DNA of 64,000 nucleotides, from NCBI GenBank assembly GCA_030698375.1, contig JAUYLL010000132.1:1-64000 (forward strand). The letters run 5' to 3'. Shown here piece after piece: positions 1-64,000 of this stretch. This DNA comes from Nocardioides sp. (GTDB lineage Bacteria > Actinomycetota > Actinomycetes > Propionibacteriales > Nocardioidaceae). The position numbers and the translations under genes are program-made. The stretch's first letter is position 1. Every line of letters begins with the position of its first letter. Below the pieces are notes generated by a model. It searched no databases. It had not been told where the DNA came from and saw nothing but the letters and a program-made list of their open reading frames with translations.

Positions 1-723
1 GGCGGCCGCGGCGGCGCGCTGCGCGGCCTCCTCGGAGAGGGCGGCGTACGCCGTCTCGGCGGCCTGCTGCTCGGCCTCCTTCTTCGACCGGCCGGTGCCG
101 AGCCCGTAGAGGGAGTCGCCCACCCGGACGCGGGCGGTGAAGGTCTTCTCGTGGTCGGGCCCGTCGTCCTCGATGACGTACTCGGGAACGCCCAGGCCGT
201 GCTCGGCGGCGAGCTCCTGGAGGCTGGTCTTCCAGTCCAGGCCCGCCCCCAGCGCGGCGGCCGCCTCCATGAGGGGGTCGAAGAGCCGGTGCACGAGCTC
301 GGTCGCGGCCGGGAAGCCTCCGCTGAGGTAGACCGCGCCGATGACGGCCTCGACGGTGTCGGAGAGGATCGAGGACTTGTCGCGCCCCCCGGTCGACTCC
401 TCGCCGCGGCCGAGCTTGATGTGCTCGCCCAGCCCGATGGTGCGCGCGACCTGTGCCAGCGCGCGGGCGTTGACGACCGCCGCTCGGAGCTTGGCCAGCC
501 GTCCCTCGGAGAGGTCCGGGTGGGTGCGGTAGAGCGCCTCGGTGACCACGACGCCGAGCACCGAGTCGCCGAGGAACTCCAGCCGCTCGTTGGTCGGCAG
601 CCCACCGTTCTCGTACGCGTACGAGCGGTGGGTGAGGGCGTGCTCCAGCAGCTCGGCACCCAGGACGGGCTCGCCGAGCTGCTGGCGCAGGTCGTCGTAC
701 CCGGGGTACGAGGCCTCGCTCAC
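1..723 (-). CDS. rnc: Ribonuclease III (3' end beyond window)
   Basis: Minus-strand reading gives ...[27 protein letters not shown]..., the RNase III signature; adjacent to rpmF. Confidence 0.9.
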
Positions 724-736
724 GGGGTGGGTCGGC

Positions 737-922
737 TCAGAGGACCTGACGACGGTCGCTCTTGGCGCCGTACTGACCGCACTCGCCGCACGCGCGGTGC
801 GGGAGGTGCTTCGCACCGCAGGCAGGGTTGGCACACGTCGCCAGGGACGGCGCGACGGCCTTCCACTGCGAACGACGGTGACGCGTGTTGCTGCGCGACA
901 TCTTCCGCTTCGGGACTGCCAC
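737..922 (-). CDS. rpmF: 50S ribosomal protein L32 (zinc-binding type)
   Basis: [54 protein letters not shown], typical L32 with Cys motifs. Confidence 0.95.
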
Positions 923-923
923 T

Positions 924-1583
924 TCACTCACTCCTCTTCGGGTCGGACCCGGATGGTCCGGCTCCGCTGTCTGCTGGGTCTGCTGCTCGGTCTTCTGCTC
1001 GCTGGTCTGCACTCCCGCGGTCCTCGACCAGCGTGGCGAGCCCGGCCCACCGGGGGTCGATCGGCTCGTCGTGCTGGTGGTCCGGGTCGTCGGCCAGGCG
1101 TGCACCACACTCGATGCACAGCCCTGGGCAGTCGTCCCGGCACAGCGGTTGGAACGGTAGTGCGAGCACCACCGCGTCGCGCAGGACCGGCTCCAGGTCG
1201 AGCAGGTCCCCCACCATCCGGGAGACCCCCTCGTCCTCGTCGTCCACGATGTCGCTGTCGTCGTAGACGTACAGCTCCTGGAGGTCGAACTCCGACTGCT
1301 CGGAGATCGGCTCCAGGCACCGCGCGCACTCCCCCGCCAGCACGGCTGACGCCGTACCGGTGACGAGCACTCCCTCCATGACCGCCTCCTGGCGGAGCGT
1401 GAGCTCCACCGACGATCCTTCGGGCACGCCGAGCACCTCGATACCGAGATCGGCTGGCGCCGGGACGGAGAAGGACACCTGGCGTTGCGACCCCGGGCGG
1501 CGGCCGAGCTCGCGGGTGTCGAGCACGAGCGGCGCTCTCGGGTCGAGGGTGCTCAGGGGTCCACTTCCGTCACGGGGCACAAC
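924..1583 (-). CDS. YceD/DUF177 family protein
   Basis: Position immediately upstream of rpmF and CARCLEPI...[10 protein letters not shown] motif typical of DUF177; start codon approximate. Confidence 0.8.
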
Positions 1584-1650
1584 AGATCGGAGCGAGTTTA
1601 CCGACGACGCGGCCCGGGAGCGAATCGGCGTCCCGGCGACCCGGGGCTGC

Positions 1651-2172
1651 TCAGTCCTCGAGGTGGGCGGGGAGCCGGATCGCGTCGACGTCGTCGCCAC
1701 CCAAGGACCTCAGGGCGGACCGGCCGGCGAGCCGGTCGCGGCCGCGGCGGACCGCCTCCATCGTGCGCTCCAGGGTGATCTCGAAGTTCGCGAGCATCGA
1801 GTCGACGTAGTCGTCGGTCTCCTTGCGCAGCTCGCTGGCCTCGGTCTGAGCGTCGGCGAGGAGGGCCTCTGCCTGGCGCTGGGCCACGCGGTAGACCTCC
1901 GTGTCGGAGACGAGCCGGTCGCGCTCGAAGTTGGCGTCCTTGACGATCTGGTCCGCGCGGACCTCGGCGTCGGCGATCATGGCGTCGCGCTGGGCGAGGA
2001 CGCGGTCGCTCTCCGTCGAGGCCTCCACCACCGCGCGCTCGAGGTCGTCGAGCATCCCGAGGACGTCCGTGCGGTTGACGACCGCCGACGCTGACATCGG
2101 CATCGCGCGGGCTTCCTCGACCGTGCGCCGCAGCGCGGCGAGACGATCCGTGACTGGCACCTGCACCTGCAT
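1651..2172 (-). CDS. DivIVA-like / coiled-coil cell division-associated protein
   Basis: Alpha-helical, charged protein MQVQVPVTDRLAALRRTVEEARAMPMSASAVVNRTDVLGMLDDLERAV...; conserved neighbour of coaD in actinobacteria. Confidence 0.6.
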   Translation of the reverse strand: MQVQVPVTDRLAALRRTVEEARAMPMSASAVVNRTDVLGMLDDLERAVVEASTESDRVLAQRDAMIADAEVRADQIVKDANFERDRLVSDTEVYRVAQRQAEALLADAQTEASELRKETDDYVDSMLANFEITLERTMEAVRRGRDRLAGRSALRSLGGDDVDAIRLPAHLED

Positions 2173-2288
2173 CCTCTTCTCGGCCCTCGGGGTGGGGACT
2201 CGCCCGTCAGTATGACCCGATCCGCCCACCTCCATGCGGCGCGGACTGTGTCGACCAGCACACACCTGGTACCCGAGATCGGCGGGGC

Positions 2289-2777
2289 TCAGCCCGAGGA
2301 GCGCTCGGCCAGCCGGTCGTGGAGGGCGGAGAGCACGTGCGGGGGGACCAGCGGCGCCACGTCGCCGCCGTACGCCGCGACCTCCTTCACCAGGCTCGAG
2401 GCCAGGAAGGAGTACTCGGGGCTGGTCGGGACGAAGACGGTCTCAATGCCCGAGAGGCTGGAGTTCATCTGGGCCATCTGGAGCTCGTAGTCGAAGTCGG
2501 AGACCGCGCGCAGGCCCTTCACGATCGCGATGATGTCCCGCTCGAGGCAGAAGTCAGTGAGCAGGCCCTGGAAGGCCTCCACCCGGACGTTGGGGAACTC
2601 CCCGGTGGCCTCCTCGAGCATCGCGATGCGCTCCTCGGGGGTGAACAGCCGGTTCTTCGACTGGTTCACCCCGACCGCGACGACGACCTCGTCGAAGAGC
2701 TGGGCGGCCCGGCCGACAATGTCGACGTGGCCGTTGGTGACCGGGTCGAACGACCCGGGACAGACAGCTCTGCGCAC
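2289..2777 (-). CDS. coaD: Phosphopantetheine adenylyltransferase
   Basis: MRRAVCPGSFDPVTNGHVDIVGRAAQLFDEVVVAVGVN..., canonical CoaD. Confidence 0.95.
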   Translation of the reverse strand: MRRAVCPGSFDPVTNGHVDIVGRAAQLFDEVVVAVGVNQSKNRLFTPEERIAMLEEATGEFPNVRVEAFQGLLTDFCLERDIIAIVKGLRAVSDFDYELQMAQMNSSLSGIETVFVPTSPEYSFLASSLVKEVAAYGGDVAPLVPPHVLSALHDRLAERSSG

Positions 2778-2805
2778 GAGGGGGATCCTCCAACAGGGAC
2801 GAGGC

Positions 2806-3369
2806 TCAGGAGTCCGCGCGACCGTACCAAAGGCTCGTCTCGCCGTAGTCCTTGCGCCGGTCGGGGGCGATGCCTTCCGGCAGGCGAGGCGCGGGTGAAC
2901 GGCCGGACCTCTCCACCACCACCACGGCGTCCGGTGCGAGCCACGCCCCCGTCACCAGCGCGGCGAGCACCCCGGCGAGGTCGTCCTCCGCGAGCGGGTA
3001 CGGCGGGTCGGCGAACACGAGGTCGTACGGCTCCCGGGCCGGCACACCCACCACGCGCGAGACCGAGCCCACCACCACCTCGCCGCCGGGCAGGGCGAGG
3101 CTCGCGACGTTCTGGCGCAGCACCTGCGCGGCACGCCGGTCGTGCTCGACGAAAGTGGCGACCGCGGCCCCGCGCGAGAGCGCCTCGAGACCCACCGCCC
3201 CGGTCCCGGCGTACAGGTCGAGCACCCGGAGGCCCTCCCACCCGCCGAGCGAGGCCTCGAGCGCCGAGAAGAGCGCCTCGCGCACCCGGTCGGAGGTGGG
3301 ACGGGTGGTGCTGCCGGGCGGGGTGCGCAGGCGCCGGCCGCCCGCCGTACCCCCGATGATCCGGGTCAT
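2806..3369 (-). CDS. rsmD: 16S rRNA (guanine(966)-N(2))-methyltransferase RsmD
   Basis: MTRIIGGTAGGRRLRTPPGSTTRPTSDRVREALFSALE...DLYAGTGAVGLEALSRGA...FADPPYPL. Confidence 0.93.
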   Translation of the reverse strand: MTRIIGGTAGGRRLRTPPGSTTRPTSDRVREALFSALEASLGGWEGLRVLDLYAGTGAVGLEALSRGAAVATFVEHDRRAAQVLRQNVASLALPGGEVVVGSVSRVVGVPAREPYDLVFADPPYPLAEDDLAGVLAALVTGAWLAPDAVVVVERSGRSPAPRLPEGIAPDRRKDYGETSLWYGRADS

Positions 3370-5531
3370 CCGCGCTCCAGGAAGTCGCCCTGGCCGGTGG
3401 ACTCGAGCCGCACCAGCGCGTCGGCGAGGTCCGGAGCCTCACGCAGCATCGGGTCGAGCGCCAGGTAGGAGGCAGCGGCCTCCCGGGCGGTCTCGATGAT
3501 GCGCTCGTCGCGCACCACCGACAGGTGCCGGAAACCCGAGGACCGCCCGGACTGCAGGGCGCTGAGGACGTCCCCCTCGCGGCGGGTCTCGAGGTCGATC
3601 CGGGCCACCGCGAACCCGTCGTCGGTGGCCGCCATCGCCTGCAGCCGCTCGAACGCCGGCGCCCCCTCCGGCACCCGCGTCACCAGCAGGCACAACCCGG
3701 GGTCGGCCCCGCGACCGACCCGGCCCCGGATCTGGTGCAGCTGGGAGAGCCCGAAGCGGTCGGCGTCGAGCACCACCATCACGGTCGCGTTCGGCACGTC
3801 GACGCCGACCTCCACGACGGTGGTGCAGACGAGCACGTCCACCTCACCGGCGGCGAAGGAGCGCATGACCGCGTCCTTGCGGTCGGAGGGCAGCCGGCCG
3901 TGCAGTCGGTCGAGGCGGAGGGCGGTGAGAGGGCCCGCCGCCAGCATCTCGGCGACCGGCTCGACGGCCGCACCGGCGGGGTCGTCCTCCTCGGCGTCGA
4001 CCTTCGGGCACAGGACGAACGCCTGGTGGCCCGCTGCGACCTCCTCGTGGACCCGCTCCCAGGCGCGGTCCAGCCAGGTCGGTCGGCTGTGCAACGGCAC
4101 GACCGTCGTCTGCACCCCGGCCCTCCCCCGCGGGAGCTCGGTGAGCGTCGAGGTCTCGAGGTCGCCGAAGACCGTCATCGCCACCGTCCGCGGGATCGGG
4201 GTCGCCGTCATCACCAGGACGTGCGGTGGCCGGAACGCCTTCGCCGCCAGCACCGCGCGCTGCTCGACCCCGAAACGGTGCTGCTCGTCGACGACGACCA
4301 GGCCGAGGTCGGCGAAGGTCACCTGCTCCTGGAGCAGGGCGTGGGTGCCGACCACGATCCCGGCGGCTCCGGAGGCGATGTCGAGGAGGGCCTCGCGGCG
4401 CGCGGCCGCGGGCAGCGAGCCGGTCAGCAGCGTCACCTTGGTGGCGCCCTCGGCCCCCCCGAGCATGCCGGCCTGGGCGAGCGGTCCGAGCATCGCCCGC
4501 AGGGACCGGTCGTGCTGCTGGGCGAGCACCTCGGTCGGGGCCAGCAGCGCCGCCTGGCCCCCGGCGTCGACCACGCGCAGCATGGCGCGCAGCGCCACCA
4601 CCGTCTTGCCCGACCCCACCTCGCCCTGCAGGAGGCGCTGCATCGGGTGGGTCTGCTCGAGGTCGGCGAGGACCTCCGCGGAGACCTGCTGCTGGCCGTC
4701 GGTCAGCGTGAAGGGCAAGGCGGCGTCGAAACGGTCCAGCAGCCCGTCCGCGCGGTGCGGCCGGGCGACGCTCTCGATCGCACGCACCGCCACCCGCCGG
4801 CGGGCGAGCAGGGTCTGGGCGACGAAGGCCTCCTCGATCTTCCACCGGCGCACCGCCTGCGCGACCTGGTCGCGGTCGGCCGGGCGGTGGATCCACTCCA
4901 GTGCCTGACGGCCGGTGAGGGTGCCGAGGTCGCGGCGTACGGCGGCCGGCACGACCTCCGGCCAGTCCTCGAGGAGGTCGAGGACGATGGTGACCAGGTC
5001 GCGGACCTGCCAGGTCTGCACCTTCGCCGACGCCGGGTAGACCGGGGTGAGGTCCGGCTGCAGCTCGAACTCCCGCTCGGCGTCGTCCGCCGAGCCGAAG
5101 AGCGCGCAGTCGGGGTGGGTGAGCTGGCGGCGCCCGCGGAAGGCGCCGAGCTTGCCGGAGAAGATCCCGGTGGTGCCGGGGGCGAACTTCTCCTCCCGCC
5201 AGCGGGCGACGTGGGCCTGGCGGTCGAAGAAGGTGAGGAGGAGCTCCTCGCCCTCGACCGCCAGCTGCAGCTCGACCCGGTACGCGGTGCGCCGGGTGCG
5301 CCGGTCCTGGTAGGGGTGGGACTGCGCCCGGACCACCCGCCCGACCACGCTGACGTGGGTGTCGAGCTCGGCGTCGGCGAGCGTGCTCAGCTCGCCCTTC
5401 GCGACGTACCGGCGCGGATGGTGGTGGAGCAGGTCGGCGACGGTGACGAGGCCGAGGTGCTTCTCGAGCCTCTCGGCCTTCTTGCCGGCCAGCGCACGGA
5501 GATGAGTGTCGGGGAGCACGCGCGCCACGAC
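3366..5531 (-). CDS. recG: ATP-dependent DNA helicase RecG
   Basis: GEVGSGKTVVALRAML, DEQHRFGVEQR, MTATPIPRT, QIRGRVGRG motifs; GTG start inferred. Confidence 0.93.
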   Translation of the reverse strand, partial: VVARVLPDTHLRALAGKKAERLEKHLGLVTVADLLHHHPRRYVAKGELSTLADAELDTHVSVVGRVVRAQSHPYQDRRTRRTAYRVELQLAVEGEELLLTFFDRQAHVARWREEKFAPGTTGIFSGKLGAFRGRRQLTHPDCALFGSADDAEREFELQPDLTPVYPASAKVQTWQVRDLVTIVLDLLEDWPEVVPAAVRRDLGTLTGRQALEWIHRPADRDQVAQAVRRWKIEEAFVAQTLLARRRVAVRAIESVARPHRADGLLDRFDAALPFTLTDGQQQVSAEVLADLEQTHPMQRLLQGEVGSGKTVVALRAMLRVVDAGGQAALLAPTEVLAQQHDRSLRAMLGPLAQAGMLGGAEGATKVTLLTGSLPAAARREALLDIASGAAGIVVGTHALLQEQVTFADLGLVVVDEQHRFGVEQRAVLAAKAFRPPHVLVMTATPIPRTVAMTVFGDLETSTLTELPRGRAGVQTTVVPLHSRPTWLDRAWERVHEEVAAGHQAFVLCPKVDAEEDDPAGAAVEPVAEMLAAGPLTALRLDRLHGRLPSDRKDAVMRSFAAGEVDVLVCTTVVEVGVDVPNATVMVVLDADRFGLSQLHQIRGRVGRGADPGLCLLVTRVPEGAPAFERLQAMAATDDGFAVARIDLETRREGDVLSALQSGRSSGFRHLSVVRDERIIETAREAAASYLALDPMLREAPDLADALVRLESTGQGDFLERG

Positions 5532-5532
5532 G

Positions 5533-7212
5533 TCACTCCACCGAGACCAGGAGCGGGTAGCGCTCCTGGCCACCCTCGTAGACGACGACGTCGACGGTGG
5601 GGTGGGAGGCCTCGAGGTGGGCGGCACACCGCTCCGCGAGGTCACCGGCCTCGGCGCCGGCCACGACCGTGACGAGCTCGCCACCACCGCCGAGCATCCG
5701 CTCGAGCACCGCGACCGCGACCGCGAGGAGGTCGTCACCGACGACGACGAAGTCGCCCTCGATCGCGCCGAGTACGTCGCCCGGCTCGCAGAGACCCGCG
5801 GTGGTCATGGCCTGCTTGGCCGCCACGGTCACCGCCCCCTGACGGGCGTGGCGGGCCGCCGCCGTCATGTGGAGGACGTCGGCGTCGAAGGAGCGCCCCG
5901 GCTCGTGGACGGCGAGGGCAGCCAGGCCCTGCACCTGGGCGGTGGTCGCGATGACGCTCACCCGGACGTCGGCGTCCTGCTCGGCCGTGCGGGCGGCCGC
6001 CTCGGCGACCCGTACGGAGTCCCGATCGTTGGGGAGCAGCACGACCTCCGCGGCACCGCAGTCGACCACCGCGCGGAGCAGGTCGCCCGTCGAGGGTCGT
6101 CGACCCGGTCCGCCCTGGACCACGACCGCTCCGGCCTCGGAGAAGAGCGCCTCCAGCCCCGGGCCCGCCGCGACGGTGACCACCTTGCGGCCGCGGCGGT
6201 CCGACGGCGCGGCGGCGTGGGCACGTCCGGCCTGCTCGGCGAAGTGGGTGACCCGGATGCGGCGCGGGGTCCCCGCGGCGATGCCTGCCTCCACCGCGGC
6301 ACCGACGTCGTCGACGTGGACGTGGACGTTCCACAGGCCCCCGCCCCCGACCACGACCAGGGAGTCCCCGAGCGGCGCGAGGGTGCGGCGCAGCTCGGGC
6401 ACGGTGTCGTCGGACGCGTCGAGGAGGTACATCACCTCGTACGCCGGCCCTCCCGCGGTCAGGTCGCCCGACGGGATCGGCACGGGGATGGAACGGGCGC
6501 CCAGGAGGGGTGGCGCGCCCACCGGGCGCTTGCCGGTGATCGCGGTCTCGGCCGCGTCGAGGATGACGCACAGACCGCGCCCGCCGGCGTCCACGACCCC
6601 GGCATCGCGGAGCACGGCGAGCTGCTCGGGGGTGCGCTCGAGCGCCTGCCGGGCACCGGTGGCGGCAGCCCGCACGACGTGCCCCAACCGGGTCGTCGGC
6701 ACTGCGGCCACGGCACGGGCGGCGTCGCTGGCGGCCCGCGCGACCGTGAGGATGGTGCCCTCCACCGGTTCGCCGACCGCCGCGTAGCTGGCCTCGGTCG
6801 CGGCCACCATCGCCTCGGCGAAGACCGCTGCCGAGCGGTCCTCCGGGCCCGCCTGGCCGAGGCGGGTGCACAACGCGCCGATGAGCTGGCAGAGGATCAC
6901 CCCCGAGTTGCCGCGGGCACCCAGCAGGGCGCCCCGGGCCATCGCCCCGAGGGCTCCCCGCAGGTCAGCGTCGGGCTCTCCTCCGGTCGTCTCCTGGAGC
7001 GCGTCCCGCGCGGCCTGGAAGGTGAGGTACATGTTCGTGCCGGTGTCGCCGTCGGGCACCGGGTAGACGTTGAGAGCGTCGATCTCCTCACGCGCCGCGG
7101 CCAGCCCGTCGACGGCGAGGTCGCAGAGCCGAGCCACGACCGCGAGGTCGAAGGTGGCCATCTGCTCGGCCGGGGGGCGGCGTCCAGGTGCCGGGGACTG
7201 CTCGACCACCAC
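5533..7212 (-). CDS. DAK2 domain-containing protein (FakA/YloV-like fatty acid kinase family)
   Basis: NVYPVPDGDTGTNMYLTFQAARDAL...GARGNSGVILCQLI signature upstream of recG. Confidence 0.85.
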   Translation of the reverse strand: MVVEQSPAPGRRPPAEQMATFDLAVVARLCDLAVDGLAAAREEIDALNVYPVPDGDTGTNMYLTFQAARDALQETTGGEPDADLRGALGAMARGALLGARGNSGVILCQLIGALCTRLGQAGPEDRSAAVFAEAMVAATEASYAAVGEPVEGTILTVARAASDAARAVAAVPTTRLGHVVRAAATGARQALERTPEQLAVLRDAGVVDAGGRGLCVILDAAETAITGKRPVGAPPLLGARSIPVPIPSGDLTAGGPAYEVMYLLDASDDTVPELRRTLAPLGDSLVVVGGGGLWNVHVHVDDVGAAVEAGIAAGTPRRIRVTHFAEQAGRAHAAAPSDRRGRKVVTVAAGPGLEALFSEAGAVVVQGGPGRRPSTGDLLRAVVDCGAAEVVLLPNDRDSVRVAEAAARTAEQDADVRVSVIATTAQVQGLAALAVHEPGRSFDADVLHMTAAARHARQGAVTVAAKQAMTTAGLCEPGDVLGAIEGDFVVVGDDLLAVAVAVLERMLGGGGELVTVVAGAEAGDLAERCAAHLEASHPTVDVVVYEGGQERYPLLVSVE

Positions 7213-7427
7213 GCCTCCCCTCTGCTCGGACCCTCGTGCGAGCGTTCACCCTAGGACATGGGACCGACGACGCCCGGCGCCCGCCACGGGTGCCCGCAGG
7301 AGCGGATTCGCCTCGAGGGGCGCGCTCCGATATCCTGAGCCGGTTGCCCGGCGCGCGCTGGGCCCGTGTGTCCGCCCCGCGGGTCACGCGTCCGCATACG
7401 AGTTTTCGAGATCCCCAGGAGTACACG

Positions 7428-7613
7428 GTGGCTGCCGTCTGTGACATCTGCGCCAAGAAGCCGGGCTTCGGTCACAACCGGCCGTGGTCGCGCAAGATTA
7501 CGAAGCGTCGCTTCAACCCCAACATCCAGCGCGTCCGGGCGACCGTCAACGGCACCCCCAAGCGCGTCAACGTCTGCACCGGCTGCCTCAAGGCCGGCAA
7601 GGTCTCCCGCTGA
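7428..7613 (+). CDS. rpmB: 50S ribosomal protein L28
   Basis: VAAVCDICAKKPGFGHNRPWSRKITKRRFNPNIQRVRATVNGTPKRVNVCTGCLKAGKVSR. Confidence 0.95.
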   Translation: MAAVCDICAKKPGFGHNRPWSRKITKRRFNPNIQRVRATVNGTPKRVNVCTGCLKAGKVSR

Positions 7614-7631
7614 CCTACCCCTGATCATGAC

Positions 7632-7660
7632 GAAGGGCCGCCCCTCGGGGCGGCCCTTCG
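7632..7660. terminator. Bidirectional intrinsic terminator between rpmB and thiL
   Basis: Perfect inverted repeat gaagggccgcccc-tcg-ggggcggcccttc between convergent genes. Confidence 0.75.
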
Positions 7661-7670
7661 TGCGTCCTGC

Positions 7671-8660
7671 TCAGAAGTGAGTGTGGCCGGGGACCCCGTC
7701 GTACGGCTCGCCGGCGACGGTGACGCCCTCCCCCGCGGTGACCGTGCCGATCCGCAGCCACCCGTCGGGGACGGCGTCGGCGGTCTCGAAGCAGGCGAGC
7801 AGCCCGTGGTCCTCGCCCCCGGTGAGCACGAAGGACAGCGGATCGGCGCCGAGCGCGGCACCCACCGCCTGCAACGGCTCCGGCACGGTGAACGCCCCCG
7901 GGTCCACGTCGACGGCCACACCGCTGGCCCGCGCCACGTGACCGAGGTCGGCCAGCAGCCCGTCGGAGACGTCGATCATCGCGGTCGCCCCCGCCTGCGC
8001 TGCCTCCGGCCCCGCGCCGTACGGCGGCTCCGGACGCCGGTAGGCCTCCACGACCGCGCGCGGTGAGCGGAATCCCCGGCCCAGGACCGCCAGGCCGGCC
8101 GCGGACCAGCCCTGGCGGCCGGCGAGCGCGACCACGTCACCGGGGCGAGCCCCGTCGCGCAGCACGGGGGCCTGTCGGCAGGCACCCAGGACGGTGACGG
8201 CAACGACGATCGCGTCACCGCGCGTCAGGTCGCCGCCGACCACGTCGGCGCCGACCAGGGCGGCCTCCTCGGCGATGCCGCGGGCCAGGTCGCGCACCCA
8301 GGCGACCGGCGTCTCCGGCGGCACCGCGAGACCGACCGTCAGCGAGGTCGCCGTCCCGCCCATGGCGTTGATGTCGGAGAGGTTCTGGGCCGCGGCGCGA
8401 CGGCCCACGTCGTACGCCTCGGCCCAGTCACGCCGGAAGTGGCGGTCCTCGACGAGCAGGTCGGTGGAGACCACGACGTGCCCCTGCCTCACGCGGAGCA
8501 CCGCCGCGTCGTCGCCGGGGCCGACCAGCACGTGCTCGCCGGGCTCGCGGACCCCCCGGATGGTCTCGGAGATCGCCGCGATCATGCCGAACTCTCCGAG
8601 GTCGGCCACCGTCTGCGCGCCGGCGCCGGCGGTGCGGGAGCTGCTCGTGGATGCGGCCAT
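7671..8660 (-). CDS. thiL: Thiamine-phosphate kinase
   Basis: LGEFGMIAAISETIRG...VGPGDDAAVL...VVSTDLLVEDRHFRRDW...QNLSDINAMGGTATSLTVGLAVP. Confidence 0.92.
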   Translation of the reverse strand: MAASTSSSRTAGAGAQTVADLGEFGMIAAISETIRGVREPGEHVLVGPGDDAAVLRVRQGHVVVSTDLLVEDRHFRRDWAEAYDVGRRAAAQNLSDINAMGGTATSLTVGLAVPPETPVAWVRDLARGIAEEAALVGADVVGGDLTRGDAIVVAVTVLGACRQAPVLRDGARPGDVVALAGRQGWSAAGLAVLGRGFRSPRAVVEAYRRPEPPYGAGPEAAQAGATAMIDVSDGLLADLGHVARASGVAVDVDPGAFTVPEPLQAVGAALGADPLSFVLTGGEDHGLLACFETADAVPDGWLRIGTVTAGEGVTVAGEPYDGVPGHTHF

Positions 8661-8801
8661 GGACCCATCCAACCCGATGCCGAGCACCGTCCACGACACC
8701 CCTCGCCGGGCGCGTCCGGCGAGGTCCCCGACAGTGACGATCGTGCGCGCGAAGCGGTAGGTTGTCGAGGTCCGTCACCGCTCGAGCCGCAGGAGCCCGC
8801 C

Positions 8802-9038
8802 ATGGTCGTCCAGGCCTACATCTTGATCCAGACCGACGTCGGCAAGGCCGCGGACGTGGCGAAGGCCATCGCCGAGGTCAAGGGCGTGACCATGGCCGAA
8901 GACGTCACCGGGCCCTACGACGTGATCGTGCGCGCCGAGGCCCGCAACGTCGACGAGCTCGGCAAGCTCGTGGTCGCCCGGGTGCAGGTCCTCGACGGGA
9001 TCACCCGGACCCTCACGTGCCCGGTCGTGCACATCTGA
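8802..9038 (+). CDS. Lrp/AsnC ligand-binding (RAM) domain protein
   Basis: MVVQAYILIQTDVGKAADVAKAIAEVKGVTMAEDVTGPYDVIVRAEARNVDELGKLVVARVQ; stand-alone AsnC_trans_reg domain. Confidence 0.8.
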   Translation: MVVQAYILIQTDVGKAADVAKAIAEVKGVTMAEDVTGPYDVIVRAEARNVDELGKLVVARVQVLDGITRTLTCPVVHI

Positions 9039-9538
9039 GCACCACCCCGACTCCCCGGCGCCCGGTCCTCCTGCGAGGGGCGGGCGTCGTGCTGACGGCT
9101 CTCGTCCTGGGCGGGTGCGCGAGCGGCGAGGTGACGGAACCCCTGCTGCCGTCCGCTGCCCCCGACGGCACCTCCGCACCCTGCCAGGCGCTCGTGGCGG
9201 CCCTGCCTGACCAGCTCGCCGGCCTGGACCGGACGGACTCCCCCGCCGAGGGGACCGCCCTGTGGCGCGACGCCGACGGCACGGCGGTCACCCTGCGTTG
9301 CGGCGTACCACCGCCCGAGGGGTACGACGACCTGGCGACCTGCCAGGACATCGAGGGCGTGGCGTGGTTCGCCCCCGAGGAGCAGGTGGCCGACCAGTCG
9401 CTGGACGCGGTCCTCACCACCGTCGAGCAGACGCCGCACGTCGAGCTCACGGTGCCAGCATCGCTGCGGCCGCCCGTGGCCGCCCTCGTCGACGTGGCGC
9501 CCGCTGTGCGGGACTCCCTGGGGTCACCGGGCTGCTGA
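9017..9538 (+). CDS. DUF3515 family putative lipoprotein
   Basis: Lipobox LVLGGCASG and conserved DUF3515-like tail; overlaps preceding gene. Confidence 0.65.
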   Translation: MPGRAHLSTTPTPRRPVLLRGAGVVLTALVLGGCASGEVTEPLLPSAAPDGTSAPCQALVAALPDQLAGLDRTDSPAEGTALWRDADGTAVTLRCGVPPPEGYDDLATCQDIEGVAWFAPEEQVADQSLDAVLTTVEQTPHVELTVPASLRPPVAALVDVAPAVRDSLGSPGC

Positions 9539-9560
9539 GCCCGGCACCGGGCAGCGCCGC

Positions 9561-10703
9561 TCAGCGCAGGCCGAGGGGCCGGGCGAGGGCGAGGCGCACG
9601 AGCCGGTCGACCAGAGCGGGGTAGTCCAGACCGCTGGCCGCCCACATCCGGGGGAACATCGAGGACGGCGTGAACCCGGGCATCGTGTTGATCTCGTTCA
9701 CGACCAGCTCGCCGTCGTGCAGCAGGAAGAAGTCGACCCGCGCCAGTCCCTCGCAGCCGAGCGCCTCGAAGGCCTGCACCGACACCGCCCGCACCCGGTC
9801 GCGCAGGTGGTCAGGGAGGTCGGCGGGCACGTGCAGACCGGTCGACTCCTCGGGGAGGTACTTGGCGGCGAAGTCGTAGAAGTCGTGGTCGTCACCGACG
9901 ACGATCTCGGCGACCACGCTGGCCTCCGGTCCGGCACCGTCAAGAACCTCGAGCACACCACACTCGACCTCGCGCGCCCCCTCGGCGGCCACCTCCACGA
10001 GCACCTTGGGGTCGTGCTCGCGCGCGGCCTCCACCGCCGCGTCGAGCTCCCCGATCGAGGAGACCTTGGTGATGCCGATGCTGGAGCCGCCACGGCAGGG
10101 CTTGACGAAGACCGGCAGGCCCAGCGAGGCGACCGCCTCGCGGCAGGCCGCCGCGTCCTTCTCCCATTCCCGGGACGTGATCACGGTGTAGGGCAGGACC
10201 GGGAGCCCCTGGGCCGCGAACACCAGCTTCATCGCGTGCTTGTCCATCCCGACCGCGGAGGCGAGCACACCGGCACCCACGTAGCGCACGTCGGCCATCT
10301 CGAGCATCCCCTGGATGGTGCCGTCCTCGCCCCAGGGCCCGTGCAGGACCGGGAAGACGACGTCCACCGCCCCGAGCACCTCGGGGACCTGCCCGGGCGT
10401 GAGGGAGACCAGCTCACCGCCGCCACCGGGGGGCAGCGCGAGGGGCGCGCCACCCGCCCCCACGGCCGGCAGCGTGTCGGCCGAGGTGATGCGCAACCGC
10501 TCGGGGTCGCCGCTCTCGAGGACCCAACGTCCCTGCCGGGTGATCCCGACGGGGACCACGTCGTACGCCTCGGGGTCGAGGGCCGCCATGACGCTCCCGG
10601 CGGTCGCGCACGAGATGGCGTGCTCGTTGGAGCGCCCGCCGAAGACCACCGCGACGCGGGGACGGTGCGGCGTGGACGGGCGGGCGGCAGGTGCAGTGGT
10701 CAT
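9561..10703 (-). CDS. ddl: D-alanine--D-alanine ligase
   Basis: [26 protein letters not shown]...[18 protein letters not shown]...[17 protein letters not shown]. Confidence 0.95.
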
Positions 10704-10757
10704 GGCCCGGAGACCCTATCGTGCAGGGGCCGTCGGAAGGGGTCCTACGGTGGGCGC

Positions 10758-11870
10758 ATGAGCGACCTGCGCGACGACCGACCCGCCGACGACCCCACCA
10801 GCACGCCCCACGCCGCCTGGCGCCGGAGCACCCTGGTGGTCGCGGCCGGTCGGCCACCGCACGAGCCCGACCAGCCGCTCAACACTCCCCTCACCCCGGC
10901 CGCGACCTTCGTCGCGGGAGGCGAGCGCGAGTACGGGCGGTACGGCAACCCCACCTGGACCGCCTTCGAGGACGCCCTGGGCGCTCTCGAGGGTGGCCGT
11001 TGCCTGACCTTCGCCAGCGGCATGGCCGCGATCGGCTGCGTGCTCGACCTCGTCGGGCACGGCGAGCGGGTCGTGGCACCCCGACACGCCTACCAGGGCA
11101 GTCTCGGGATGCTGGCCGACCTGGAGGCGCGCGAGAGAGTCTCCGTCGAGCTGGTCGACGTCACCGACACCGCGGCGGTGGTGGCCGCGTGCGAGGACGC
11201 CGCGATCGTCTGGCTGGAGTCCCCGACCAACCCCGCCCTCGAGCTCGTCGACCTGCCGGTGGTGATCGCGGCCGCGCACGAGGCCGGCGCCCGGGTCGTC
11301 GTCGACAACACCTTCGCCACTCCCCTGGTCCAACGACCCCTCGAGCTCGGCGCCGACCTGGTCGTGCACTCGGTGACGAAGTACCTCTCGGGGCACAGCG
11401 ACGTCCTCATGGGGGCTGTCGTCACCGCCGACGAGGAGGTGGCCGACGTGCTCCGGCTCCGCCGCGACCTGTACGGCGCGATCCCCGGCACCCTCGAGTC
11501 GTGGCTGGCCCTGCGCGGCCTGCGCACCCTCGCGGTGCGTCACGAGCGCGCCCAGGCCAACGCGATCGAACTGGCTGCCCGGCTCGCCGACCTCGACGGG
11601 GTCGTCGAGGTGCGCCACCCGGGCTTCGGCGCGGTGGTCGCAGCGGTGCTCGCGGACGCGGACCTGGCGGACCGGTGGACGCGGAGCACGCAGCTGTGGG
11701 TGCACGCCACCAGCCTCGGGGGCGTCGAGTCGACCTTCGAGCGGCGTCGCCGCTGGCGCACCGAGTCGCCGACGATCCCCGAGGGGCTCGTGCGGCTCTC
11801 GGTGGGGATCGAGGACGTCGAGGACCTCTGGGACGACCTCGTCACCGCCCTCACGGCCGCCCGGGGCTGA
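10758..11870 (+). CDS. Cystathionine gamma-lyase/synthase family PLP enzyme
   Basis: NTPLTPAATFVAGGEREYGRYGNPTWTAFEDALGALEGG...SVTKYLSGHSDVLMGAVV. Confidence 0.85.
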   Translation: MSDLRDDRPADDPTSTPHAAWRRSTLVVAAGRPPHEPDQPLNTPLTPAATFVAGGEREYGRYGNPTWTAFEDALGALEGGRCLTFASGMAAIGCVLDLVGHGERVVAPRHAYQGSLGMLADLEARERVSVELVDVTDTAAVVAACEDAAIVWLESPTNPALELVDLPVVIAAAHEAGARVVVDNTFATPLVQRPLELGADLVVHSVTKYLSGHSDVLMGAVVTADEEVADVLRLRRDLYGAIPGTLESWLALRGLRTLAVRHERAQANAIELAARLADLDGVVEVRHPGFGAVVAAVLADADLADRWTRSTQLWVHATSLGGVESTFERRRRWRTESPTIPEGLVRLSVGIEDVEDLWDDLVTALTAARG

Positions 11871-11899
11871 ACCGAGCCGCGCTGCGCCGAGCCCGGCGC

Positions 11900-12901
11900 T
11901 CAGTCGCGCTCGTGCTTGGTCTTCCGCTCCAGGAAGGCCGCCATCGTCTCCGCCGGCGTTATCTTGCCGGCCACCACGGCCTCGACCGCCTCGGCGATGG
12001 GTGCGTCGACCCCGGTCCGCCGGGCGAGGTCGAGCAGCGAGGAGCACGACTTCGCGCCCTCGGCGACCTGCCGGGTGGAGGCGGTGATCTCCTCCGTGGT
12101 CATGCCCTGGCCGAGCTTCTCGCCGAAGGTGCGATTGCGCGAGAGCGGGGAGGAGCAGGTCGCGACCAGGTCGCCGAGGCCGGCGAGCCCCATCAGGGTG
12201 AGCGGGTCGGCACCGAGGGCCATGGCCAACCGGGCGGTCTCGGCGAGCCCGCGGGTGATGAGGGAGGCAGTCGTGTTGTCACCGAACCCGAGGCCCACCG
12301 CCATGCCCACGCAGAGCGCGACGACGTTCTTGTAGGCGCCACCGACCTCGCAGCCGACGACGTCGGTGCTCCGGTAGGGCCGGAACGCCGGGGAGTGGCA
12401 GAGCGCCTGGAGGCGCTCTGCGACGTCCTCGTCGGCGCAGGCGACGACGCTGGCCGCAGGCTCGCGCCGGGCGATCTCACGGGCGAGGTTGGGACCGGAG
12501 ATCACGGCGATGCGGTCCTGCCCGGCGCCCGTGACCTCCGCGATGACCTCGCTCATCCGCTTCACGGTGCCGAGCTCGACACCCTTCATCAGGGACACAA
12601 AGACCGCCTGCTGGGGCGCCACGCACGCCCAGTCGGTGAGGTTGGCCCGCAAGGTCTGCGACGGCACCGCGAGCACCACGAACTCGGCACCGGCCATGGC
12701 CTGCTCCGGGTCGCTGGTCGCCGTCACCGCGGACGGCAGCTGGACGCCGGGCAGGTACTCGGTGTTCTCGTGCGTGTCGTTGATCGAGGCGCAGACCTCG
12801 TCGCGACGGCCCCAGAGGGTGACCTCGTTGCCGGCGTCGGCGAGGACGAGGGAGAACGCCGTGCCCCACGAACCGGAGCCCATGATCGCCACCTTGGTCA
12901 T
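11900..12901 (-). CDS. gpsA: NAD(P)H-dependent glycerol-3-phosphate dehydrogenase
   Basis: MTKVAIMGSGSWGTAFSLVLADAGNEVTLWGRR...GCEVGGAYKNVVALCVGMAVGLGFGDNT. Confidence 0.95.
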   Translation of the reverse strand: MTKVAIMGSGSWGTAFSLVLADAGNEVTLWGRRDEVCASINDTHENTEYLPGVQLPSAVTATSDPEQAMAGAEFVVLAVPSQTLRANLTDWACVAPQQAVFVSLMKGVELGTVKRMSEVIAEVTGAGQDRIAVISGPNLAREIARREPAASVVACADEDVAERLQALCHSPAFRPYRSTDVVGCEVGGAYKNVVALCVGMAVGLGFGDNTTASLITRGLAETARLAMALGADPLTLMGLAGLGDLVATCSSPLSRNRTFGEKLGQGMTTEEITASTRQVAEGAKSCSSLLDLARRTGVDAPIAEAVEAVVAGKITPAETMAAFLERKTKHERD

Positions 12902-13686
12902 CGCCGCTTCCTCCGCGTCTTCTTGTCGGACCCGTCCGGGCCATGGGGGTTGCCGATCTCCCGCACCCCGGCGCGCCGGGGGTCGAACCGCTCTGCCGGG
13001 GCCCGCTCGCCCCGGATCTCCTCGAGCAGATCGGTGATGGCGGTCATGATGTCCTCGGTCGCTGCACGGAGCACCGCCGGGGTCGGCTGCGCGCCGTCGT
13101 ACGCCGTGAGATCGACGGGTGCGCCGGCGCGGACGGTGACCGTCTTGCGCGGGACGAGGTCGAACTTCGTGGCGTACGGCGCCAGGATCTGCTGGGTGCC
13201 CCACTGGGCCACGGGGACGACCGGGCACCCGGTGGCGAGGGCGATCCGTGCCGCGCCGGTCTTGCCCACCATCGGCCACAGACCCGGGTCACGGGTGAGC
13301 GTGCCCTCGGGGTAGACGATGACCAGCTTGCCGTCCCGAACCGCGTCGACCGCAGCGGTGAAGGCGTCGCTGGCGGTGCTCGTCAGCCGGGCCACCGGGA
13401 TCTGGCCACTAGCGCGCACGATGCGCCCGGCGAAGGGGATGGCGAAGACCTCGGTCTTGGCGAGGTAGCGGGGCAGGCGCCCCTGGTCGTAGACGAAGTG
13501 CGCGAACGTCAGCGGGTCCAGGTGCGAGACGTGGTTGACCGCCAGCACGCAGCCGCCCCCTGCGGGGATGTGCTCACCGCCGTGCCAGTCACGACGGGTG
13601 GCGAGCGTCAGCGCCGGCTTGAGGATGCCCACGGCTGTCGTGAACGCCCACCCCCGCTTCTCGTGCAGTGTGCGCCGTCCGGCCAC
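12898..13686 (-). CDS. 1-acyl-sn-glycerol-3-phosphate acyltransferase
   Basis: NHVSHLDPLTF (HX4D) and YPEGTLTRDPGL motifs; overlaps gpsA. Confidence 0.9.
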   Translation of the reverse strand: MAGRRTLHEKRGWAFTTAVGILKPALTLATRRDWHGGEHIPAGGGCVLAVNHVSHLDPLTFAHFVYDQGRLPRYLAKTEVFAIPFAGRIVRASGQIPVARLTSTASDAFTAAVDAVRDGKLVIVYPEGTLTRDPGLWPMVGKTGAARIALATGCPVVPVAQWGTQQILAPYATKFDLVPRKTVTVRAGAPVDLTAYDGAQPTPAVLRAATEDIMTAITDLLEEIRGERAPAERFDPRRAGVREIGNPHGPDGSDKKTRRKRR

Positions 13687-13796
13687 GTCACCTCCCGCGG
13701 TCCTGCGCGACCCCGTCGTCGCGCCGCACTGCACCCTACTGCCCGGGGGCCGTCCCCCCGGGGCACGCGAGCCCGCGTCCTGGCAGGATCGTGCTG

Positions 13797-14483
13797 ATGT
13801 CCGAGCAGCCCCCCACCACCGGACCCGGCCCCGTTCCGGTGTCCGCCGACGCACCGCCGCCGCGGGTGGCGCTCGTCCCGGTGAAGAACCTGGCGGCTGC
13901 CAAGTCGCGCCTGGACGTGGCCCCTGAGGTACGGCGTGCGCTCGCGGCCGCGTTCGCCACCGACACGGTGGCCGCGCTGCTGGCGACGCCGGGCGTGCAC
14001 GCGGTCGTCGTGGTCACCGACGACGAGGAGATGGCGGTCCGTCTCGCCCGTCTCGGCGCCGTGGTCGTCCCGGACCCGCTCGGCGACCTCAACGACGCAC
14101 TGGCCCATGCCGCCGCGGCCGCAGAAGAGCAGTGGCCCGGGAGCGCTTCCGTGGCGCTCTGCGCCGACCTGCCTGCAGCGAGCCCGCGGTCGTTGGAGGT
14201 ACTGCTGCGGCTGGCCCCGCCCGGGGAGGCTTTCGTGGCCGATGCCGAGGGGCGGGGAACCACCGCCCTCCTGACCCCTGCCTCCACACCCTTCCGCTCG
14301 TCGTTCGGGCCAGGGTCGCGCGACGCGCACCTCGCGGCCGGGATGCTGGACCTCAGCGAGAGCGAGCAGTTGGAGGCCGGTCTGCGCCGCGACGTCGACA
14401 CGCTCGCCGACCTGCGGTCGGTGCTCGCCCTCGGGGCAGGTCCGGCCACCACGGCCGCAGCCATCACGGCCGGACTGGGCTGA
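13797..14483 (+). CDS. cofC: 2-phospho-L-lactate (phosphoenolpyruvate) guanylyltransferase CofC
   Basis: VALVPVKNLAAAKSRLDVAPEVRRALAAAFATDTVAALLA...SVALCADLPA, F420 biosynthesis CofC. Confidence 0.88.
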   Translation: MSEQPPTTGPGPVPVSADAPPPRVALVPVKNLAAAKSRLDVAPEVRRALAAAFATDTVAALLATPGVHAVVVVTDDEEMAVRLARLGAVVVPDPLGDLNDALAHAAAAAEEQWPGSASVALCADLPAASPRSLEVLLRLAPPGEAFVADAEGRGTTALLTPASTPFRSSFGPGSRDAHLAAGMLDLSESEQLEAGLRRDVDTLADLRSVLALGAGPATTAAAITAGLG

Positions 14484-14499
14484 CCCCCGACACGCACGA

Positions 14500-14527
14500 A
14501 GGGGACGGCCCAGTCGGCCGTCCCCTC
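14500..14527. terminator. Bidirectional intrinsic terminator between cofC and HU gene
   Basis: Inverted repeat aggggacggcc-cagtc-ggccgtcccct between convergent genes. Confidence 0.7.
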
Positions 14528-14549
14528 CGTCGTGCTGGTGTGCTGCTGC

Positions 14550-15173
14550 TCAAGCCTTCTTGGCGGCGGTGGTCTTCTTCGCCGTCGACTTCGTGGCGGT
14601 CGCCTTCTTCGCAGGAGCCTTCTTCGCCGCGGTCTTCTTGGCGGGCGCCTTCTTGGCAGTCGTCTTCTTGGCCGCGGTCTTCTTCGCCGGGGCCTTGGTG
14701 GTCGTCTTCTTGGCGGGTGCCTTGGCCGTCGACTTCTTGGCCGCCGACTTCTTCGCGGTGGACTTCGTCGCCGACGAGGAGCTCTTCTTCGCCGAGGACT
14801 TGGTCGGCGTCGCCTTCTTGGCTGCGCTCTTGGCGGTCGAGGCCGTCGCCTTGGCGGTCGAGGCCGCCGTGCTCACGGTGAGCTTGGGGAGCTTCTTCGC
14901 ACCCGACACGACGTTCTTGAGGTCGGCGCCGGCGTTGAACTTCGGCACCGCCGTCTTCTTGGCCTTGATCCGCTCACCGGTCTGGGGGTTGCGCACCCAG
15001 CGCGCCTCACGCACGCGCTTCTCGAACGACCCGAAGCCGGTGATGGCGACCTTCTCGCCCTTCGCGACCTCGCGAGTGATGGTGTCCAGCACCGACTCGA
15101 GCGCGTGAGCGGCAGCCTTCCGGTTGCCCTCGTAACGCGCGGACAGCGCGTCGATCAGCTGACTCTTGTTCAC
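14550..15173 (-). CDS. hupB: HU family nucleoid protein with long Lys/Ala/Pro-rich C-terminal tail
   Basis: VNKSQLIDALSARYEGNRKAAAHALESVLDTITREVAKGEKVAITGFGSFEKR... followed by AKKTTAKKAPAKK-type tail. Confidence 0.9.
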   Translation of the reverse strand: MNKSQLIDALSARYEGNRKAAAHALESVLDTITREVAKGEKVAITGFGSFEKRVREARWVRNPQTGERIKAKKTAVPKFNAGADLKNVVSGAKKLPKLTVSTAASTAKATASTAKSAAKKATPTKSSAKKSSSSATKSTAKKSAAKKSTAKAPAKKTTTKAPAKKTAAKKTTAKKAPAKKTAAKKAPAKKATATKSTAKKTTAAKKA

Positions 15174-15403
15174 AGCACTTCCCTTTCGGTGAACGTGGGA
15201 GCCGAGCCTGTGCTCGACTTTCCCTTGGCACGCTAGGGAAAAGTGGTCTCCGCCACAATGACCACGCCGGTTCTGCGGCAGGCTTTTTTCCGGGACCACA
15301 AAGCCCTCGGAGACGATCGAGTCGTCGACCGCACGAGGAATCCCATGCGGGCTTGACGATTCTCGTCACCCACCGGCCCGGGAAGTCCCCCGGGCCCGCC
15401 GGG

Positions 15404-16009
15404 TCAGCTGTGGATCGTGGCGGGCTTCCACCGCGGGCGAGAGCCCTCGTACGTCGTGATGTCCGCCTCGTGACCGAGCGTGATGCCGATGTCGTCGAGA
15501 CCCTCGAGCAGCCGCCACCGGGTGTAGTCGTCGATGTCGAAGGAGGCCTCGACACACCCCTCGCCCTCGCCGGCGCGCACGGTCCGTGCCTCGAGGTCGA
15601 CGGTGACCGTCGTGCCGGGCGCGGCCTCGAGGAGGTCCCAGATCCGCTGCACGACCTTCTCGTCGACCTGGGCCGCGACCAGGCCGGCCTTGCCGGAGTT
15701 GCCACGGAAGATGTCGGCGAACCGCGAGGAGATGACGGCGCGGAACCCGTAGTTCTGCAGCGCCCACACGGCGTGCTCGCGCGAGGAACCCGTGCCGAAG
15801 TCGGGACCGGCGACGAGAACCGAGCCGCCGGCGTACACCGGGTTGTTGAGGACGAAGTCGGGGTCGTTGCGCCACGCAGCGAAGAGGCCGTCCTCGAACC
15901 CGGTCCGGGTCACGCGCTTGAGGTAGACGGCGGGGATGATCTGGTCGGTGTCGACGTTGCTGCGGCGCAGCGGCACGCCGACGCCGGTGTGCGAGGTGAA
16001 GGCGTCCAT
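15404..16009 (-). CDS. leuD: 3-isopropylmalate dehydratase small subunit
   Basis: [33 protein letters not shown]...[34 protein letters not shown]. Confidence 0.96.
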
Positions 16010-16010
16010 G

Positions 16011-17444
<1,434 letters not shown>

Positions 17445-17519
17445 GACTTCCTCCTCGATGCCGGTGTGTGCTCCACCCTAACGCTTGCATCCCATCATTC
17501 GAGACGGCAGTATTAGAGT

Positions 17520-18242
17520 ATGGACAACACTAGCGGAGTCGGAGTGCTCGACAAAGCCGCCCTGGTGCTCTCGGCACTCGAGGCCGGACCGGCCACGTTG
17601 GCGGGTCTGGTGGCGGGCACGGGCCTGGCCCGGCCGACCGCCCACCGGCTCGCCGTGGCACTCGAGCACCACCGGCTCGTGGCGCGGGACATGCAGGGCC
17701 GCTTCGTGCTCGGGCCCCGCCTCGCCGAGCTCTCCGCGGCCGCCGGCGAAGACCGGTTGCTGGCCGCCGCAGGACCGGTGCTCGCCCGGCTGCGCGACAT
17801 CACCGGCGAGTCCGCACAGCTGTGGCGCCGCCAGGGCGAGCACCGGGTGTGCGTCGCCGCTGCCGAGCGCCCCTCGGGCCTGCGCGACACCATCCCTGTC
17901 GGCTCCCAACTGACGATGCGCGCCGGGTCCGCGGCGCAGGTCCTCCTCGCCTGGGAGGACCCCGAGCGCATGCACCGCGGCCTGCAGAACGCGGCGTACT
18001 CCGCGACCGCTCTCTCCGGCATCCGACGGCGTGGCTGGGCCCAGTCGATCGGCGAGCGCGAGCAGGGCGTGGCGTCGGTGTCGGCGCCCGTGCGCGCGCC
18101 GTCCGGCAAGATCATCGCCGCCGTCTCCGTCTCCGGACCGCTCGAGCGGCTCTCGCGCCAGCCGGGACGCATGCACGCGCCCGCCGTCCTCGCTGCTGCC
18201 GACCGGCTCTCGGAGTCGCTGCGGCGGGCTGCAGCAGAGTAG
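17520..18242 (+). CDS. ndgR: IclR family transcriptional regulator, divergent from leuCD (NdgR-like)
   Basis: MDNTSGVGVLDKAALVLSALEAGPATLAGLVAGTGLARPTAHRLAVALEHHRLVARD; divergent from leuC as in Streptomyces ndgR. Confidence 0.85.
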   Translation: MDNTSGVGVLDKAALVLSALEAGPATLAGLVAGTGLARPTAHRLAVALEHHRLVARDMQGRFVLGPRLAELSAAAGEDRLLAAAGPVLARLRDITGESAQLWRRQGEHRVCVAAAERPSGLRDTIPVGSQLTMRAGSAAQVLLAWEDPERMHRGLQNAAYSATALSGIRRRGWAQSIGEREQGVASVSAPVRAPSGKIIAAVSVSGPLERLSRQPGRMHAPAVLAAADRLSESLRRAAAE

Positions 18243-18245
18243 GAC

Positions 18246-18728
18246 TCAGAAGAGCGCAGCCTGCTCGAGTTCGAGGAGGAGCTGCTTGCGCGCCGTGCCG
18301 CCGGCGTAGCCCGTCAGCGACCCGTCGGCGCCGATGACCCGGTGGCACGGGATGACGATCGGGATCGGGTTGCGGCCGTTGGCCAGGCCCACGGCCCGGG
18401 ACGCGGCGACCGTCATCCCGAGCCTGGTGGCGACCTCCCCGTACGACGCGGTCTCGCCGTAGCCGATCGTCAGCAGCGCGTCCCACACCCGTCGCTGGAA
18501 AGCCGAACCGGTCGGTGCCAGCGGGAGGTCGAACGCGGTGAGCTCCTTGGCGAAGTACGCCGCCAGCTGCTCGCGCACCCGCCCCAGCAGGACTGCGCTG
18601 TCGTCCCGCTCCCCCAGGGGTCGCCCGTCGCCGGGCGGCAGGAACGGCGCGAACTCGATCGCGCTGACATGGTCGTCGCGCGCGACCAGCCTCAGGTCGC
18701 CTACGGGGCTCTCGGTCACGGTCCACAC
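18246..18728 (-). CDS. ogt: Methylated-DNA--[protein]-cysteine S-methyltransferase
   Basis: IPIVIPCHRVIGADGSLTGYAGG active site (PCHRV). Confidence 0.93.
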   Translation of the reverse strand: MWTVTESPVGDLRLVARDDHVSAIEFAPFLPPGDGRPLGERDDSAVLLGRVREQLAAYFAKELTAFDLPLAPTGSAFQRRVWDALLTIGYGETASYGEVATRLGMTVAASRAVGLANGRNPIPIVIPCHRVIGADGSLTGYAGGTARKQLLLELEQAALF

Positions 18729-20194
18729 GGGTCGATCCTCTCCTCTGGGGGGAACACGCAGTGCCACAGGTGCACCTGGGCGTAGGAACGCCACGGCCGC
18801 CACCGCTCCCCCGCGTGCTCGGCGGCGCGGGGGGCGTCGTCGTGACCCAGCGCCCGGAGCGCCTGACGGGTGCCAAGGTCCGTGGGCAGCAGCACGTCGG
18901 GGTCGCCCCACACCCGCAGGGCGAGCCCGTCGACGGTCCACGGGCCGATCCCGTGCACCCCGAGCAGCGCGGCCCTGGTGGCCGCGCGGTCGGTGCCGCG
19001 GTGCAGGTCGAGGTCACCCTCGGCGACCCGGGTCGCCACCTCGTGGAGGGTGCGGGCGCGGGTCCGGGTCATCGCCCAGGTGCCGGGATCCGCAGCGGCC
19101 AGCGTCTCGGCATCGGGGAAGGCGTGGGTCAGGTCGTCGGGCGCCGCACCATCGGTCACCGGGGTGCCGAGGTCGCGCAGGAGACGGGCAGCCATCCCTC
19201 GGCCGCTCGCCACGCTGACCTGCTGCCCGAGCACGGTGCGCACGAGCGCCTCGAAGCCGTCGACGTGGCCGGGGACCCGCAGGCCCGGCAACCGTCGCAC
19301 CCGAGGCTCGAGGAGCGGGTCCGCACCCAGGTGGGCATCGATGGCCTCGGGGTCCGCGTCGGCGTCGAGGAGCCGGCGTACGCGCTCCACGGCGGCTCCG
19401 ACGTCGCGCAGGTCCGCCAACCGGAAGGCGGCCACGACACGGTCGTCAGCGGGGCGGAGGTGGACCGTCCCGGTGCCGTGCGGGAGCCGCAGCACCCGGG
19501 CGTACGACGACGCGTCGCCGACCTCAAGCCCCGGCACCGCGCTGGCGGCGAGGAACCGCAGAAGCGAGCCGGCCGCGAACGGCCGCCGCACCCCGAGGGC
19601 GACCTCGAGCACCCCGGGGCCACCGGGTCCACGGCGCCGGGTCGCGCGCAGCTGGGACGGCGTGGCGGCGTACACCTCGCGGACCGTCTCGTTGAACTGA
19701 CGCACGCTGCGGAAGCCGGCCGCGAACGCGACATCGACGAACGGCAGGTCGGAGCTCTCCACCAGGACGCGGGCGGTCTGGGCCCGGTGGGCGCGGGCGA
19801 GCGCCAGGGGGCCGGCGCCGAGCTCGCCGACCAGCAGCCGGTTGAGGTGCCGGGTGCTGAAGCCGAGCCGCCGCGCCAGCCCCTCGACACCCTCGCGGTC
19901 GACGGTGCCGTCGGCGACCAGCCGCATCGCGCGCCCCGCGACATCGGCCGCGAGGTCCCACCGCGGCGAGCCCGGCGTGGCGTCGGGCAGGCACCGCCGA
20001 CAGGCGCGGTACCCCGCGGCGTGGGCAGCGGCCGCGGTCGGGTGGAAGGTCACGTTGCACTCGCGCGGCGTGCGGGCCGGGCAGGAAGGGCGGCAATAGA
20101 TCCCGGTGGTGCGCACCCCGGTCCAGAAGACCCCGTCGAACCGCCGATCGCGGCTGCGGACCGCCCGGTAGCAGGCGGTGGCGTCGAGGTCCAT
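18716..20194 (-). CDS. alkA: Ada-like metal-binding/AraC domain fused to AlkA-type 3-methyladenine DNA glycosylase
   Basis: MDLDATACYRAVRSRDRRFDGVFWTGVRTTGIYCRPSCPARTPRECNVTF...CRRCLPD, AraC HTH, then VRTVLGQQVS...LGVHGIGPWTVDG. Confidence 0.92.
   Translation of the reverse strand: MDLDATACYRAVRSRDRRFDGVFWTGVRTTGIYCRPSCPARTPRECNVTFHPTAAAAHAAGYRACRRCLPDATPGSPRWDLAADVAGRAMRLVADGTVDREGVEGLARRLGFSTRHLNRLLVGELGAGPLALARAHRAQTARVLVESSDLPFVDVAFAAGFRSVRQFNETVREVYAATPSQLRATRRRGPGGPGVLEVALGVRRPFAAGSLLRFLAASAVPGLEVGDASSYARVLRLPHGTGTVHLRPADDRVVAAFRLADLRDVGAAVERVRRLLDADADPEAIDAHLGADPLLEPRVRRLPGLRVPGHVDGFEALVRTVLGQQVSVASGRGMAARLLRDLGTPVTDGAAPDDLTHAFPDAETLAAADPGTWAMTRTRARTLHEVATRVAEGDLDLHRGTDRAATRAALLGVHGIGPWTVDGLALRVWGDPDVLLPTDLGTRQALRALGHDDAPRAAEHAGERWRPWRSYAQVHLWHCVFPPEERIDPCGP
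19972..20026 (+). repeat. 55-bp direct repeat, copy A (inside alkA coding sequence)
   Basis: ccggcgtggcgtcgggcaggcaccgccgacaggcgcggtaccccgcggcgtgggc; identical to 21914-21968. Confidence 0.97.
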
Positions 20195-20542
20195 GCACCC
20201 ATCATGCCGCCCGGACGGGCTCCAGGCTGGCGGAAATCGGACGGCGCAGCCGGGACCGGAGACCGACCCTGCAACGCACGAGGACGGGCGAGTTGGCGGT
20301 CGGCGTCCAGAGTCCCAGTTGAGATGATCGGGACTGCCACACGAACGGGTGCCAGTTGGTTTCAGGCCGCCCGAGTGGCGGTCGTGAACCCCTTCGGTCC
20401 CCACCATTGCGACAGGTGCCGCACCTCGGTGGCCCCTCGAACACCAGTTCCAGTTCCCGCCCCCGTCGGCGGACTTGGGCCGTTGGACCGGCTTCGCCCG
20501 CAATCCGTGGACACGACGCCGCTGCAGTGGCACCGTGGATTG

Positions 20543-21910
20543 GTGACGCGCGCCATCGAAGCCGACTACCTCGTGGTGGGAGCCGGGGCCATGGGCATGG
20601 CCTTCACGGACGCCTTGACCGACCACGCCGACGTACGGGTGGCACTGGTCGACCGTCGCCACAGCCCCAGCGGACACTGGCTCGAGGCGTACCCCTTCGT
20701 CCGCCTGCATCAGGCCTCGGCCTTCTACGGCGTCGCGTCGACCCTGCTTGGCGGCGGTCAACTTCAGCAGCGCGGAGTCGAGAGAGGCCTGCAAGAGCGG
20801 GCCTCCCAGTCGGAGATCTGTGCCTACTACGCCCGGATGCTTGACCGGATGCTGGAGTCAGGCAAGGTCGAGTTCTTCCCTAACAGCCAGTACGTCGGCG
20901 ACCGCAGCTTCGTCTCGCTCATCTCGGGCCAGCGGTTCGAGGTGCGGGGGGCGTGCCGGATCGTCGATGCCCGCTACCTGGCCCCCAGCGTGCCGGCGGA
21001 GAAGCCGCCTCCGTTCGGCGTCGCCGAGGACGCCCGCGTGCTGCCGGTCAACGAGCTCGCACGACTGGAGGAGGCGCCGAGCCAGTACGTCGTCGTCGGA
21101 TCGGGCAAGACGGCGACCGACGCCTGCATCTGGCTGCTCTCGCGCGAAGTGGACCCCGACGCGATCTGTTGGGTGAGGCCCCGCGACCCGTGGATGATGA
21201 ACCGGGCCCTGGTCCAGCCGGATCCCGCGATCTTCCTCGGCATGGCCGCGGACACGATGAGGGCAGCGAAACACGCGACCTCCATCGAAGACCTGTTCCT
21301 GCGTCTTGAGGATGCCGGGATCATGCTGCGCATCGACCGCAAGGTGATGCCGACGATGGCCAAGACGCCCACTCTCGCTACGTGGGAGCTCGAGCAATTG
21401 CGCACCATTGACAACGTCGTGCGACGAGGGCACATCGAGGGCGTCGAGCGGGGCAGCGTCACCTTCGCCGACGGATCGGTCGCAGTCGCGGACGACGCCC
21501 TCGTCATCCACTGCGCCGCGGACGGTTTGAAGTACCCCCCGCTCGTCCCTGTCTGGCGACCCGAGACGATCACACTGCAACCGATCAGGGCTGGCTTCCC
21601 CTGCTTCGGCGCGGCCCTGGTCGGGTACGTCGAGGCGACCCGCGAGGACGACGACGAGAAGAACCGGCATTGCCCGCCCTCACCGTATGGAAACTCGATG
21701 GCGGAGTGGGCCAGGATGAACGTCCTGGGCACCAGGGCCGCGATCTCCTTCTCGACTGAGCCCGACATAAGGGAGTGGTCCGATCAGGTTGCGCTCAACC
21801 CGGCCCGGATACCGCCCGGACATGCCGGGTCGGCGGCACTGGACAAGGCCCGCGAACGCCTGGCGACTCACACCCGTCCAGGACTGGCCAGGCTTGCCGA
21901 ACTGATGTGA
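20543..21910 (+). CDS. FAD/NAD(P)-binding oxidoreductase (flavin monooxygenase-like)
   Basis: DYLVVGAGAMGMAFTDALTDHADVRVALVDRRHSPSGHW and second Rossmann motif YVVVGSGKTATDACIWLL. Confidence 0.75.
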   Translation: MTRAIEADYLVVGAGAMGMAFTDALTDHADVRVALVDRRHSPSGHWLEAYPFVRLHQASAFYGVASTLLGGGQLQQRGVERGLQERASQSEICAYYARMLDRMLESGKVEFFPNSQYVGDRSFVSLISGQRFEVRGACRIVDARYLAPSVPAEKPPPFGVAEDARVLPVNELARLEEAPSQYVVVGSGKTATDACIWLLSREVDPDAICWVRPRDPWMMNRALVQPDPAIFLGMAADTMRAAKHATSIEDLFLRLEDAGIMLRIDRKVMPTMAKTPTLATWELEQLRTIDNVVRRGHIEGVERGSVTFADGSVAVADDALVIHCAADGLKYPPLVPVWRPETITLQPIRAGFPCFGAALVGYVEATREDDDEKNRHCPPSPYGNSMAEWARMNVLGTRAAISFSTEPDIREWSDQVALNPARIPPGHAGSAALDKARERLATHTRPGLARLAELM

Positions 21911-21913
21911 GTA

Positions 21914-21968
21914 CCGGCGTGGCGTCGGGCAGGCACCGCCGACAGGCGCGGTACCCCGCGGCGTGGGC
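21914..21968 (+). repeat. 55-bp direct repeat, copy B (alkA-derived remnant just after FAD gene stop)
   Basis: Perfect copy of 19972-20026 in the same orientation, 1942 bp apart. Confidence 0.97.
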
Positions 21969-22019
21969 GGCGGCGGCTCGCCGAGCGGCCGGTCGGGGCG
22001 GATCTCCCGAACCCGCTCC

Positions 22020-23936
22020 CTACCAGCCGAACACCACCGTCATGGGGTAGTGATCTGAGAGCTCGATCTCCGTGGTGCCCGGCTCCGTGAGCTTGGTGAT
22101 CCAGCCCTCGTCGTTGCGCTTCAACGCAAACAGGTGCGCCTCCCCAGAGAGGTAGAAGGGCGTGATGGCCGCTCCGACGTAGTTGGCCGACCATTTCGTC
22201 TTCTCAACATCCACCCAGCCACGCCCGTCATCATTGATTCGTGAGATGAAGGCTTCTCCCGTGCTCTTCAGCCCGAACAGGTACGGATGGCCACCCAACT
22301 GGTAGGAGACAACCGCAACGTAGTTGGACTGCCACCTCCAGCTCCCCAGGTCGTCCCAACCGCGCCCGTCATCACGAATCCGGCTGATGTACGCCCGGTC
22401 ATTGCCCTGCTTCAGCGCGAACACGTAAGGGTGCCCGGCCAGCTCGAACGTGGTGATGGCATCAGGCACGTAGCTGGACTGCCATTTCCAGCTCCCCAGG
22501 TCGTCCCAACCGCGCCCGTCATCACGAATCCGGCTGATGTACGCCCGGTCATTGCCCTGCTTCAACGCGAAGAGGTGGGGGTGGCCGTGGAGATAGAACG
22601 GCACGACGGCAACGTAGTTGGACTGCCACCTCCAGCTCCCCAGGTCGTCCCAGCCGCGCCCGTCATCACGAATCCGGCTGATGGACGCCCGATCATCGCC
22701 GCGGTTCAGCGCGAAGACGTAGGGATGACCGTCCAGCTGGAAGGTTCTCACCGCCGACCCGAGGCAGTGGGACTGCCACTCCCAGCTCCCCAGCTCGTCC
22801 CAGCCCGACCCGTTGTCCCGGATGCGGCTCACGTAGGCGCGATCGTTGCCCTGCTTGAGCCCGAACAAGTAGGGGTGCCCATTCAGCTCGAAGGACCGCA
22901 CCGCAACGTAGTTGGACATCCATCGGGCGCGCATCAGGTCCTGGTGGTAGCCATGCTCCAAGGGAAAGACCCAGTCCTTCGGCACATGAGCCTCGACGGG
23001 TTTGAGCGGGACGCTGCTTGGGTGGGTCGAGGGGCGGTAGAAGACGAAGTCCAGCTGGTCTACCTGCATTTCATCGTGCGGGTTAGGGATTCTTCGCGGG
23101 CTGAAGACCTGGTCGAGCTTGTTACTCGGAAAATCGATGGTCTCGCATTCCCGATCACCATTGACCTCGGTCCAGCTGTCCCGCGCATCCACACGTTCCA
23201 TCTCAGCCTTGAGGGTCTCCCTCTGCGATCTGTGCACGTTGAGGTCTCCCGCGACAATCAACGCATAGTCGTCGGCGGAGAGTCCTGTCGCCAGCACGCG
23301 GGTCTGGTCGACCAGCTGGCGAATATCGACCAGTCCCGCGGTGTGCGAGAGGCTGACCACGATCTTCTTCTCGTCGGGCCCCGTGATGACGGCGACCAGC
23401 ACCCCCTTGTTGGCCCAATCGTCCTCCCCGGAATCGAAGGGGTTGGCCATCTTCGTACCAAGCAGGGTGTCGCGGTCGCGGTCGTAGATGTAGATGCTGC
23501 TCGCATCGATCTTGTACTTACTCAGCAAGACCAGCCCAGAACCGACCGCAAACTGAGAGGACTTCGGCCCGAACGCGTGATAGGGGTAGACATCCCGCAG
23601 CTCGCGAGCGACCCATTCCATGTTCTCGTCCGACCAGACCTCGTTCAGGGCCACCAGGTCGGCATCACTGCGCCGGACCCAGCTCGCGATGCCGAGCCGT
23701 CGCTGCTCGTCGGCGAACAAGAGGGGATCCATCGGTTCGATCCGGGATCCCGTGAAGAAGCGCTCGGCATCACCCCAAACACCTTTCAGTTTGGCGCCGA
23801 TGATGGCTTGTGAGCCTTCGAACAAATGGGTGTTGTATTGCAGCAGGACCAAGCGATTATCTACCGGACTGGATTCCCCCGCAGGAACCGACGAATCATC
23901 ATTCATCTTGTCGTCCTCCCCATCTAGGTAGATCAA
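22020..23936 (-). CDS. Endonuclease/exonuclease/phosphatase (DNase I/sphingomyelinase-like) family protein with internal ~48-aa tandem repeats
   Basis: LVLLQYNTHLF, LVALNEVW, IVAGDLNVH, QLDFVFYRP and C-terminal ELSDHYPMTVVF; six copies of GHPYLFALKQGNDRAYISRIRDDGRGWDDLGSWxWQSNYV in between. Confidence 0.75.
   Translation of the reverse strand: MIYLDGEDDKMNDDSSVPAGESSPVDNRLVLLQYNTHLFEGSQAIIGAKLKGVWGDAERFFTGSRIEPMDPLLFADEQRRLGIASWVRRSDADLVALNEVWSDENMEWVARELRDVYPYHAFGPKSSQFAVGSGLVLLSKYKIDASSIYIYDRDRDTLLGTKMANPFDSGEDDWANKGVLVAVITGPDEKKIVVSLSHTAGLVDIRQLVDQTRVLATGLSADDYALIVAGDLNVHRSQRETLKAEMERVDARDSWTEVNGDRECETIDFPSNKLDQVFSPRRIPNPHDEMQVDQLDFVFYRPSTHPSSVPLKPVEAHVPKDWVFPLEHGYHQDLMRARWMSNYVAVRSFELNGHPYLFGLKQGNDRAYVSRIRDNGSGWDELGSWEWQSHCLGSAVRTFQLDGHPYVFALNRGDDRASISRIRDDGRGWDDLGSWRWQSNYVAVVPFYLHGHPHLFALKQGNDRAYISRIRDDGRGWDDLGSWKWQSSYVPDAITTFELAGHPYVFALKQGNDRAYISRIRDDGRGWDDLGSWRWQSNYVAVVSYQLGGHPYLFGLKSTGEAFISRINDDGRGWVDVEKTKWSANYVGAAITPFYLSGEAHLFALKRNDEGWITKLTEPGTTEIELSDHYPMTVVFGW
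22060..22925 (-). repeat. Six tandem coding repeats (~144-150 bp period)
   Basis: 78-bp perfect identity between 22337-22414 and 22487-22564 (period 150); more diverged copies on both sides. Confidence 0.9.
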
Positions 23937-24068
23937 ACTGTGCTCGGGCCCTACGAGCCTGTCCAGGTCCTGCTCGCAGTGGTGACCACAGGGCCTGAAT
24001 GTGCATCGCTGCAGCCTCTAGCCACGACCTAGCAGATGGTCGACAATGTGCTCGGTGCCGAATCCACC

Positions 24069-25973
24069 TCAGCCGACAGTGGTGGCTTCGGCGTAGCGGT
24101 GGGGCGCCCCGGATCCCTGGGCGTCGCCGCGGCTCCGGATCCCCCGGTGCGCACCCAGCGCGCGGAGCGCGGAGAGGATCGCGACGAGGTCGACGATCTC
24201 CTGCAGCAGCGCCCCGACGACAGCCGGGAGGTAGCCGAACGCCGCCACGAGCATCAGCCCCACCGAGATGACGATGCCCATCCAGATCGACTGCAGCGCA
24301 ATGTTCACGGTGCGTCGGGAGACCAGCATGACGTCAGCCACCCGCGCCACGTCGTCAGAGGTGATGACCGCCGACGCCGATTCGCTGGCCGCCGTCGCTC
24401 CCCTGCCCGCCATCGCGATCCCCACATCAGCGACGGCCAGCACCGGGGCGTCGTTGATGCCGTCGCCGACCATGAGGACGGGCCGGGGCTGAAGGGCGCG
24501 CACGATGTCGATCTTGGACTGGGGTGTGGTCTCGGCATGGACGGTCGAGATCCCCACCTCACGTGCGATCGACTCGGCAGTCGACGCGACGTCACCGGTG
24601 ACCATCACGACCTCGCTCACCCCCATCTCACGGATGCGCGACACCGTCGCCGCAGCGAGTGGTCGCACCGGGTCAGACAGCACGATCACGCCCGCAAGCT
24701 CGTCGTTGATCGAGACGTAGACGGCCGATTCACCGCCGACGAGCACGGTGCGCTCGAGGGTCCCGACGACCTCCTCGATGAACGACGGCTTGCCCACCCG
24801 CACGGCCGAACCGTCGGCCAGGGTCGCCTGAACGCCGTTGGTGGCGATCTCCTCGGCGGCAAGAACCTGGGGCAGCTCGAGCCGTTGGTCTCCCGCCAGG
24901 TCGATGATCGGCTGGGCGAACACGTGCACCGAGTGCTGCTCGGCGGCGGCCGCGAGACGCAACGTCTCTTCGGCGGACCGATGGGCGGCACGAATCTCGA
25001 CGACATCAGGCTTGCCTTGCGTCAAGGTGCCGGTCTTGTCGAAGGCGACCGATCGCACCGTGGCGAGACCCTCCAGTGCCCCGCCTTCCTTGATGATGAC
25101 GTTCAACTTCGCTGCCGAGCTCATGCCTCCCATGAACGCCACGGGGGTCGCGATGAGCAGCGGACACGGCGTGGCAACGACGAGCACCTCGGCGAATCGC
25201 ACCGGGTCACCGCTGAGGTACCACGCGAGTCCCGCAATGAGCAGGGATCCGAGGGTGAACGGGACGGCGTACCGGTCCGCGAGCCGCACCATGGGCGCCC
25301 GTGAGGCGACGGCCGACTCCACCAGGTGCACGATCGTTGCGTACTGGGAGTCCTTGGCGGCCTTCTCGGCCCGCATCGTGAAGGTCTCGGTGCTGTTCAT
25401 CGTCCCGGACAACAGCACGTCACCGGCAACGTACGTCACCGGGACGGGCTCCCCTGTCACCGAGGACTCGTCGATGACCGCGCGCGCTGACAGGAGCGTC
25501 CCGTCAACGGGTAACACTTCGGACGACCGGACGAGCAACTGGTCGCCGACGGCCACCTCGTCGACCGGAACCTGTTCCGCGTCACCCGTCTGCGGATGGA
25601 CGCGCTGAGCGAACGCGGGCGCCCGGTTGAGCAAGGTGTCGAGCTCGCGACTGGCTCGACGTGCGGCCAGCGCCTCGAGCGCTTCACCGCCGGTGAGCAT
25701 CAGCGCGATGATGAGGCCGGCGACGTACTCATCGACTGCCAGCGTCGCGACCATGGCGATGATGGCGAGGATGTCCAGTCCCCAGTGCCCGGACATGAGT
25801 TCGCGGACCATGCCGACCGCTGTGACGACGATGACGATCCCGATGACGACGTAGGCGGTCGTCGCGAGGGCGGTGGACTGGTCCAGCGCCCACAGAGCCA
25901 CCCCGAGAGCGAGGCCGACGAACGCGAAGACAGTCAGGAACTGCCCGCGGAAGAACACCGCCGTGTCACGCAC
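24069..25973 (-). CDS. Heavy metal-translocating P1B-type ATPase (TPCP motif, no N-terminal HMA)
   Basis: DESSVTGEPVPV, VVATPCPLLIATPVAFMGGMSSAAK, AFDKTGTLTQGK, MVGDGINDAPVLA. Confidence 0.9.
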   Translation of the reverse strand: MRDTAVFFRGQFLTVFAFVGLALGVALWALDQSTALATTAYVVIGIVIVVTAVGMVRELMSGHWGLDILAIIAMVATLAVDEYVAGLIIALMLTGGEALEALAARRASRELDTLLNRAPAFAQRVHPQTGDAEQVPVDEVAVGDQLLVRSSEVLPVDGTLLSARAVIDESSVTGEPVPVTYVAGDVLLSGTMNSTETFTMRAEKAAKDSQYATIVHLVESAVASRAPMVRLADRYAVPFTLGSLLIAGLAWYLSGDPVRFAEVLVVATPCPLLIATPVAFMGGMSSAAKLNVIIKEGGALEGLATVRSVAFDKTGTLTQGKPDVVEIRAAHRSAEETLRLAAAAEQHSVHVFAQPIIDLAGDQRLELPQVLAAEEIATNGVQATLADGSAVRVGKPSFIEEVVGTLERTVLVGGESAVYVSINDELAGVIVLSDPVRPLAAATVSRIREMGVSEVVMVTGDVASTAESIAREVGISTVHAETTPQSKIDIVRALQPRPVLMVGDGINDAPVLAVADVGIAMAGRGATAASESASAVITSDDVARVADVMLVSRRTVNIALQSIWMGIVISVGLMLVAAFGYLPAVVGALLQEIVDLVAILSALRALGAHRGIRSRGDAQGSGAPHRYAEATTVG

Positions 25974-26137
25974 ACGCAAGTCCCTTCGTGACCTCGAGGT
26001 CGCGACATTACCCGAGGAGCTTCCTCGAAGGCATTCTGCGCTCCCGGCGCCACCTCGGCTGCGGGCCACGCAGCTCGACCACCATGACCCTGGACACTCA
26101 CGGCCACCGGCTCGACGACCGGCTCGAAATGCCGAAA

Positions 26138-26169
26138 GGCCCCGCCCAGCGTTTCCGCTGATCGGGGCC
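26138..26169 (-). terminator. Hairpin 3' of tRNA-Glu
   Basis: ggccccg-N18-cggggcc inverted repeat downstream of the tRNA on the minus strand. Confidence 0.55.
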
Positions 26170-26183
26170 GCTCGTCGGTGTGG

Positions 26184-26256
26184 TACCCCCGACCGGATTC
26201 GAACCGGCGCTACCGCCTTGAGAGGGCGGCGTCCTAGGCCACTAGACGACGGGGGC
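26184..26256 (-). tRNA. tRNA-Glu (anticodon CTC)
   Basis: GCCCCCGTCGTCTAGTGGCCTAGGACGCCGCCCTCTCAAGGCGGTAGCGCCGGTTCGAATCCGGTCGGGGGTA folds as a cloverleaf. Confidence 0.95.
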
Positions 26257-26310
26257 AAGCGGAGGGAACTCTAGCCACAGCTGGAGTTCACCGTCCAATC
26301 GGGACGTTCG

Positions 26311-26382
26311 CTGGGGTACTAGGACTCGAACCTAGACTAACTGGACCAGAACCAGTCGGGCTGCCAATTACCCCATACCCCA
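26311..26382 (-). tRNA. tRNA-Gln (anticodon CTG)
   Basis: TGGGGTATGGGGTAATTGGCAGCCCGACTGGTTCTGGTCCAGTTAGTCTAGGTTCGAGTCCTAGTACCCCAG. Confidence 0.95.
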
Positions 26383-26478
26383 TGGGATTTCGACCCCGCG
26401 GCGACCTCTGGAGAGCACCGTGGAACCGAGGCGAGACGATACACGGGGACCGCCGGTCGCTCCAAAACGGGTGCTGCG

Positions 26479-27576
26479 TCAGGAGGCGGTGACCGGTGCC
26501 GGCGGAGTGGTGGTGCGCTGCACGTCCCACCGCCGCGCGAGGAGGACCACCAGGACCGCGTAGACGCCCGCCTGGGTGAGCGTGACGGGGATGTTCCACC
26601 ACGAGACCTCGGCGACCGCGAGGCTGTCGCCGAGGTCACCCAGCATGATCGCGAAGCCGAAGGCCAAGAAGTTGTTGAGCACGTGCAGCGCGATGCCTGC
26701 CTCGAGGCCGCCGGTGCGGATCACCAGCCAGGCGGCGATGACCCCGAAGGCGAAGCGGTCGAAGAACAGCGGCGGGTTCTGCGCCCCGTGGGCGATGGCG
26801 AACAGCAGGGCCGTCGCGAGGATCGTCACCCAACGGTGGCGGAAGACCGCACCCAGCGCCTGGAGCAGGTAGCCCCGGAACACGTACTCCTCCCCTGCGG
26901 CCTGGAGCGGCGTGGTGAGCAGCACCACCAGTCCGAGCAGCAGGGTGGTCGAGGTGACGGGGTTGAGATCACCGGTGGGGACGGCCTCGTCCACGGGCAC
27001 CAGGAGCGCCACGACGACCTGCGCCACCAGCGCGATCACGGAGATGCCGAGGCAGGCGGCCAGCAGCTTCCACCGCATCTTCGGTACGACGGAGGTCAGC
27101 CACCGCGGCCGCATTCCGTGAAGGACCCGGATCGCCAGCCAGGTGACGAGGATCATGGAGCCGAGCACGAGGTTGAGGTACAGCAACCCGGCGGGGGTCA
27201 CCTGCTCCATGGTGGCGGCCTGCTCGAGGCTGGCCCAGAACGGGCCCCCCTCGAGCCAGATGCCGATCGCGAGGACAGGGAGCAGGAGCAGCGGCGCGAC
27301 GACGAGCGAGAGGACGATGACCAGGATGCTGCCGACGACGGGCCGCCACCAGCGGTAGTTCCAGGTGCGCAGCATCCGGTGGTACTCGCGCGGCTCCGGG
27401 TGGGGATGCGGAGGACGTCCGCCACCGGTCCACGCCACGATGCCGTCCGGCTGGCCGACCGGCGCCCGGTCCTGGGAGGCGGGGTCCTGCAGGACCGGGG
27501 CGGGCACCGGCCACGGGCCCGACCCCGGCGGCGGGTAGGTCGGGTCGGGCTCGTGGACGGGGTGCAGCCCGCTCAC
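26479..27576 (-). CDS. CPBP family intramembrane glutamic endopeptidase
   Basis: [16 protein letters not shown] and [19 protein letters not shown] motifs in a multi-TM protein. Confidence 0.85.
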
Positions 27577-29135
27577 GCCTGACCTGGGTGGTCCTGGGCG
27601 GCCGCGAGCCGGCGCAACGACCGCTCGCGCCCGAGCAGCTCAAGGGACTCGAAGAGCGGCGGGGAGATCCGCTTCCCGGTGACCGCGACGCGCACCGGCC
27701 CGAAGGCGTGCCGGGGCTTGAGGCCCAGGTCCTCGACGAGCGCCGTCCGCAGCGCCTCCTCGATGGCGGGGGTGGCCCACTCCCCCAGCGCCGCGAGCGC
27801 GTCGTGGGAGGCCTTGACCACCGTGATGCCCTGGTCGTCGAGCAGCTTGGCGGCATCGGTCGGGTCCAGGACGAACGCATCGTCATCGACGAAGAGGAAG
27901 CCGAGCATGTCGCCGGCCTCGCCCAGGGTCCCGATCCGCTCGTGCACCAGGGGGGCCGCCTCGGTGAGCAGCGCGCGCTGCTCCGGGGTCACCTCGGCGC
28001 CGAGCACACCGGAGGCCTGCAGCATCGGCACCAGCCGCTCGGTCAGGTCCGCGACGTCGAGGGCACGCAGGTGGGCGGCGTTGATCGCCTCGCACTTCTT
28101 CAGGTCGAAGCGGGCGGGGTTCGGGTTCACGCGGCGGATGTCGAAGACCTCGACCATCTCGTCCATGGTGAAGACGTCCCGGTCCTCGGCGATGCCCCAA
28201 CCCAGCAGCGCAAGGTAGTTCAGCAGGCCCTCGGGCAGGAAGCCCCGCTCGACGTACTCGCCCAGGCCGGCGCCCGCGTCGCGCTTGGACAGCCGCTTGT
28301 TGCCCTCGCCCATGACGATGGGCAGGTGGCCGAAGCGCGGGGCCCCCGGGCCCAGGCCGAGCTCGGCGAGCGCCTCGTGGAGCGCGATCTGGCGGGGGGT
28401 GCTAGAGAGCAGGTCCTCGCCGCGCAGGACGTGGGTGATCTCCATCAGCGCGTCGTCGACGGGGTTGACCAGCGTGTAGAGCGGGTGCCCGTTCCCGCGC
28501 ACCAGGACGAAGTCGGGGACGTGCTCGGCCAGGAAGCTGATCTCGCCGCGGACCAGGTCGGTGAAGACGACAGGACGGTCGGGCATCCGGAACCGGAGCA
28601 CGGGCACGCGGCCCTCGGCGCGGTAGGCGGCCCGCTGGTCCTGGTCGAGGTCGCGGCAGTGGCCGTCGTACCCGCTGGCGCGGTTCTCCGCGCGGGCCGC
28701 GTCGCGTCGCGCGTCGACCTCGTCGGTCGTGCAGAAGCACTCGTAGGCCTTGCCGGCCTCCTTGAGGCGGGCCGCGACATCGGCGTAGATCTCGAGCCGC
28801 TCGGACTGCTTGTACGGTGCGTGCGGGCCGCCGACCTCGGGCCCCTCGTCCCAGGTGATGCCCAGCCAGCGCAGCGAGTCGATGACGGAGGCGTAGCCCT
28901 CCTCGGTGTTGCGCGCGGCGTCGGTGTCCTCGATGCGGAGGACGAGCGTGCCTCCGAAGTGCCGGGCGAAGGCCCAGTTGAACAGCGCGGAGCGCACGTT
29001 GCCGACGTGCAGGGTCCCGGTGGGCGACGGGGGGAAGCGCACCCGGACCTGCTCGGGAGCGAGGTCGCCGAGCACGTCGCTCAGGTCCCCCGCCGTCGTC
29101 GGGGCGGGCACGGCCGGGGCCGCGGGGTCAGTCAC
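27573..29135 (-). CDS. gltX: Glutamate--tRNA ligase
   Basis: [56 protein letters not shown]. Confidence 0.96.
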
Positions 29136-29928
29136 GAGCAACCACCTTGTTGGTGAGGGAACCGATGCCGGCGACCGAGACCTCGACCTCGTCACCGACC
29201 TGGAGTGGACCGACACCCGCGGGGGTGCCGGTGAGGATGACGTCGCCGGGCAGCAGCGTCATCACCGAGGAGACGTGGGCGATCAGGGTCGGCACGTCGA
29301 AGATGAGGTCGGCGGTGGTGCCATCCTGGACCACGTCGCCGTTGAGGTGGGTCTGCACGCGCAGGTCCGCGGGGTCGAGCTCGGTCTCGATCCACGGGCC
29401 CAGCGGGCAGAAGGAGTCGAAGCCCTTGGCGCGGGTGAACTGGCCGTCGCGCTGCTGCAGGTCACGGGCGGTGACGTCGTTGGCGACGGTGTAGCCGAAG
29501 ACGACCTCGAGCGCCTTCTCGACGGGCACGTCGCGGCAGATCCGGCCGATGACGACGGCGAGCTCGCCCTCGTAGTCCACCCGCTCGCTCTGCCGGGGGT
29601 GGTAGATCGGGTCCGCCGGGCCCGAGACGCTGGTGTTCGGCTTGAGGAACATCAGCGGCTCGTCGGGCACGTCCTGGCCCATCTCGGCCGCGTGGTCGCG
29701 GTAGTTGCGGCCGATGCCGACGACCTTGCTGCGCGGGATGACCGGGGCCAGCAGCCGCGCGTCGGCGATCGGCACCTCCGTCGACGTCAGCTTGAGGCCG
29801 ACGTAGAGCGGGTCGCCGGCCAGCACCACCAGCACGGCGTCCTCGGCGGGCTGGCCGAAGTCGTCGACCTCTCCGGTCAGGACGCCGAACTGCGGGTCCT
29901 CCCCTGTCGTGAACCTGGCTATACGCAC
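29128..29928 (-). CDS. Fumarylacetoacetate hydrolase family protein
   Basis: [17 protein letters not shown]...[11 protein letters not shown]...[13 protein letters not shown]...[14 protein letters not shown]. Confidence 0.92.
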
Positions 29929-29970
29929 TCGGCGAGCCTACCGGCGGACCGGCCTCACTACCCTGGGCGG

Positions 29971-30867
29971 GTGAGCACCGCTGTGGACGAACGCGCCCGC
30001 GCCTCCGTCCTTGGTGAGGCGGCGTGGCACGCCCGCCGTGACGCGCACGAGCGCCGCGTCGACGCCTGGACGAGCCCGCACCTGGAGCGCCGGCGTACCG
30101 GCGAGGCGCACCCGGTCCACGACTTCCTGTTCACCTACTACTCCCAGCGGCCCGCCGCCCTCCGGCGCTGGCACCCCGGTCACGGCGTCGTCCTCGCCGG
30201 GGACACCACGGCGTACGACGGGCTGAAGGGGTACGCCGCGACCAGCGGTGGCGTCACGGTGCCGGAGGCGTACGTCGCGTCGCAGGCTCGGATGCTCCGC
30301 ACGCTGCGCACCTTGCTGGTGGCGACGGCGGCCCGCCCCGCCCAGCTGGGCTGCTTCGGGCTGCACGAGTGGGCGATGGTCTACCGCCTCGATGCCGTCG
30401 AGGTGCGGCACTCCTCGTGGCCGCTGCGCCTGGGAGCCGCCGGCACCGACGCCGTCGTCGAGCAGCACCGGATCCGGTGCACGCACTTCGACGCCTACCG
30501 TTTCTTCACCGAGCCGGCGCGACCGTTGAACGTCCTCTCCCCCGGCCGCGACGACCGGGCCGAGCACGAGCAGCCGGGCTGTCTCCATGCCGGTATGGAC
30601 CTCTACAAGCACGCCTTCCGGCTCACCCCGATGATCGCCTCCGAGCTCGTCGCCGACTGCTTCGCGCTCGCCCGCGAGATCCGCGAGCTCGACATGCGCG
30701 CGTCGCCGTACGACCTGAGTGCACTGGGCTACGACCCGGTCCCGATCGAGACCGCCGCCGGTAAGCAGGCGTACGTCGAGGCCCAGCAGGACTTCGTCGA
30801 GCGTGGCTCGCCGCTGCGGCAGCGGCTGGTCGAGGAGTGCGACCGGCTGCTCGCCGTGGGCGACTGA
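29971..30867 (+). CDS. Conserved actinobacterial protein (often annotated 3-methyladenine DNA glycosylase)
   Basis: Complete ORF with good coding content; CLHAGMDLYKHAFRLTPMIASELVADCFALAREIRELDMRASPYDL. Confidence 0.6.
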   Translation: MSTAVDERARASVLGEAAWHARRDAHERRVDAWTSPHLERRRTGEAHPVHDFLFTYYSQRPAALRRWHPGHGVVLAGDTTAYDGLKGYAATSGGVTVPEAYVASQARMLRTLRTLLVATAARPAQLGCFGLHEWAMVYRLDAVEVRHSSWPLRLGAAGTDAVVEQHRIRCTHFDAYRFFTEPARPLNVLSPGRDDRAEHEQPGCLHAGMDLYKHAFRLTPMIASELVADCFALAREIRELDMRASPYDLSALGYDPVPIETAAGKQAYVEAQQDFVERGSPLRQRLVEECDRLLAVGD

Positions 30868-30941
30868 CGACGGGCGTTGTCGATACGCCAGGCACCTCCC
30901 GACGCCCGGATGAGGTGCGTGACGTACCAACAACTGCCCGC

Positions 30942-32354
30942 TCAGCCGAGAAGAGCCGGCGGCACCCGGTCGGCCCAGGGGCGAGCCTCCTCGACCTGGG
31001 CGGCCACGGCGAGGAGCAACTCCTCCTGGGCGGGCCGCGCGGCGAGCATGACGCCCACGGGGAGCCCGTCAGCCTGGTGCAGCGGCAGCGAGACCGCGGG
31101 CATGCCGGTGACGTTCCACGCCGACGTCCACGGCGTGAAGCGCTTCTGGGCCTCGAAGTCGGCCTCGGGATCGGCGTCGTCGCGCAGCGCGCCGACCGGC
31201 AGCGGCAGGTCTGCCAGCGTGGGCGTGAGCACGAGGTCGTACGGCGTGAGCGCGGTCAGCGCCGTGGCAGCGTGCCGCCGCAGCGCGCCGAGCGCGAGGC
31301 CGAAGTCCGGCCCGGAGACGGCATGGCCGCGATCGGCAAGCCAGCGTGTGAGCGGGCGGATCCGGTCCTCGCGCCCCGGCGGGACCGGCGAGAGCGCCGT
31401 CAGCACGGCCCAACAGGTCTCGAAGTCGACCACGGCCTCGGCCGGCAGCGGTGCCGGCACGTCGACCACCTCGTGCCCCAGTTCCTCGAGCAACCTCGAG
31501 GCCTCCTCGTACGCCGCCAGGCAGGCCGGGTGCACAGCGGTCTCGGCGATCAGCGGTGCCGTGAAGCGCGCCACCCGCAGCCGACCGGACGGACGGTCAC
31601 AGGCGTCCATGAAGGTCCCGGCCGGCGGAGCGGCCCAGAAGGGGTCACCGACGGCCGGTCCGGCCAGCACGTCGAGCAGGGCCGCCGCGTCGCGGACGGT
31701 GCGGGCGAGCGTGCCGGCGATCGCCAGCCCGACCGGGTCGCCGTACGCCGGGGCGCCGCTGACGCGGCCACGACTGGGCTTGAGGCCGACGAGTCCGCAG
31801 CAGCTGGCGGGGATCCGGATGGATCCGCCGCCGTCGGAGCCCTGAGCGGCCGCCACGACGCGGGCCGCCACCGCGGTCGCCGCTCCCCCGCTGGAGCCGC
31901 CCGCCATCCGCGTCGGGTCCCACGGCGTCACGGCCGGGGGCTGCCCCTCGGGCTCGGTGTAGCAGGGGGAGCCGAACTCCGGGGTGCTCGTCTTGCCGAT
32001 ACTCACGAGACCGGCGCGCTCGAGCCGGAGCACCACCTCGTCGGAGACCTCGGGCACGAAGTCGTCGTAGGCCGCCGACCCGAAGGTCGTGCGGACCCCG
32101 GCGGTCAGGTTGAGGTCCTTCACCGCCGTGGGCACGCCGTGCAGCGGTCCGCGTTCGTCGCCACGGCCGCGAGCCTCGTCAGCCGCGTCCGCCGCGGCCA
32201 TGGCCGCCTCCGGCGTCAGGGTGACGAACGAGCCCCAGCCTGCATACCTCTCAGCGCGGGCGAGCGCGTGCTCGACCAATTCCCGGGAGGACACCTCCCC
32301 CGCCGCCAGGGCAGCGGCCTGCTCGAGCATGGTCAGGTCGTGCAGCGCAGCCAT
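30942..32354 (-). CDS. Amidase-signature family amidase
   Basis: GVPTAVKDLN..., MAGGSSGGAATAVAARVV...GSDGGGSIRIPASCCGLVGLKPSRGRV. Confidence 0.93.
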   Translation of the reverse strand: MAALHDLTMLEQAAALAAGEVSSRELVEHALARAERYAGWGSFVTLTPEAAMAAADAADEARGRGDERGPLHGVPTAVKDLNLTAGVRTTFGSAAYDDFVPEVSDEVVLRLERAGLVSIGKTSTPEFGSPCYTEPEGQPPAVTPWDPTRMAGGSSGGAATAVAARVVAAAQGSDGGGSIRIPASCCGLVGLKPSRGRVSGAPAYGDPVGLAIAGTLARTVRDAAALLDVLAGPAVGDPFWAAPPAGTFMDACDRPSGRLRVARFTAPLIAETAVHPACLAAYEEASRLLEELGHEVVDVPAPLPAEAVVDFETCWAVLTALSPVPPGREDRIRPLTRWLADRGHAVSGPDFGLALGALRRHAATALTALTPYDLVLTPTLADLPLPVGALRDDADPEADFEAQKRFTPWTSAWNVTGMPAVSLPLHQADGLPVGVMLAARPAQEELLLAVAAQVEEARPWADRVPPALLG

Positions 32355-32386
32355 GCCCCGAGGCTATGTCGTGCCGGTCGCCCCGC

Positions 32387-32734
32387 TCAGGCGGCGTAGC
32401 CCGACCAGTGGCCGAGGAGGAGCCAGAAGACGCCCATCATCAGCACGCCCCCGAGGACCGGCAACCAGAACGTCGGCATGCCGGTGCCGCTGGCACGCCG
32501 CACGCCCAGCCAGGACAGCACCCACAGCACCGGCCCGGTCAGTCCGAGGGTGAGGGTCGCCAGGACCTGCTGCTGGGTCCCGCAGGCAGCGGCCTCGTCC
32601 CCGCACACCGCGGGCCCGGAGAACAGGCCCAGCAACGTCATCAGCCCGGCGACGATCCCCTGGACCACGAGGAGGGTGCGGGTCAGCCCGGGGTCCTCGA
32701 CCGGCTCGGCCGCTGCGGGGCGGCGCGGGCTCAC
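32387..32734 (-). CDS. Small integral membrane protein
   Basis: VSPRRPAAAEPVEDPGLTRTLLVVQGIVAGLMTLLGLFSG...; several TM segments, overlaps cimA stop. Confidence 0.6.
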   Translation of the reverse strand: MSPRRPAAAEPVEDPGLTRTLLVVQGIVAGLMTLLGLFSGPAVCGDEAAACGTQQQVLATLTLGLTGPVLWVLSWLGVRRASGTGMPTFWLPVLGGVLMMGVFWLLLGHWSGYAA

Positions 32735-34320
32735 GCGCCGTGGCGACGCAGGCCGAAGGTGACGCCGTCGAGGAGCGCGCCCCAGGAGGCCTCGATGACG
32801 TTGTGGCCGACGCCCACGGTCACCCATGAGCTCACGCCGTCGGTGGTCTCGATGAGCACCCGGGTGATCGCGTCGGTCCCGTGGCCCTGGTCGAGGATGC
32901 GCACCTTGTAGTCGATGAGCTCGAACTTCGCGACCTCCGGGTAGGCCTGCCCGATCGCCTGGCGCAGCGCGTGGTCCAGGGCGTTGACCGGACCGTTGCC
33001 CTCCCCCGTGGAGACGATGCGGGCCCCGCCGGCACGCAACTTCACCGTCGCCTCCGAGAGCGCCTCCTCGCCGGGCTTGGAGTCGGTGATGACCCGCCAC
33101 GACTCGACCTCGACGTACGCCGGCCGGCTGCCCTCGACCTCCTCGGCGAGCAGCAGCTCGAAGGAGGCGTCCGCGGCCTCGAACGTGTAGCCCCGCGACT
33201 CCAGGTGCTTCACCCGGTCGGTGACCCGGGTGATCAGGGCCTTGCCCTCGGGCGTCTCGGTCGACAGGTCGAACCCGAGCTGGCGGCCCTTGAGCTCGAT
33301 GCTGGCGCGGCCGGCCATGTCGGAGACCAGCAGGCGCATGTCGTTGCCAACGCCGACCGGGTCCATGTGCTGGTAGAGGTCAGGGTCGACCTTGATCGCG
33401 CTCGCGTGCAGCCCGGCCTTGTGCGCGAAGGCGCTCGTGCCGACGTACGGCTGGCGGGAGGCGGGCGGGAAATTCGTGACCTCGGCGACCGCGTGCGCGA
33501 TGCGGGTGGCCTCGCGCAACCGGCCCTCGGGCAGCACCGGGCGGTCGAGCTTGAGCTCCAGCGCGGCCACGACGCTGACGAGGTCGGCGTTGCCGGTCCG
33601 CTCGCCGTAGCCGTTCATGCAGCCCTGGACGTGGGTCGCACCCGCGTTCACGGCAGCGACGCTGTTGGCAACGGCACAGCCGGTGTCGTTGTGGGCGTGG
33701 ATCCCGACCCGGCCGGTGCTGGTGTCCACCACGTCGCGCACGATCTCGCCGACCCAGTCGGGGAGCATCCCGCCGTTGGTGTCGCAGAGCGCGACCACGT
33801 CGGCACCGGCCTCGTGGGCAGCCGCGACGACAGCCAGTGCGTAGTCGCGGTTGCGGCGGTAGCCGTCGAAGAAGTGCTCGGCGTCGACGAAGACCCGCAG
33901 CCCCTCGGCCTTGAGGTGGGCCACGGTGTCGCGCACCATCGCGAGGTTCTCCTCGAGCGTGGTGCGCAGCGCGAGCTCGACGTGCCGGTCGTGGGACTTC
34001 GCGACCAGGCAGGCGACCGACGCACCGGAGTCACGGAGCGCGGCGACCTGCGGGTCGTCGGCGGCCGCCACCCCTGCGCGGCGGGTGGCCCCGAAGGCCA
34101 CCAGCTGGGCGTGCTCGAGCGTCAGCTCCTCGCGTGCGCGGCGGAAGAACTCGGTGTCCTTGGGGTTCGCACCCGGCCACCCGCCCTCGATGAAGCCCAC
34201 CCCCAGGCCGTCGATGAGCCCGGCGATCGTCAGCTTGTCGGCGACGGAGAGGTTCAGCCCCTCCTGCTGGGCGCCGTCGCGCAGCGTCGTGTCGTAGACG
34301 TGGAAGGAGTCGCTGGTCAC
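32731..34320 (-). CDS. cimA: Citramalate synthase
   Basis: FHVYDTTLRDGAQQEGLNLSVADKLTIAGLIDGLGVGFIEGGWPGANPKDTEFF. Confidence 0.93.
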   Translation of the reverse strand: MTSDSFHVYDTTLRDGAQQEGLNLSVADKLTIAGLIDGLGVGFIEGGWPGANPKDTEFFRRAREELTLEHAQLVAFGATRRAGVAAADDPQVAALRDSGASVACLVAKSHDRHVELALRTTLEENLAMVRDTVAHLKAEGLRVFVDAEHFFDGYRRNRDYALAVVAAAHEAGADVVALCDTNGGMLPDWVGEIVRDVVDTSTGRVGIHAHNDTGCAVANSVAAVNAGATHVQGCMNGYGERTGNADLVSVVAALELKLDRPVLPEGRLREATRIAHAVAEVTNFPPASRQPYVGTSAFAHKAGLHASAIKVDPDLYQHMDPVGVGNDMRLLVSDMAGRASIELKGRQLGFDLSTETPEGKALITRVTDRVKHLESRGYTFEAADASFELLLAEEVEGSRPAYVEVESWRVITDSKPGEEALSEATVKLRAGGARIVSTGEGNGPVNALDHALRQAIGQAYPEVAKFELIDYKVRILDQGHGTDAITRVLIETTDGVSSWVTVGVGHNVIEASWGALLDGVTFGLRRHGA

Positions 34321-34375
34321 GGGGTGGTCCCTCGGCTCTGGTCTCGGGGTCTCGGGTCGGTCGGCTGCGGGCAAC

Positions 34376-34404
34376 AAAAAACCCTCCCGCGGGACGAGAG
34401 GGTG
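34376..34404 (-). terminator. Attenuator terminator upstream of cimA
   Basis: Minus strand ACCCTCTCGTCCCGCGGGAGGGTTTTTTG: stem plus U-tract, located between the leader peptide and cimA. Confidence 0.8.
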
Positions 34405-34435
34405 GCGCGTCGGGAGCGAGGTGGCTCGCGACGCG

Positions 34436-34465
34436 CTAGGAAATGATGATCGTGGTGCGGTTCAT
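34436..34465 (-). promoter_or_regulatory. Leader peptide MNRTTIIIS (cimA attenuator)
   Basis: ATG AAC CGC ACC ACG ATC ATC ATT TCC TAG directly upstream of hairpins and terminator. Confidence 0.8.
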
Positions 34466-34535
34466 GGTGACCTCCACTGTGCCAGACCCGGCGTACGACG
34501 TCACGGGGTCTCGCGATCCGGGCGCCGGGCCGGCC

Positions 34536-36035
34536 TCAGCGGGCGAGCTCACCCAGGAGGGTCCCGTCCCGCCAGGGCGCCCCCGGCGCGGGGTCCCACC
34601 GGGTGCCCTCGGAGGCGAGGCTCCAGGCGAGGACCGCCGCGAGCAGCGCCAGCACCAGGACGCCTGCCCAACCCCGGCCGGGGCGACGGGTGAGGAACCG
34701 GGCCAGCCGCCGGGACGGCAGACGCACCCGCATCGAGCCGGGCAGCCACCACAGCGCCAGGGTGGTCATGAGCGCGAGCCCCACGAGCAGAGGAGTGCCG
34801 GTGACCCCGACCAGCAGCAGGCCGACGGCGAGCAGGAAGACGAGGAGCCCCGTCCAGGTCAGCAGGACGAGAGTCCCCCAGGTGGCCACACCGGCGTACC
34901 AGGGGCTGGCGGCCACCGTCAGCGGCAGGTCGTACCACCGGGCACGTCCCCGGATCTGCTGCCGCTCCCGGGTGGCCGAGGACGCCCACGAGGCGGTCCG
35001 CAGCACCAGGACGAGGGCGGTGAGCACTAGCAGTGCCAGGACCGGCGCAGCGAGGATGGCGAGCGCGCTGGCGGCCGCAGCACCGATCCCCAGCAGCCAC
35101 CGCTGCAGCGGGCCCACGTCGCGGGGCGGGGCGACGGGGACGAGCGGCATCATCCTCGTGGCCGGGCCGCGGTCCTCCTCCGACGAGGGGTGCCCCTCCA
35201 GCCACGACTCCAGCCGCTCCAGGACCTCGGGGAGCGGCGGCCGGTCCAACGGGTCGGGCGCGAGGCACTCCTCCACCAGACGCCGCATCAACGGGTCGAC
35301 CTCGCGCAGGTCGTGCTCCCCGCGACGGACCCGATCCATCACCGCCATCGCCGGCCCTCGCCCGTACGGCGGCGCCCCCGTCGAGGCGAACGCCACCGTC
35401 GCCGCCCAGGCGTGCACGTCTGCGGCCGGTGTCGGGTCGTCACCGTGCAGGATCTCCGGCGCGAGGTAGCCGGGAGTACCGAGCAACCAGCCGGTGTGGG
35501 TGATCCGGGAGTCCTCGGCCAGCCGCGCGAGCCCGAAGTCGATGAGGACCGGGGACCGGCCCTCCAGTAGGACGTTGGTGGGCTTCACGTCACGGTGCAG
35601 CACCCCGACGGCGTGCACGGCCTCCAGCGCCTCGGCCAGTGCGTGGGCGAAGTGGACGAGGCTCTCACCCAGGATCGGGCCCTCAGAGCGAAGGTGCTCG
35701 TGCAGGGACGGCCCCGGGACGTACCGGGTGGCGACGTAGGGCACCTCGCCCCAGGGGTCCGCGTCGAGCACCTCCGCGACGCGGGGGCTGCGGACACGCT
35801 CGAGCGAGGCCACCTCCCGTTCGAGCCGCAGCCGAGCCTCCTCGTCGCCGACGACGTGCGGGCGCAGCACCTTGAGCGCGACCTGGCGGCCGTCCGAGGC
35901 CTCCGCCAGGTGCACGACGCCCATGCCGCCTTCCCCGACCTTGTCGAGGAGGCGGTAGTCGCCCACCCAGGCGTCGGCCGTCTCGGGGGTGCGTGTCGCC
36001 CCGGGCCTGGGGGCCGACGCGTCGCGCGCTGCCAC
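34536..36035 (-). CDS. Serine/threonine protein kinase with C-terminal TM segments
   Basis: YRLLDKVGEGGMGVVHLAEA, VLHRDVKPTNVLLE, LIDFGLARL. Confidence 0.92.
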   Translation of the reverse strand: MAARDASAPRPGATRTPETADAWVGDYRLLDKVGEGGMGVVHLAEASDGRQVALKVLRPHVVGDEEARLRLEREVASLERVRSPRVAEVLDADPWGEVPYVATRYVPGPSLHEHLRSEGPILGESLVHFAHALAEALEAVHAVGVLHRDVKPTNVLLEGRSPVLIDFGLARLAEDSRITHTGWLLGTPGYLAPEILHGDDPTPAADVHAWAATVAFASTGAPPYGRGPAMAVMDRVRRGEHDLREVDPLMRRLVEECLAPDPLDRPPLPEVLERLESWLEGHPSSEEDRGPATRMMPLVPVAPPRDVGPLQRWLLGIGAAAASALAILAAPVLALLVLTALVLVLRTASWASSATRERQQIRGRARWYDLPLTVAASPWYAGVATWGTLVLLTWTGLLVFLLAVGLLLVGVTGTPLLVGLALMTTLALWWLPGSMRVRLPSRRLARFLTRRPGRGWAGVLVLALLAAVLAWSLASEGTRWDPAPGAPWRDGTLLGELAR

Positions 36036-36063
36036 CCACCCACGGTAGCCCGCGCAGCGTCGG

Positions 36064-37767
36064 TCAGCGCTCGGCGGCGAGGATCCGCACCCACGCGTCC
36101 CGCGGCATGGTCCCGTACCGGTGCCCGTGTCCCTCGTCGAAGTTGTTGCTCACGGCCATGTCCACGGTGAGGTTGAGGAAGGTCACCAGCGGCCGCCACT
36201 CCAGCGCGGGGTTCACCTCGGGTGCGAGCGGCTCCGCGAGCCAGTCGGGCCGGCGGAAGGCGGTCCGCCAGTCCCACCACGCCACCCCGTCGTCGAGCTG
36301 CTGGAGGAACACCGCGTCCGGCAGGGCACCGCCCAGGTCCGCGGGTCGGTTGGCGAACACCACGCGGCGTCCGTCGCCGACCACCGGACGGACGTGGGGC
36401 GACCCGGGCCGGCGGTCCTCCTCGGCCTCCCGGCGCAACCCGGTCATCGCCGGCGCACCGACGAACAGCGCGCCGTCGGTGCGGGCGAGCAGCTCCTCGA
36501 GGTCACCGAAGGCGCCGGCCAGCCCGTAGGCCCCCAGGCTCTCCCCGGCCACCAGCAGCTGTGGTCGGTCTGCCCCGCGGGTGGCCAGACGTTCCTCGAC
36601 CGCGGCGACCAGCGCGACACCGGACTCCACCGCGCTCCCCCGCTCACCGAGGAAGGCTAACGGGCTCGGCAGGTGGGAGTACTGCATCGCGACCGTGGCC
36701 ACGTCGCCCCCGGCGAGCCGCTCCAGCGGTCGCACGATCCGCTCGTTGACCCAGCCGGTCCCGGTCGGCAGCACCACCAGGACCCTCCCGCGGTCGAGCC
36801 CACCGAGTCGTTCCAGCTCGGCCACCGCGGTCCGGGCCCGGACCACCGGTTCCGCGTCGGCCTCGAGCCCGACGAACGCACGCACCGGCTCGATCGGCGG
36901 CGGGTCCCCGGACCCGGGCCCGGCCCACGCCCCGCGGAGCCTCGCTGCGCTCGGGCCGCGGGCGACGAAGTCCCGTCCCTCGTGGCCCAGGGTCGCCCAC
37001 GACACGCGCGAGGCCGGGCCGCCCGAACGGTGCCGTGAGGTCGGGACGGGGTGGACCGAGAGGTCTACCTGGCGGTCGGAGAAGGCGAAGGCCTCGTTCA
37101 CGGTGCCGAGGGTGCGCTGGTAGACGTGGATGTCGAGGAGCATCACCCCGCCACCCACCACGACGACGAGGGAGAGCACCGCGGCCAGCCAGGACGGCAG
37201 CACCACGCGACCCGCGCGGTGCCCCAGGCGCCACGCGAGCCGGACCACGGCCAGGCCGACCACCAGCAGCCCGGCCACCAGCAGCGCGAGGGCGAACGTG
37301 CCGGTATAGACCCACACGTGGCTCCCCGGCTCGTAGCCGAGCCGACGCCACGTCCAGGCGTGCTCGCGGGTCGCGACCACCGCCACCCAGACCGCTGCAC
37401 CCGCCACCACCACCAGACCTGACCGCCGCAGCCGGAGCTCGGTACGCACCGACCACGGCCGTTGGTCCGTGTCCCACCCGCACCGCACGAGCAGCGGACG
37501 GAACACCGCGAGGAGCAGCACCCCGAGGCCGTACCCCAGGGCCATCGCGAGCCCCGTGACCAGGCCCTGGAAGTACCACGCCCTCGGCAGCAGCGTCGGG
37601 CTCAGGGAGACCCAGGCGCTCCCGAGCGCGGCCGCCAGAGCGAGGAGCGAGGGACGGAGGAGCACTCGGTTATGGAACCGATGGCGAACGCGGGGGCGCG
37701 CAGGTTCAGGGGGGACCGGGGCGGGGCGCTCCTCCGGGGAGGTCACCGCGGCCATGGGAGCGGTCAC
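36064..37767 (-). CDS. Membrane-anchored alpha/beta-hydrolase family protein
   Basis: N-terminal TM helices, then LLVAGESLGAYGLAGAFGDLEELL (G-E-S-L-G nucleophile elbow). Confidence 0.75.
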   Translation of the reverse strand: MTAPMAAVTSPEERPAPVPPEPARPRVRHRFHNRVLLRPSLLALAAALGSAWVSLSPTLLPRAWYFQGLVTGLAMALGYGLGVLLLAVFRPLLVRCGWDTDQRPWSVRTELRLRRSGLVVVAGAAVWVAVVATREHAWTWRRLGYEPGSHVWVYTGTFALALLVAGLLVVGLAVVRLAWRLGHRAGRVVLPSWLAAVLSLVVVVGGGVMLLDIHVYQRTLGTVNEAFAFSDRQVDLSVHPVPTSRHRSGGPASRVSWATLGHEGRDFVARGPSAARLRGAWAGPGSGDPPPIEPVRAFVGLEADAEPVVRARTAVAELERLGGLDRGRVLVVLPTGTGWVNERIVRPLERLAGGDVATVAMQYSHLPSPLAFLGERGSAVESGVALVAAVEERLATRGADRPQLLVAGESLGAYGLAGAFGDLEELLARTDGALFVGAPAMTGLRREAEEDRRPGSPHVRPVVGDGRRVVFANRPADLGGALPDAVFLQQLDDGVAWWDWRTAFRRPDWLAEPLAPEVNPALEWRPLVTFLNLTVDMAVSNNFDEGHGHRYGTMPRDAWVRILAAER

Positions 37768-37863
37768 AGCCCGTCGAGCTCGGCGATCAGGGCGCGCGAC
37801 GCCACCTGGCGGTACCGGGACTGATCGCGGTCGTCGTACACCTGGGGGTGGGGCACGACGCGC

Positions 37864-38982
37864 TCAGACAACCCGGTGCAACCAGCCGAAGGTGTCCTCC
37901 GCACGGCCGTACTGCAGGTCGACGAGCTGGCGGCGGATCTCCTGGGTGACAGGGCCGACGAAGTCCTCCCCCGTACCGACCTTCCCGCCTTGCCAGCACA
38001 GGGTGCCGACCGGCGTCACGACCGCGGCGGTGCCGCAGGCGAAGACCTCGGTGATGGTGCCGTCCGCGACCCCTTCGCGCCACTCGTCGACGTCCAGGCG
38101 ACGCTCCTCGACCCGGTGCCCGAGCTTCTGCGCGAGCTGGATGATCGAGGCGCGGGTGATGCCCTCGAGGATCGTGCCGGTCTCCGGGGTGACGATGTGG
38201 CCGTCGGCATGGACGAAGTACATGTTCATCCCGCCGAGCTCCTCGACGTAGCGCCCCTCCTGGGCGTCGAGGAAGACCACCTGGTCGCAGCCGTGGGCCG
38301 AGGCCTCCTGCTGGGCGACCAGCGAGCTGGCGTCGTTGCCGCCGGTCTTGGCCGCGCCCATGCCACCGCGACCGGCGCGGGTGTACTCCTCGGTGAGCCA
38401 GATCGAGACCGGCTTCACGCCCTTGGCGAAGTACGCGCCCGCGGGCGAGGCGATGACCATGAAGGTGACGTGCTGGGCCGGGCGCACCCCGAGGAACACC
38501 TCGGAGGCGAACATGAACGGACGCAGGTAGAGGCTCTTCTCCCCCGCCGCGTCCGGGACCCAGCGCTGGTCGATCTCCACGAGCGCGTCGACGGCCGTGA
38601 CGAAGTCGGCCACGGGCAGCTCGGGCAGCGCGAGCCGCTGGGAGGAGCGGATCATGCGCGCCGCGTTCTGCTCCGGGCGGAAGGTCCAGACCGAGCCGTC
38701 GTCGTGGCGGTAGGCCTTCATCCCCTCGAAGGTCTCCTGGGCGTAGTGCAGTACCGCCGTCGCGGGGTCCAGCGAGATGGGGCCGTACGGCGTGATGCGG
38801 GCGCCGTGCCAACCCTGGTCGGGGGTCCACTCGACGGTGACCATGTGGTCGGTGAAGTTCACCCCGAAGCCGGGGTTCGCCAGGACCTCGGCGAGGCGCT
38901 CCGGCGACGCGGGGTCGGGGTTCGCGGTGACCTCGAACTCGAGGCTGGAGGTGCCGGGCTTGCTGGGGGACATGGGGGGCAC
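37864..38982 (-). CDS. ilvE: Branched-chain amino acid aminotransferase
   Basis: GVNFTDHMVTVEWTPDQGWHGARITPYGPISLDPATAVLHYAQETFEGMKAYRH. Confidence 0.95.
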   Translation of the reverse strand: MPPMSPSKPGTSSLEFEVTANPDPASPERLAEVLANPGFGVNFTDHMVTVEWTPDQGWHGARITPYGPISLDPATAVLHYAQETFEGMKAYRHDDGSVWTFRPEQNAARMIRSSQRLALPELPVADFVTAVDALVEIDQRWVPDAAGEKSLYLRPFMFASEVFLGVRPAQHVTFMVIASPAGAYFAKGVKPVSIWLTEEYTRAGRGGMGAAKTGGNDASSLVAQQEASAHGCDQVVFLDAQEGRYVEELGGMNMYFVHADGHIVTPETGTILEGITRASIIQLAQKLGHRVEERRLDVDEWREGVADGTITEVFACGTAAVVTPVGTLCWQGGKVGTGEDFVGPVTQEIRRQLVDLQYGRAEDTFGWLHRVV

Positions 38983-39038
38983 GGTAGCGGACCTTTCGGC
39001 GTGTTGCGGGGTAGGCCGCCGGCCCCGACCGGGTCCGG

Positions 39039-40100
<1,062 letters not shown>

Positions 40101-40109
40101 GCCCGAACG

Positions 40110-40235
40110 TTAGTTGTCGTCGGGCCGCAGCCCTCCGTTGTCTCGCAGGTCAAGCGCCATCTGGACCGCGACGACCTCGGGGTGGTTGTCGGGGTAGTGG
40201 CGGGCGGGTCCCCAGTCGGGGTACAGGTCGTACAT
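40110..40235 (-). CDS. Small hypothetical protein MYDLYPDWGPARHYPDNHPEVVAVQMALDLRDNGGLRPDDN
   Basis: 41-aa ORF immediately upstream of leuB with a purine-rich RBS (GGAGAAACCC ATG) and coding-like composition. Confidence 0.5.
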   Translation of the reverse strand: MYDLYPDWGPARHYPDNHPEVVAVQMALDLRDNGGLRPDDN

Positions 40236-40407
40236 GGGTTTCTCCGGTCGGGTCGGGGGACGGGGTCCCCGGGGTGCGGGTCGGTACGGGTGGGTCGCTC
40301 CACCGGCAACGAGCCAGCACCGGGCCGACGGATTGCGTCGGGGGTGGGACTCGAACTCAGAGTGTGCGGGTCGCGCGTCGTGCTGTGTGCGCCGCGGAGC
40401 GAGGGGC

Positions 40408-40451
40408 GTAGGGCCGAGGCAACACCGGACTCCGCGGCGAGGGGGCCCTAC
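40408..40451 (-). promoter_or_regulatory. RNA hairpin immediately after leader ORF, with alternative/pseudoknot pairing
   Basis: gtagggcc (40408-40415) pairs with ggccctac (40444-40451); loop ctccgcggc (40430-40438) can pair with gccgcggag (40391-40399). Confidence 0.6.
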
Positions 40452-40499
40452 TTAGCTGGCCTCGCCACGGCAGTCGATGAGTACGAACACGCTCCGCAT
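40452..40499 (-). promoter_or_regulatory. Leader peptide MRSVFVLIDCRGEAS (candidate attenuator)
   Basis: ATG CGG AGC GTG TTC GTA CTC ATC GAC ... TAA, Val/Leu/Ile cluster, stop abutting hairpin. Confidence 0.6.
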
Positions 40500-40630
40500 G
40501 ATGGGAGGAACGGTACGCCGGTCCCCTGCACCCTGTCCCGGGTCTTCTCCGGCTCTCCCAGCATGCGAGACCAGGTTCCACCGCTCGGACTGGTCCGGGG
40601 GGTCGTGCACACCCTTGCGAGACTCACCGC

Positions 40631-41197
40631 ATGAGCGCCCCCCTCGAGCTGCCGAAGGTCGTCTCCCGCGCCTTCGAGGTCTCCCTCCGGCACGGGTACG
40701 CCTCCTTCTGCCGCAACGAGACCGGTCGCCTCCTCGCCGCTCTCGCCGCCACGCGCAGCGGCACGCTCGCGGAGTTCGGCACGGGTACCGGCGTGGGCAC
40801 GGCCTGGCTCCGCTCCGGGATCCGCGAGGGCGCCCAGATCCTCTCGGCGGAGCTCGACGACACGCTCGCTGAGGCCGCCACCAAGCTCTTCGCCGACGAC
40901 GAGCGCGTCGAGGTCGTCGCCGCCGACTGGTCGACCCTGCGCGGCCGGGCGCCCTTCTCCCTGCTCTTCCTCGACGCCCGCGAGCCCGACCACAGCGGCG
41001 CGGACACGGTCGTGAATCTCATGGAGCCGGGCGGGATCGTCGTCATCGACGACCTGGTCCCGTGCGAGTCCTGGCCGCCGCTGCGCGCCGGACGGGTCGA
41101 CGGCCTGCGCGAGGCCTGGCTGACCGACGAGCGCTTCACCGCCGCCGAGGTCATGGTGGCCCCCGACACCGCGGTCATGCTCGCCACCAGGCGCTGA
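40631..41197 (+). CDS. Class I SAM-dependent O-methyltransferase-like protein
   Basis: LAEFGTGTGVGTAWLRSGI...ILSAELDDTLAEAATKLF...LLFLDAREPD. Confidence 0.75.
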   Translation: MSAPLELPKVVSRAFEVSLRHGYASFCRNETGRLLAALAATRSGTLAEFGTGTGVGTAWLRSGIREGAQILSAELDDTLAEAATKLFADDERVEVVAADWSTLRGRAPFSLLFLDAREPDHSGADTVVNLMEPGGIVVIDDLVPCESWPPLRAGRVDGLREAWLTDERFTAAEVMVAPDTAVMLATRR

Positions 41198-41201
41198 GCG
41201 C

Positions 41202-41927
41202 CTAGCTCGCCGCGGGCTCCGCCGCCGGCCCCTCGGGCACCTCGAGGGGCACCACGAACCACGGCAGGAAGTGCTGTGCCAGCGGCCCGATCGCCAGGGC
41301 GTAGAGCACCGTGCCTGCCCCCACCGCTCCCCCGAGCAGCCAGCCGATCGCGACGACGGTCACCTCCAGGCAGGTGCGCACCAGGCGCAACGACCGTCCG
41401 GTGTGGCGCGAGAGCCCGGTCATCAGCCCGTCCCGCGGGCCCCGGCCCAGCTGGGACCCGATGTACATCCCCGTCGCCACCCCGTTGAGGACCACGCCCG
41501 CGACCACGAGGACCACCCGCAGCCAGACGTCCTCCGCGGGATCCAGCAGCCACAGCGTCAGGTCGGCGGCCAAACCCACGAGGAAGGCGTTGGCGATGGT
41601 GCCCACCCCGGGCCTCTCCCGCAGGGGCCACCACAGCAGCAGGACCACGAAGCTCATCACGATGACGGCCTGGCCCAGAGTCAGCGGGACGTAGCGGATG
41701 AGCCCGGAGTGCAGGACGTCCCAGGGCGCCACGCCCAACCCGCTGCGCAGCATGAGACCGAGGGACACGCCGTACAGCAGGAGGCCGAGGGTGAGCTGGA
41801 CGAGCCGACGTGGCAGCCGTCCAGCGCGGAGCTGGGCCAGCGGGCCGAGATCGGCCAGCATCGCGGCCGTGCGGACGGGTTTCCGAGGGCCGGGAGCGCC
41901 GCCGAGCACCTCGTCGGTGGTGCTCAC
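41202..41927 (-). CDS. YczE/YyaS/YitT-family integral membrane protein
   Basis: LLLYGVSLGLMLRSGLGVAPWDVLHSGLIRYVPLTLGQAVIVMSFVVLLLWWPL. Confidence 0.7.
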   Translation of the reverse strand: MSTTDEVLGGAPGPRKPVRTAAMLADLGPLAQLRAGRLPRRLVQLTLGLLLYGVSLGLMLRSGLGVAPWDVLHSGLIRYVPLTLGQAVIVMSFVVLLLWWPLRERPGVGTIANAFLVGLAADLTLWLLDPAEDVWLRVVLVVAGVVLNGVATGMYIGSQLGRGPRDGLMTGLSRHTGRSLRLVRTCLEVTVVAIGWLLGGAVGAGTVLYALAIGPLAQHFLPWFVVPLEVPEGPAAEPAAS

Positions 41928-43516
41928 TCCTCGGCGAGGTCCACGGCCCGCACGGACTCGGCGTGCATCGCGTGCTCGATCTCGCCGAGCACCTCGGCCG
42001 GGATGGCGGAGTCGACGGACAGCGCGACGAGCGCGTGGCCCCCCTGGCGGTCACGCGAGACCTGCATGCCCGCGATGTTGACCTTCGACTCGCCCAGGAT
42101 CTGGCCGACGGTACCGACCATGCCGGGCCGGTCCTCGTAGCGGAAGAACGCCAGGTGCTCGGTCGGCTCGATGTCGACGGCGAAACCGTTGACCTCCACG
42201 AGCCGCTCACGCTGGGCGATGCCGATCAGGGTGCCGGAGACCGAGACCGAGGACCCGTCGGCGAGGGTCCCGCGCAGCGTGATCAGGTTCCGGTGGTCGG
42301 GGCTCTCCGGGTCGGTGACCAGGCGGACCGCGACACCGCGCTCAGCAGCCAGCAGGGGTGCGTTCACGTAGGACACCGCGTCCTCGACCACGTCGGCGAA
42401 GACACCCTTGAGGGCGGCCAGCTCGAGCACCTTGACGTCGTACGCCGTGATCTCGCCGCGGACCTCGACGTCGAGCGCACTCGCGACCTCGCCGGCCAGC
42501 GCGGTGAAGATCCGGCCCAGCTTCTCGGTCAGCGGGATGCCCGGCCGCACCTCCTCGGCGATCACGCCGCCCTGCACGTTGACCGCGTCAGGGACGAGCT
42601 CGCCCGAGAGCGCCAGCCGGACCGAGCGCGCGACCGCGATACCGGCCTTCTCCTGGGCCTCGTCGGTCGAGGCGCCGAGGTGCGGCGTGGCGACCACGTT
42701 CTCCAGCTCAAAGAGCGGCGAGTCGGTGCACGGCTCCTGGGCGAACACGTCGAGACCGGCCGCTGCGACGCGGCCCTCCTTGAGCGCGGAGTAGAGCGCG
42801 ATCTCGTCGACGATCCCGCCGCGGGCGGCGTTGACCAGGACCAGCGAGGGCTTGACCCGCGCGAGCTCGTCGGCGCCGATCAGCCCTGTGGTCTCGGGGG
42901 TCTTGGGCAGGTGGACCGACATGAAGTCGGACTCGGCCAGGAGCGTGTCGAGGTCGACCAGGCGGACGCCCATCTGGGCGGCACGGCCCGCCTGCACGTA
43001 GGGGTCGTAGGCGATGACCTTCATCCCGAACGCCGCGAGCCGCTGGGCGACGAGCACCCCGATGCGTCCGAGCCCGACGATCCCGACGGTCTTCTCGAAC
43101 AGCTCGATGCCGGTGTAGCGGCTGCGCTTCCACTGGCCGGCCCGCAGCGCCGCGTGGGCCGGCGCGACGTGCCGGGCCGCGGCCAGCATCAGCGCGACGG
43201 CGAGCTCCGCGGCCGAGACGATGTTCGACGTGGGCGCGTTCACCACCATGACGCCGCTCTGCGTCGCCTGCTTGACGTCGACGTTGTCGAGACCGACCCC
43301 GGCCCGGGCCACCACTTTCAGACGCGTCGCAGCGGCGAGCGCCTCCGCGTCGACCTGCGTCGCGCTGCGCACCAGGATGGCGTCGGCCTCGCCGATCGCG
43401 GCCAACAGTGACGCGCGGTCGGCACCGTCGCAGTGCCGGACGTCGAAGTCCGGGCCCAGCGCCTCGACGGTCGCGGGGCTGAGCTCTTCGGCGATGAGTA
43501 CGACGGGCTGGGTCAC
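41924..43516 (-). CDS. serA: D-3-phosphoglycerate dehydrogenase
   Basis: VARAGVGLDNVDVKQATQSGVMVVNAPTSNIVSAAELAVALMLAAAR; C-terminal ACT domain. Confidence 0.95.
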   Translation of the reverse strand: MTQPVVLIAEELSPATVEALGPDFDVRHCDGADRASLLAAIGEADAILVRSATQVDAEALAAATRLKVVARAGVGLDNVDVKQATQSGVMVVNAPTSNIVSAAELAVALMLAAARHVAPAHAALRAGQWKRSRYTGIELFEKTVGIVGLGRIGVLVAQRLAAFGMKVIAYDPYVQAGRAAQMGVRLVDLDTLLAESDFMSVHLPKTPETTGLIGADELARVKPSLVLVNAARGGIVDEIALYSALKEGRVAAAGLDVFAQEPCTDSPLFELENVVATPHLGASTDEAQEKAGIAVARSVRLALSGELVPDAVNVQGGVIAEEVRPGIPLTEKLGRIFTALAGEVASALDVEVRGEITAYDVKVLELAALKGVFADVVEDAVSYVNAPLLAAERGVAVRLVTDPESPDHRNLITLRGTLADGSSVSVSGTLIGIAQRERLVEVNGFAVDIEPTEHLAFFRYEDRPGMVGTVGQILGESKVNIAGMQVSRDRQGGHALVALSVDSAIPAEVLGEIEHAMHAESVRAVDLAEE

Positions 43517-43703
43517 GGCTGTTCCTCGGGGTCTCGCGAGCGACGCGCGGTGCGCGGGAGGGGCGTGCACGTCGTTGTGCCCGGCCTTCGATGCTACCGG
43601 CCCCACCGGCCCGCGCCAGGGCCGTCCACGCCGGGTCCGTGAGGCCCGGGGAGGTGCGGCCAGTCCTCCTCTCATCGGACGACCCGAAACACCTGCCCCA
43701 GGG

Positions 43704-44420
43704 TCAGACGGATGCCGTGGCGAGCTTGAGGGCGAAGCCGAGGAAGACCACCCCGACGACCGAGGTTCCTCCGGCCGTCATCGCGGGTCGCTGACGACAG
43801 ATCTCCGCCAGCCGGGCGCCAGCGAAGATCAGCGCGCTGAGGTAGAGGAAGCTGGCGATCTCCAGCAGGACGGCGAGGACGAGGAACGGGATCACCGGCT
43901 CCGGATAGGCCGGGTCGACGAACTGGACGAAGAAGGCGACGAAGAACAAGATCGCCTTCGGGTTCAGCAGGCTGATGACCAGCGCGCGACGCGTTGCCGA
44001 CGCGGCCGGCGCGTGACCACGGCCCGCGGGTGCCACGTGCTCGCCCGGGTCCCGCACCACGATGGCGGCGGCCTGGTCGGCGAGCGCGCGCTCGGACCTG
44101 TCGTGCCCGGGCCTGCGTCGCATGCTCCAGGCCGCTCGCAGCAGGCCGATCGCGAGCCACGCCAGGTATCCGGCACCCAGGTACTTCACCACCGCGAACG
44201 CGGTCTCGTTCGCCTGCAGCAGCGAGGCCACGCCGACCGCAGCCAGGAGCATCAGCACCGCGTCCCCGGCGAACACCCCGCAGGCCGCCGCGTACCCCCG
44301 CCGCACGCCGTCACGGGCAGCGACGGTGAGCACGAAGAGGGAGTTCGGCCCCGGGAGCAGGACGATCAGCACCATCCCGACCAGGTAGGTCTCGAGGTCC
44401 GTCACACCCCACACGGGCAC
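43704..44420 (-). CDS. LysE/RhtB family amino acid exporter
   Basis: YLVGMVLIVLLPGPNSLFVLTVAARDGVRRGYAAACGVFAGDAVLMLLAAVGVASLL. Confidence 0.85.
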   Translation of the reverse strand: MPVWGVTDLETYLVGMVLIVLLPGPNSLFVLTVAARDGVRRGYAAACGVFAGDAVLMLLAAVGVASLLQANETAFAVVKYLGAGYLAWLAIGLLRAAWSMRRRPGHDRSERALADQAAAIVVRDPGEHVAPAGRGHAPAASATRRALVISLLNPKAILFFVAFFVQFVDPAYPEPVIPFLVLAVLLEIASFLYLSALIFAGARLAEICRQRPAMTAGGTSVVGVVFLGFALKLATASV

Positions 44421-44506
44421 ATCCTCTTATGGCGAACGCGGTCGCGCGACGGGACAGACCCGGGCGGCCGAGGGATGGAACAGGACTCGGCCAGCGGGAC
44501 GACGAC

Positions 44507-44537
44507 GGGCCGGGACCATCGGTGACGGTCCCGGCCC
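44507..44537 (-). terminator. Hairpin downstream of ilvC
   Basis: gggccgggacc-N9-ggtcccggccc inverted repeat after ilvC stop. Confidence 0.65.
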
Positions 44538-44556
44538 GGCCGGCGCGTGCTGGGCG

Positions 44557-46186
<1,630 letters not shown>

Positions 46187-46238
46187 TGGTTGCCTTCCGG
46201 GTGTGCGGGATCTCGCCGGGCTCGACCGCCCATGGTCC

Positions 46239-47984
46239 TCACAGGTCGTCTTCCTCGAACTCGGGTGCCAGGTCCCGGGCGAACTTGATGTCGTCGTTGC
46301 TCGTGCCGGCCGCGACCATCGGCCACACCATGGCGTCGCGGTGCACGCGGAAGTCGACCACCACGGGGACGTCGTCGATCTCCATCGCCTTGCGGATCGT
46401 GGAGTCCACGTCGCCCGGGGAGTCGCACGAGAGACCGACCGCGCCGTAGGCCTCGGCCAGCTTCACGAAGTCCGGCACCCGCTTGCTCTGCAGGTCGGTG
46501 TTGGAGTAGCGCTCGTTATAGAACAGCGTCTGCCACTGGCGCACCATGCCGAGCGACTCGTTGTTGATGATCGCGACCTTGATCGGGATCCCCTCGATGG
46601 TGCAGGTGGCCAGCTCCTGGTTGGTCATCTGGAAGCAGCCGTCGCCGTCGATCGCCCACACGGTGGCGTCGGGGCGCCCGACCTTGGCCCCCATGGCGGC
46701 GGGCACCGCGAAACCCATCGTCCCGGCACCGCCGGAGTTGATCCAGGTGTTGGGGTTCTCGTACTGGACGAAGTGGGTGGCCCACATCTGGTGCTGCCCC
46801 ACGCCGGAGCAGTAGATCGCCTCCGGACCGGCGATCTGGCCCAGCCGCTGGATGACGTACTGCGGCGCGAGCGAGCCGTCGGCGGGCTCGTCATAGCCCA
46901 GGGGGTACTTCTGCTTGACCCCGGTGAGGAACTCCGCCCAGGCCTCGTAGTCGCCGGACTCGCCCTTGTCGTGCTCGAGGCGCAGCGTCGCCACCAGGTC
47001 ACCGATGACCTCGCGGCAGTCACCGACGATGGGGACGTCGACCGCGCGGTTCTTGCCGATCTCGGCGGGGTCGATGTCTGCGTGGATCACCCTGGCGTGC
47101 GGGGCGAAGGAGTCCAGGTTGCCGGTCACCCGGTCGTCGAACCGCGCCCCCAGGCTGATGATCAGGTCGCTGCGCTGCAGGCCCGCCACGGCCGCCACGG
47201 TGCCGTGCATGCCCGGCATGCCGAGGTGCTGGGGGTGGCTGTCGGGGAACGCGCCCCGGGCCATCAGGGTGGTCACCACCGGGATGCCGGTGAGCTGGGC
47301 GAGGGCCAGCAGTTCGGCCGACGCCCGGGCACGGATCACCCCGCCGCCGACGTACAGCACCGGACGACGCGCCTCGAGCATCAGCTTGGCGGCCTCGCGG
47401 ACCTGCTTGGCGTGCGGCCGGGTCACCGGACGGTAGCCCGGGAGCTCGAGCTCGGTCGGCCAGTCGAAGGTGGTCTGCGCCTGCAGGGCGTCCTTGGCGA
47501 TGTCGACCAGGACCGGTCCGGGGCGCCCGGTGGAGGCGATGTGGAACGCCTCCGCCACCCTGCGCGGGATCTCGGCGGGGTCGGTGACCAGGAAGTTGTG
47601 CTTGGTGATCGGCATCGTGATGCCGCGGATGTCAGCCTCCTGGAAGGCGTCGGTGCCAATCGACGCGCTGGGCACCTGCCCGGTGATCGCCACCATCGGC
47701 ACCGAGTCCATGTAGGCGTCGGCGATCGGGGTGACCAGGTTGGTCGCGCCCGGGCCCGAGGTCGCGATGCACACACCCGTGCGGCCGGTCGCGACGGCGT
47801 ACCCCTGCGCTGCGTGGCCAGCGCCCTGCTCGTGGCGCACGAGGATGTGGCGTACCTGCGTGGAGTCGTAGAGCGGGTCGTACGCCGGCAGGATCGCGCC
47901 GCCGGGGATCCCGAAGAGGTCGGTGACCCCCGCACACTCCAGCGCCCTGACCAGGCTCTGCGCGCCGGTGACCTGCTCGCTCAT
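46239..47984 (-). CDS. ilvB: Acetolactate synthase large subunit
   Basis: [36 protein letters not shown]...[22 protein letters not shown]. Confidence 0.96.
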
Positions 47985-48034
47985 GACTCCTCAATCCTTC
48001 CGGGGGGGTGGTGCGGACCTCGTGCCACAAAAAA

Positions 48035-48063
48035 ACCCCTCGGCCGTCGGGCAGGCGAGGGGT
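48035..48063 (-). terminator. Attenuator terminator upstream of ilvB
   Basis: Minus strand ACCCCTCGCCTGCCCGACGGCCGAGGGGTTTTTTT. Confidence 0.85.
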
Positions 48064-48087
48064 GACGCGTGTGCTGCGGCGGTGCCG

Positions 48088-48129
48088 TCAGCCTACGCGT
48101 CGCAGGGGTACGAGGAGGTGTCCACGCAT
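48088..48129 (-). promoter_or_regulatory. Leader peptide MRGHLLVPLRRVG (ilvBNC attenuator)
   Basis: ATG CGT GGA CAC CTC CTC GTA CCC CTG CGA CGC GTA GGC TGA upstream of the U-tract terminator. Confidence 0.8.
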
Positions 48130-48207
48130 GGTCCTACGGTCGCCGGGCACCCGAGGGTGCGTCAAGGAAGTATGGCGAGCGTCTCAGGGAGAGATACGAC
48201 GGTCCCG

Positions 48208-48657
48208 TCAGATGGACGGCGCCGAGGGGTCCCCCGGCCTCGGGGCCAGCACGAGGTCGGCGATCGGCCCGGGGTTGTGGGCGACCTCCCAGCGGAAGCC
48301 GTCGGGGTCGGCGAAGTACCCGGCGTACCCGCCCCAAGAGCGTCGTACGGCGGACTGGACAAGGTCCGCGCCCGCGCGGGCGGCCAGGGCGAGCACCTCG
48401 TCGACCTCGGCCTGCGTGGCGACGTTGTGGGCGAGGGTGAACGGGGCGAGGCCGGGCCCACTGCGCAGGGGCCCGACCTCGACCTCGAACGCCGCGGCGG
48501 ACCACAGCGACAGGAGCAGGTGCTCCCCCGTCCGGATCATCACGACCTCGTCCGGCACGTCGACCTCCGCCGTCCACCCCAGGCCGTCGAGGTAGAAGGC
48601 GCGGCTCGCACCGAGATCAGCCACCGCGAGCGTGACCAGGCTGATGCGCGGGTCCAC
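48208..48657 (-). CDS. VOC (glyoxalase) family protein
   Basis: ISLVTLAVADLGASRAFYLDGLGW...GYAGYFADPDGFRWEVAHNPG. Confidence 0.85.
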   Translation of the reverse strand: MDPRISLVTLAVADLGASRAFYLDGLGWTAEVDVPDEVVMIRTGEHLLLSLWSAAAFEVEVGPLRSGPGLAPFTLAHNVATQAEVDEVLALAARAGADLVQSAVRRSWGGYAGYFADPDGFRWEVAHNPGPIADLVLAPRPGDPSAPSI

Positions 48658-48674
48658 GGAGAAGGTCCTGCGTG

Positions 48675-50354
48675 TCAGCCGCAGACCGCGCCGTGCGCGG
48701 CCGACTGGACGACCTTGGCGTACTTCCCGAGGACGCCGCGGGTGTACTTCGGCGGGTTCGGCTCCCACCCCTCGCGCCGACGGGCGAGCTCGGCGTCGTC
48801 GAGCGCCACGTCGAGCGTGCCGTGGGCGACGTCGAGACGGATCTGGTCACCGTCGCGCAAGAACGCGATCGGTCCGGCGTCGACGGCCTCGGGGGCGATG
48901 TGACCGACGCAGAGGCCGGTGGTGCCGCCGGAGAACCGGCCGTCGGTGACCAGGAGCACGTCCTTGCCGAGCCCGGCGCCCTTGATGGCGCCGGTGATCG
49001 CGAGCATCTCACGCATGCCCGGGCCGCCCTTGGGCCCCTCGTAGCGGATCACGACGACGTCGCCGTGCTCGATACGACCCTCCGAGAGGGCGTCCATGGC
49101 GGCCTTCTCACCGTCGAAGACCCGGGCCGGGCCCTCGAAGACCTCGTCGTCGAAGCCGGCCGACTTCACGACCGCACCCTCGGGCGCCAGCGAGCCCTGG
49201 AGGATCGTGATCCCGCCGGTGGCGTGGATCGGCTCGTTCAGGCGACGGATGATGTCGCCGTCGACGCTGGGCGGGGCGAGTGCCTCCAGGTTCTCGGCCA
49301 TGGTGCGGCCGGTGACCGTGAGGCAGTCGCCGTTCATCAGCCCGGCGTCGAGCAGCAGCTTCATGACCACGGGGATGCCGCCGACCTTGTCGACGTCGTT
49401 CATCACGTACCGGCCGAACGGCTTGAGGTCGCCGAGGTGCGGGACCTTCGCGCCGATCCGGGTGAAGTCGGCGAGGGTGAGGTCGACCTCGGCCTCGCGG
49501 GCGATGGCGAGCAGGTGGAGCACAGCATTGGTCGAGCCGCCGAGGGCCATCACGACCGCGATCGCGTTCTCGAAGGCCGGCTTCGTCATCACCTGACGGG
49601 CGGTGATGCCCTCGCGGAGCATCCCGACCACGGCCGCGCCCGACCGGTGGGCGAAACCGTCGCGCCGCCGGTCCACGGCGGGCGGCGCGGCCGAGCCGGG
49701 CAGCGACATCCCGATCGCCTCGGCCACCGAGGCCATCGTGTTCGCGGTGTACATCCCGCCGCAGGCACCCTCACCGGGGCAGATCGCGCGCTCGATGCGG
49801 TCGACCTCCTCGCGGGTGATCTTCCCGGCCAGGCACGCACCGACGGCCTCGAAGGCGTCGATGATCGTCACGTCGTGGCCGTCGACCTGACCGGGCATCG
49901 TCGAGCCGGCGTAGAGGAAGACGCTGGCGAGGTCCAGGCGCGCCGCGGCCATCAGCATGCCGGGGAGCGACTTGTCGCACCCGGCCAGCAACACGGAGCC
50001 GTCGAGACGCTCGGCCATCATCACGGTCTCGACCGAGTCGGCGATGACCTCGCGGCTCACCAGCGAGAAGTGCATGCCCTCGTGACCCATGGAGATGCCG
50101 TCCGAGACCGAGATGGTGCCGAACTCCAGCGGGTAGCCACCCGCGCCGTGCACGCCGTTCTTCACCGCCTTGGCGAGGCGGTCCAGGGAGAGGTTGCAGG
50201 GGGTGATCTCGTTCCAGGACGAGGCCACCCCGATCTGGGGCTTGGCGAAGTCCTCGTCCCCCATGCCGACGGCGCGGAGCATTCCGCGCGCGGCGGCCCT
50301 CTCGAGTCCGTCGGTGACGTCGCGGCTGCGGGGCTTCAGGTCGTGCTCAGGCAT
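48675..50354 (-). CDS. ilvD: Dihydroxy-acid dehydratase
   Basis: [48 protein letters not shown]...[17 protein letters not shown]. Confidence 0.95.
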
Positions 50355-50551
50355 GGGCAGGAGCCTACGCGCCGAGGAACCGGGCCCCACCGTGGTCCCA
50401 GCACCAGCGGCCGGCGGCCAGACGAGCACCGCTTCTTCCCAGCCTGTTCACGTGCGTGTCACGCAATGTTGACGGTGTGGACCTCAGCCGCCCCTAGCGT
50501 GGTGTTCCGGTCGCTGGCAACACCCGACGAGACGACCGCTCGGAGGACGTC

Positions 50552-50869
50552 ATGGGTCTAGGGACACACATCCGCCACCACGTCGCAGCGACGACCCCGC
50601 TCACCGCGGCGCTCGTCTGGTCCCGCGGCTGGGGCGAGCGGGCCCAGGAGCGGGCACGGCGCAACGCCATGGTCGCGACGAACGAGCTGATGGCCCGCCG
50701 GCAGGAGCGCGAAGACGTCGACGAGTTCCTCGTCCGCGCCCATGCCCGCCACCACGCCGCCGCCGGCCACCGTCACCAGGCCCACCGGCAGGACCACCGG
50801 GCCCCCCACACGCGGCACGCGGCACCTCCCGTGCCGTCCGAGCAGCACCCCGCGGCGGCCCAGGGCTGA
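50552..50869 (+). CDS. Hypothetical protein with His-rich C-terminus
   Basis: MGLGTHIRHHVAATTPLTAALVWSRGW... ending HARHHAAAGHRHQAHRQDHRAPHTRHAA. Confidence 0.5.
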   Translation: MGLGTHIRHHVAATTPLTAALVWSRGWGERAQERARRNAMVATNELMARRQEREDVDEFLVRAHARHHAAAGHRHQAHRQDHRAPHTRHAAPPVPSEQHPAAAQG

Positions 50870-50944
50870 CCGGCACCCGTCGACCCGCCGCCCGGTCAGC
50901 GAGCACTCGAGCCGGCGTACGGCGGGGCGCGGCAGACTGAGGCC

Positions 50945-51877
50945 ATGTCCCAGCGCGCTCTCTACGACGCTCCCGACGATCCGCGCCGCGCCGGCGAAAC
51001 GGATGGCGAGCTGTCCCTCCGCTTCTACGACGTCGTCTCCCGGGACGGGACCCGGCTGCGAGCCTGGACCAACGACGCCGACGGCCCCGTGGTGCTGCTG
51101 TGCAACGGACTGGGTACCAACCCCTACGCCTGGCCTGCCCTGCTGCGACGCGACTGCGGCGTGCGGGTCGTGTCCTGGAACCACCGTGGAGTCGGCGGCT
51201 CGGAGCGACCGGCCGACCCTGCGCGCGTGCGAGTGGCCGACTTCGTCGAGGATGCGCTCGCGGTGCTCGACGACGCCGGCCTCGACCGGGTGCCCGCCCT
51301 CGGGTGGTCGATCGGCGTCAACACGATGTTCGAGCTCGCGCTCATGCACCCCGACCGGGTCGCGGGGCTCTTCGCCGTCTGCGGGGTCCCCGGGGGGACC
51401 TTCGCCTCGATGGGTGCCCCGATCTTCCTCCCCCGGCCGGTCCGCCGGCCCCTGACCGTCGGCCTGACCTCGCTGCTCGAACGTGCCGGGAGCGCGCTGA
51501 CCCCGGTGACGTCCCGGCTGCCGGTCGGTCCACGCGGTGCGTGGGCGCTGGCGCACAGCGGGTTCATGCTGCCCGGCGCGGACGCCGACGACGTCGCCCG
51601 CGCGGTCCGGGAGTTCCTCACGACCCCGATCGACTGGTACATGCACCTCGCGCTCGCGGCGTCGCGGCACCGGCGGGTCTCGCTCCGTGGGGTCCGGGTG
51701 CCGACCGCGTTCGTCGCCGGCAAGTGGGACGTCCTGGCGTCCTCCCACGACATGCGCACGGCCGCCGAGCGCATCCCCGGCGCCACGTACGCCGAGCTCC
51801 CCGCCAGCCACTTCGTCCAGCTCGAGCGGCCGCACGAGGTGCACGAGCAGCTGCTGGCGTTCCTCGCACACACTTGA
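50945..51877 (+). CDS. Alpha/beta hydrolase
   Basis: VVLLCNGLGTNPYAWPALLRR...VVSWNHRGVGGSERP...ALGWSIGVNTMFELALMHPDRV. Confidence 0.88.
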   Translation: MSQRALYDAPDDPRRAGETDGELSLRFYDVVSRDGTRLRAWTNDADGPVVLLCNGLGTNPYAWPALLRRDCGVRVVSWNHRGVGGSERPADPARVRVADFVEDALAVLDDAGLDRVPALGWSIGVNTMFELALMHPDRVAGLFAVCGVPGGTFASMGAPIFLPRPVRRPLTVGLTSLLERAGSALTPVTSRLPVGPRGAWALAHSGFMLPGADADDVARAVREFLTTPIDWYMHLALAASRHRRVSLRGVRVPTAFVAGKWDVLASSHDMRTAAERIPGATYAELPASHFVQLERPHEVHEQLLAFLAHT

Positions 51878-51897
51878 GCCGTTCGTAGGTTGGGGAC

Positions 51898-53031
51898 ATG
51901 ATCCGTCGCGCACGTCCCGTCCTCGCCGGTCTCGCACTCGTGCTCGTGGTGGGTGCCTGCGGCACCGAGGACCCGACCCCAACGCCGGGCGAGCGCTCCG
52001 ACTCCCCCTCCCCCACTGACGCCGAGGACCCGGGCGTCTCCGAGGAGACCGGTCCGGTGACACCGCGGATCACCGGCGACGCCGCCACCGGCCTGCAGGC
52101 CCCGTGGGGACTCGGATTCCTGCCCGACGGGACCGCGCTGGTGACCGAGCGCGACACGGCGCGGGTCCTCGCGGTCACCGACGACGAGGTCCGGGTGGTA
52201 GCCACCCTCGAGCAGGCGGCACCCCGGGGCGAGGCCGGGCTACTCGGGCTCGCGGTCTCCCCGACGTACGACGAGGACGAGCTCGTCTACCTCTACCTGA
52301 CGACCGAGCAGGACAACCGGGTCGTCCGCGCGACCTTCGACGGTGACCGGCTCGGCACGCCCGAGGTCGTGCTCGAGGGCATCCCGAGCGCCTTCATCCA
52401 CGACGGCGGCCGGATCCGGTTCGGCCCCGACGACATGCTCTACGTCGCCACCGGCGATGCCTCAGAGCCGTCCCTGGCACCCGACGCCGGCTCGTTGGCC
52501 GGCAAGGTCCTGCGGATCACGCCCGACGGCGACCCGGCCCCCGACAACCCGGACCCCGACTCACCGGTGTGGACCGTGGGCCACCGCAACATCCAGGGCC
52601 TCACCTTCGACGACGAGGGACGCCTGTGGGCCAGCGAGTTCGGTCAGGACGCGTTCGACGAGGTGAACCTGATCGAGGCCGGTGAGAACTACGGCTGGCC
52701 CCAGGTCGAGGGCAAGGGCGACATCGACGGGCTCCGGGACCCCGCGCGCCAGTGGCCCACCTCCGAGGCGTCTCCCTCCGGCCTCGTCTTCCACGAGGGG
52801 TCGCTGTGGATGGCTGCGCTGCGTGGCCAGCGCCTGTGGCAGATCCCGGTGCGCGCGGACGGGTCGACCGGGCGCCCGGTCCCCCACTTCGTCGGGGACC
52901 ACGGTCGCTTGCGCACCGTCGAGGTGGCCCCCGACGGGAACCTGTGGCTGACCACCTCGAACCGCGACGGGCGCGGGGACCCAGGGAGGCAGGACGACCG
53001 GATCCTGGTCGTCGAGCTCACCCGCGACTGA
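51898..53031 (+). CDS. PQQ-dependent sugar dehydrogenase-like lipoprotein
   Basis: Lipobox LVVGACG; LQAPWGLGFLPDGTALVTERD...GGRIRFGPDDMLYVATGDA...VWTVGHRNIQGLTFDDEGRLWASEFGQD. Confidence 0.88.
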   Translation: MIRRARPVLAGLALVLVVGACGTEDPTPTPGERSDSPSPTDAEDPGVSEETGPVTPRITGDAATGLQAPWGLGFLPDGTALVTERDTARVLAVTDDEVRVVATLEQAAPRGEAGLLGLAVSPTYDEDELVYLYLTTEQDNRVVRATFDGDRLGTPEVVLEGIPSAFIHDGGRIRFGPDDMLYVATGDASEPSLAPDAGSLAGKVLRITPDGDPAPDNPDPDSPVWTVGHRNIQGLTFDDEGRLWASEFGQDAFDEVNLIEAGENYGWPQVEGKGDIDGLRDPARQWPTSEASPSGLVFHEGSLWMAALRGQRLWQIPVRADGSTGRPVPHFVGDHGRLRTVEVAPDGNLWLTTSNRDGRGDPGRQDDRILVVELTRD

Positions 53032-53842
53032 CGTCGGCGGGATCCGCCGCCCCCTCGCGCACCACCCGCGCCCGGCGCGACGCGCGCCGGAGGGTGGCCA
53101 GCACGGCAGGTCCCAGCAGCAGCACCATCGCCGTGGTGGTGATCGCCCGGCCGGTGTCCCAGCTGCCGGTCGAGGTCAGCAGCGTGTAGACGACGAAGCG
53201 CACGAGGTTCTCACCGATCGGGTCACCGGGGACGTAGGAGAGCCCGCCCTCGTGGCCGGGCACCAGGATGCCGAGGGTGTAGGGCCAGCTGGCCATGTTC
53301 ATGACCAGGCCGTAGGCATACGCCGCGACCACGCCGTAGGCCACCAGCAGCGCGAGCTCGGCGCGGCCGCGCGCACGTGGCAGCAGGCCGGCGCCCATGC
53401 CGACCCAGGCGGCGGCGAGCATCTGGTACGGCAGCCACGGCCCGACACCCGCGGTCACCAGGGCCGAGGCGAAGAGCGAGGTGCAGCCCAGCACGAACCC
53501 GAACCCCGGTCCGAACACCCGGCCACCGAGGATCAGCAGGAAGAAGACCAGCTCGACGCCCGCGACGCCCGCGCTGGCCCCGCGGAGCACTGCGTTGACC
53601 GCGGTGAGCACACCGAGCATCGCCAACGCGCGGGAGTCCATCCCGCCCTCCGTCAGCTCGGCGAGGACGACCACGACGACGACCGGGAGCAGCAGCAGGA
53701 AGATGAACGGCGGGTCGACGCGGTCGCCCGGCCGGGCCTGCAGGAGCAGCGGCCAGAGGAACATCATCAGGCCCGCCACCGTCGCGACGGCCAGCACGGT
53801 GCGCGAGCGCCACGACAGCGGCAGCGCCGCCGCCCGGCTCAT
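53018..53842 (-). CDS. ECF transporter S component (predicted cobalamin-type)
   Basis: Multi-TM protein ending the operon after ecfA and ecfT; cobalamin specificity inferred from riboswitches and partner genes. Confidence 0.7.
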   Translation of the reverse strand: MSRAAALPLSWRSRTVLAVATVAGLMMFLWPLLLQARPGDRVDPPFIFLLLLPVVVVVVLAELTEGGMDSRALAMLGVLTAVNAVLRGASAGVAGVELVFFLLILGGRVFGPGFGFVLGCTSLFASALVTAGVGPWLPYQMLAAAWVGMGAGLLPRARGRAELALLVAYGVVAAYAYGLVMNMASWPYTLGILVPGHEGGLSYVPGDPIGENLVRFVVYTLLTSTGSWDTGRAITTTAMVLLLGPAVLATLRRASRRARVVREGAADPADVSRG

Positions 53843-55458
53843 CCGACCCGCGCGAGCGCGTCGCGCACCTGGGCCACCGTGAGCCAACGCGGCCCGAGGA
53901 TCTTCGCGGTCTGCGGCGCGAACCCGGGCGACTCGGTGACGACCTTGGCGGCCGGGCCGCGGGAGACGACCTCCCCGTCAGCCAGCACGAGGGCGTCGTC
54001 GGACACGGCCGCCACGAACTCGACGTCGTGGGAGGCCACCAGCACAGCATGTCCCTCGGCGGCCAGCTCCCGCAGGACAGCGGCGAGCGCGGCCTTGCCC
54101 GGGTAGTCCAGCCCCCGGGTGGGCTCGTCGAGCACCAGCACGCGGGGCGAGGTCGTGAGCACGATGGCCAGGACCAGGGCCAGCCGCTGGCCCTCCGAAA
54201 GGTCGCGCGGGTGCTGGTAGGGGTCCACGGCCGGCACCAGGCGCTCGAGGAGCGCCGTGCACGTCCCGGCCTCGGCGTCGGCGGCCCGGTCCGCGGCGGC
54301 ACACTCCTCGGCCACCGTCTCCAGATAGAGCAGGTCAGCGGCCGTCTGCGGCACCAGCCCGACGCTGCGCCGTCGCTCCTCGGGGCCGAGGTCGCGCGGG
54401 TCGCCGGTCGCCACGCGAACGGAGCCCGCCGTACGCCGGCCGCTGCCCTGGAGCGCCCACAGCAGCGAGGACTTGCCCGACCCGTTGCGGCCCATGAGGC
54501 CGGTGACCTCGCCGGCCCGCAGGTCCAGGTCGACCCCGCGCACCGCGACCGTGCTGTCGTGCACGACGGTGACGCCGCGGGCCTGGAGCAGCACGTCGTC
54601 GGCGGCGCCGTCGGGCGGCTCGGTCACCGCGTCGCCGTCGCCCAGCCGCTCCCGGAGGTCGTGGGAGCGCCGGCGCGCGTCACGCACCGACAGGGGCAGC
54701 GGCTGCCACCCCGCCAACCGGCCGAGCTCGACGATCGGGGGCGCCACCGGGCTCGACTCGAGCATCCGCTGGGGCTCGCCGGCGGTCAGCCGGCCGTCAC
54801 CGTCGAGGACGGCCATCCGGTCCGCGAAGGGCACGACGCGCTCGAGGCGGTGCTCGGCCACGACGACCGAGACGCCGACGTCGTGGACCAGCCGGGTCAG
54901 GGTCGCGAGCACGTCCTCGGCCGCCGTCGGGTCCAGTGCCGAGGTGGGCTCGTCGAGCACGAGGACCCGGGGGTGGGTGGTGAGGACGGCGCCGATCGCC
55001 ACCCGCTGCTGCTGGCCGCCCGAGAGCGTACGCAGGTCACGGCCGCGGAGCTCGGGGATGCCTAGGAGGTCGAGCGTCTCCTCGACCCGACGGCGCATGG
55101 TGGCCGGGTCGTAGCCCAGCTGCTCCATGCCGTAGGCGAGCTCCTCCTCGACGGTGTCCGTGACGAAGCCGGCGGCCGGGTCCTGACCGACGGAGCCGAT
55201 CATGTGGGCGCGCTCCCGGGGAGGCAGGTGCAGGATGCTGCTGCCGTCGACGAGCACGTCGCCACGCAGGCTCCCGCCGGTGAAGCGCGGGACCAGACCG
55301 GTGAAGAGCCCCAGGAGCGTGGACTTCCCGACCCCGGTGCGACCCGCGACGAGCAGGAGTTCGCCCTCCTCGACCACGAGGTCGACGGCGTCGAGCACCC
55401 GCACCGGCTCACCCTGGTCGTCGTCGTAGTCGAAGGTGCACGACCTCAGCTCGATCAC
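53839..55458 (-). CDS. ECF transporter ATP-binding protein, two fused ABC ATPase domains
   Basis: Two Walker A (GRTGVGKST, GRNGSGKSS) and two signature motifs (LSGGQQQR, LSEGQRLA). Confidence 0.93.
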   Translation of the reverse strand: MIELRSCTFDYDDDQGEPVRVLDAVDLVVEEGELLLVAGRTGVGKSTLLGLFTGLVPRFTGGSLRGDVLVDGSSILHLPPRERAHMIGSVGQDPAAGFVTDTVEEELAYGMEQLGYDPATMRRRVEETLDLLGIPELRGRDLRTLSGGQQQRVAIGAVLTTHPRVLVLDEPTSALDPTAAEDVLATLTRLVHDVGVSVVVAEHRLERVVPFADRMAVLDGDGRLTAGEPQRMLESSPVAPPIVELGRLAGWQPLPLSVRDARRRSHDLRERLGDGDAVTEPPDGAADDVLLQARGVTVVHDSTVAVRGVDLDLRAGEVTGLMGRNGSGKSSLLWALQGSGRRTAGSVRVATGDPRDLGPEERRRSVGLVPQTAADLLYLETVAEECAAADRAADAEAGTCTALLERLVPAVDPYQHPRDLSEGQRLALVLAIVLTTSPRVLVLDEPTRGLDYPGKAALAAVLRELAAEGHAVLVASHDVEFVAAVSDDALVLADGEVVSRGPAAKVVTESPGFAPQTAKILGPRWLTVAQVRDALARVG

Positions 55459-56579
55459 GACCTGCTCCTCTCGGGGTACGACGGTGCCGGTGCGACGAGC
55501 GCCGGTGCAGCAGCGAGGAGGACGGCCATCAGCAGCAGCACCGTCACCTGCGGGACCGCGGTCAGCGGTGGGTAGTTCGCGAGCATCGCCCGGTCGGCAC
55601 TGAGGATGACCAGCGTCGCGGTCGCGACGCCACAGGCGAGCACCCCGATCTCCGCGGGTGCCCACCGGTCCGGGCGGTACCGGGTACGGCGCACCCGTCG
55701 TCCGGCAGCCGCGATCCCCGTGCCGGCGAGCAGGCAGCCGAGCACCAGCAGCGGCACCCCGAGGTCGCCCTCCCCGGCCTGGTCCAGCAACGCGTAGATC
55801 CCCAGGCAGAGCCCGATCAGGCCCGCGAGCATCAGGGCACCCGTCGTACGGCGCTCGGCGGGGGTGGCCGTGCCGGCACGGCCGTAGCCGCGGGCGTCCA
55901 TGCCCGCGGCGAGCTGGAGGCTGCGGGCCAACGCGTCCTCCAGCACCGGGACGACGAGGCGCCGCAGACCCCGGATCCGCCCGGGCGGACCGCCGCGCAG
56001 CTCCTGCGCGCGGCGCACGCGGCGCACCGAGTCCGCCAGCTGAGGGATGACGGTGACCGCGACGACGACGGCGGTGCCGACCTCGTAGAGCGCCGGGGGC
56101 AGCGACTTGAGCAGCCGCTTGGGGTTGGCGAGCGCGTTGGCGGCGCCGATGGCGATCACGATGGTGGCCAGGCGCATGCCGTCGTACAGCCCGGCGAGCA
56201 CGGTCTCCTGGGTGATGGGCCCGAGCAGCACCACACCAGCCACCCAGTCCGGCAGCGGGACGGTCGGCAGGTCGAGCCAGACGACGGTGCCGTACCCGCC
56301 CCCGAGGAGCACCCGGAACACGACGCGCACCACGACGATGAACAGCCCGAACCACAGATAGAGACGGAACGAGCGCGCCCACGGGTGGTCGCCCCGCCGT
56401 TGCGCGACGACCCACGCGGCCGCGGCGACGAGCAGGAGCAGCACGAACGGGTTGGTGGTGAAGGACGCGGCGGCCGCGAGACCGATCGCCCACCCCCACC
56501 AGGCCGCCGGGTGCAGCTCGCGCGGCAGCCGCCGGGCACGGGGCCCGGCGGCTGCCTTCTCGCTCGTCGCGGTGGTCAC
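55455..56579 (-). CDS. ECF transporter T component (EcfT/CbiQ family)
   Basis: Multi-TM, with MDARGYGRAGTATP coupling motif (ARG) and position in ECF operon. Confidence 0.88.
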   Translation of the reverse strand: MTTATSEKAAAGPRARRLPRELHPAAWWGWAIGLAAAASFTTNPFVLLLLVAAAAWVVAQRRGDHPWARSFRLYLWFGLFIVVVRVVFRVLLGGGYGTVVWLDLPTVPLPDWVAGVVLLGPITQETVLAGLYDGMRLATIVIAIGAANALANPKRLLKSLPPALYEVGTAVVVAVTVIPQLADSVRRVRRAQELRGGPPGRIRGLRRLVVPVLEDALARSLQLAAGMDARGYGRAGTATPAERRTTGALMLAGLIGLCLGIYALLDQAGEGDLGVPLLVLGCLLAGTGIAAAGRRVRRTRYRPDRWAPAEIGVLACGVATATLVILSADRAMLANYPPLTAVPQVTVLLLMAVLLAAAPALVAPAPSYPERSRS

Positions 56580-56581
56580 GA

Positions 56582-57259
56582 TCAGGCCGTCCCGGTCCCC
56601 CGGCGACGGCGTACGGCGGCCCCGATCGCGAGCGCGGCGAGCAGACCGAGCAGCACCAGCGGCACCGCCAACGGCAGGCCCCCGCCCTCGGACGCGGTCG
56701 GAGCCGCGGCGGACTCCTCGACGGCTCCGGGCTCGGCCTCGTCCGCCTGCGTCTTCCCAGCGTTCGGCGTGGCCGAAGCACTCGCCCCGACCACTGGCGG
56801 GGCGATCCCGGGAATGTCGCGCTCACCACCGCTCTGCCACGCCAGTGCGATGGACCCACCGGCCGGAATGCGCAATCCGACGATGCCCACGCTGGCGTAG
56901 CTCCAGGTCCCGGACTTGCCGTCGGACCAGAACAGCCCCCAGTAGGCGTTGACCGGTGGGGTCTTCACGCAGGGGTCGGAGGCTGGCGCCCCACTCACCC
57001 GACACACGAAGCCCGGGTCGCGCTGGACGTAGTCGATCGGGTGCCCGACGCCCGACACGATCTCCGACCCCACCTTGCCCCCGCCCTCCGTGGCGCACGC
57101 CGAGGACAGCGCCCCACCCAGCCCACGCGCGTCGACGACGACGCTCACCCCGTCGCTGGGACCGCAGACGGCCGCGGCCGCCGGCCCCCCAAGGGGGCCG
57201 ATCAGCACCGCAGTCATGGTGAGCACCCCCACAACCACCCCCGCGACGAGCCTGGGCAT
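56582..57259 (-). CDS. Exported DUF4430-like protein with C-terminal TM anchor (beta1)
   Basis: Signal peptide, CGPSDGVSVVVDARGLGG...YWGLFWSDGKSGTWSYASVGI...; C-terminal LPLAVPLVLLGLLAALAIGAAVRRRR. Confidence 0.65.
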   Translation of the reverse strand: MPRLVAGVVVGVLTMTAVLIGPLGGPAAAAVCGPSDGVSVVVDARGLGGALSSACATEGGGKVGSEIVSGVGHPIDYVQRDPGFVCRVSGAPASDPCVKTPPVNAYWGLFWSDGKSGTWSYASVGIVGLRIPAGGSIALAWQSGGERDIPGIAPPVVGASASATPNAGKTQADEAEPGAVEESAAAPTASEGGGLPLAVPLVLLGLLAALAIGAAVRRRRGTGTA

Positions 57260-57266
57260 GGTCACG

Positions 57267-58466
57267 TCAGCAACCCGCGCCGTCCTGCTCGCCCTCGAGC
57301 GTCCAGAGCAGGCTCGGGAGGGCCTGGGTCGCGGTGACGTTCCACTGCTGGAAGGTCTCCTCGAGCCCGTCCGCACGTCCTGCAGCCAGGGCAGCCTCGT
57401 CGAAGGCGATGGCACCGGCTTCGTCGTCCAGCTCGTCTCCGCACTCCTGGTCGGGGACCTGGAGCGCCCGGACCCAGGCCGCAGCCTGGGAAGCCTCGTC
57501 GTCCATGCCCCGGAGCCCGAGCGCCCACCCGGCCAGGCCTGTGCTGTTGGCGTTCGGGCCCCCGGTCTCCGCTCCGGCGTCGAACGCGCCGTCCGTCGTC
57601 TGACGCTGGACGAGCCACTCGGTGGCAGCGGTCAGCGCATCGTCGACCTCCGTATCCTCTGCCGCGAGTGCGTGGAGCTGGAGGATGACGGTCGCGGTGG
57701 TGTCGGGCCCAGCGTCGTCCGTTGCAGGAGTCGTGCAGTCCTGCGTCTCGGCGTCGATGTCCGGGAACTCCTGCCTGAAGTGACCGTCAGGGCACTGCTG
57801 GTCGAGCAGGTAGTCCAGTGCCTCCTGGGCGCGCGCCGACCCGGCCTCGTGCAGCCCGCGTACGACGAACGCCTGGCCGAGGCTGTTGGCGTACTGGTGG
57901 TCGGGCTCGCCCTGGGCGGTGTCGAAGCTCCGACCGACGGCGGGGCCGTCGTCGACGAGAAGGGACTCGGCGCGCTGGACCAGGTCGATCCCTCCAAAGC
58001 TCCCGGTGTCCCCGTCGACGAGGTCCGCCAGGACCAGCGCCTTCCCGGTGGCACCGGCGACCTCGCCGGAGGAGACCTCGCCGTCCTCACCCTCGAACTC
58101 GTACTCGACGTACGACCCCGCAGCGTCCTCGACCGCTGCCGCCACGGCCGAGATCGCATCCTCCTGGTCCCCGACGGCGTCCAGGGCGAGCGCAGCATCG
58201 ATGCTCTGGCCGTGGAGCGGACCGAAGTCCCCCTCGAGCAACCCGTCTTCGGCGAGCCGCTCCGCCAGCCAGGCAGCACCAGTTGCTGCCGGACCCGGGT
58301 CCGCACCGTCCGGAGGCGTGAGCGACGCGGGACTGGGGTCGGTGGTGGCCGTGCCCGACTCGGTGTCCGACCCCGACCCGGTGCATGCCGTGGTCATCGC
58401 GAACGCCAGGACGGCGCCGGTGGCGACGGCGACGCGGAGACGCACGCGTCGTGGGGTGGATGACAT
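57267..58466 (-). CDS. Prenyltransferase/transcobalamin-like alpha-barrel lipoprotein (alpha1)
   Basis: MSSTPRRVRLRVAVATGAVLAFAMTTACTGSGSD lipobox; repeated helical motifs AAWLAERL...ALVLADLV...YANSLGQAFVVRGL...QCPDGHFRQEF...NANSTGLAGWALG. Confidence 0.65.
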   Translation of the reverse strand: MSSTPRRVRLRVAVATGAVLAFAMTTACTGSGSDTESGTATTDPSPASLTPPDGADPGPAATGAAWLAERLAEDGLLEGDFGPLHGQSIDAALALDAVGDQEDAISAVAAAVEDAAGSYVEYEFEGEDGEVSSGEVAGATGKALVLADLVDGDTGSFGGIDLVQRAESLLVDDGPAVGRSFDTAQGEPDHQYANSLGQAFVVRGLHEAGSARAQEALDYLLDQQCPDGHFRQEFPDIDAETQDCTTPATDDAGPDTTATVILQLHALAAEDTEVDDALTAATEWLVQRQTTDGAFDAGAETGGPNANSTGLAGWALGLRGMDDEASQAAAWVRALQVPDQECGDELDDEAGAIAFDEAALAAGRADGLEETFQQWNVTATQALPSLLWTLEGEQDGAGC

Positions 58467-58489
58467 GGGTGGGTCCTTCCCGCTGCACA

Positions 58490-58690
58490 CAGCGGAAGGA
58501 CACCTCGAAAGGCGACTCCTCCGCTGCTTTCCTCGACAGCGATCATGAGGACGCTCCGCGACGGGTGCTCCGGCTCGTGGCCCCGAGGGGCCACCTACGG
58601 TTGCGGGTCAGCGCCGGACTTCGACCGGCTTTCCCCAGCACGAGCGTGATGGTGTGGTGCTGCCCCTCGGTGAGGAGCGAAAGCAGGTTA
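58490..58690 (-). promoter_or_regulatory. Cobalamin (B12) riboswitch, copy 1
   Basis: Minus strand GGGGAAAGCCGGTCGAAGTCCGGCGCTGACCCGCAACCGTAGGTGGCCCC: B12-box core consensus. Confidence 0.85.
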
Positions 58691-58732
58691 TCAGGACCCG
58701 GGATCGACCTCGCCACACCGCCGAATGCAGAG

Positions 58733-58783
58733 GGCAGCCGCCGGGCACGCGGCCCGGCGGCTGCCGTCTCACTCGTCGCGGTG
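58733..58783 (-). pseudogene. Remnant of ecfT 5' end (duplication scar)
   Basis: 51 nt with 48 identical to ecfT N-terminal coding 56524-56574 (TATSETAAAGPRARRLP vs TATSEKAAAGPRARRLP). Confidence 0.85.
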
Positions 58784-58790
58784 CTCCTGT

Positions 58791-59732
58791 TCAGACCGCC
58801 CCGGTCCCCCGACGACGGCGTACGGCGGCTGCGACCGCGAGGGCGGCGAGCACACCGAGCAGCACCAGCGGCACTGCCAGCGGCAGACCCCCGTCCCCGG
58901 AGGCGGTCGGAGCCGCGGCGGACTCCTCGACGGCCTCGGGCTCGGCCTCGTCCGCCTCCGTGGTCCCAGCACTCGGTGTGGCCGAAGCGCTCGCCTCCGC
59001 CTCGGAGAGGGCGGCCGCACGGGCCCGACGACGCTCCCGGCGCTGCTCGCGCCCGGTCTCCCGCTCCTCCGCCACGGTGGCACCCGCACGGGTGTCCGAG
59101 CCGGAGCCCGGACCCGGTGCGGTCCGCGACCCTCCCGAGCCGGCCGGCGGAGCCGTGTCACCACCCGACGACCCTGGGGACGCCCCCGGTGCGGGCGCCG
59201 GCTTCGGCGTGGGTTGCGACGACGGCTTCGGGGCCGGCTTCGGCGCCGACGAGGCCACCGGCGGGGCGGTGCCGGGCGCCTTCCGACCGTTGCCGTCCTG
59301 CCACGCGAGGCCGATCGACCCACCCGCGGGGATGCGGAGGCTGGTGATGCCGGAGCTCGCGTAGCTCCACGTCCCGGACTTCCCGTCGGACCAGAACAGA
59401 CCCCAGTAGGCGTCGGCCGGAGGCGTGTTGACGCACGGGTCCGAGGACGGCGCACCGCTGACGCGGCACACGAAGCCCGGCTGCCGCTGGACGTACTCGA
59501 GCGGGTACCCGACGCTCGGCACGATCTCCGCGCCCGTCTTGCCTCCGCCGTCGGCGTCGCACGCCGAGGACAGCGACCCACCCAGGCCGCGGGCGTCGAC
59601 GACGACGCTCACGCCGTCACCGGGACCGCAGACCGCCGCGGTGGCCGGACCCGCCAGGGGCCCGACCAGCGCCGCGGCCACCACGAGCAACAGCGCCGGT
59701 CCGAGGGCACCGAGCGATCGTGTGCGCTGCAT
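58791..59732 (-). CDS. Exported DUF4430-like protein with proline-rich linker and C-terminal TM anchor (beta2)
   Basis: Paralogue of 56582-57259: YWGLFWSDGKSGTWSYASSGI; PKPAPKPSSQPTPKPAPAPG linker; LPLAVPLVLLGVLAALAVAAAVRRRR. Confidence 0.65.
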   Translation of the reverse strand: MQRTRSLGALGPALLLVVAAALVGPLAGPATAAVCGPGDGVSVVVDARGLGGSLSSACDADGGGKTGAEIVPSVGYPLEYVQRQPGFVCRVSGAPSSDPCVNTPPADAYWGLFWSDGKSGTWSYASSGITSLRIPAGGSIGLAWQDGNGRKAPGTAPPVASSAPKPAPKPSSQPTPKPAPAPGASPGSSGGDTAPPAGSGGSRTAPGPGSGSDTRAGATVAEERETGREQRRERRRARAAALSEAEASASATPSAGTTEADEAEPEAVEESAAAPTASGDGGLPLAVPLVLLGVLAALAVAAAVRRRRGTGAV

Positions 59733-59734
59733 GG

Positions 59735-61381
59735 TCAGCGCACCACGCGGAACGCCGCGCGCCCGACCCGCACCTTGGGCAGCACGCCGGTCGCGCGGAC
59801 CCGGGCCGGACCTGCCTTCGACAGGCGGACCCGGGCGACGAAACGGCCGCGCGGGCCTGCCTCGCCGCGCGCGACCCGGCGGCCGCGGACGAAGACCTGC
59901 GCGGGCTCGCCACCGACGAGGCCGCGGACCACGATGCGCTGGACGGTCCCGGCAGGCAGCGGACGCTTGGCGACCCGGACACCGAGCTCCTTCGGGACGA
60001 CGGCTCGGACCGTGGTCCGGTAGGCCTGGGTGGAGTCGGCCACCACGATGTCTCGGTTGCCCGCACGTCGCGGCAGCTTCACTGCGGACCGCACGCCCCC
60101 ACCGACCCCGGCGGCGTCGAGCGTGCGCGAGACCTTGCTGCGTACACAGACCGTCTCGCCCGGGGCGAGCCCGCGGACGGCGACCCGGTGGTTGGTGCTG
60201 GCGCGGCCCCACTCCTTGGCCGCGACGCGCACCGTGGCGCCCTTGCGTGCCCACAGAAGAGCGGGGACCGCCTGCGTAGCGGTGATGTTCCACTGCTGGA
60301 AGGCGTCGTCGAGGTCTCCCGTGCGTCCGGTGGCCAGCGCCCGGTCGTCGAAGGCCACGGCACCAGGCTCTGCGTCGAGAGCCGTGGTGCACGGGGAGAC
60401 CGGCTGCACCTGACGGGCCCGCACCCAGGCCGCGGCCCGGGCGGCAGGGGCGCCCGCGCCCCGGACACCCAGCGCCCAGCCGGCCAGGCCGGTGCTGTTG
60501 GTGTTCTCGCCCTCGGTGGCGGTGCCCGCGGTGAAGGCGCCGTCGGTCGCCTGGCGGCCGACGAGCCATTCGGTGGCGTCGGTCAACGCCGCGTCGACGA
60601 CAGGGTTCGTCCCTGCGAGGCCCTGGAGCTGGAGCACCACGATCGCCGTGGTGTCGGGACCGGTGCCTGCCGCAGCGGGTGTGGCGCAGCCCTGGTTCGC
60701 GGCCCCGATGTCGGGGAACGTCTGACGGAAGTGGCCGTCGGGGCACTGCTGGGACAGCAGGTAGTCCAACGCCTGCGGAGCGCGGAGCGAGCCGACCTCG
60801 TGCAGGCCACGAACGACGAAGGCCTGGCCGAGGCTGTTGGCGTACTGGTAGTCCGGAGCGTCCTGGGCCGTGTCGAAGATCCGGCCGGTGGCCGGCCCAT
60901 CGGCGACGAGCAGGGACTGGGCGCGCTCGACGAGGTCAATCCCTCCGAAGCTCCCGGGATTGGCGCCCACGAGGTTCGCGAGGACGAGCGCCTTGCCGGT
61001 GGCGCCGGCGACCTCGCCGTAGTACGTGGTGCCCCCGCTGTCGAAGGAGTACTCGACGTAGGACCCTGCGGCCTCCTCGAGCGCCGTGCCGATCGCGCTC
61101 ACGTCGGCACTACGGCCTCCGACGGCGTCGAGGGCGAGCGCGGCGTCGATGCTCTGGCCGTAGAGCGGGCCGAAGTCGCCGGGCAGCAGCCCGCCCTGGA
61201 GGCGCCCGGCCAACCAGGCGGCGCCCGCGGCGGCCGGACGGTCGTCAGCGGCGGAGGGGGCCGTAACGGGTACGGCGGAGGCGGCGCCCCCGACGGCGAG
61301 GACGGTGGTCGCGGCCACGGCCAGCGCGGTGCTGGTGGCGACGGTGACGCGCAGACGTGCGCGTCGTGGGTTGGGTGACAT
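59735..61381 (-). CDS. Secreted prenyltransferase/transcobalamin-like alpha-barrel protein with extra C-terminal beta-rich region (alpha2)
   Basis: Paralogue of 57267-58466 (QSIDAALALDAVGG, YANSLGQAFVVRGLHEVGS, QCPDGHFRQTFPDI) with signal peptide and ~170-aa extension. Confidence 0.65.
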   Translation of the reverse strand: MSPNPRRARLRVTVATSTALAVAATTVLAVGGAASAVPVTAPSAADDRPAAAGAAWLAGRLQGGLLPGDFGPLYGQSIDAALALDAVGGRSADVSAIGTALEEAAGSYVEYSFDSGGTTYYGEVAGATGKALVLANLVGANPGSFGGIDLVERAQSLLVADGPATGRIFDTAQDAPDYQYANSLGQAFVVRGLHEVGSLRAPQALDYLLSQQCPDGHFRQTFPDIGAANQGCATPAAAGTGPDTTAIVVLQLQGLAGTNPVVDAALTDATEWLVGRQATDGAFTAGTATEGENTNSTGLAGWALGVRGAGAPAARAAAWVRARQVQPVSPCTTALDAEPGAVAFDDRALATGRTGDLDDAFQQWNITATQAVPALLWARKGATVRVAAKEWGRASTNHRVAVRGLAPGETVCVRSKVSRTLDAAGVGGGVRSAVKLPRRAGNRDIVVADSTQAYRTTVRAVVPKELGVRVAKRPLPAGTVQRIVVRGLVGGEPAQVFVRGRRVARGEAGPRGRFVARVRLSKAGPARVRATGVLPKVRVGRAAFRVVR

Positions 61382-61384
61382 GGG

Positions 61385-61605
61385 TGGGTCCTTTCCGCTG
61401 CGCACAGCGGAAAGGCACCCCGAAGGGCGACTCCTCCGCTGCTTTCCTCGACAGCGATCATGAGGACGCTCCGTGGCGGGTGCTCCGGCTCGTGGCCCCG
61501 AGGGGCCACCTACGGTTGCGGGTCAGCGCCGGACTTCGACCGGCTTTCCCCAGCACGAGCGTGATGGTGTGGTGCTGCTCCTCGGTGAGGAGCGGGCGCA
61601 GGCTA
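61385..61605 (-). promoter_or_regulatory. Cobalamin (B12) riboswitch, copy 2
   Basis: Same B12-box core as copy 1 (GGGGAAAGCCGGTCGAAGTCCGGCGCTGACCCGCAACCGTA), plus SD-containing hairpin 61390-61415. Confidence 0.85.
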
Positions 61606-63123
61606 TCAGGACCCGAGCTTCTCCAGGATGAGCTCTCGGACACGTCCGGCGTCGGCCTGGCCGCGCATCTGCTTCATCACCGCACCGATGAGCGCACCGG
61701 CCGCGGCGACCTTGCCGTCGCGGATCTTCGCGGCGACGTCGGGGTTGGCCGCGATGGCGTCGTCGACCGCCTCGGACAGCGCGCCCTCGTCGGAGACGAT
61801 CGCCAGACCACGCTTCTCCACGACCTCCTCCGGAGTGCCCTCCCCCGCGATGAGCCCGTCGAACACCTGGCGCGCCAGCTTGTCGTTGATCGACCCACCC
61901 TCGACGAGCGCCTGCACGGCCGCGACCTGCGTCGGGGTGACCCCCAGCGCGGGCAGTTCGACCCCGGCGTCGTTGGCCCGGCGGGCGAGCTCGGAGAGCC
62001 ACCACTTGCGGGCCGCGGCGGGGCTGGTGCCGGCCGCGATCGTCTCCTCCACCAGGGTCAGCGCGCCGGCCCCCACCGTGTCGCGCATCTCCAGGTCGGA
62101 GTAGCCCCACTCCGCCTGCAGGCGGGCCCGCCGCTGGGTCGGGTTCTCCGGGAGGGTGCCGCGCAGCTCCTCGACCCACTCGCGGCTCGGGGCAACGGGC
62201 ACCAGGTCGGGCTCGGGGAAGTAACGGTAGTCCTCGGCGTCGGACTTCTCCCGGCCGCTGGTGGTGACCCCGGTGTCCTCGTGCCAGTGCCGGGTCTCCT
62301 GCAGGATGCTGCCTCCGCCGCCGAGGATCGCGGCGTGCCGCTGCATCTCGTGACGCACGGCGCGCTCGACCGACCGCAGGGAGTTGACGTTCTTCGTCTC
62401 CGTGCGCGTCCCGAGCACCCCGGAGCCCTTCGGCGCCAGCGAGAGGTTCACGTCCGCGCGGATGGAGCCCTGGTCCATCCGCGCGTCGGAGACCCCGAGG
62501 GCGACGATCAGGTCGCGCAGCTGGGCGACGTACGCCTTGGCCACCTCGGGGGCCCGTGCTCCGGCGCCGACGATCGGCTTGGTGACGATCTCGATGAGGG
62601 GGATGCCGGCACGGTTGTAGTCGACCAGGGAGTAGTCGGCGCCGTGGATCCGCCCGGAGGTGCCGACGTGCAGGGACTTGCCGGTGTCCTCCTCCATGTG
62701 GGCGCGCTCGATCTCGACCCGGTAGGTCTCGACCTCGCCGTCCTCGGTGGGCACCGTGACGTCCATCCAGCCCTCGAACGCAATCGGCTCGTCGTACTGG
62801 CTGGTCTGGAAGTTCTTCGGCATGTCCGGGTAGAAGTAGTTCTTCCGGGCGAAGCGGCACCACTCGGCGATCTCGCAGTTGAGCGCCAGACCGATGCGGA
62901 TCGCCGACTCCACGGCCTTCCGGTTCACCGCCGGCATCGCCCCGGGCAGGCCGAGGCAGGTCGGGCAGACCTGCGTGTTCGGGTCGGCGCCGAACTCCGT
63001 GGGACACCCACAGAACATCTTGGTCGCGCTGTTCAGCTCGACATGCACCTCGAGGCCCAGCGCGGGGTCGTAGGTGGCCAGCACGTCCTCGAACGGCACC
63101 AGGGTCGTGGTCGCGGCGCTCAT
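61606..63123 (-). CDS. gatB: Asp-tRNA(Asn)/Glu-tRNA(Gln) amidotransferase subunit B
   Basis: [51 protein letters not shown]. Confidence 0.97.
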
Positions 63124-64000
63124 GCGGAGGCTCCCTCTCGTCGGTCGAGCCCCGCGGGGAGCTCGGGCGGGGTCAGCGGGCCGCCCCAGCGGGCGTGCAG
63201 TGCTGCCTCGAGGGCGGCTCCGACCCGGTAGAGCCGGTCGTCGGCCAGCGCGGGCGCGAGCACCTGGAAGCCCACGGGCAGACCGTCCTCCTCGGCGAGC
63301 CCGGCCGGCACCGAGATGCCGGGGACGCCCGCGAGGTTGGCCGGGATGGTGGCGAGGTCGTTGAGGTACATCGCCAGCGGGTCGTCGAGCTTCTCGCCTA
63401 GGCGGAACGCCGTGGTGGGCGACGTCGGGGACACCAGCACGTCGACCTGTGCGAAGGCCGCCTCGAAGTCGCGGGAGATCAGGGTGCGTACCTTCTGGGC
63501 CTGGCCGTAGTAGGCGTCGTAGTAGCCGCTGGAGAGCGCATAGGTGCCGAGGATGATCCGGCGCTTGACCTCGTCGCCGAAGCCGGCGTCCCGCGTGGCG
63601 CGCATGACCTCCTCGGCCGACGGGTCGGGGACCCCTTCGGGCAGGACGCGCAGGCCGTAGCGCATCGCGTCGAACTTGGCGAGGTTCGAGGACGCCTCGG
63701 ACGGCATGAGCACGTAGTAGGCGGCGAGCGCGTGGACGAACTGCGGGCAGGAGACCTCGACGACCTCGGCTCCGGCCGCGACCAGGAGGTCCAGCGACTC
63801 GGTGAAGCGGGCCTGGACGCCGGCCTGGTAGCCCTCGCCCTGCAGCTCGGTGACCACGCCGACACGGAGGCCGGACAGGTCGCCGGTCGCCCCCTTGCGG
63901 GCCGCGCCGACCAGGTCGGGCAGCGGCTGGTCGACGGAGGTGGAGTCGCGGGGGTCGTGGCCACCGACGAGCTCGTGGAGCAGCGCGGCGTCGAGGACGG
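63120..64000 (-). CDS. gatA: Asp-tRNA(Asn)/Glu-tRNA(Gln) amidotransferase subunit A (5' end beyond window)
   Basis: C-terminal part: [30 protein letters not shown]...[19 protein letters not shown]...[23 protein letters not shown]. Confidence 0.96.

Follow-up and report, generated by a model that had tools for sequence, protein, structure and literature searches.

The 64,000-nucleotide stretch of Nocardioides sp. DNA analysed here (contig JAUYLL010000132.1, positions 1 to 64,000; hereafter the window) carries a minus-strand locus that likely encodes a transcobalamin-like capture module that is split into two chains, is under B12 control and feeds an ECF importer. The riboswitches, the protein folds, the conservation of the operon, the fused relatives and the B12-dependent enzymes of the host were all observed by computation. 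The locus has the order riboswitch-alpha2-beta2-riboswitch-alpha1-beta1-EcfT-fused EcfA-EcfS, and the gene order, strand and coordinates (53018-61605) given in an earlier sequence-only reading were all borne out when the window was re-read (Table 1). Leader, alpha and beta form a unit that is duplicated in tandem: the leaders of alpha1 and alpha2 are near-identical and the family alignments give 65% identity between alpha1 and alpha2 and 70% between beta1 and beta2. EcfA probably starts at a GTG at position 55458, which overlaps the stop codon of EcfT. Translations read by eye place GatB-like and GatA-like genes at 61606-63857 (-), both on the strand of the first riboswitch and ending directly 5' of it, and a sorbosone/glucose-dehydrogenase-like exported protein at 51898-53031 (+), convergent with EcfS. 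The window also contains two adjacent tRNA genes at 26184-26382 (-).

Table 1. Features of the riboswitch-alpha-beta-ECF locus in the window, in the direction of the minus strand
Feature	Position	Strand	Evidence
Cobalamin riboswitch copy 2, 5' of alpha2	61458..61572	-	RF00174 24.8 bits, E 1.5e-4; nhmmer 123.7 bits
Hairpin just 5' of alpha2 ATG, RBS-like GGAAAGG paired	61390..61415	-	Fold of 61376-61423
alpha2, predicted exported alpha/alpha toroid, 548 aa	59735..61381	-	N-terminal hydrophobic span; identity to alpha1
beta2, 313 aa: signal sequence, beta-grasp domain, long linker, C-terminal hydrophobic span	58791..59732	-	
Cobalamin riboswitch copy 1, 5' of alpha1	58494..58682	-	RF00174 24.6 bits, E 2.2e-4; nhmmer 124.6 bits
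Hairpin 5' of alpha1 ATG, RBS-like sequence paired	58474..58500	-	Fold of 58461-58508
alpha1, predicted alpha/alpha toroid, 399 aa	57267..58466	-	AF2 pLDDT 95.2; Foldseek
beta1, 225 aa: predicted transcobalamin-like beta-grasp domain, C-terminal hydrophobic span	56582..57259	-	AF2 pLDDT 90.2; Foldseek; hhalign
EcfT, CbiQ family	55455..56579	-	PF02361, E 5e-12
EcfA, two fused ABC ATPase domains	53839..55458	-	PF00005, two stretches
EcfS, substrate-specific membrane component	53018..53842	-	PF12822, 33.6 bits vs cut-off 30.7

The two B12 riboswitches named in the sequence-only reading are of the cobalamin type as judged by RF00174, by compensatory base pairs and by the recurrence of the leader; both RF00174 scores (24.6 and 24.8 bits) are below the Rfam gathering score of 31.5, and the E-values of about 2e-4 refer to the stretches searched. 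Alignments to the full RF00174 model located the aptamer core and the paired structure in both leaders, and these two copies were the only matches to the model at E <= 0.01 in the host genome. The RNAalifold consensus of 23 aligned leaders, the two from the window included, contained 32 pairs, and at 12 of these the pairing was kept through a double change in at least one sequence. A nucleotide profile of the leader (nhmmer) detected the element in 78 of 81 sequences, comprising 80 related loci and the window, and the three loci missed (L085, L117 and L125) have little or no sequence 5' of alpha or beta. The profile was built from 21 loci and the window, with the remaining loci unused in its building, so that for those 21 loci and for the window, including its nhmmer scores in Table 1, detection is not an independent test. 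Before the ATG of both alpha genes an RBS-like sequence is paired in a hairpin, with a folding energy of -27.5 kcal/mol (z -4.15) at alpha2 and -22.6 kcal/mol (z -3.08) at alpha1, which suggests translational control; the alpha2 hairpin is a possible translational switch.

An AlphaFold model of beta1 (pLDDT 90.2, pTM 0.85) was searched against the PDB using Foldseek, and ranks 1 to 11 were occupied by transcobalamin or haptocorrin chains and by 3u7z, with probabilities of 0.95-1.00, TM-scores of about 0.5 and E-values of 6e-3 to 2e-2, which never reach 0.001. The next entry, an unrelated fold, had a probability of 0.47. The 3u7z entry is a Ruminococcus gnavus protein that the DUF4430 profile also touches (E 0.02). 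Comparison of a phylum-wide beta alignment (A8) with 28 DUF4430 domains using hhalign gave a probability of 94.4%, an E-value of 8.9e-8 and a score of 49.8, against scores of at most 22.1 for 30 column-shuffled versions of A8 and of 10.8 and 12.7 for two unrelated alignments. The same comparison made with the narrow Nocardioides beta alignment (A4) gave 1.2% and no support, and profile searches of the PDB with the beta alignments returned chance matches only. Direct Pfam scans assigned no family to beta1 or beta2, DUF4430 (PF14478) included, and no family recurred among 66 Nocardioides homologues; direct scans of NCBIfam and PHROGs with the beta proteins also gave no match. The earlier description of beta as DUF4430-like thus stands on the Foldseek and A8 profile-profile results, while the part of it that would be a direct Pfam match was not found. 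As modelled, and at the level of profiles, beta shares its fold and its homology with the transcobalamin C-terminal domain and DUF4430. In both beta1 and beta2 a hydrophobic span is present at each terminus. All four cysteines of beta1 are invariant in A4; in A8, C57 and C68 are invariant, C26 is conserved in at least 90% and C3 is in neither list. Disulphide bonds, if formed, would fit export.

The alpha proteins had been read as alpha/alpha-barrel, prenyltransferase-type proteins, and the AF2 model of alpha1 is a confident alpha/alpha toroid (pLDDT 95.2); Pfam scans of alpha found the squalene-cyclase, TED and prenyltransferase toroid families as weak matches below their cut-offs. The best Foldseek matches of alpha1 in the PDB were squalene-hopene cyclases and type II terpene cyclases, with transcobalamin at rank 43 (E 5e-4), and squalene-hopene cyclases again came first in a profile search of PDB sequences with alpha. 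The fold nearest to alpha is therefore that of the cyclases, but their DXDD catalytic motif is not retained in this alpha/alpha toroid: at the aligned place both alpha1 and alpha2 have GPDTTA. The modelled fold of alpha does not by itself single out transcobalamin. Export-type N-termini are present in both alpha and beta, in agreement with their proposed export. Alpha1 is a possible lipoprotein, with Cys28 ending the hydrophobic N-terminus when read by eye, and alpha2 has an N-terminal hydrophobic span. Alpha2 is also longer at its C-terminus by about 150 aa (59738-60214, -), a stretch that is not in alpha1 and has no Pfam match.

Judged from their sequences, EcfT, the two ABC domains and the S component constitute an ECF transporter. 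Pfam found neither CbiM nor CbiN among the operon proteins, with PF12822 instead. Searches of the PDB with EcfS by sequence and by profile found no solved relative, CbrT included, and the nearest named NCBIfam model was a folate-type S family, far below its cut-off. The statement that BtuCDF-type genes are missing holds within the window. Outside the window the host genome has one FecCD-type ABC importer at 2953-5928 of L200 (host contig C60); its genes include one for a substrate-binding protein, and a methyltransferase-like gene comes next. All three importer proteins have 'putative F420-0' models as their highest-scoring matches, and for the permease this model exceeds the BtuC models in score, all of these scores being below cut-off.

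The host genome encodes MetH, three matches to the methylmalonyl-CoA-mutase family and six B12-binding domains. CbiC was not found in the host assembly, the completeness of which is 87%. Among 77 genomes of the family, CbiC was absent from 24 of 64 with beta and from 2 of 13 without it (p 0.20), and was thus present in most of the beta-bearing genomes (40/64). The use of the locus as a marker of B12 auxotrophy is unsupported by this association in the 77-genome sample.

Of 80 loci of Nocardioides and relatives, all those on a sufficiently long contig keep the order alpha(-alpha)-beta-T-A-S. In a phylum-wide sample of 20 loci, alpha, beta and the ECF genes occur together in most, in orders that vary, and the leader element is present in 17. 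At L178, for example, alpha comes after EcfS, and L190 carries an extra beta gene, preceded by a leader of its own, on the opposite strand. A DUF4430 match (E 4.7e-8) was also observed just after alpha at L178 (approximately 12982-13128, +), where the short piece around it has no Pfam match by itself. Across the 77 family genomes, alpha and beta co-occur with a Fisher p of 1.5e-6, uncorrected for relatedness. At three other actinobacterial loci (L177, L187 and L196) alpha and beta are found in one chain; the fusions at L187 and L196 have three matches each to the cell-wall-binding repeats PF04122, with a separate beta gene alongside. Matches of A1 in family f25 were considered as further fusions and dropped, having no alpha match and appearing L,D-transpeptidase-like by eye.

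Animal transcobalamin, haptocorrin and intrinsic factor combine a toroid and a beta-grasp domain, the same folds as alpha and beta, in a single chain, whereas two chains are found here. Pfam Cobalamin_bind is weakly matched by a few alpha relatives. Alpha1 matches the NCBIfam model SCO2321_fam (NF053823) with an E-value of 2e-13, far below its curated cut-off of 300 bits; relatives match SCO2321_fam or SCO2322_fam (NF040672, cut-off 85 bits), all far below the cut-offs, and the fused protein of L187 matches both, again below the cut-offs. Neither model is matched by alpha2, beta1 or beta2. Burroughs et al. (2007), in their passages on the SLBB superfamily, described bacterial fusions to toroids as well as operons containing CbiO and CbiQ genes; their proposal was that toroid and SLBB proteins scavenge B12 in other Gram-positives (PMC1796856). 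The general idea is therefore not new. The present locus resembles those systems in having an exported beta-grasp domain with an alpha/alpha toroid as its partner, and in encoding a CbiO-type ATPase and a CbiQ-type permease alongside. The systems in those passages are chiefly from low-GC Gram-positives and are often toroid-fused, whereas separate chains are encoded here, and each alpha-beta pair is located behind a cobalamin riboswitch, a link that is not part of the passages concerned, which also do not name these actinobacterial genes (PMC1796856). The additions made here are the split two-chain form and the riboswitch link. Among ECF importers, ECF-CbrT has been characterised as one for cobalamin, and it carries cobinamide as well (PMC5997447); cobalamin is likewise the substrate proposed for the ECF importer described here. 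The two differ in their S components, which are dissimilar by sequence search, and in that the account of CbrT, in the parts drawn on, is without exported capture proteins (PMC5997447). Searches of the open-licence literature found no paper on SCO2322 and none on an ECF transporter together with a cobalamin riboswitch and a prenyltransferase.

Exported proteins resembling the two halves of transcobalamin are encoded beside a vitamin importer, and B12 is therefore probably captured outside the cell and passed in. In the proposed mechanism, alpha1 would possibly be lipid-anchored and alpha2 secreted, while beta would be held to the membrane by its C-terminal span. We infer that alpha and beta would close on one corrinoid, presumed to be cobalamin, outside the membrane, as the two transcobalamin domains do, and that the pair would then bring it to EcfS of the EcfT-EcfA-EcfS importer. 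At high cellular cobalamin levels, the riboswitches would favour the RBS-hiding hairpins at alpha1 and alpha2, and expression would be lowered.

The cargo could differ from the control signal: the importer and capture proteins would then serve a corrinoid precursor or other cobamide, such as cobinamide, with cobalamin acting in regulation only. This is considered unlikely, the transcobalamin-type fold of beta and the B12-dependent enzymes of the host both standing against it, and it draws what weight it has from the fact that a riboswitch reports cobalamin status and not the transported substrate, from the carriage of cobalamin and cobinamide alike by ECF-CbrT (PMC5997447), and from an EcfS that the sequence and profile searches of the PDB left unassigned. 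A use of alpha and beta in binding corrinoid at the surface, for storage or competition and with no delivery to this ECF importer, is less probable again, since alpha, beta and EcfT-EcfA-EcfS occur together in nearly all loci examined; the cell-wall-binding repeats of two fused versions and the additional, separately led beta on the other strand of L190 are in its favour.

Cobalt import for B12 synthesis, with alpha and beta unrelated to B12 binding, would accord with the CbiQ family membership of EcfT and with the occurrence of cobalt transporters under B12 riboswitches (PMC7689651). The operon proteins match PF12822 in place of CbiM or CbiN, CbiC was not found in the host genome and beta has a transcobalamin fold, all of which makes a cobalt importer very improbable. 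The preferred reading is still that of a split capture module supplying B12 to the ECF importer. A more specific form of it, to which we give slightly less than an even chance, is that the actinobacterial transcobalamin clamp consists of two proteins, one lipid-anchored or secreted and the other membrane-anchored, which would assemble round the vitamin and dock on the ECF importer, and that the fusions of some lineages would connect this pair to the single-chain animal carrier.

In ECF importers as described for ECF-CbrT, the membrane S component is itself the binding protein (PMC5997447). If the reading given here is true, a riboswitch-controlled exported pair with the transcobalamin fold would add an outer capture step to ECF import, and a function would be suggested for the NCBI families SCO2321 and SCO2322, which are named by locus tag only. 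The bacterial proteins related to the animal B12 carrier would also gain an actinobacterial model that can be put to the test.
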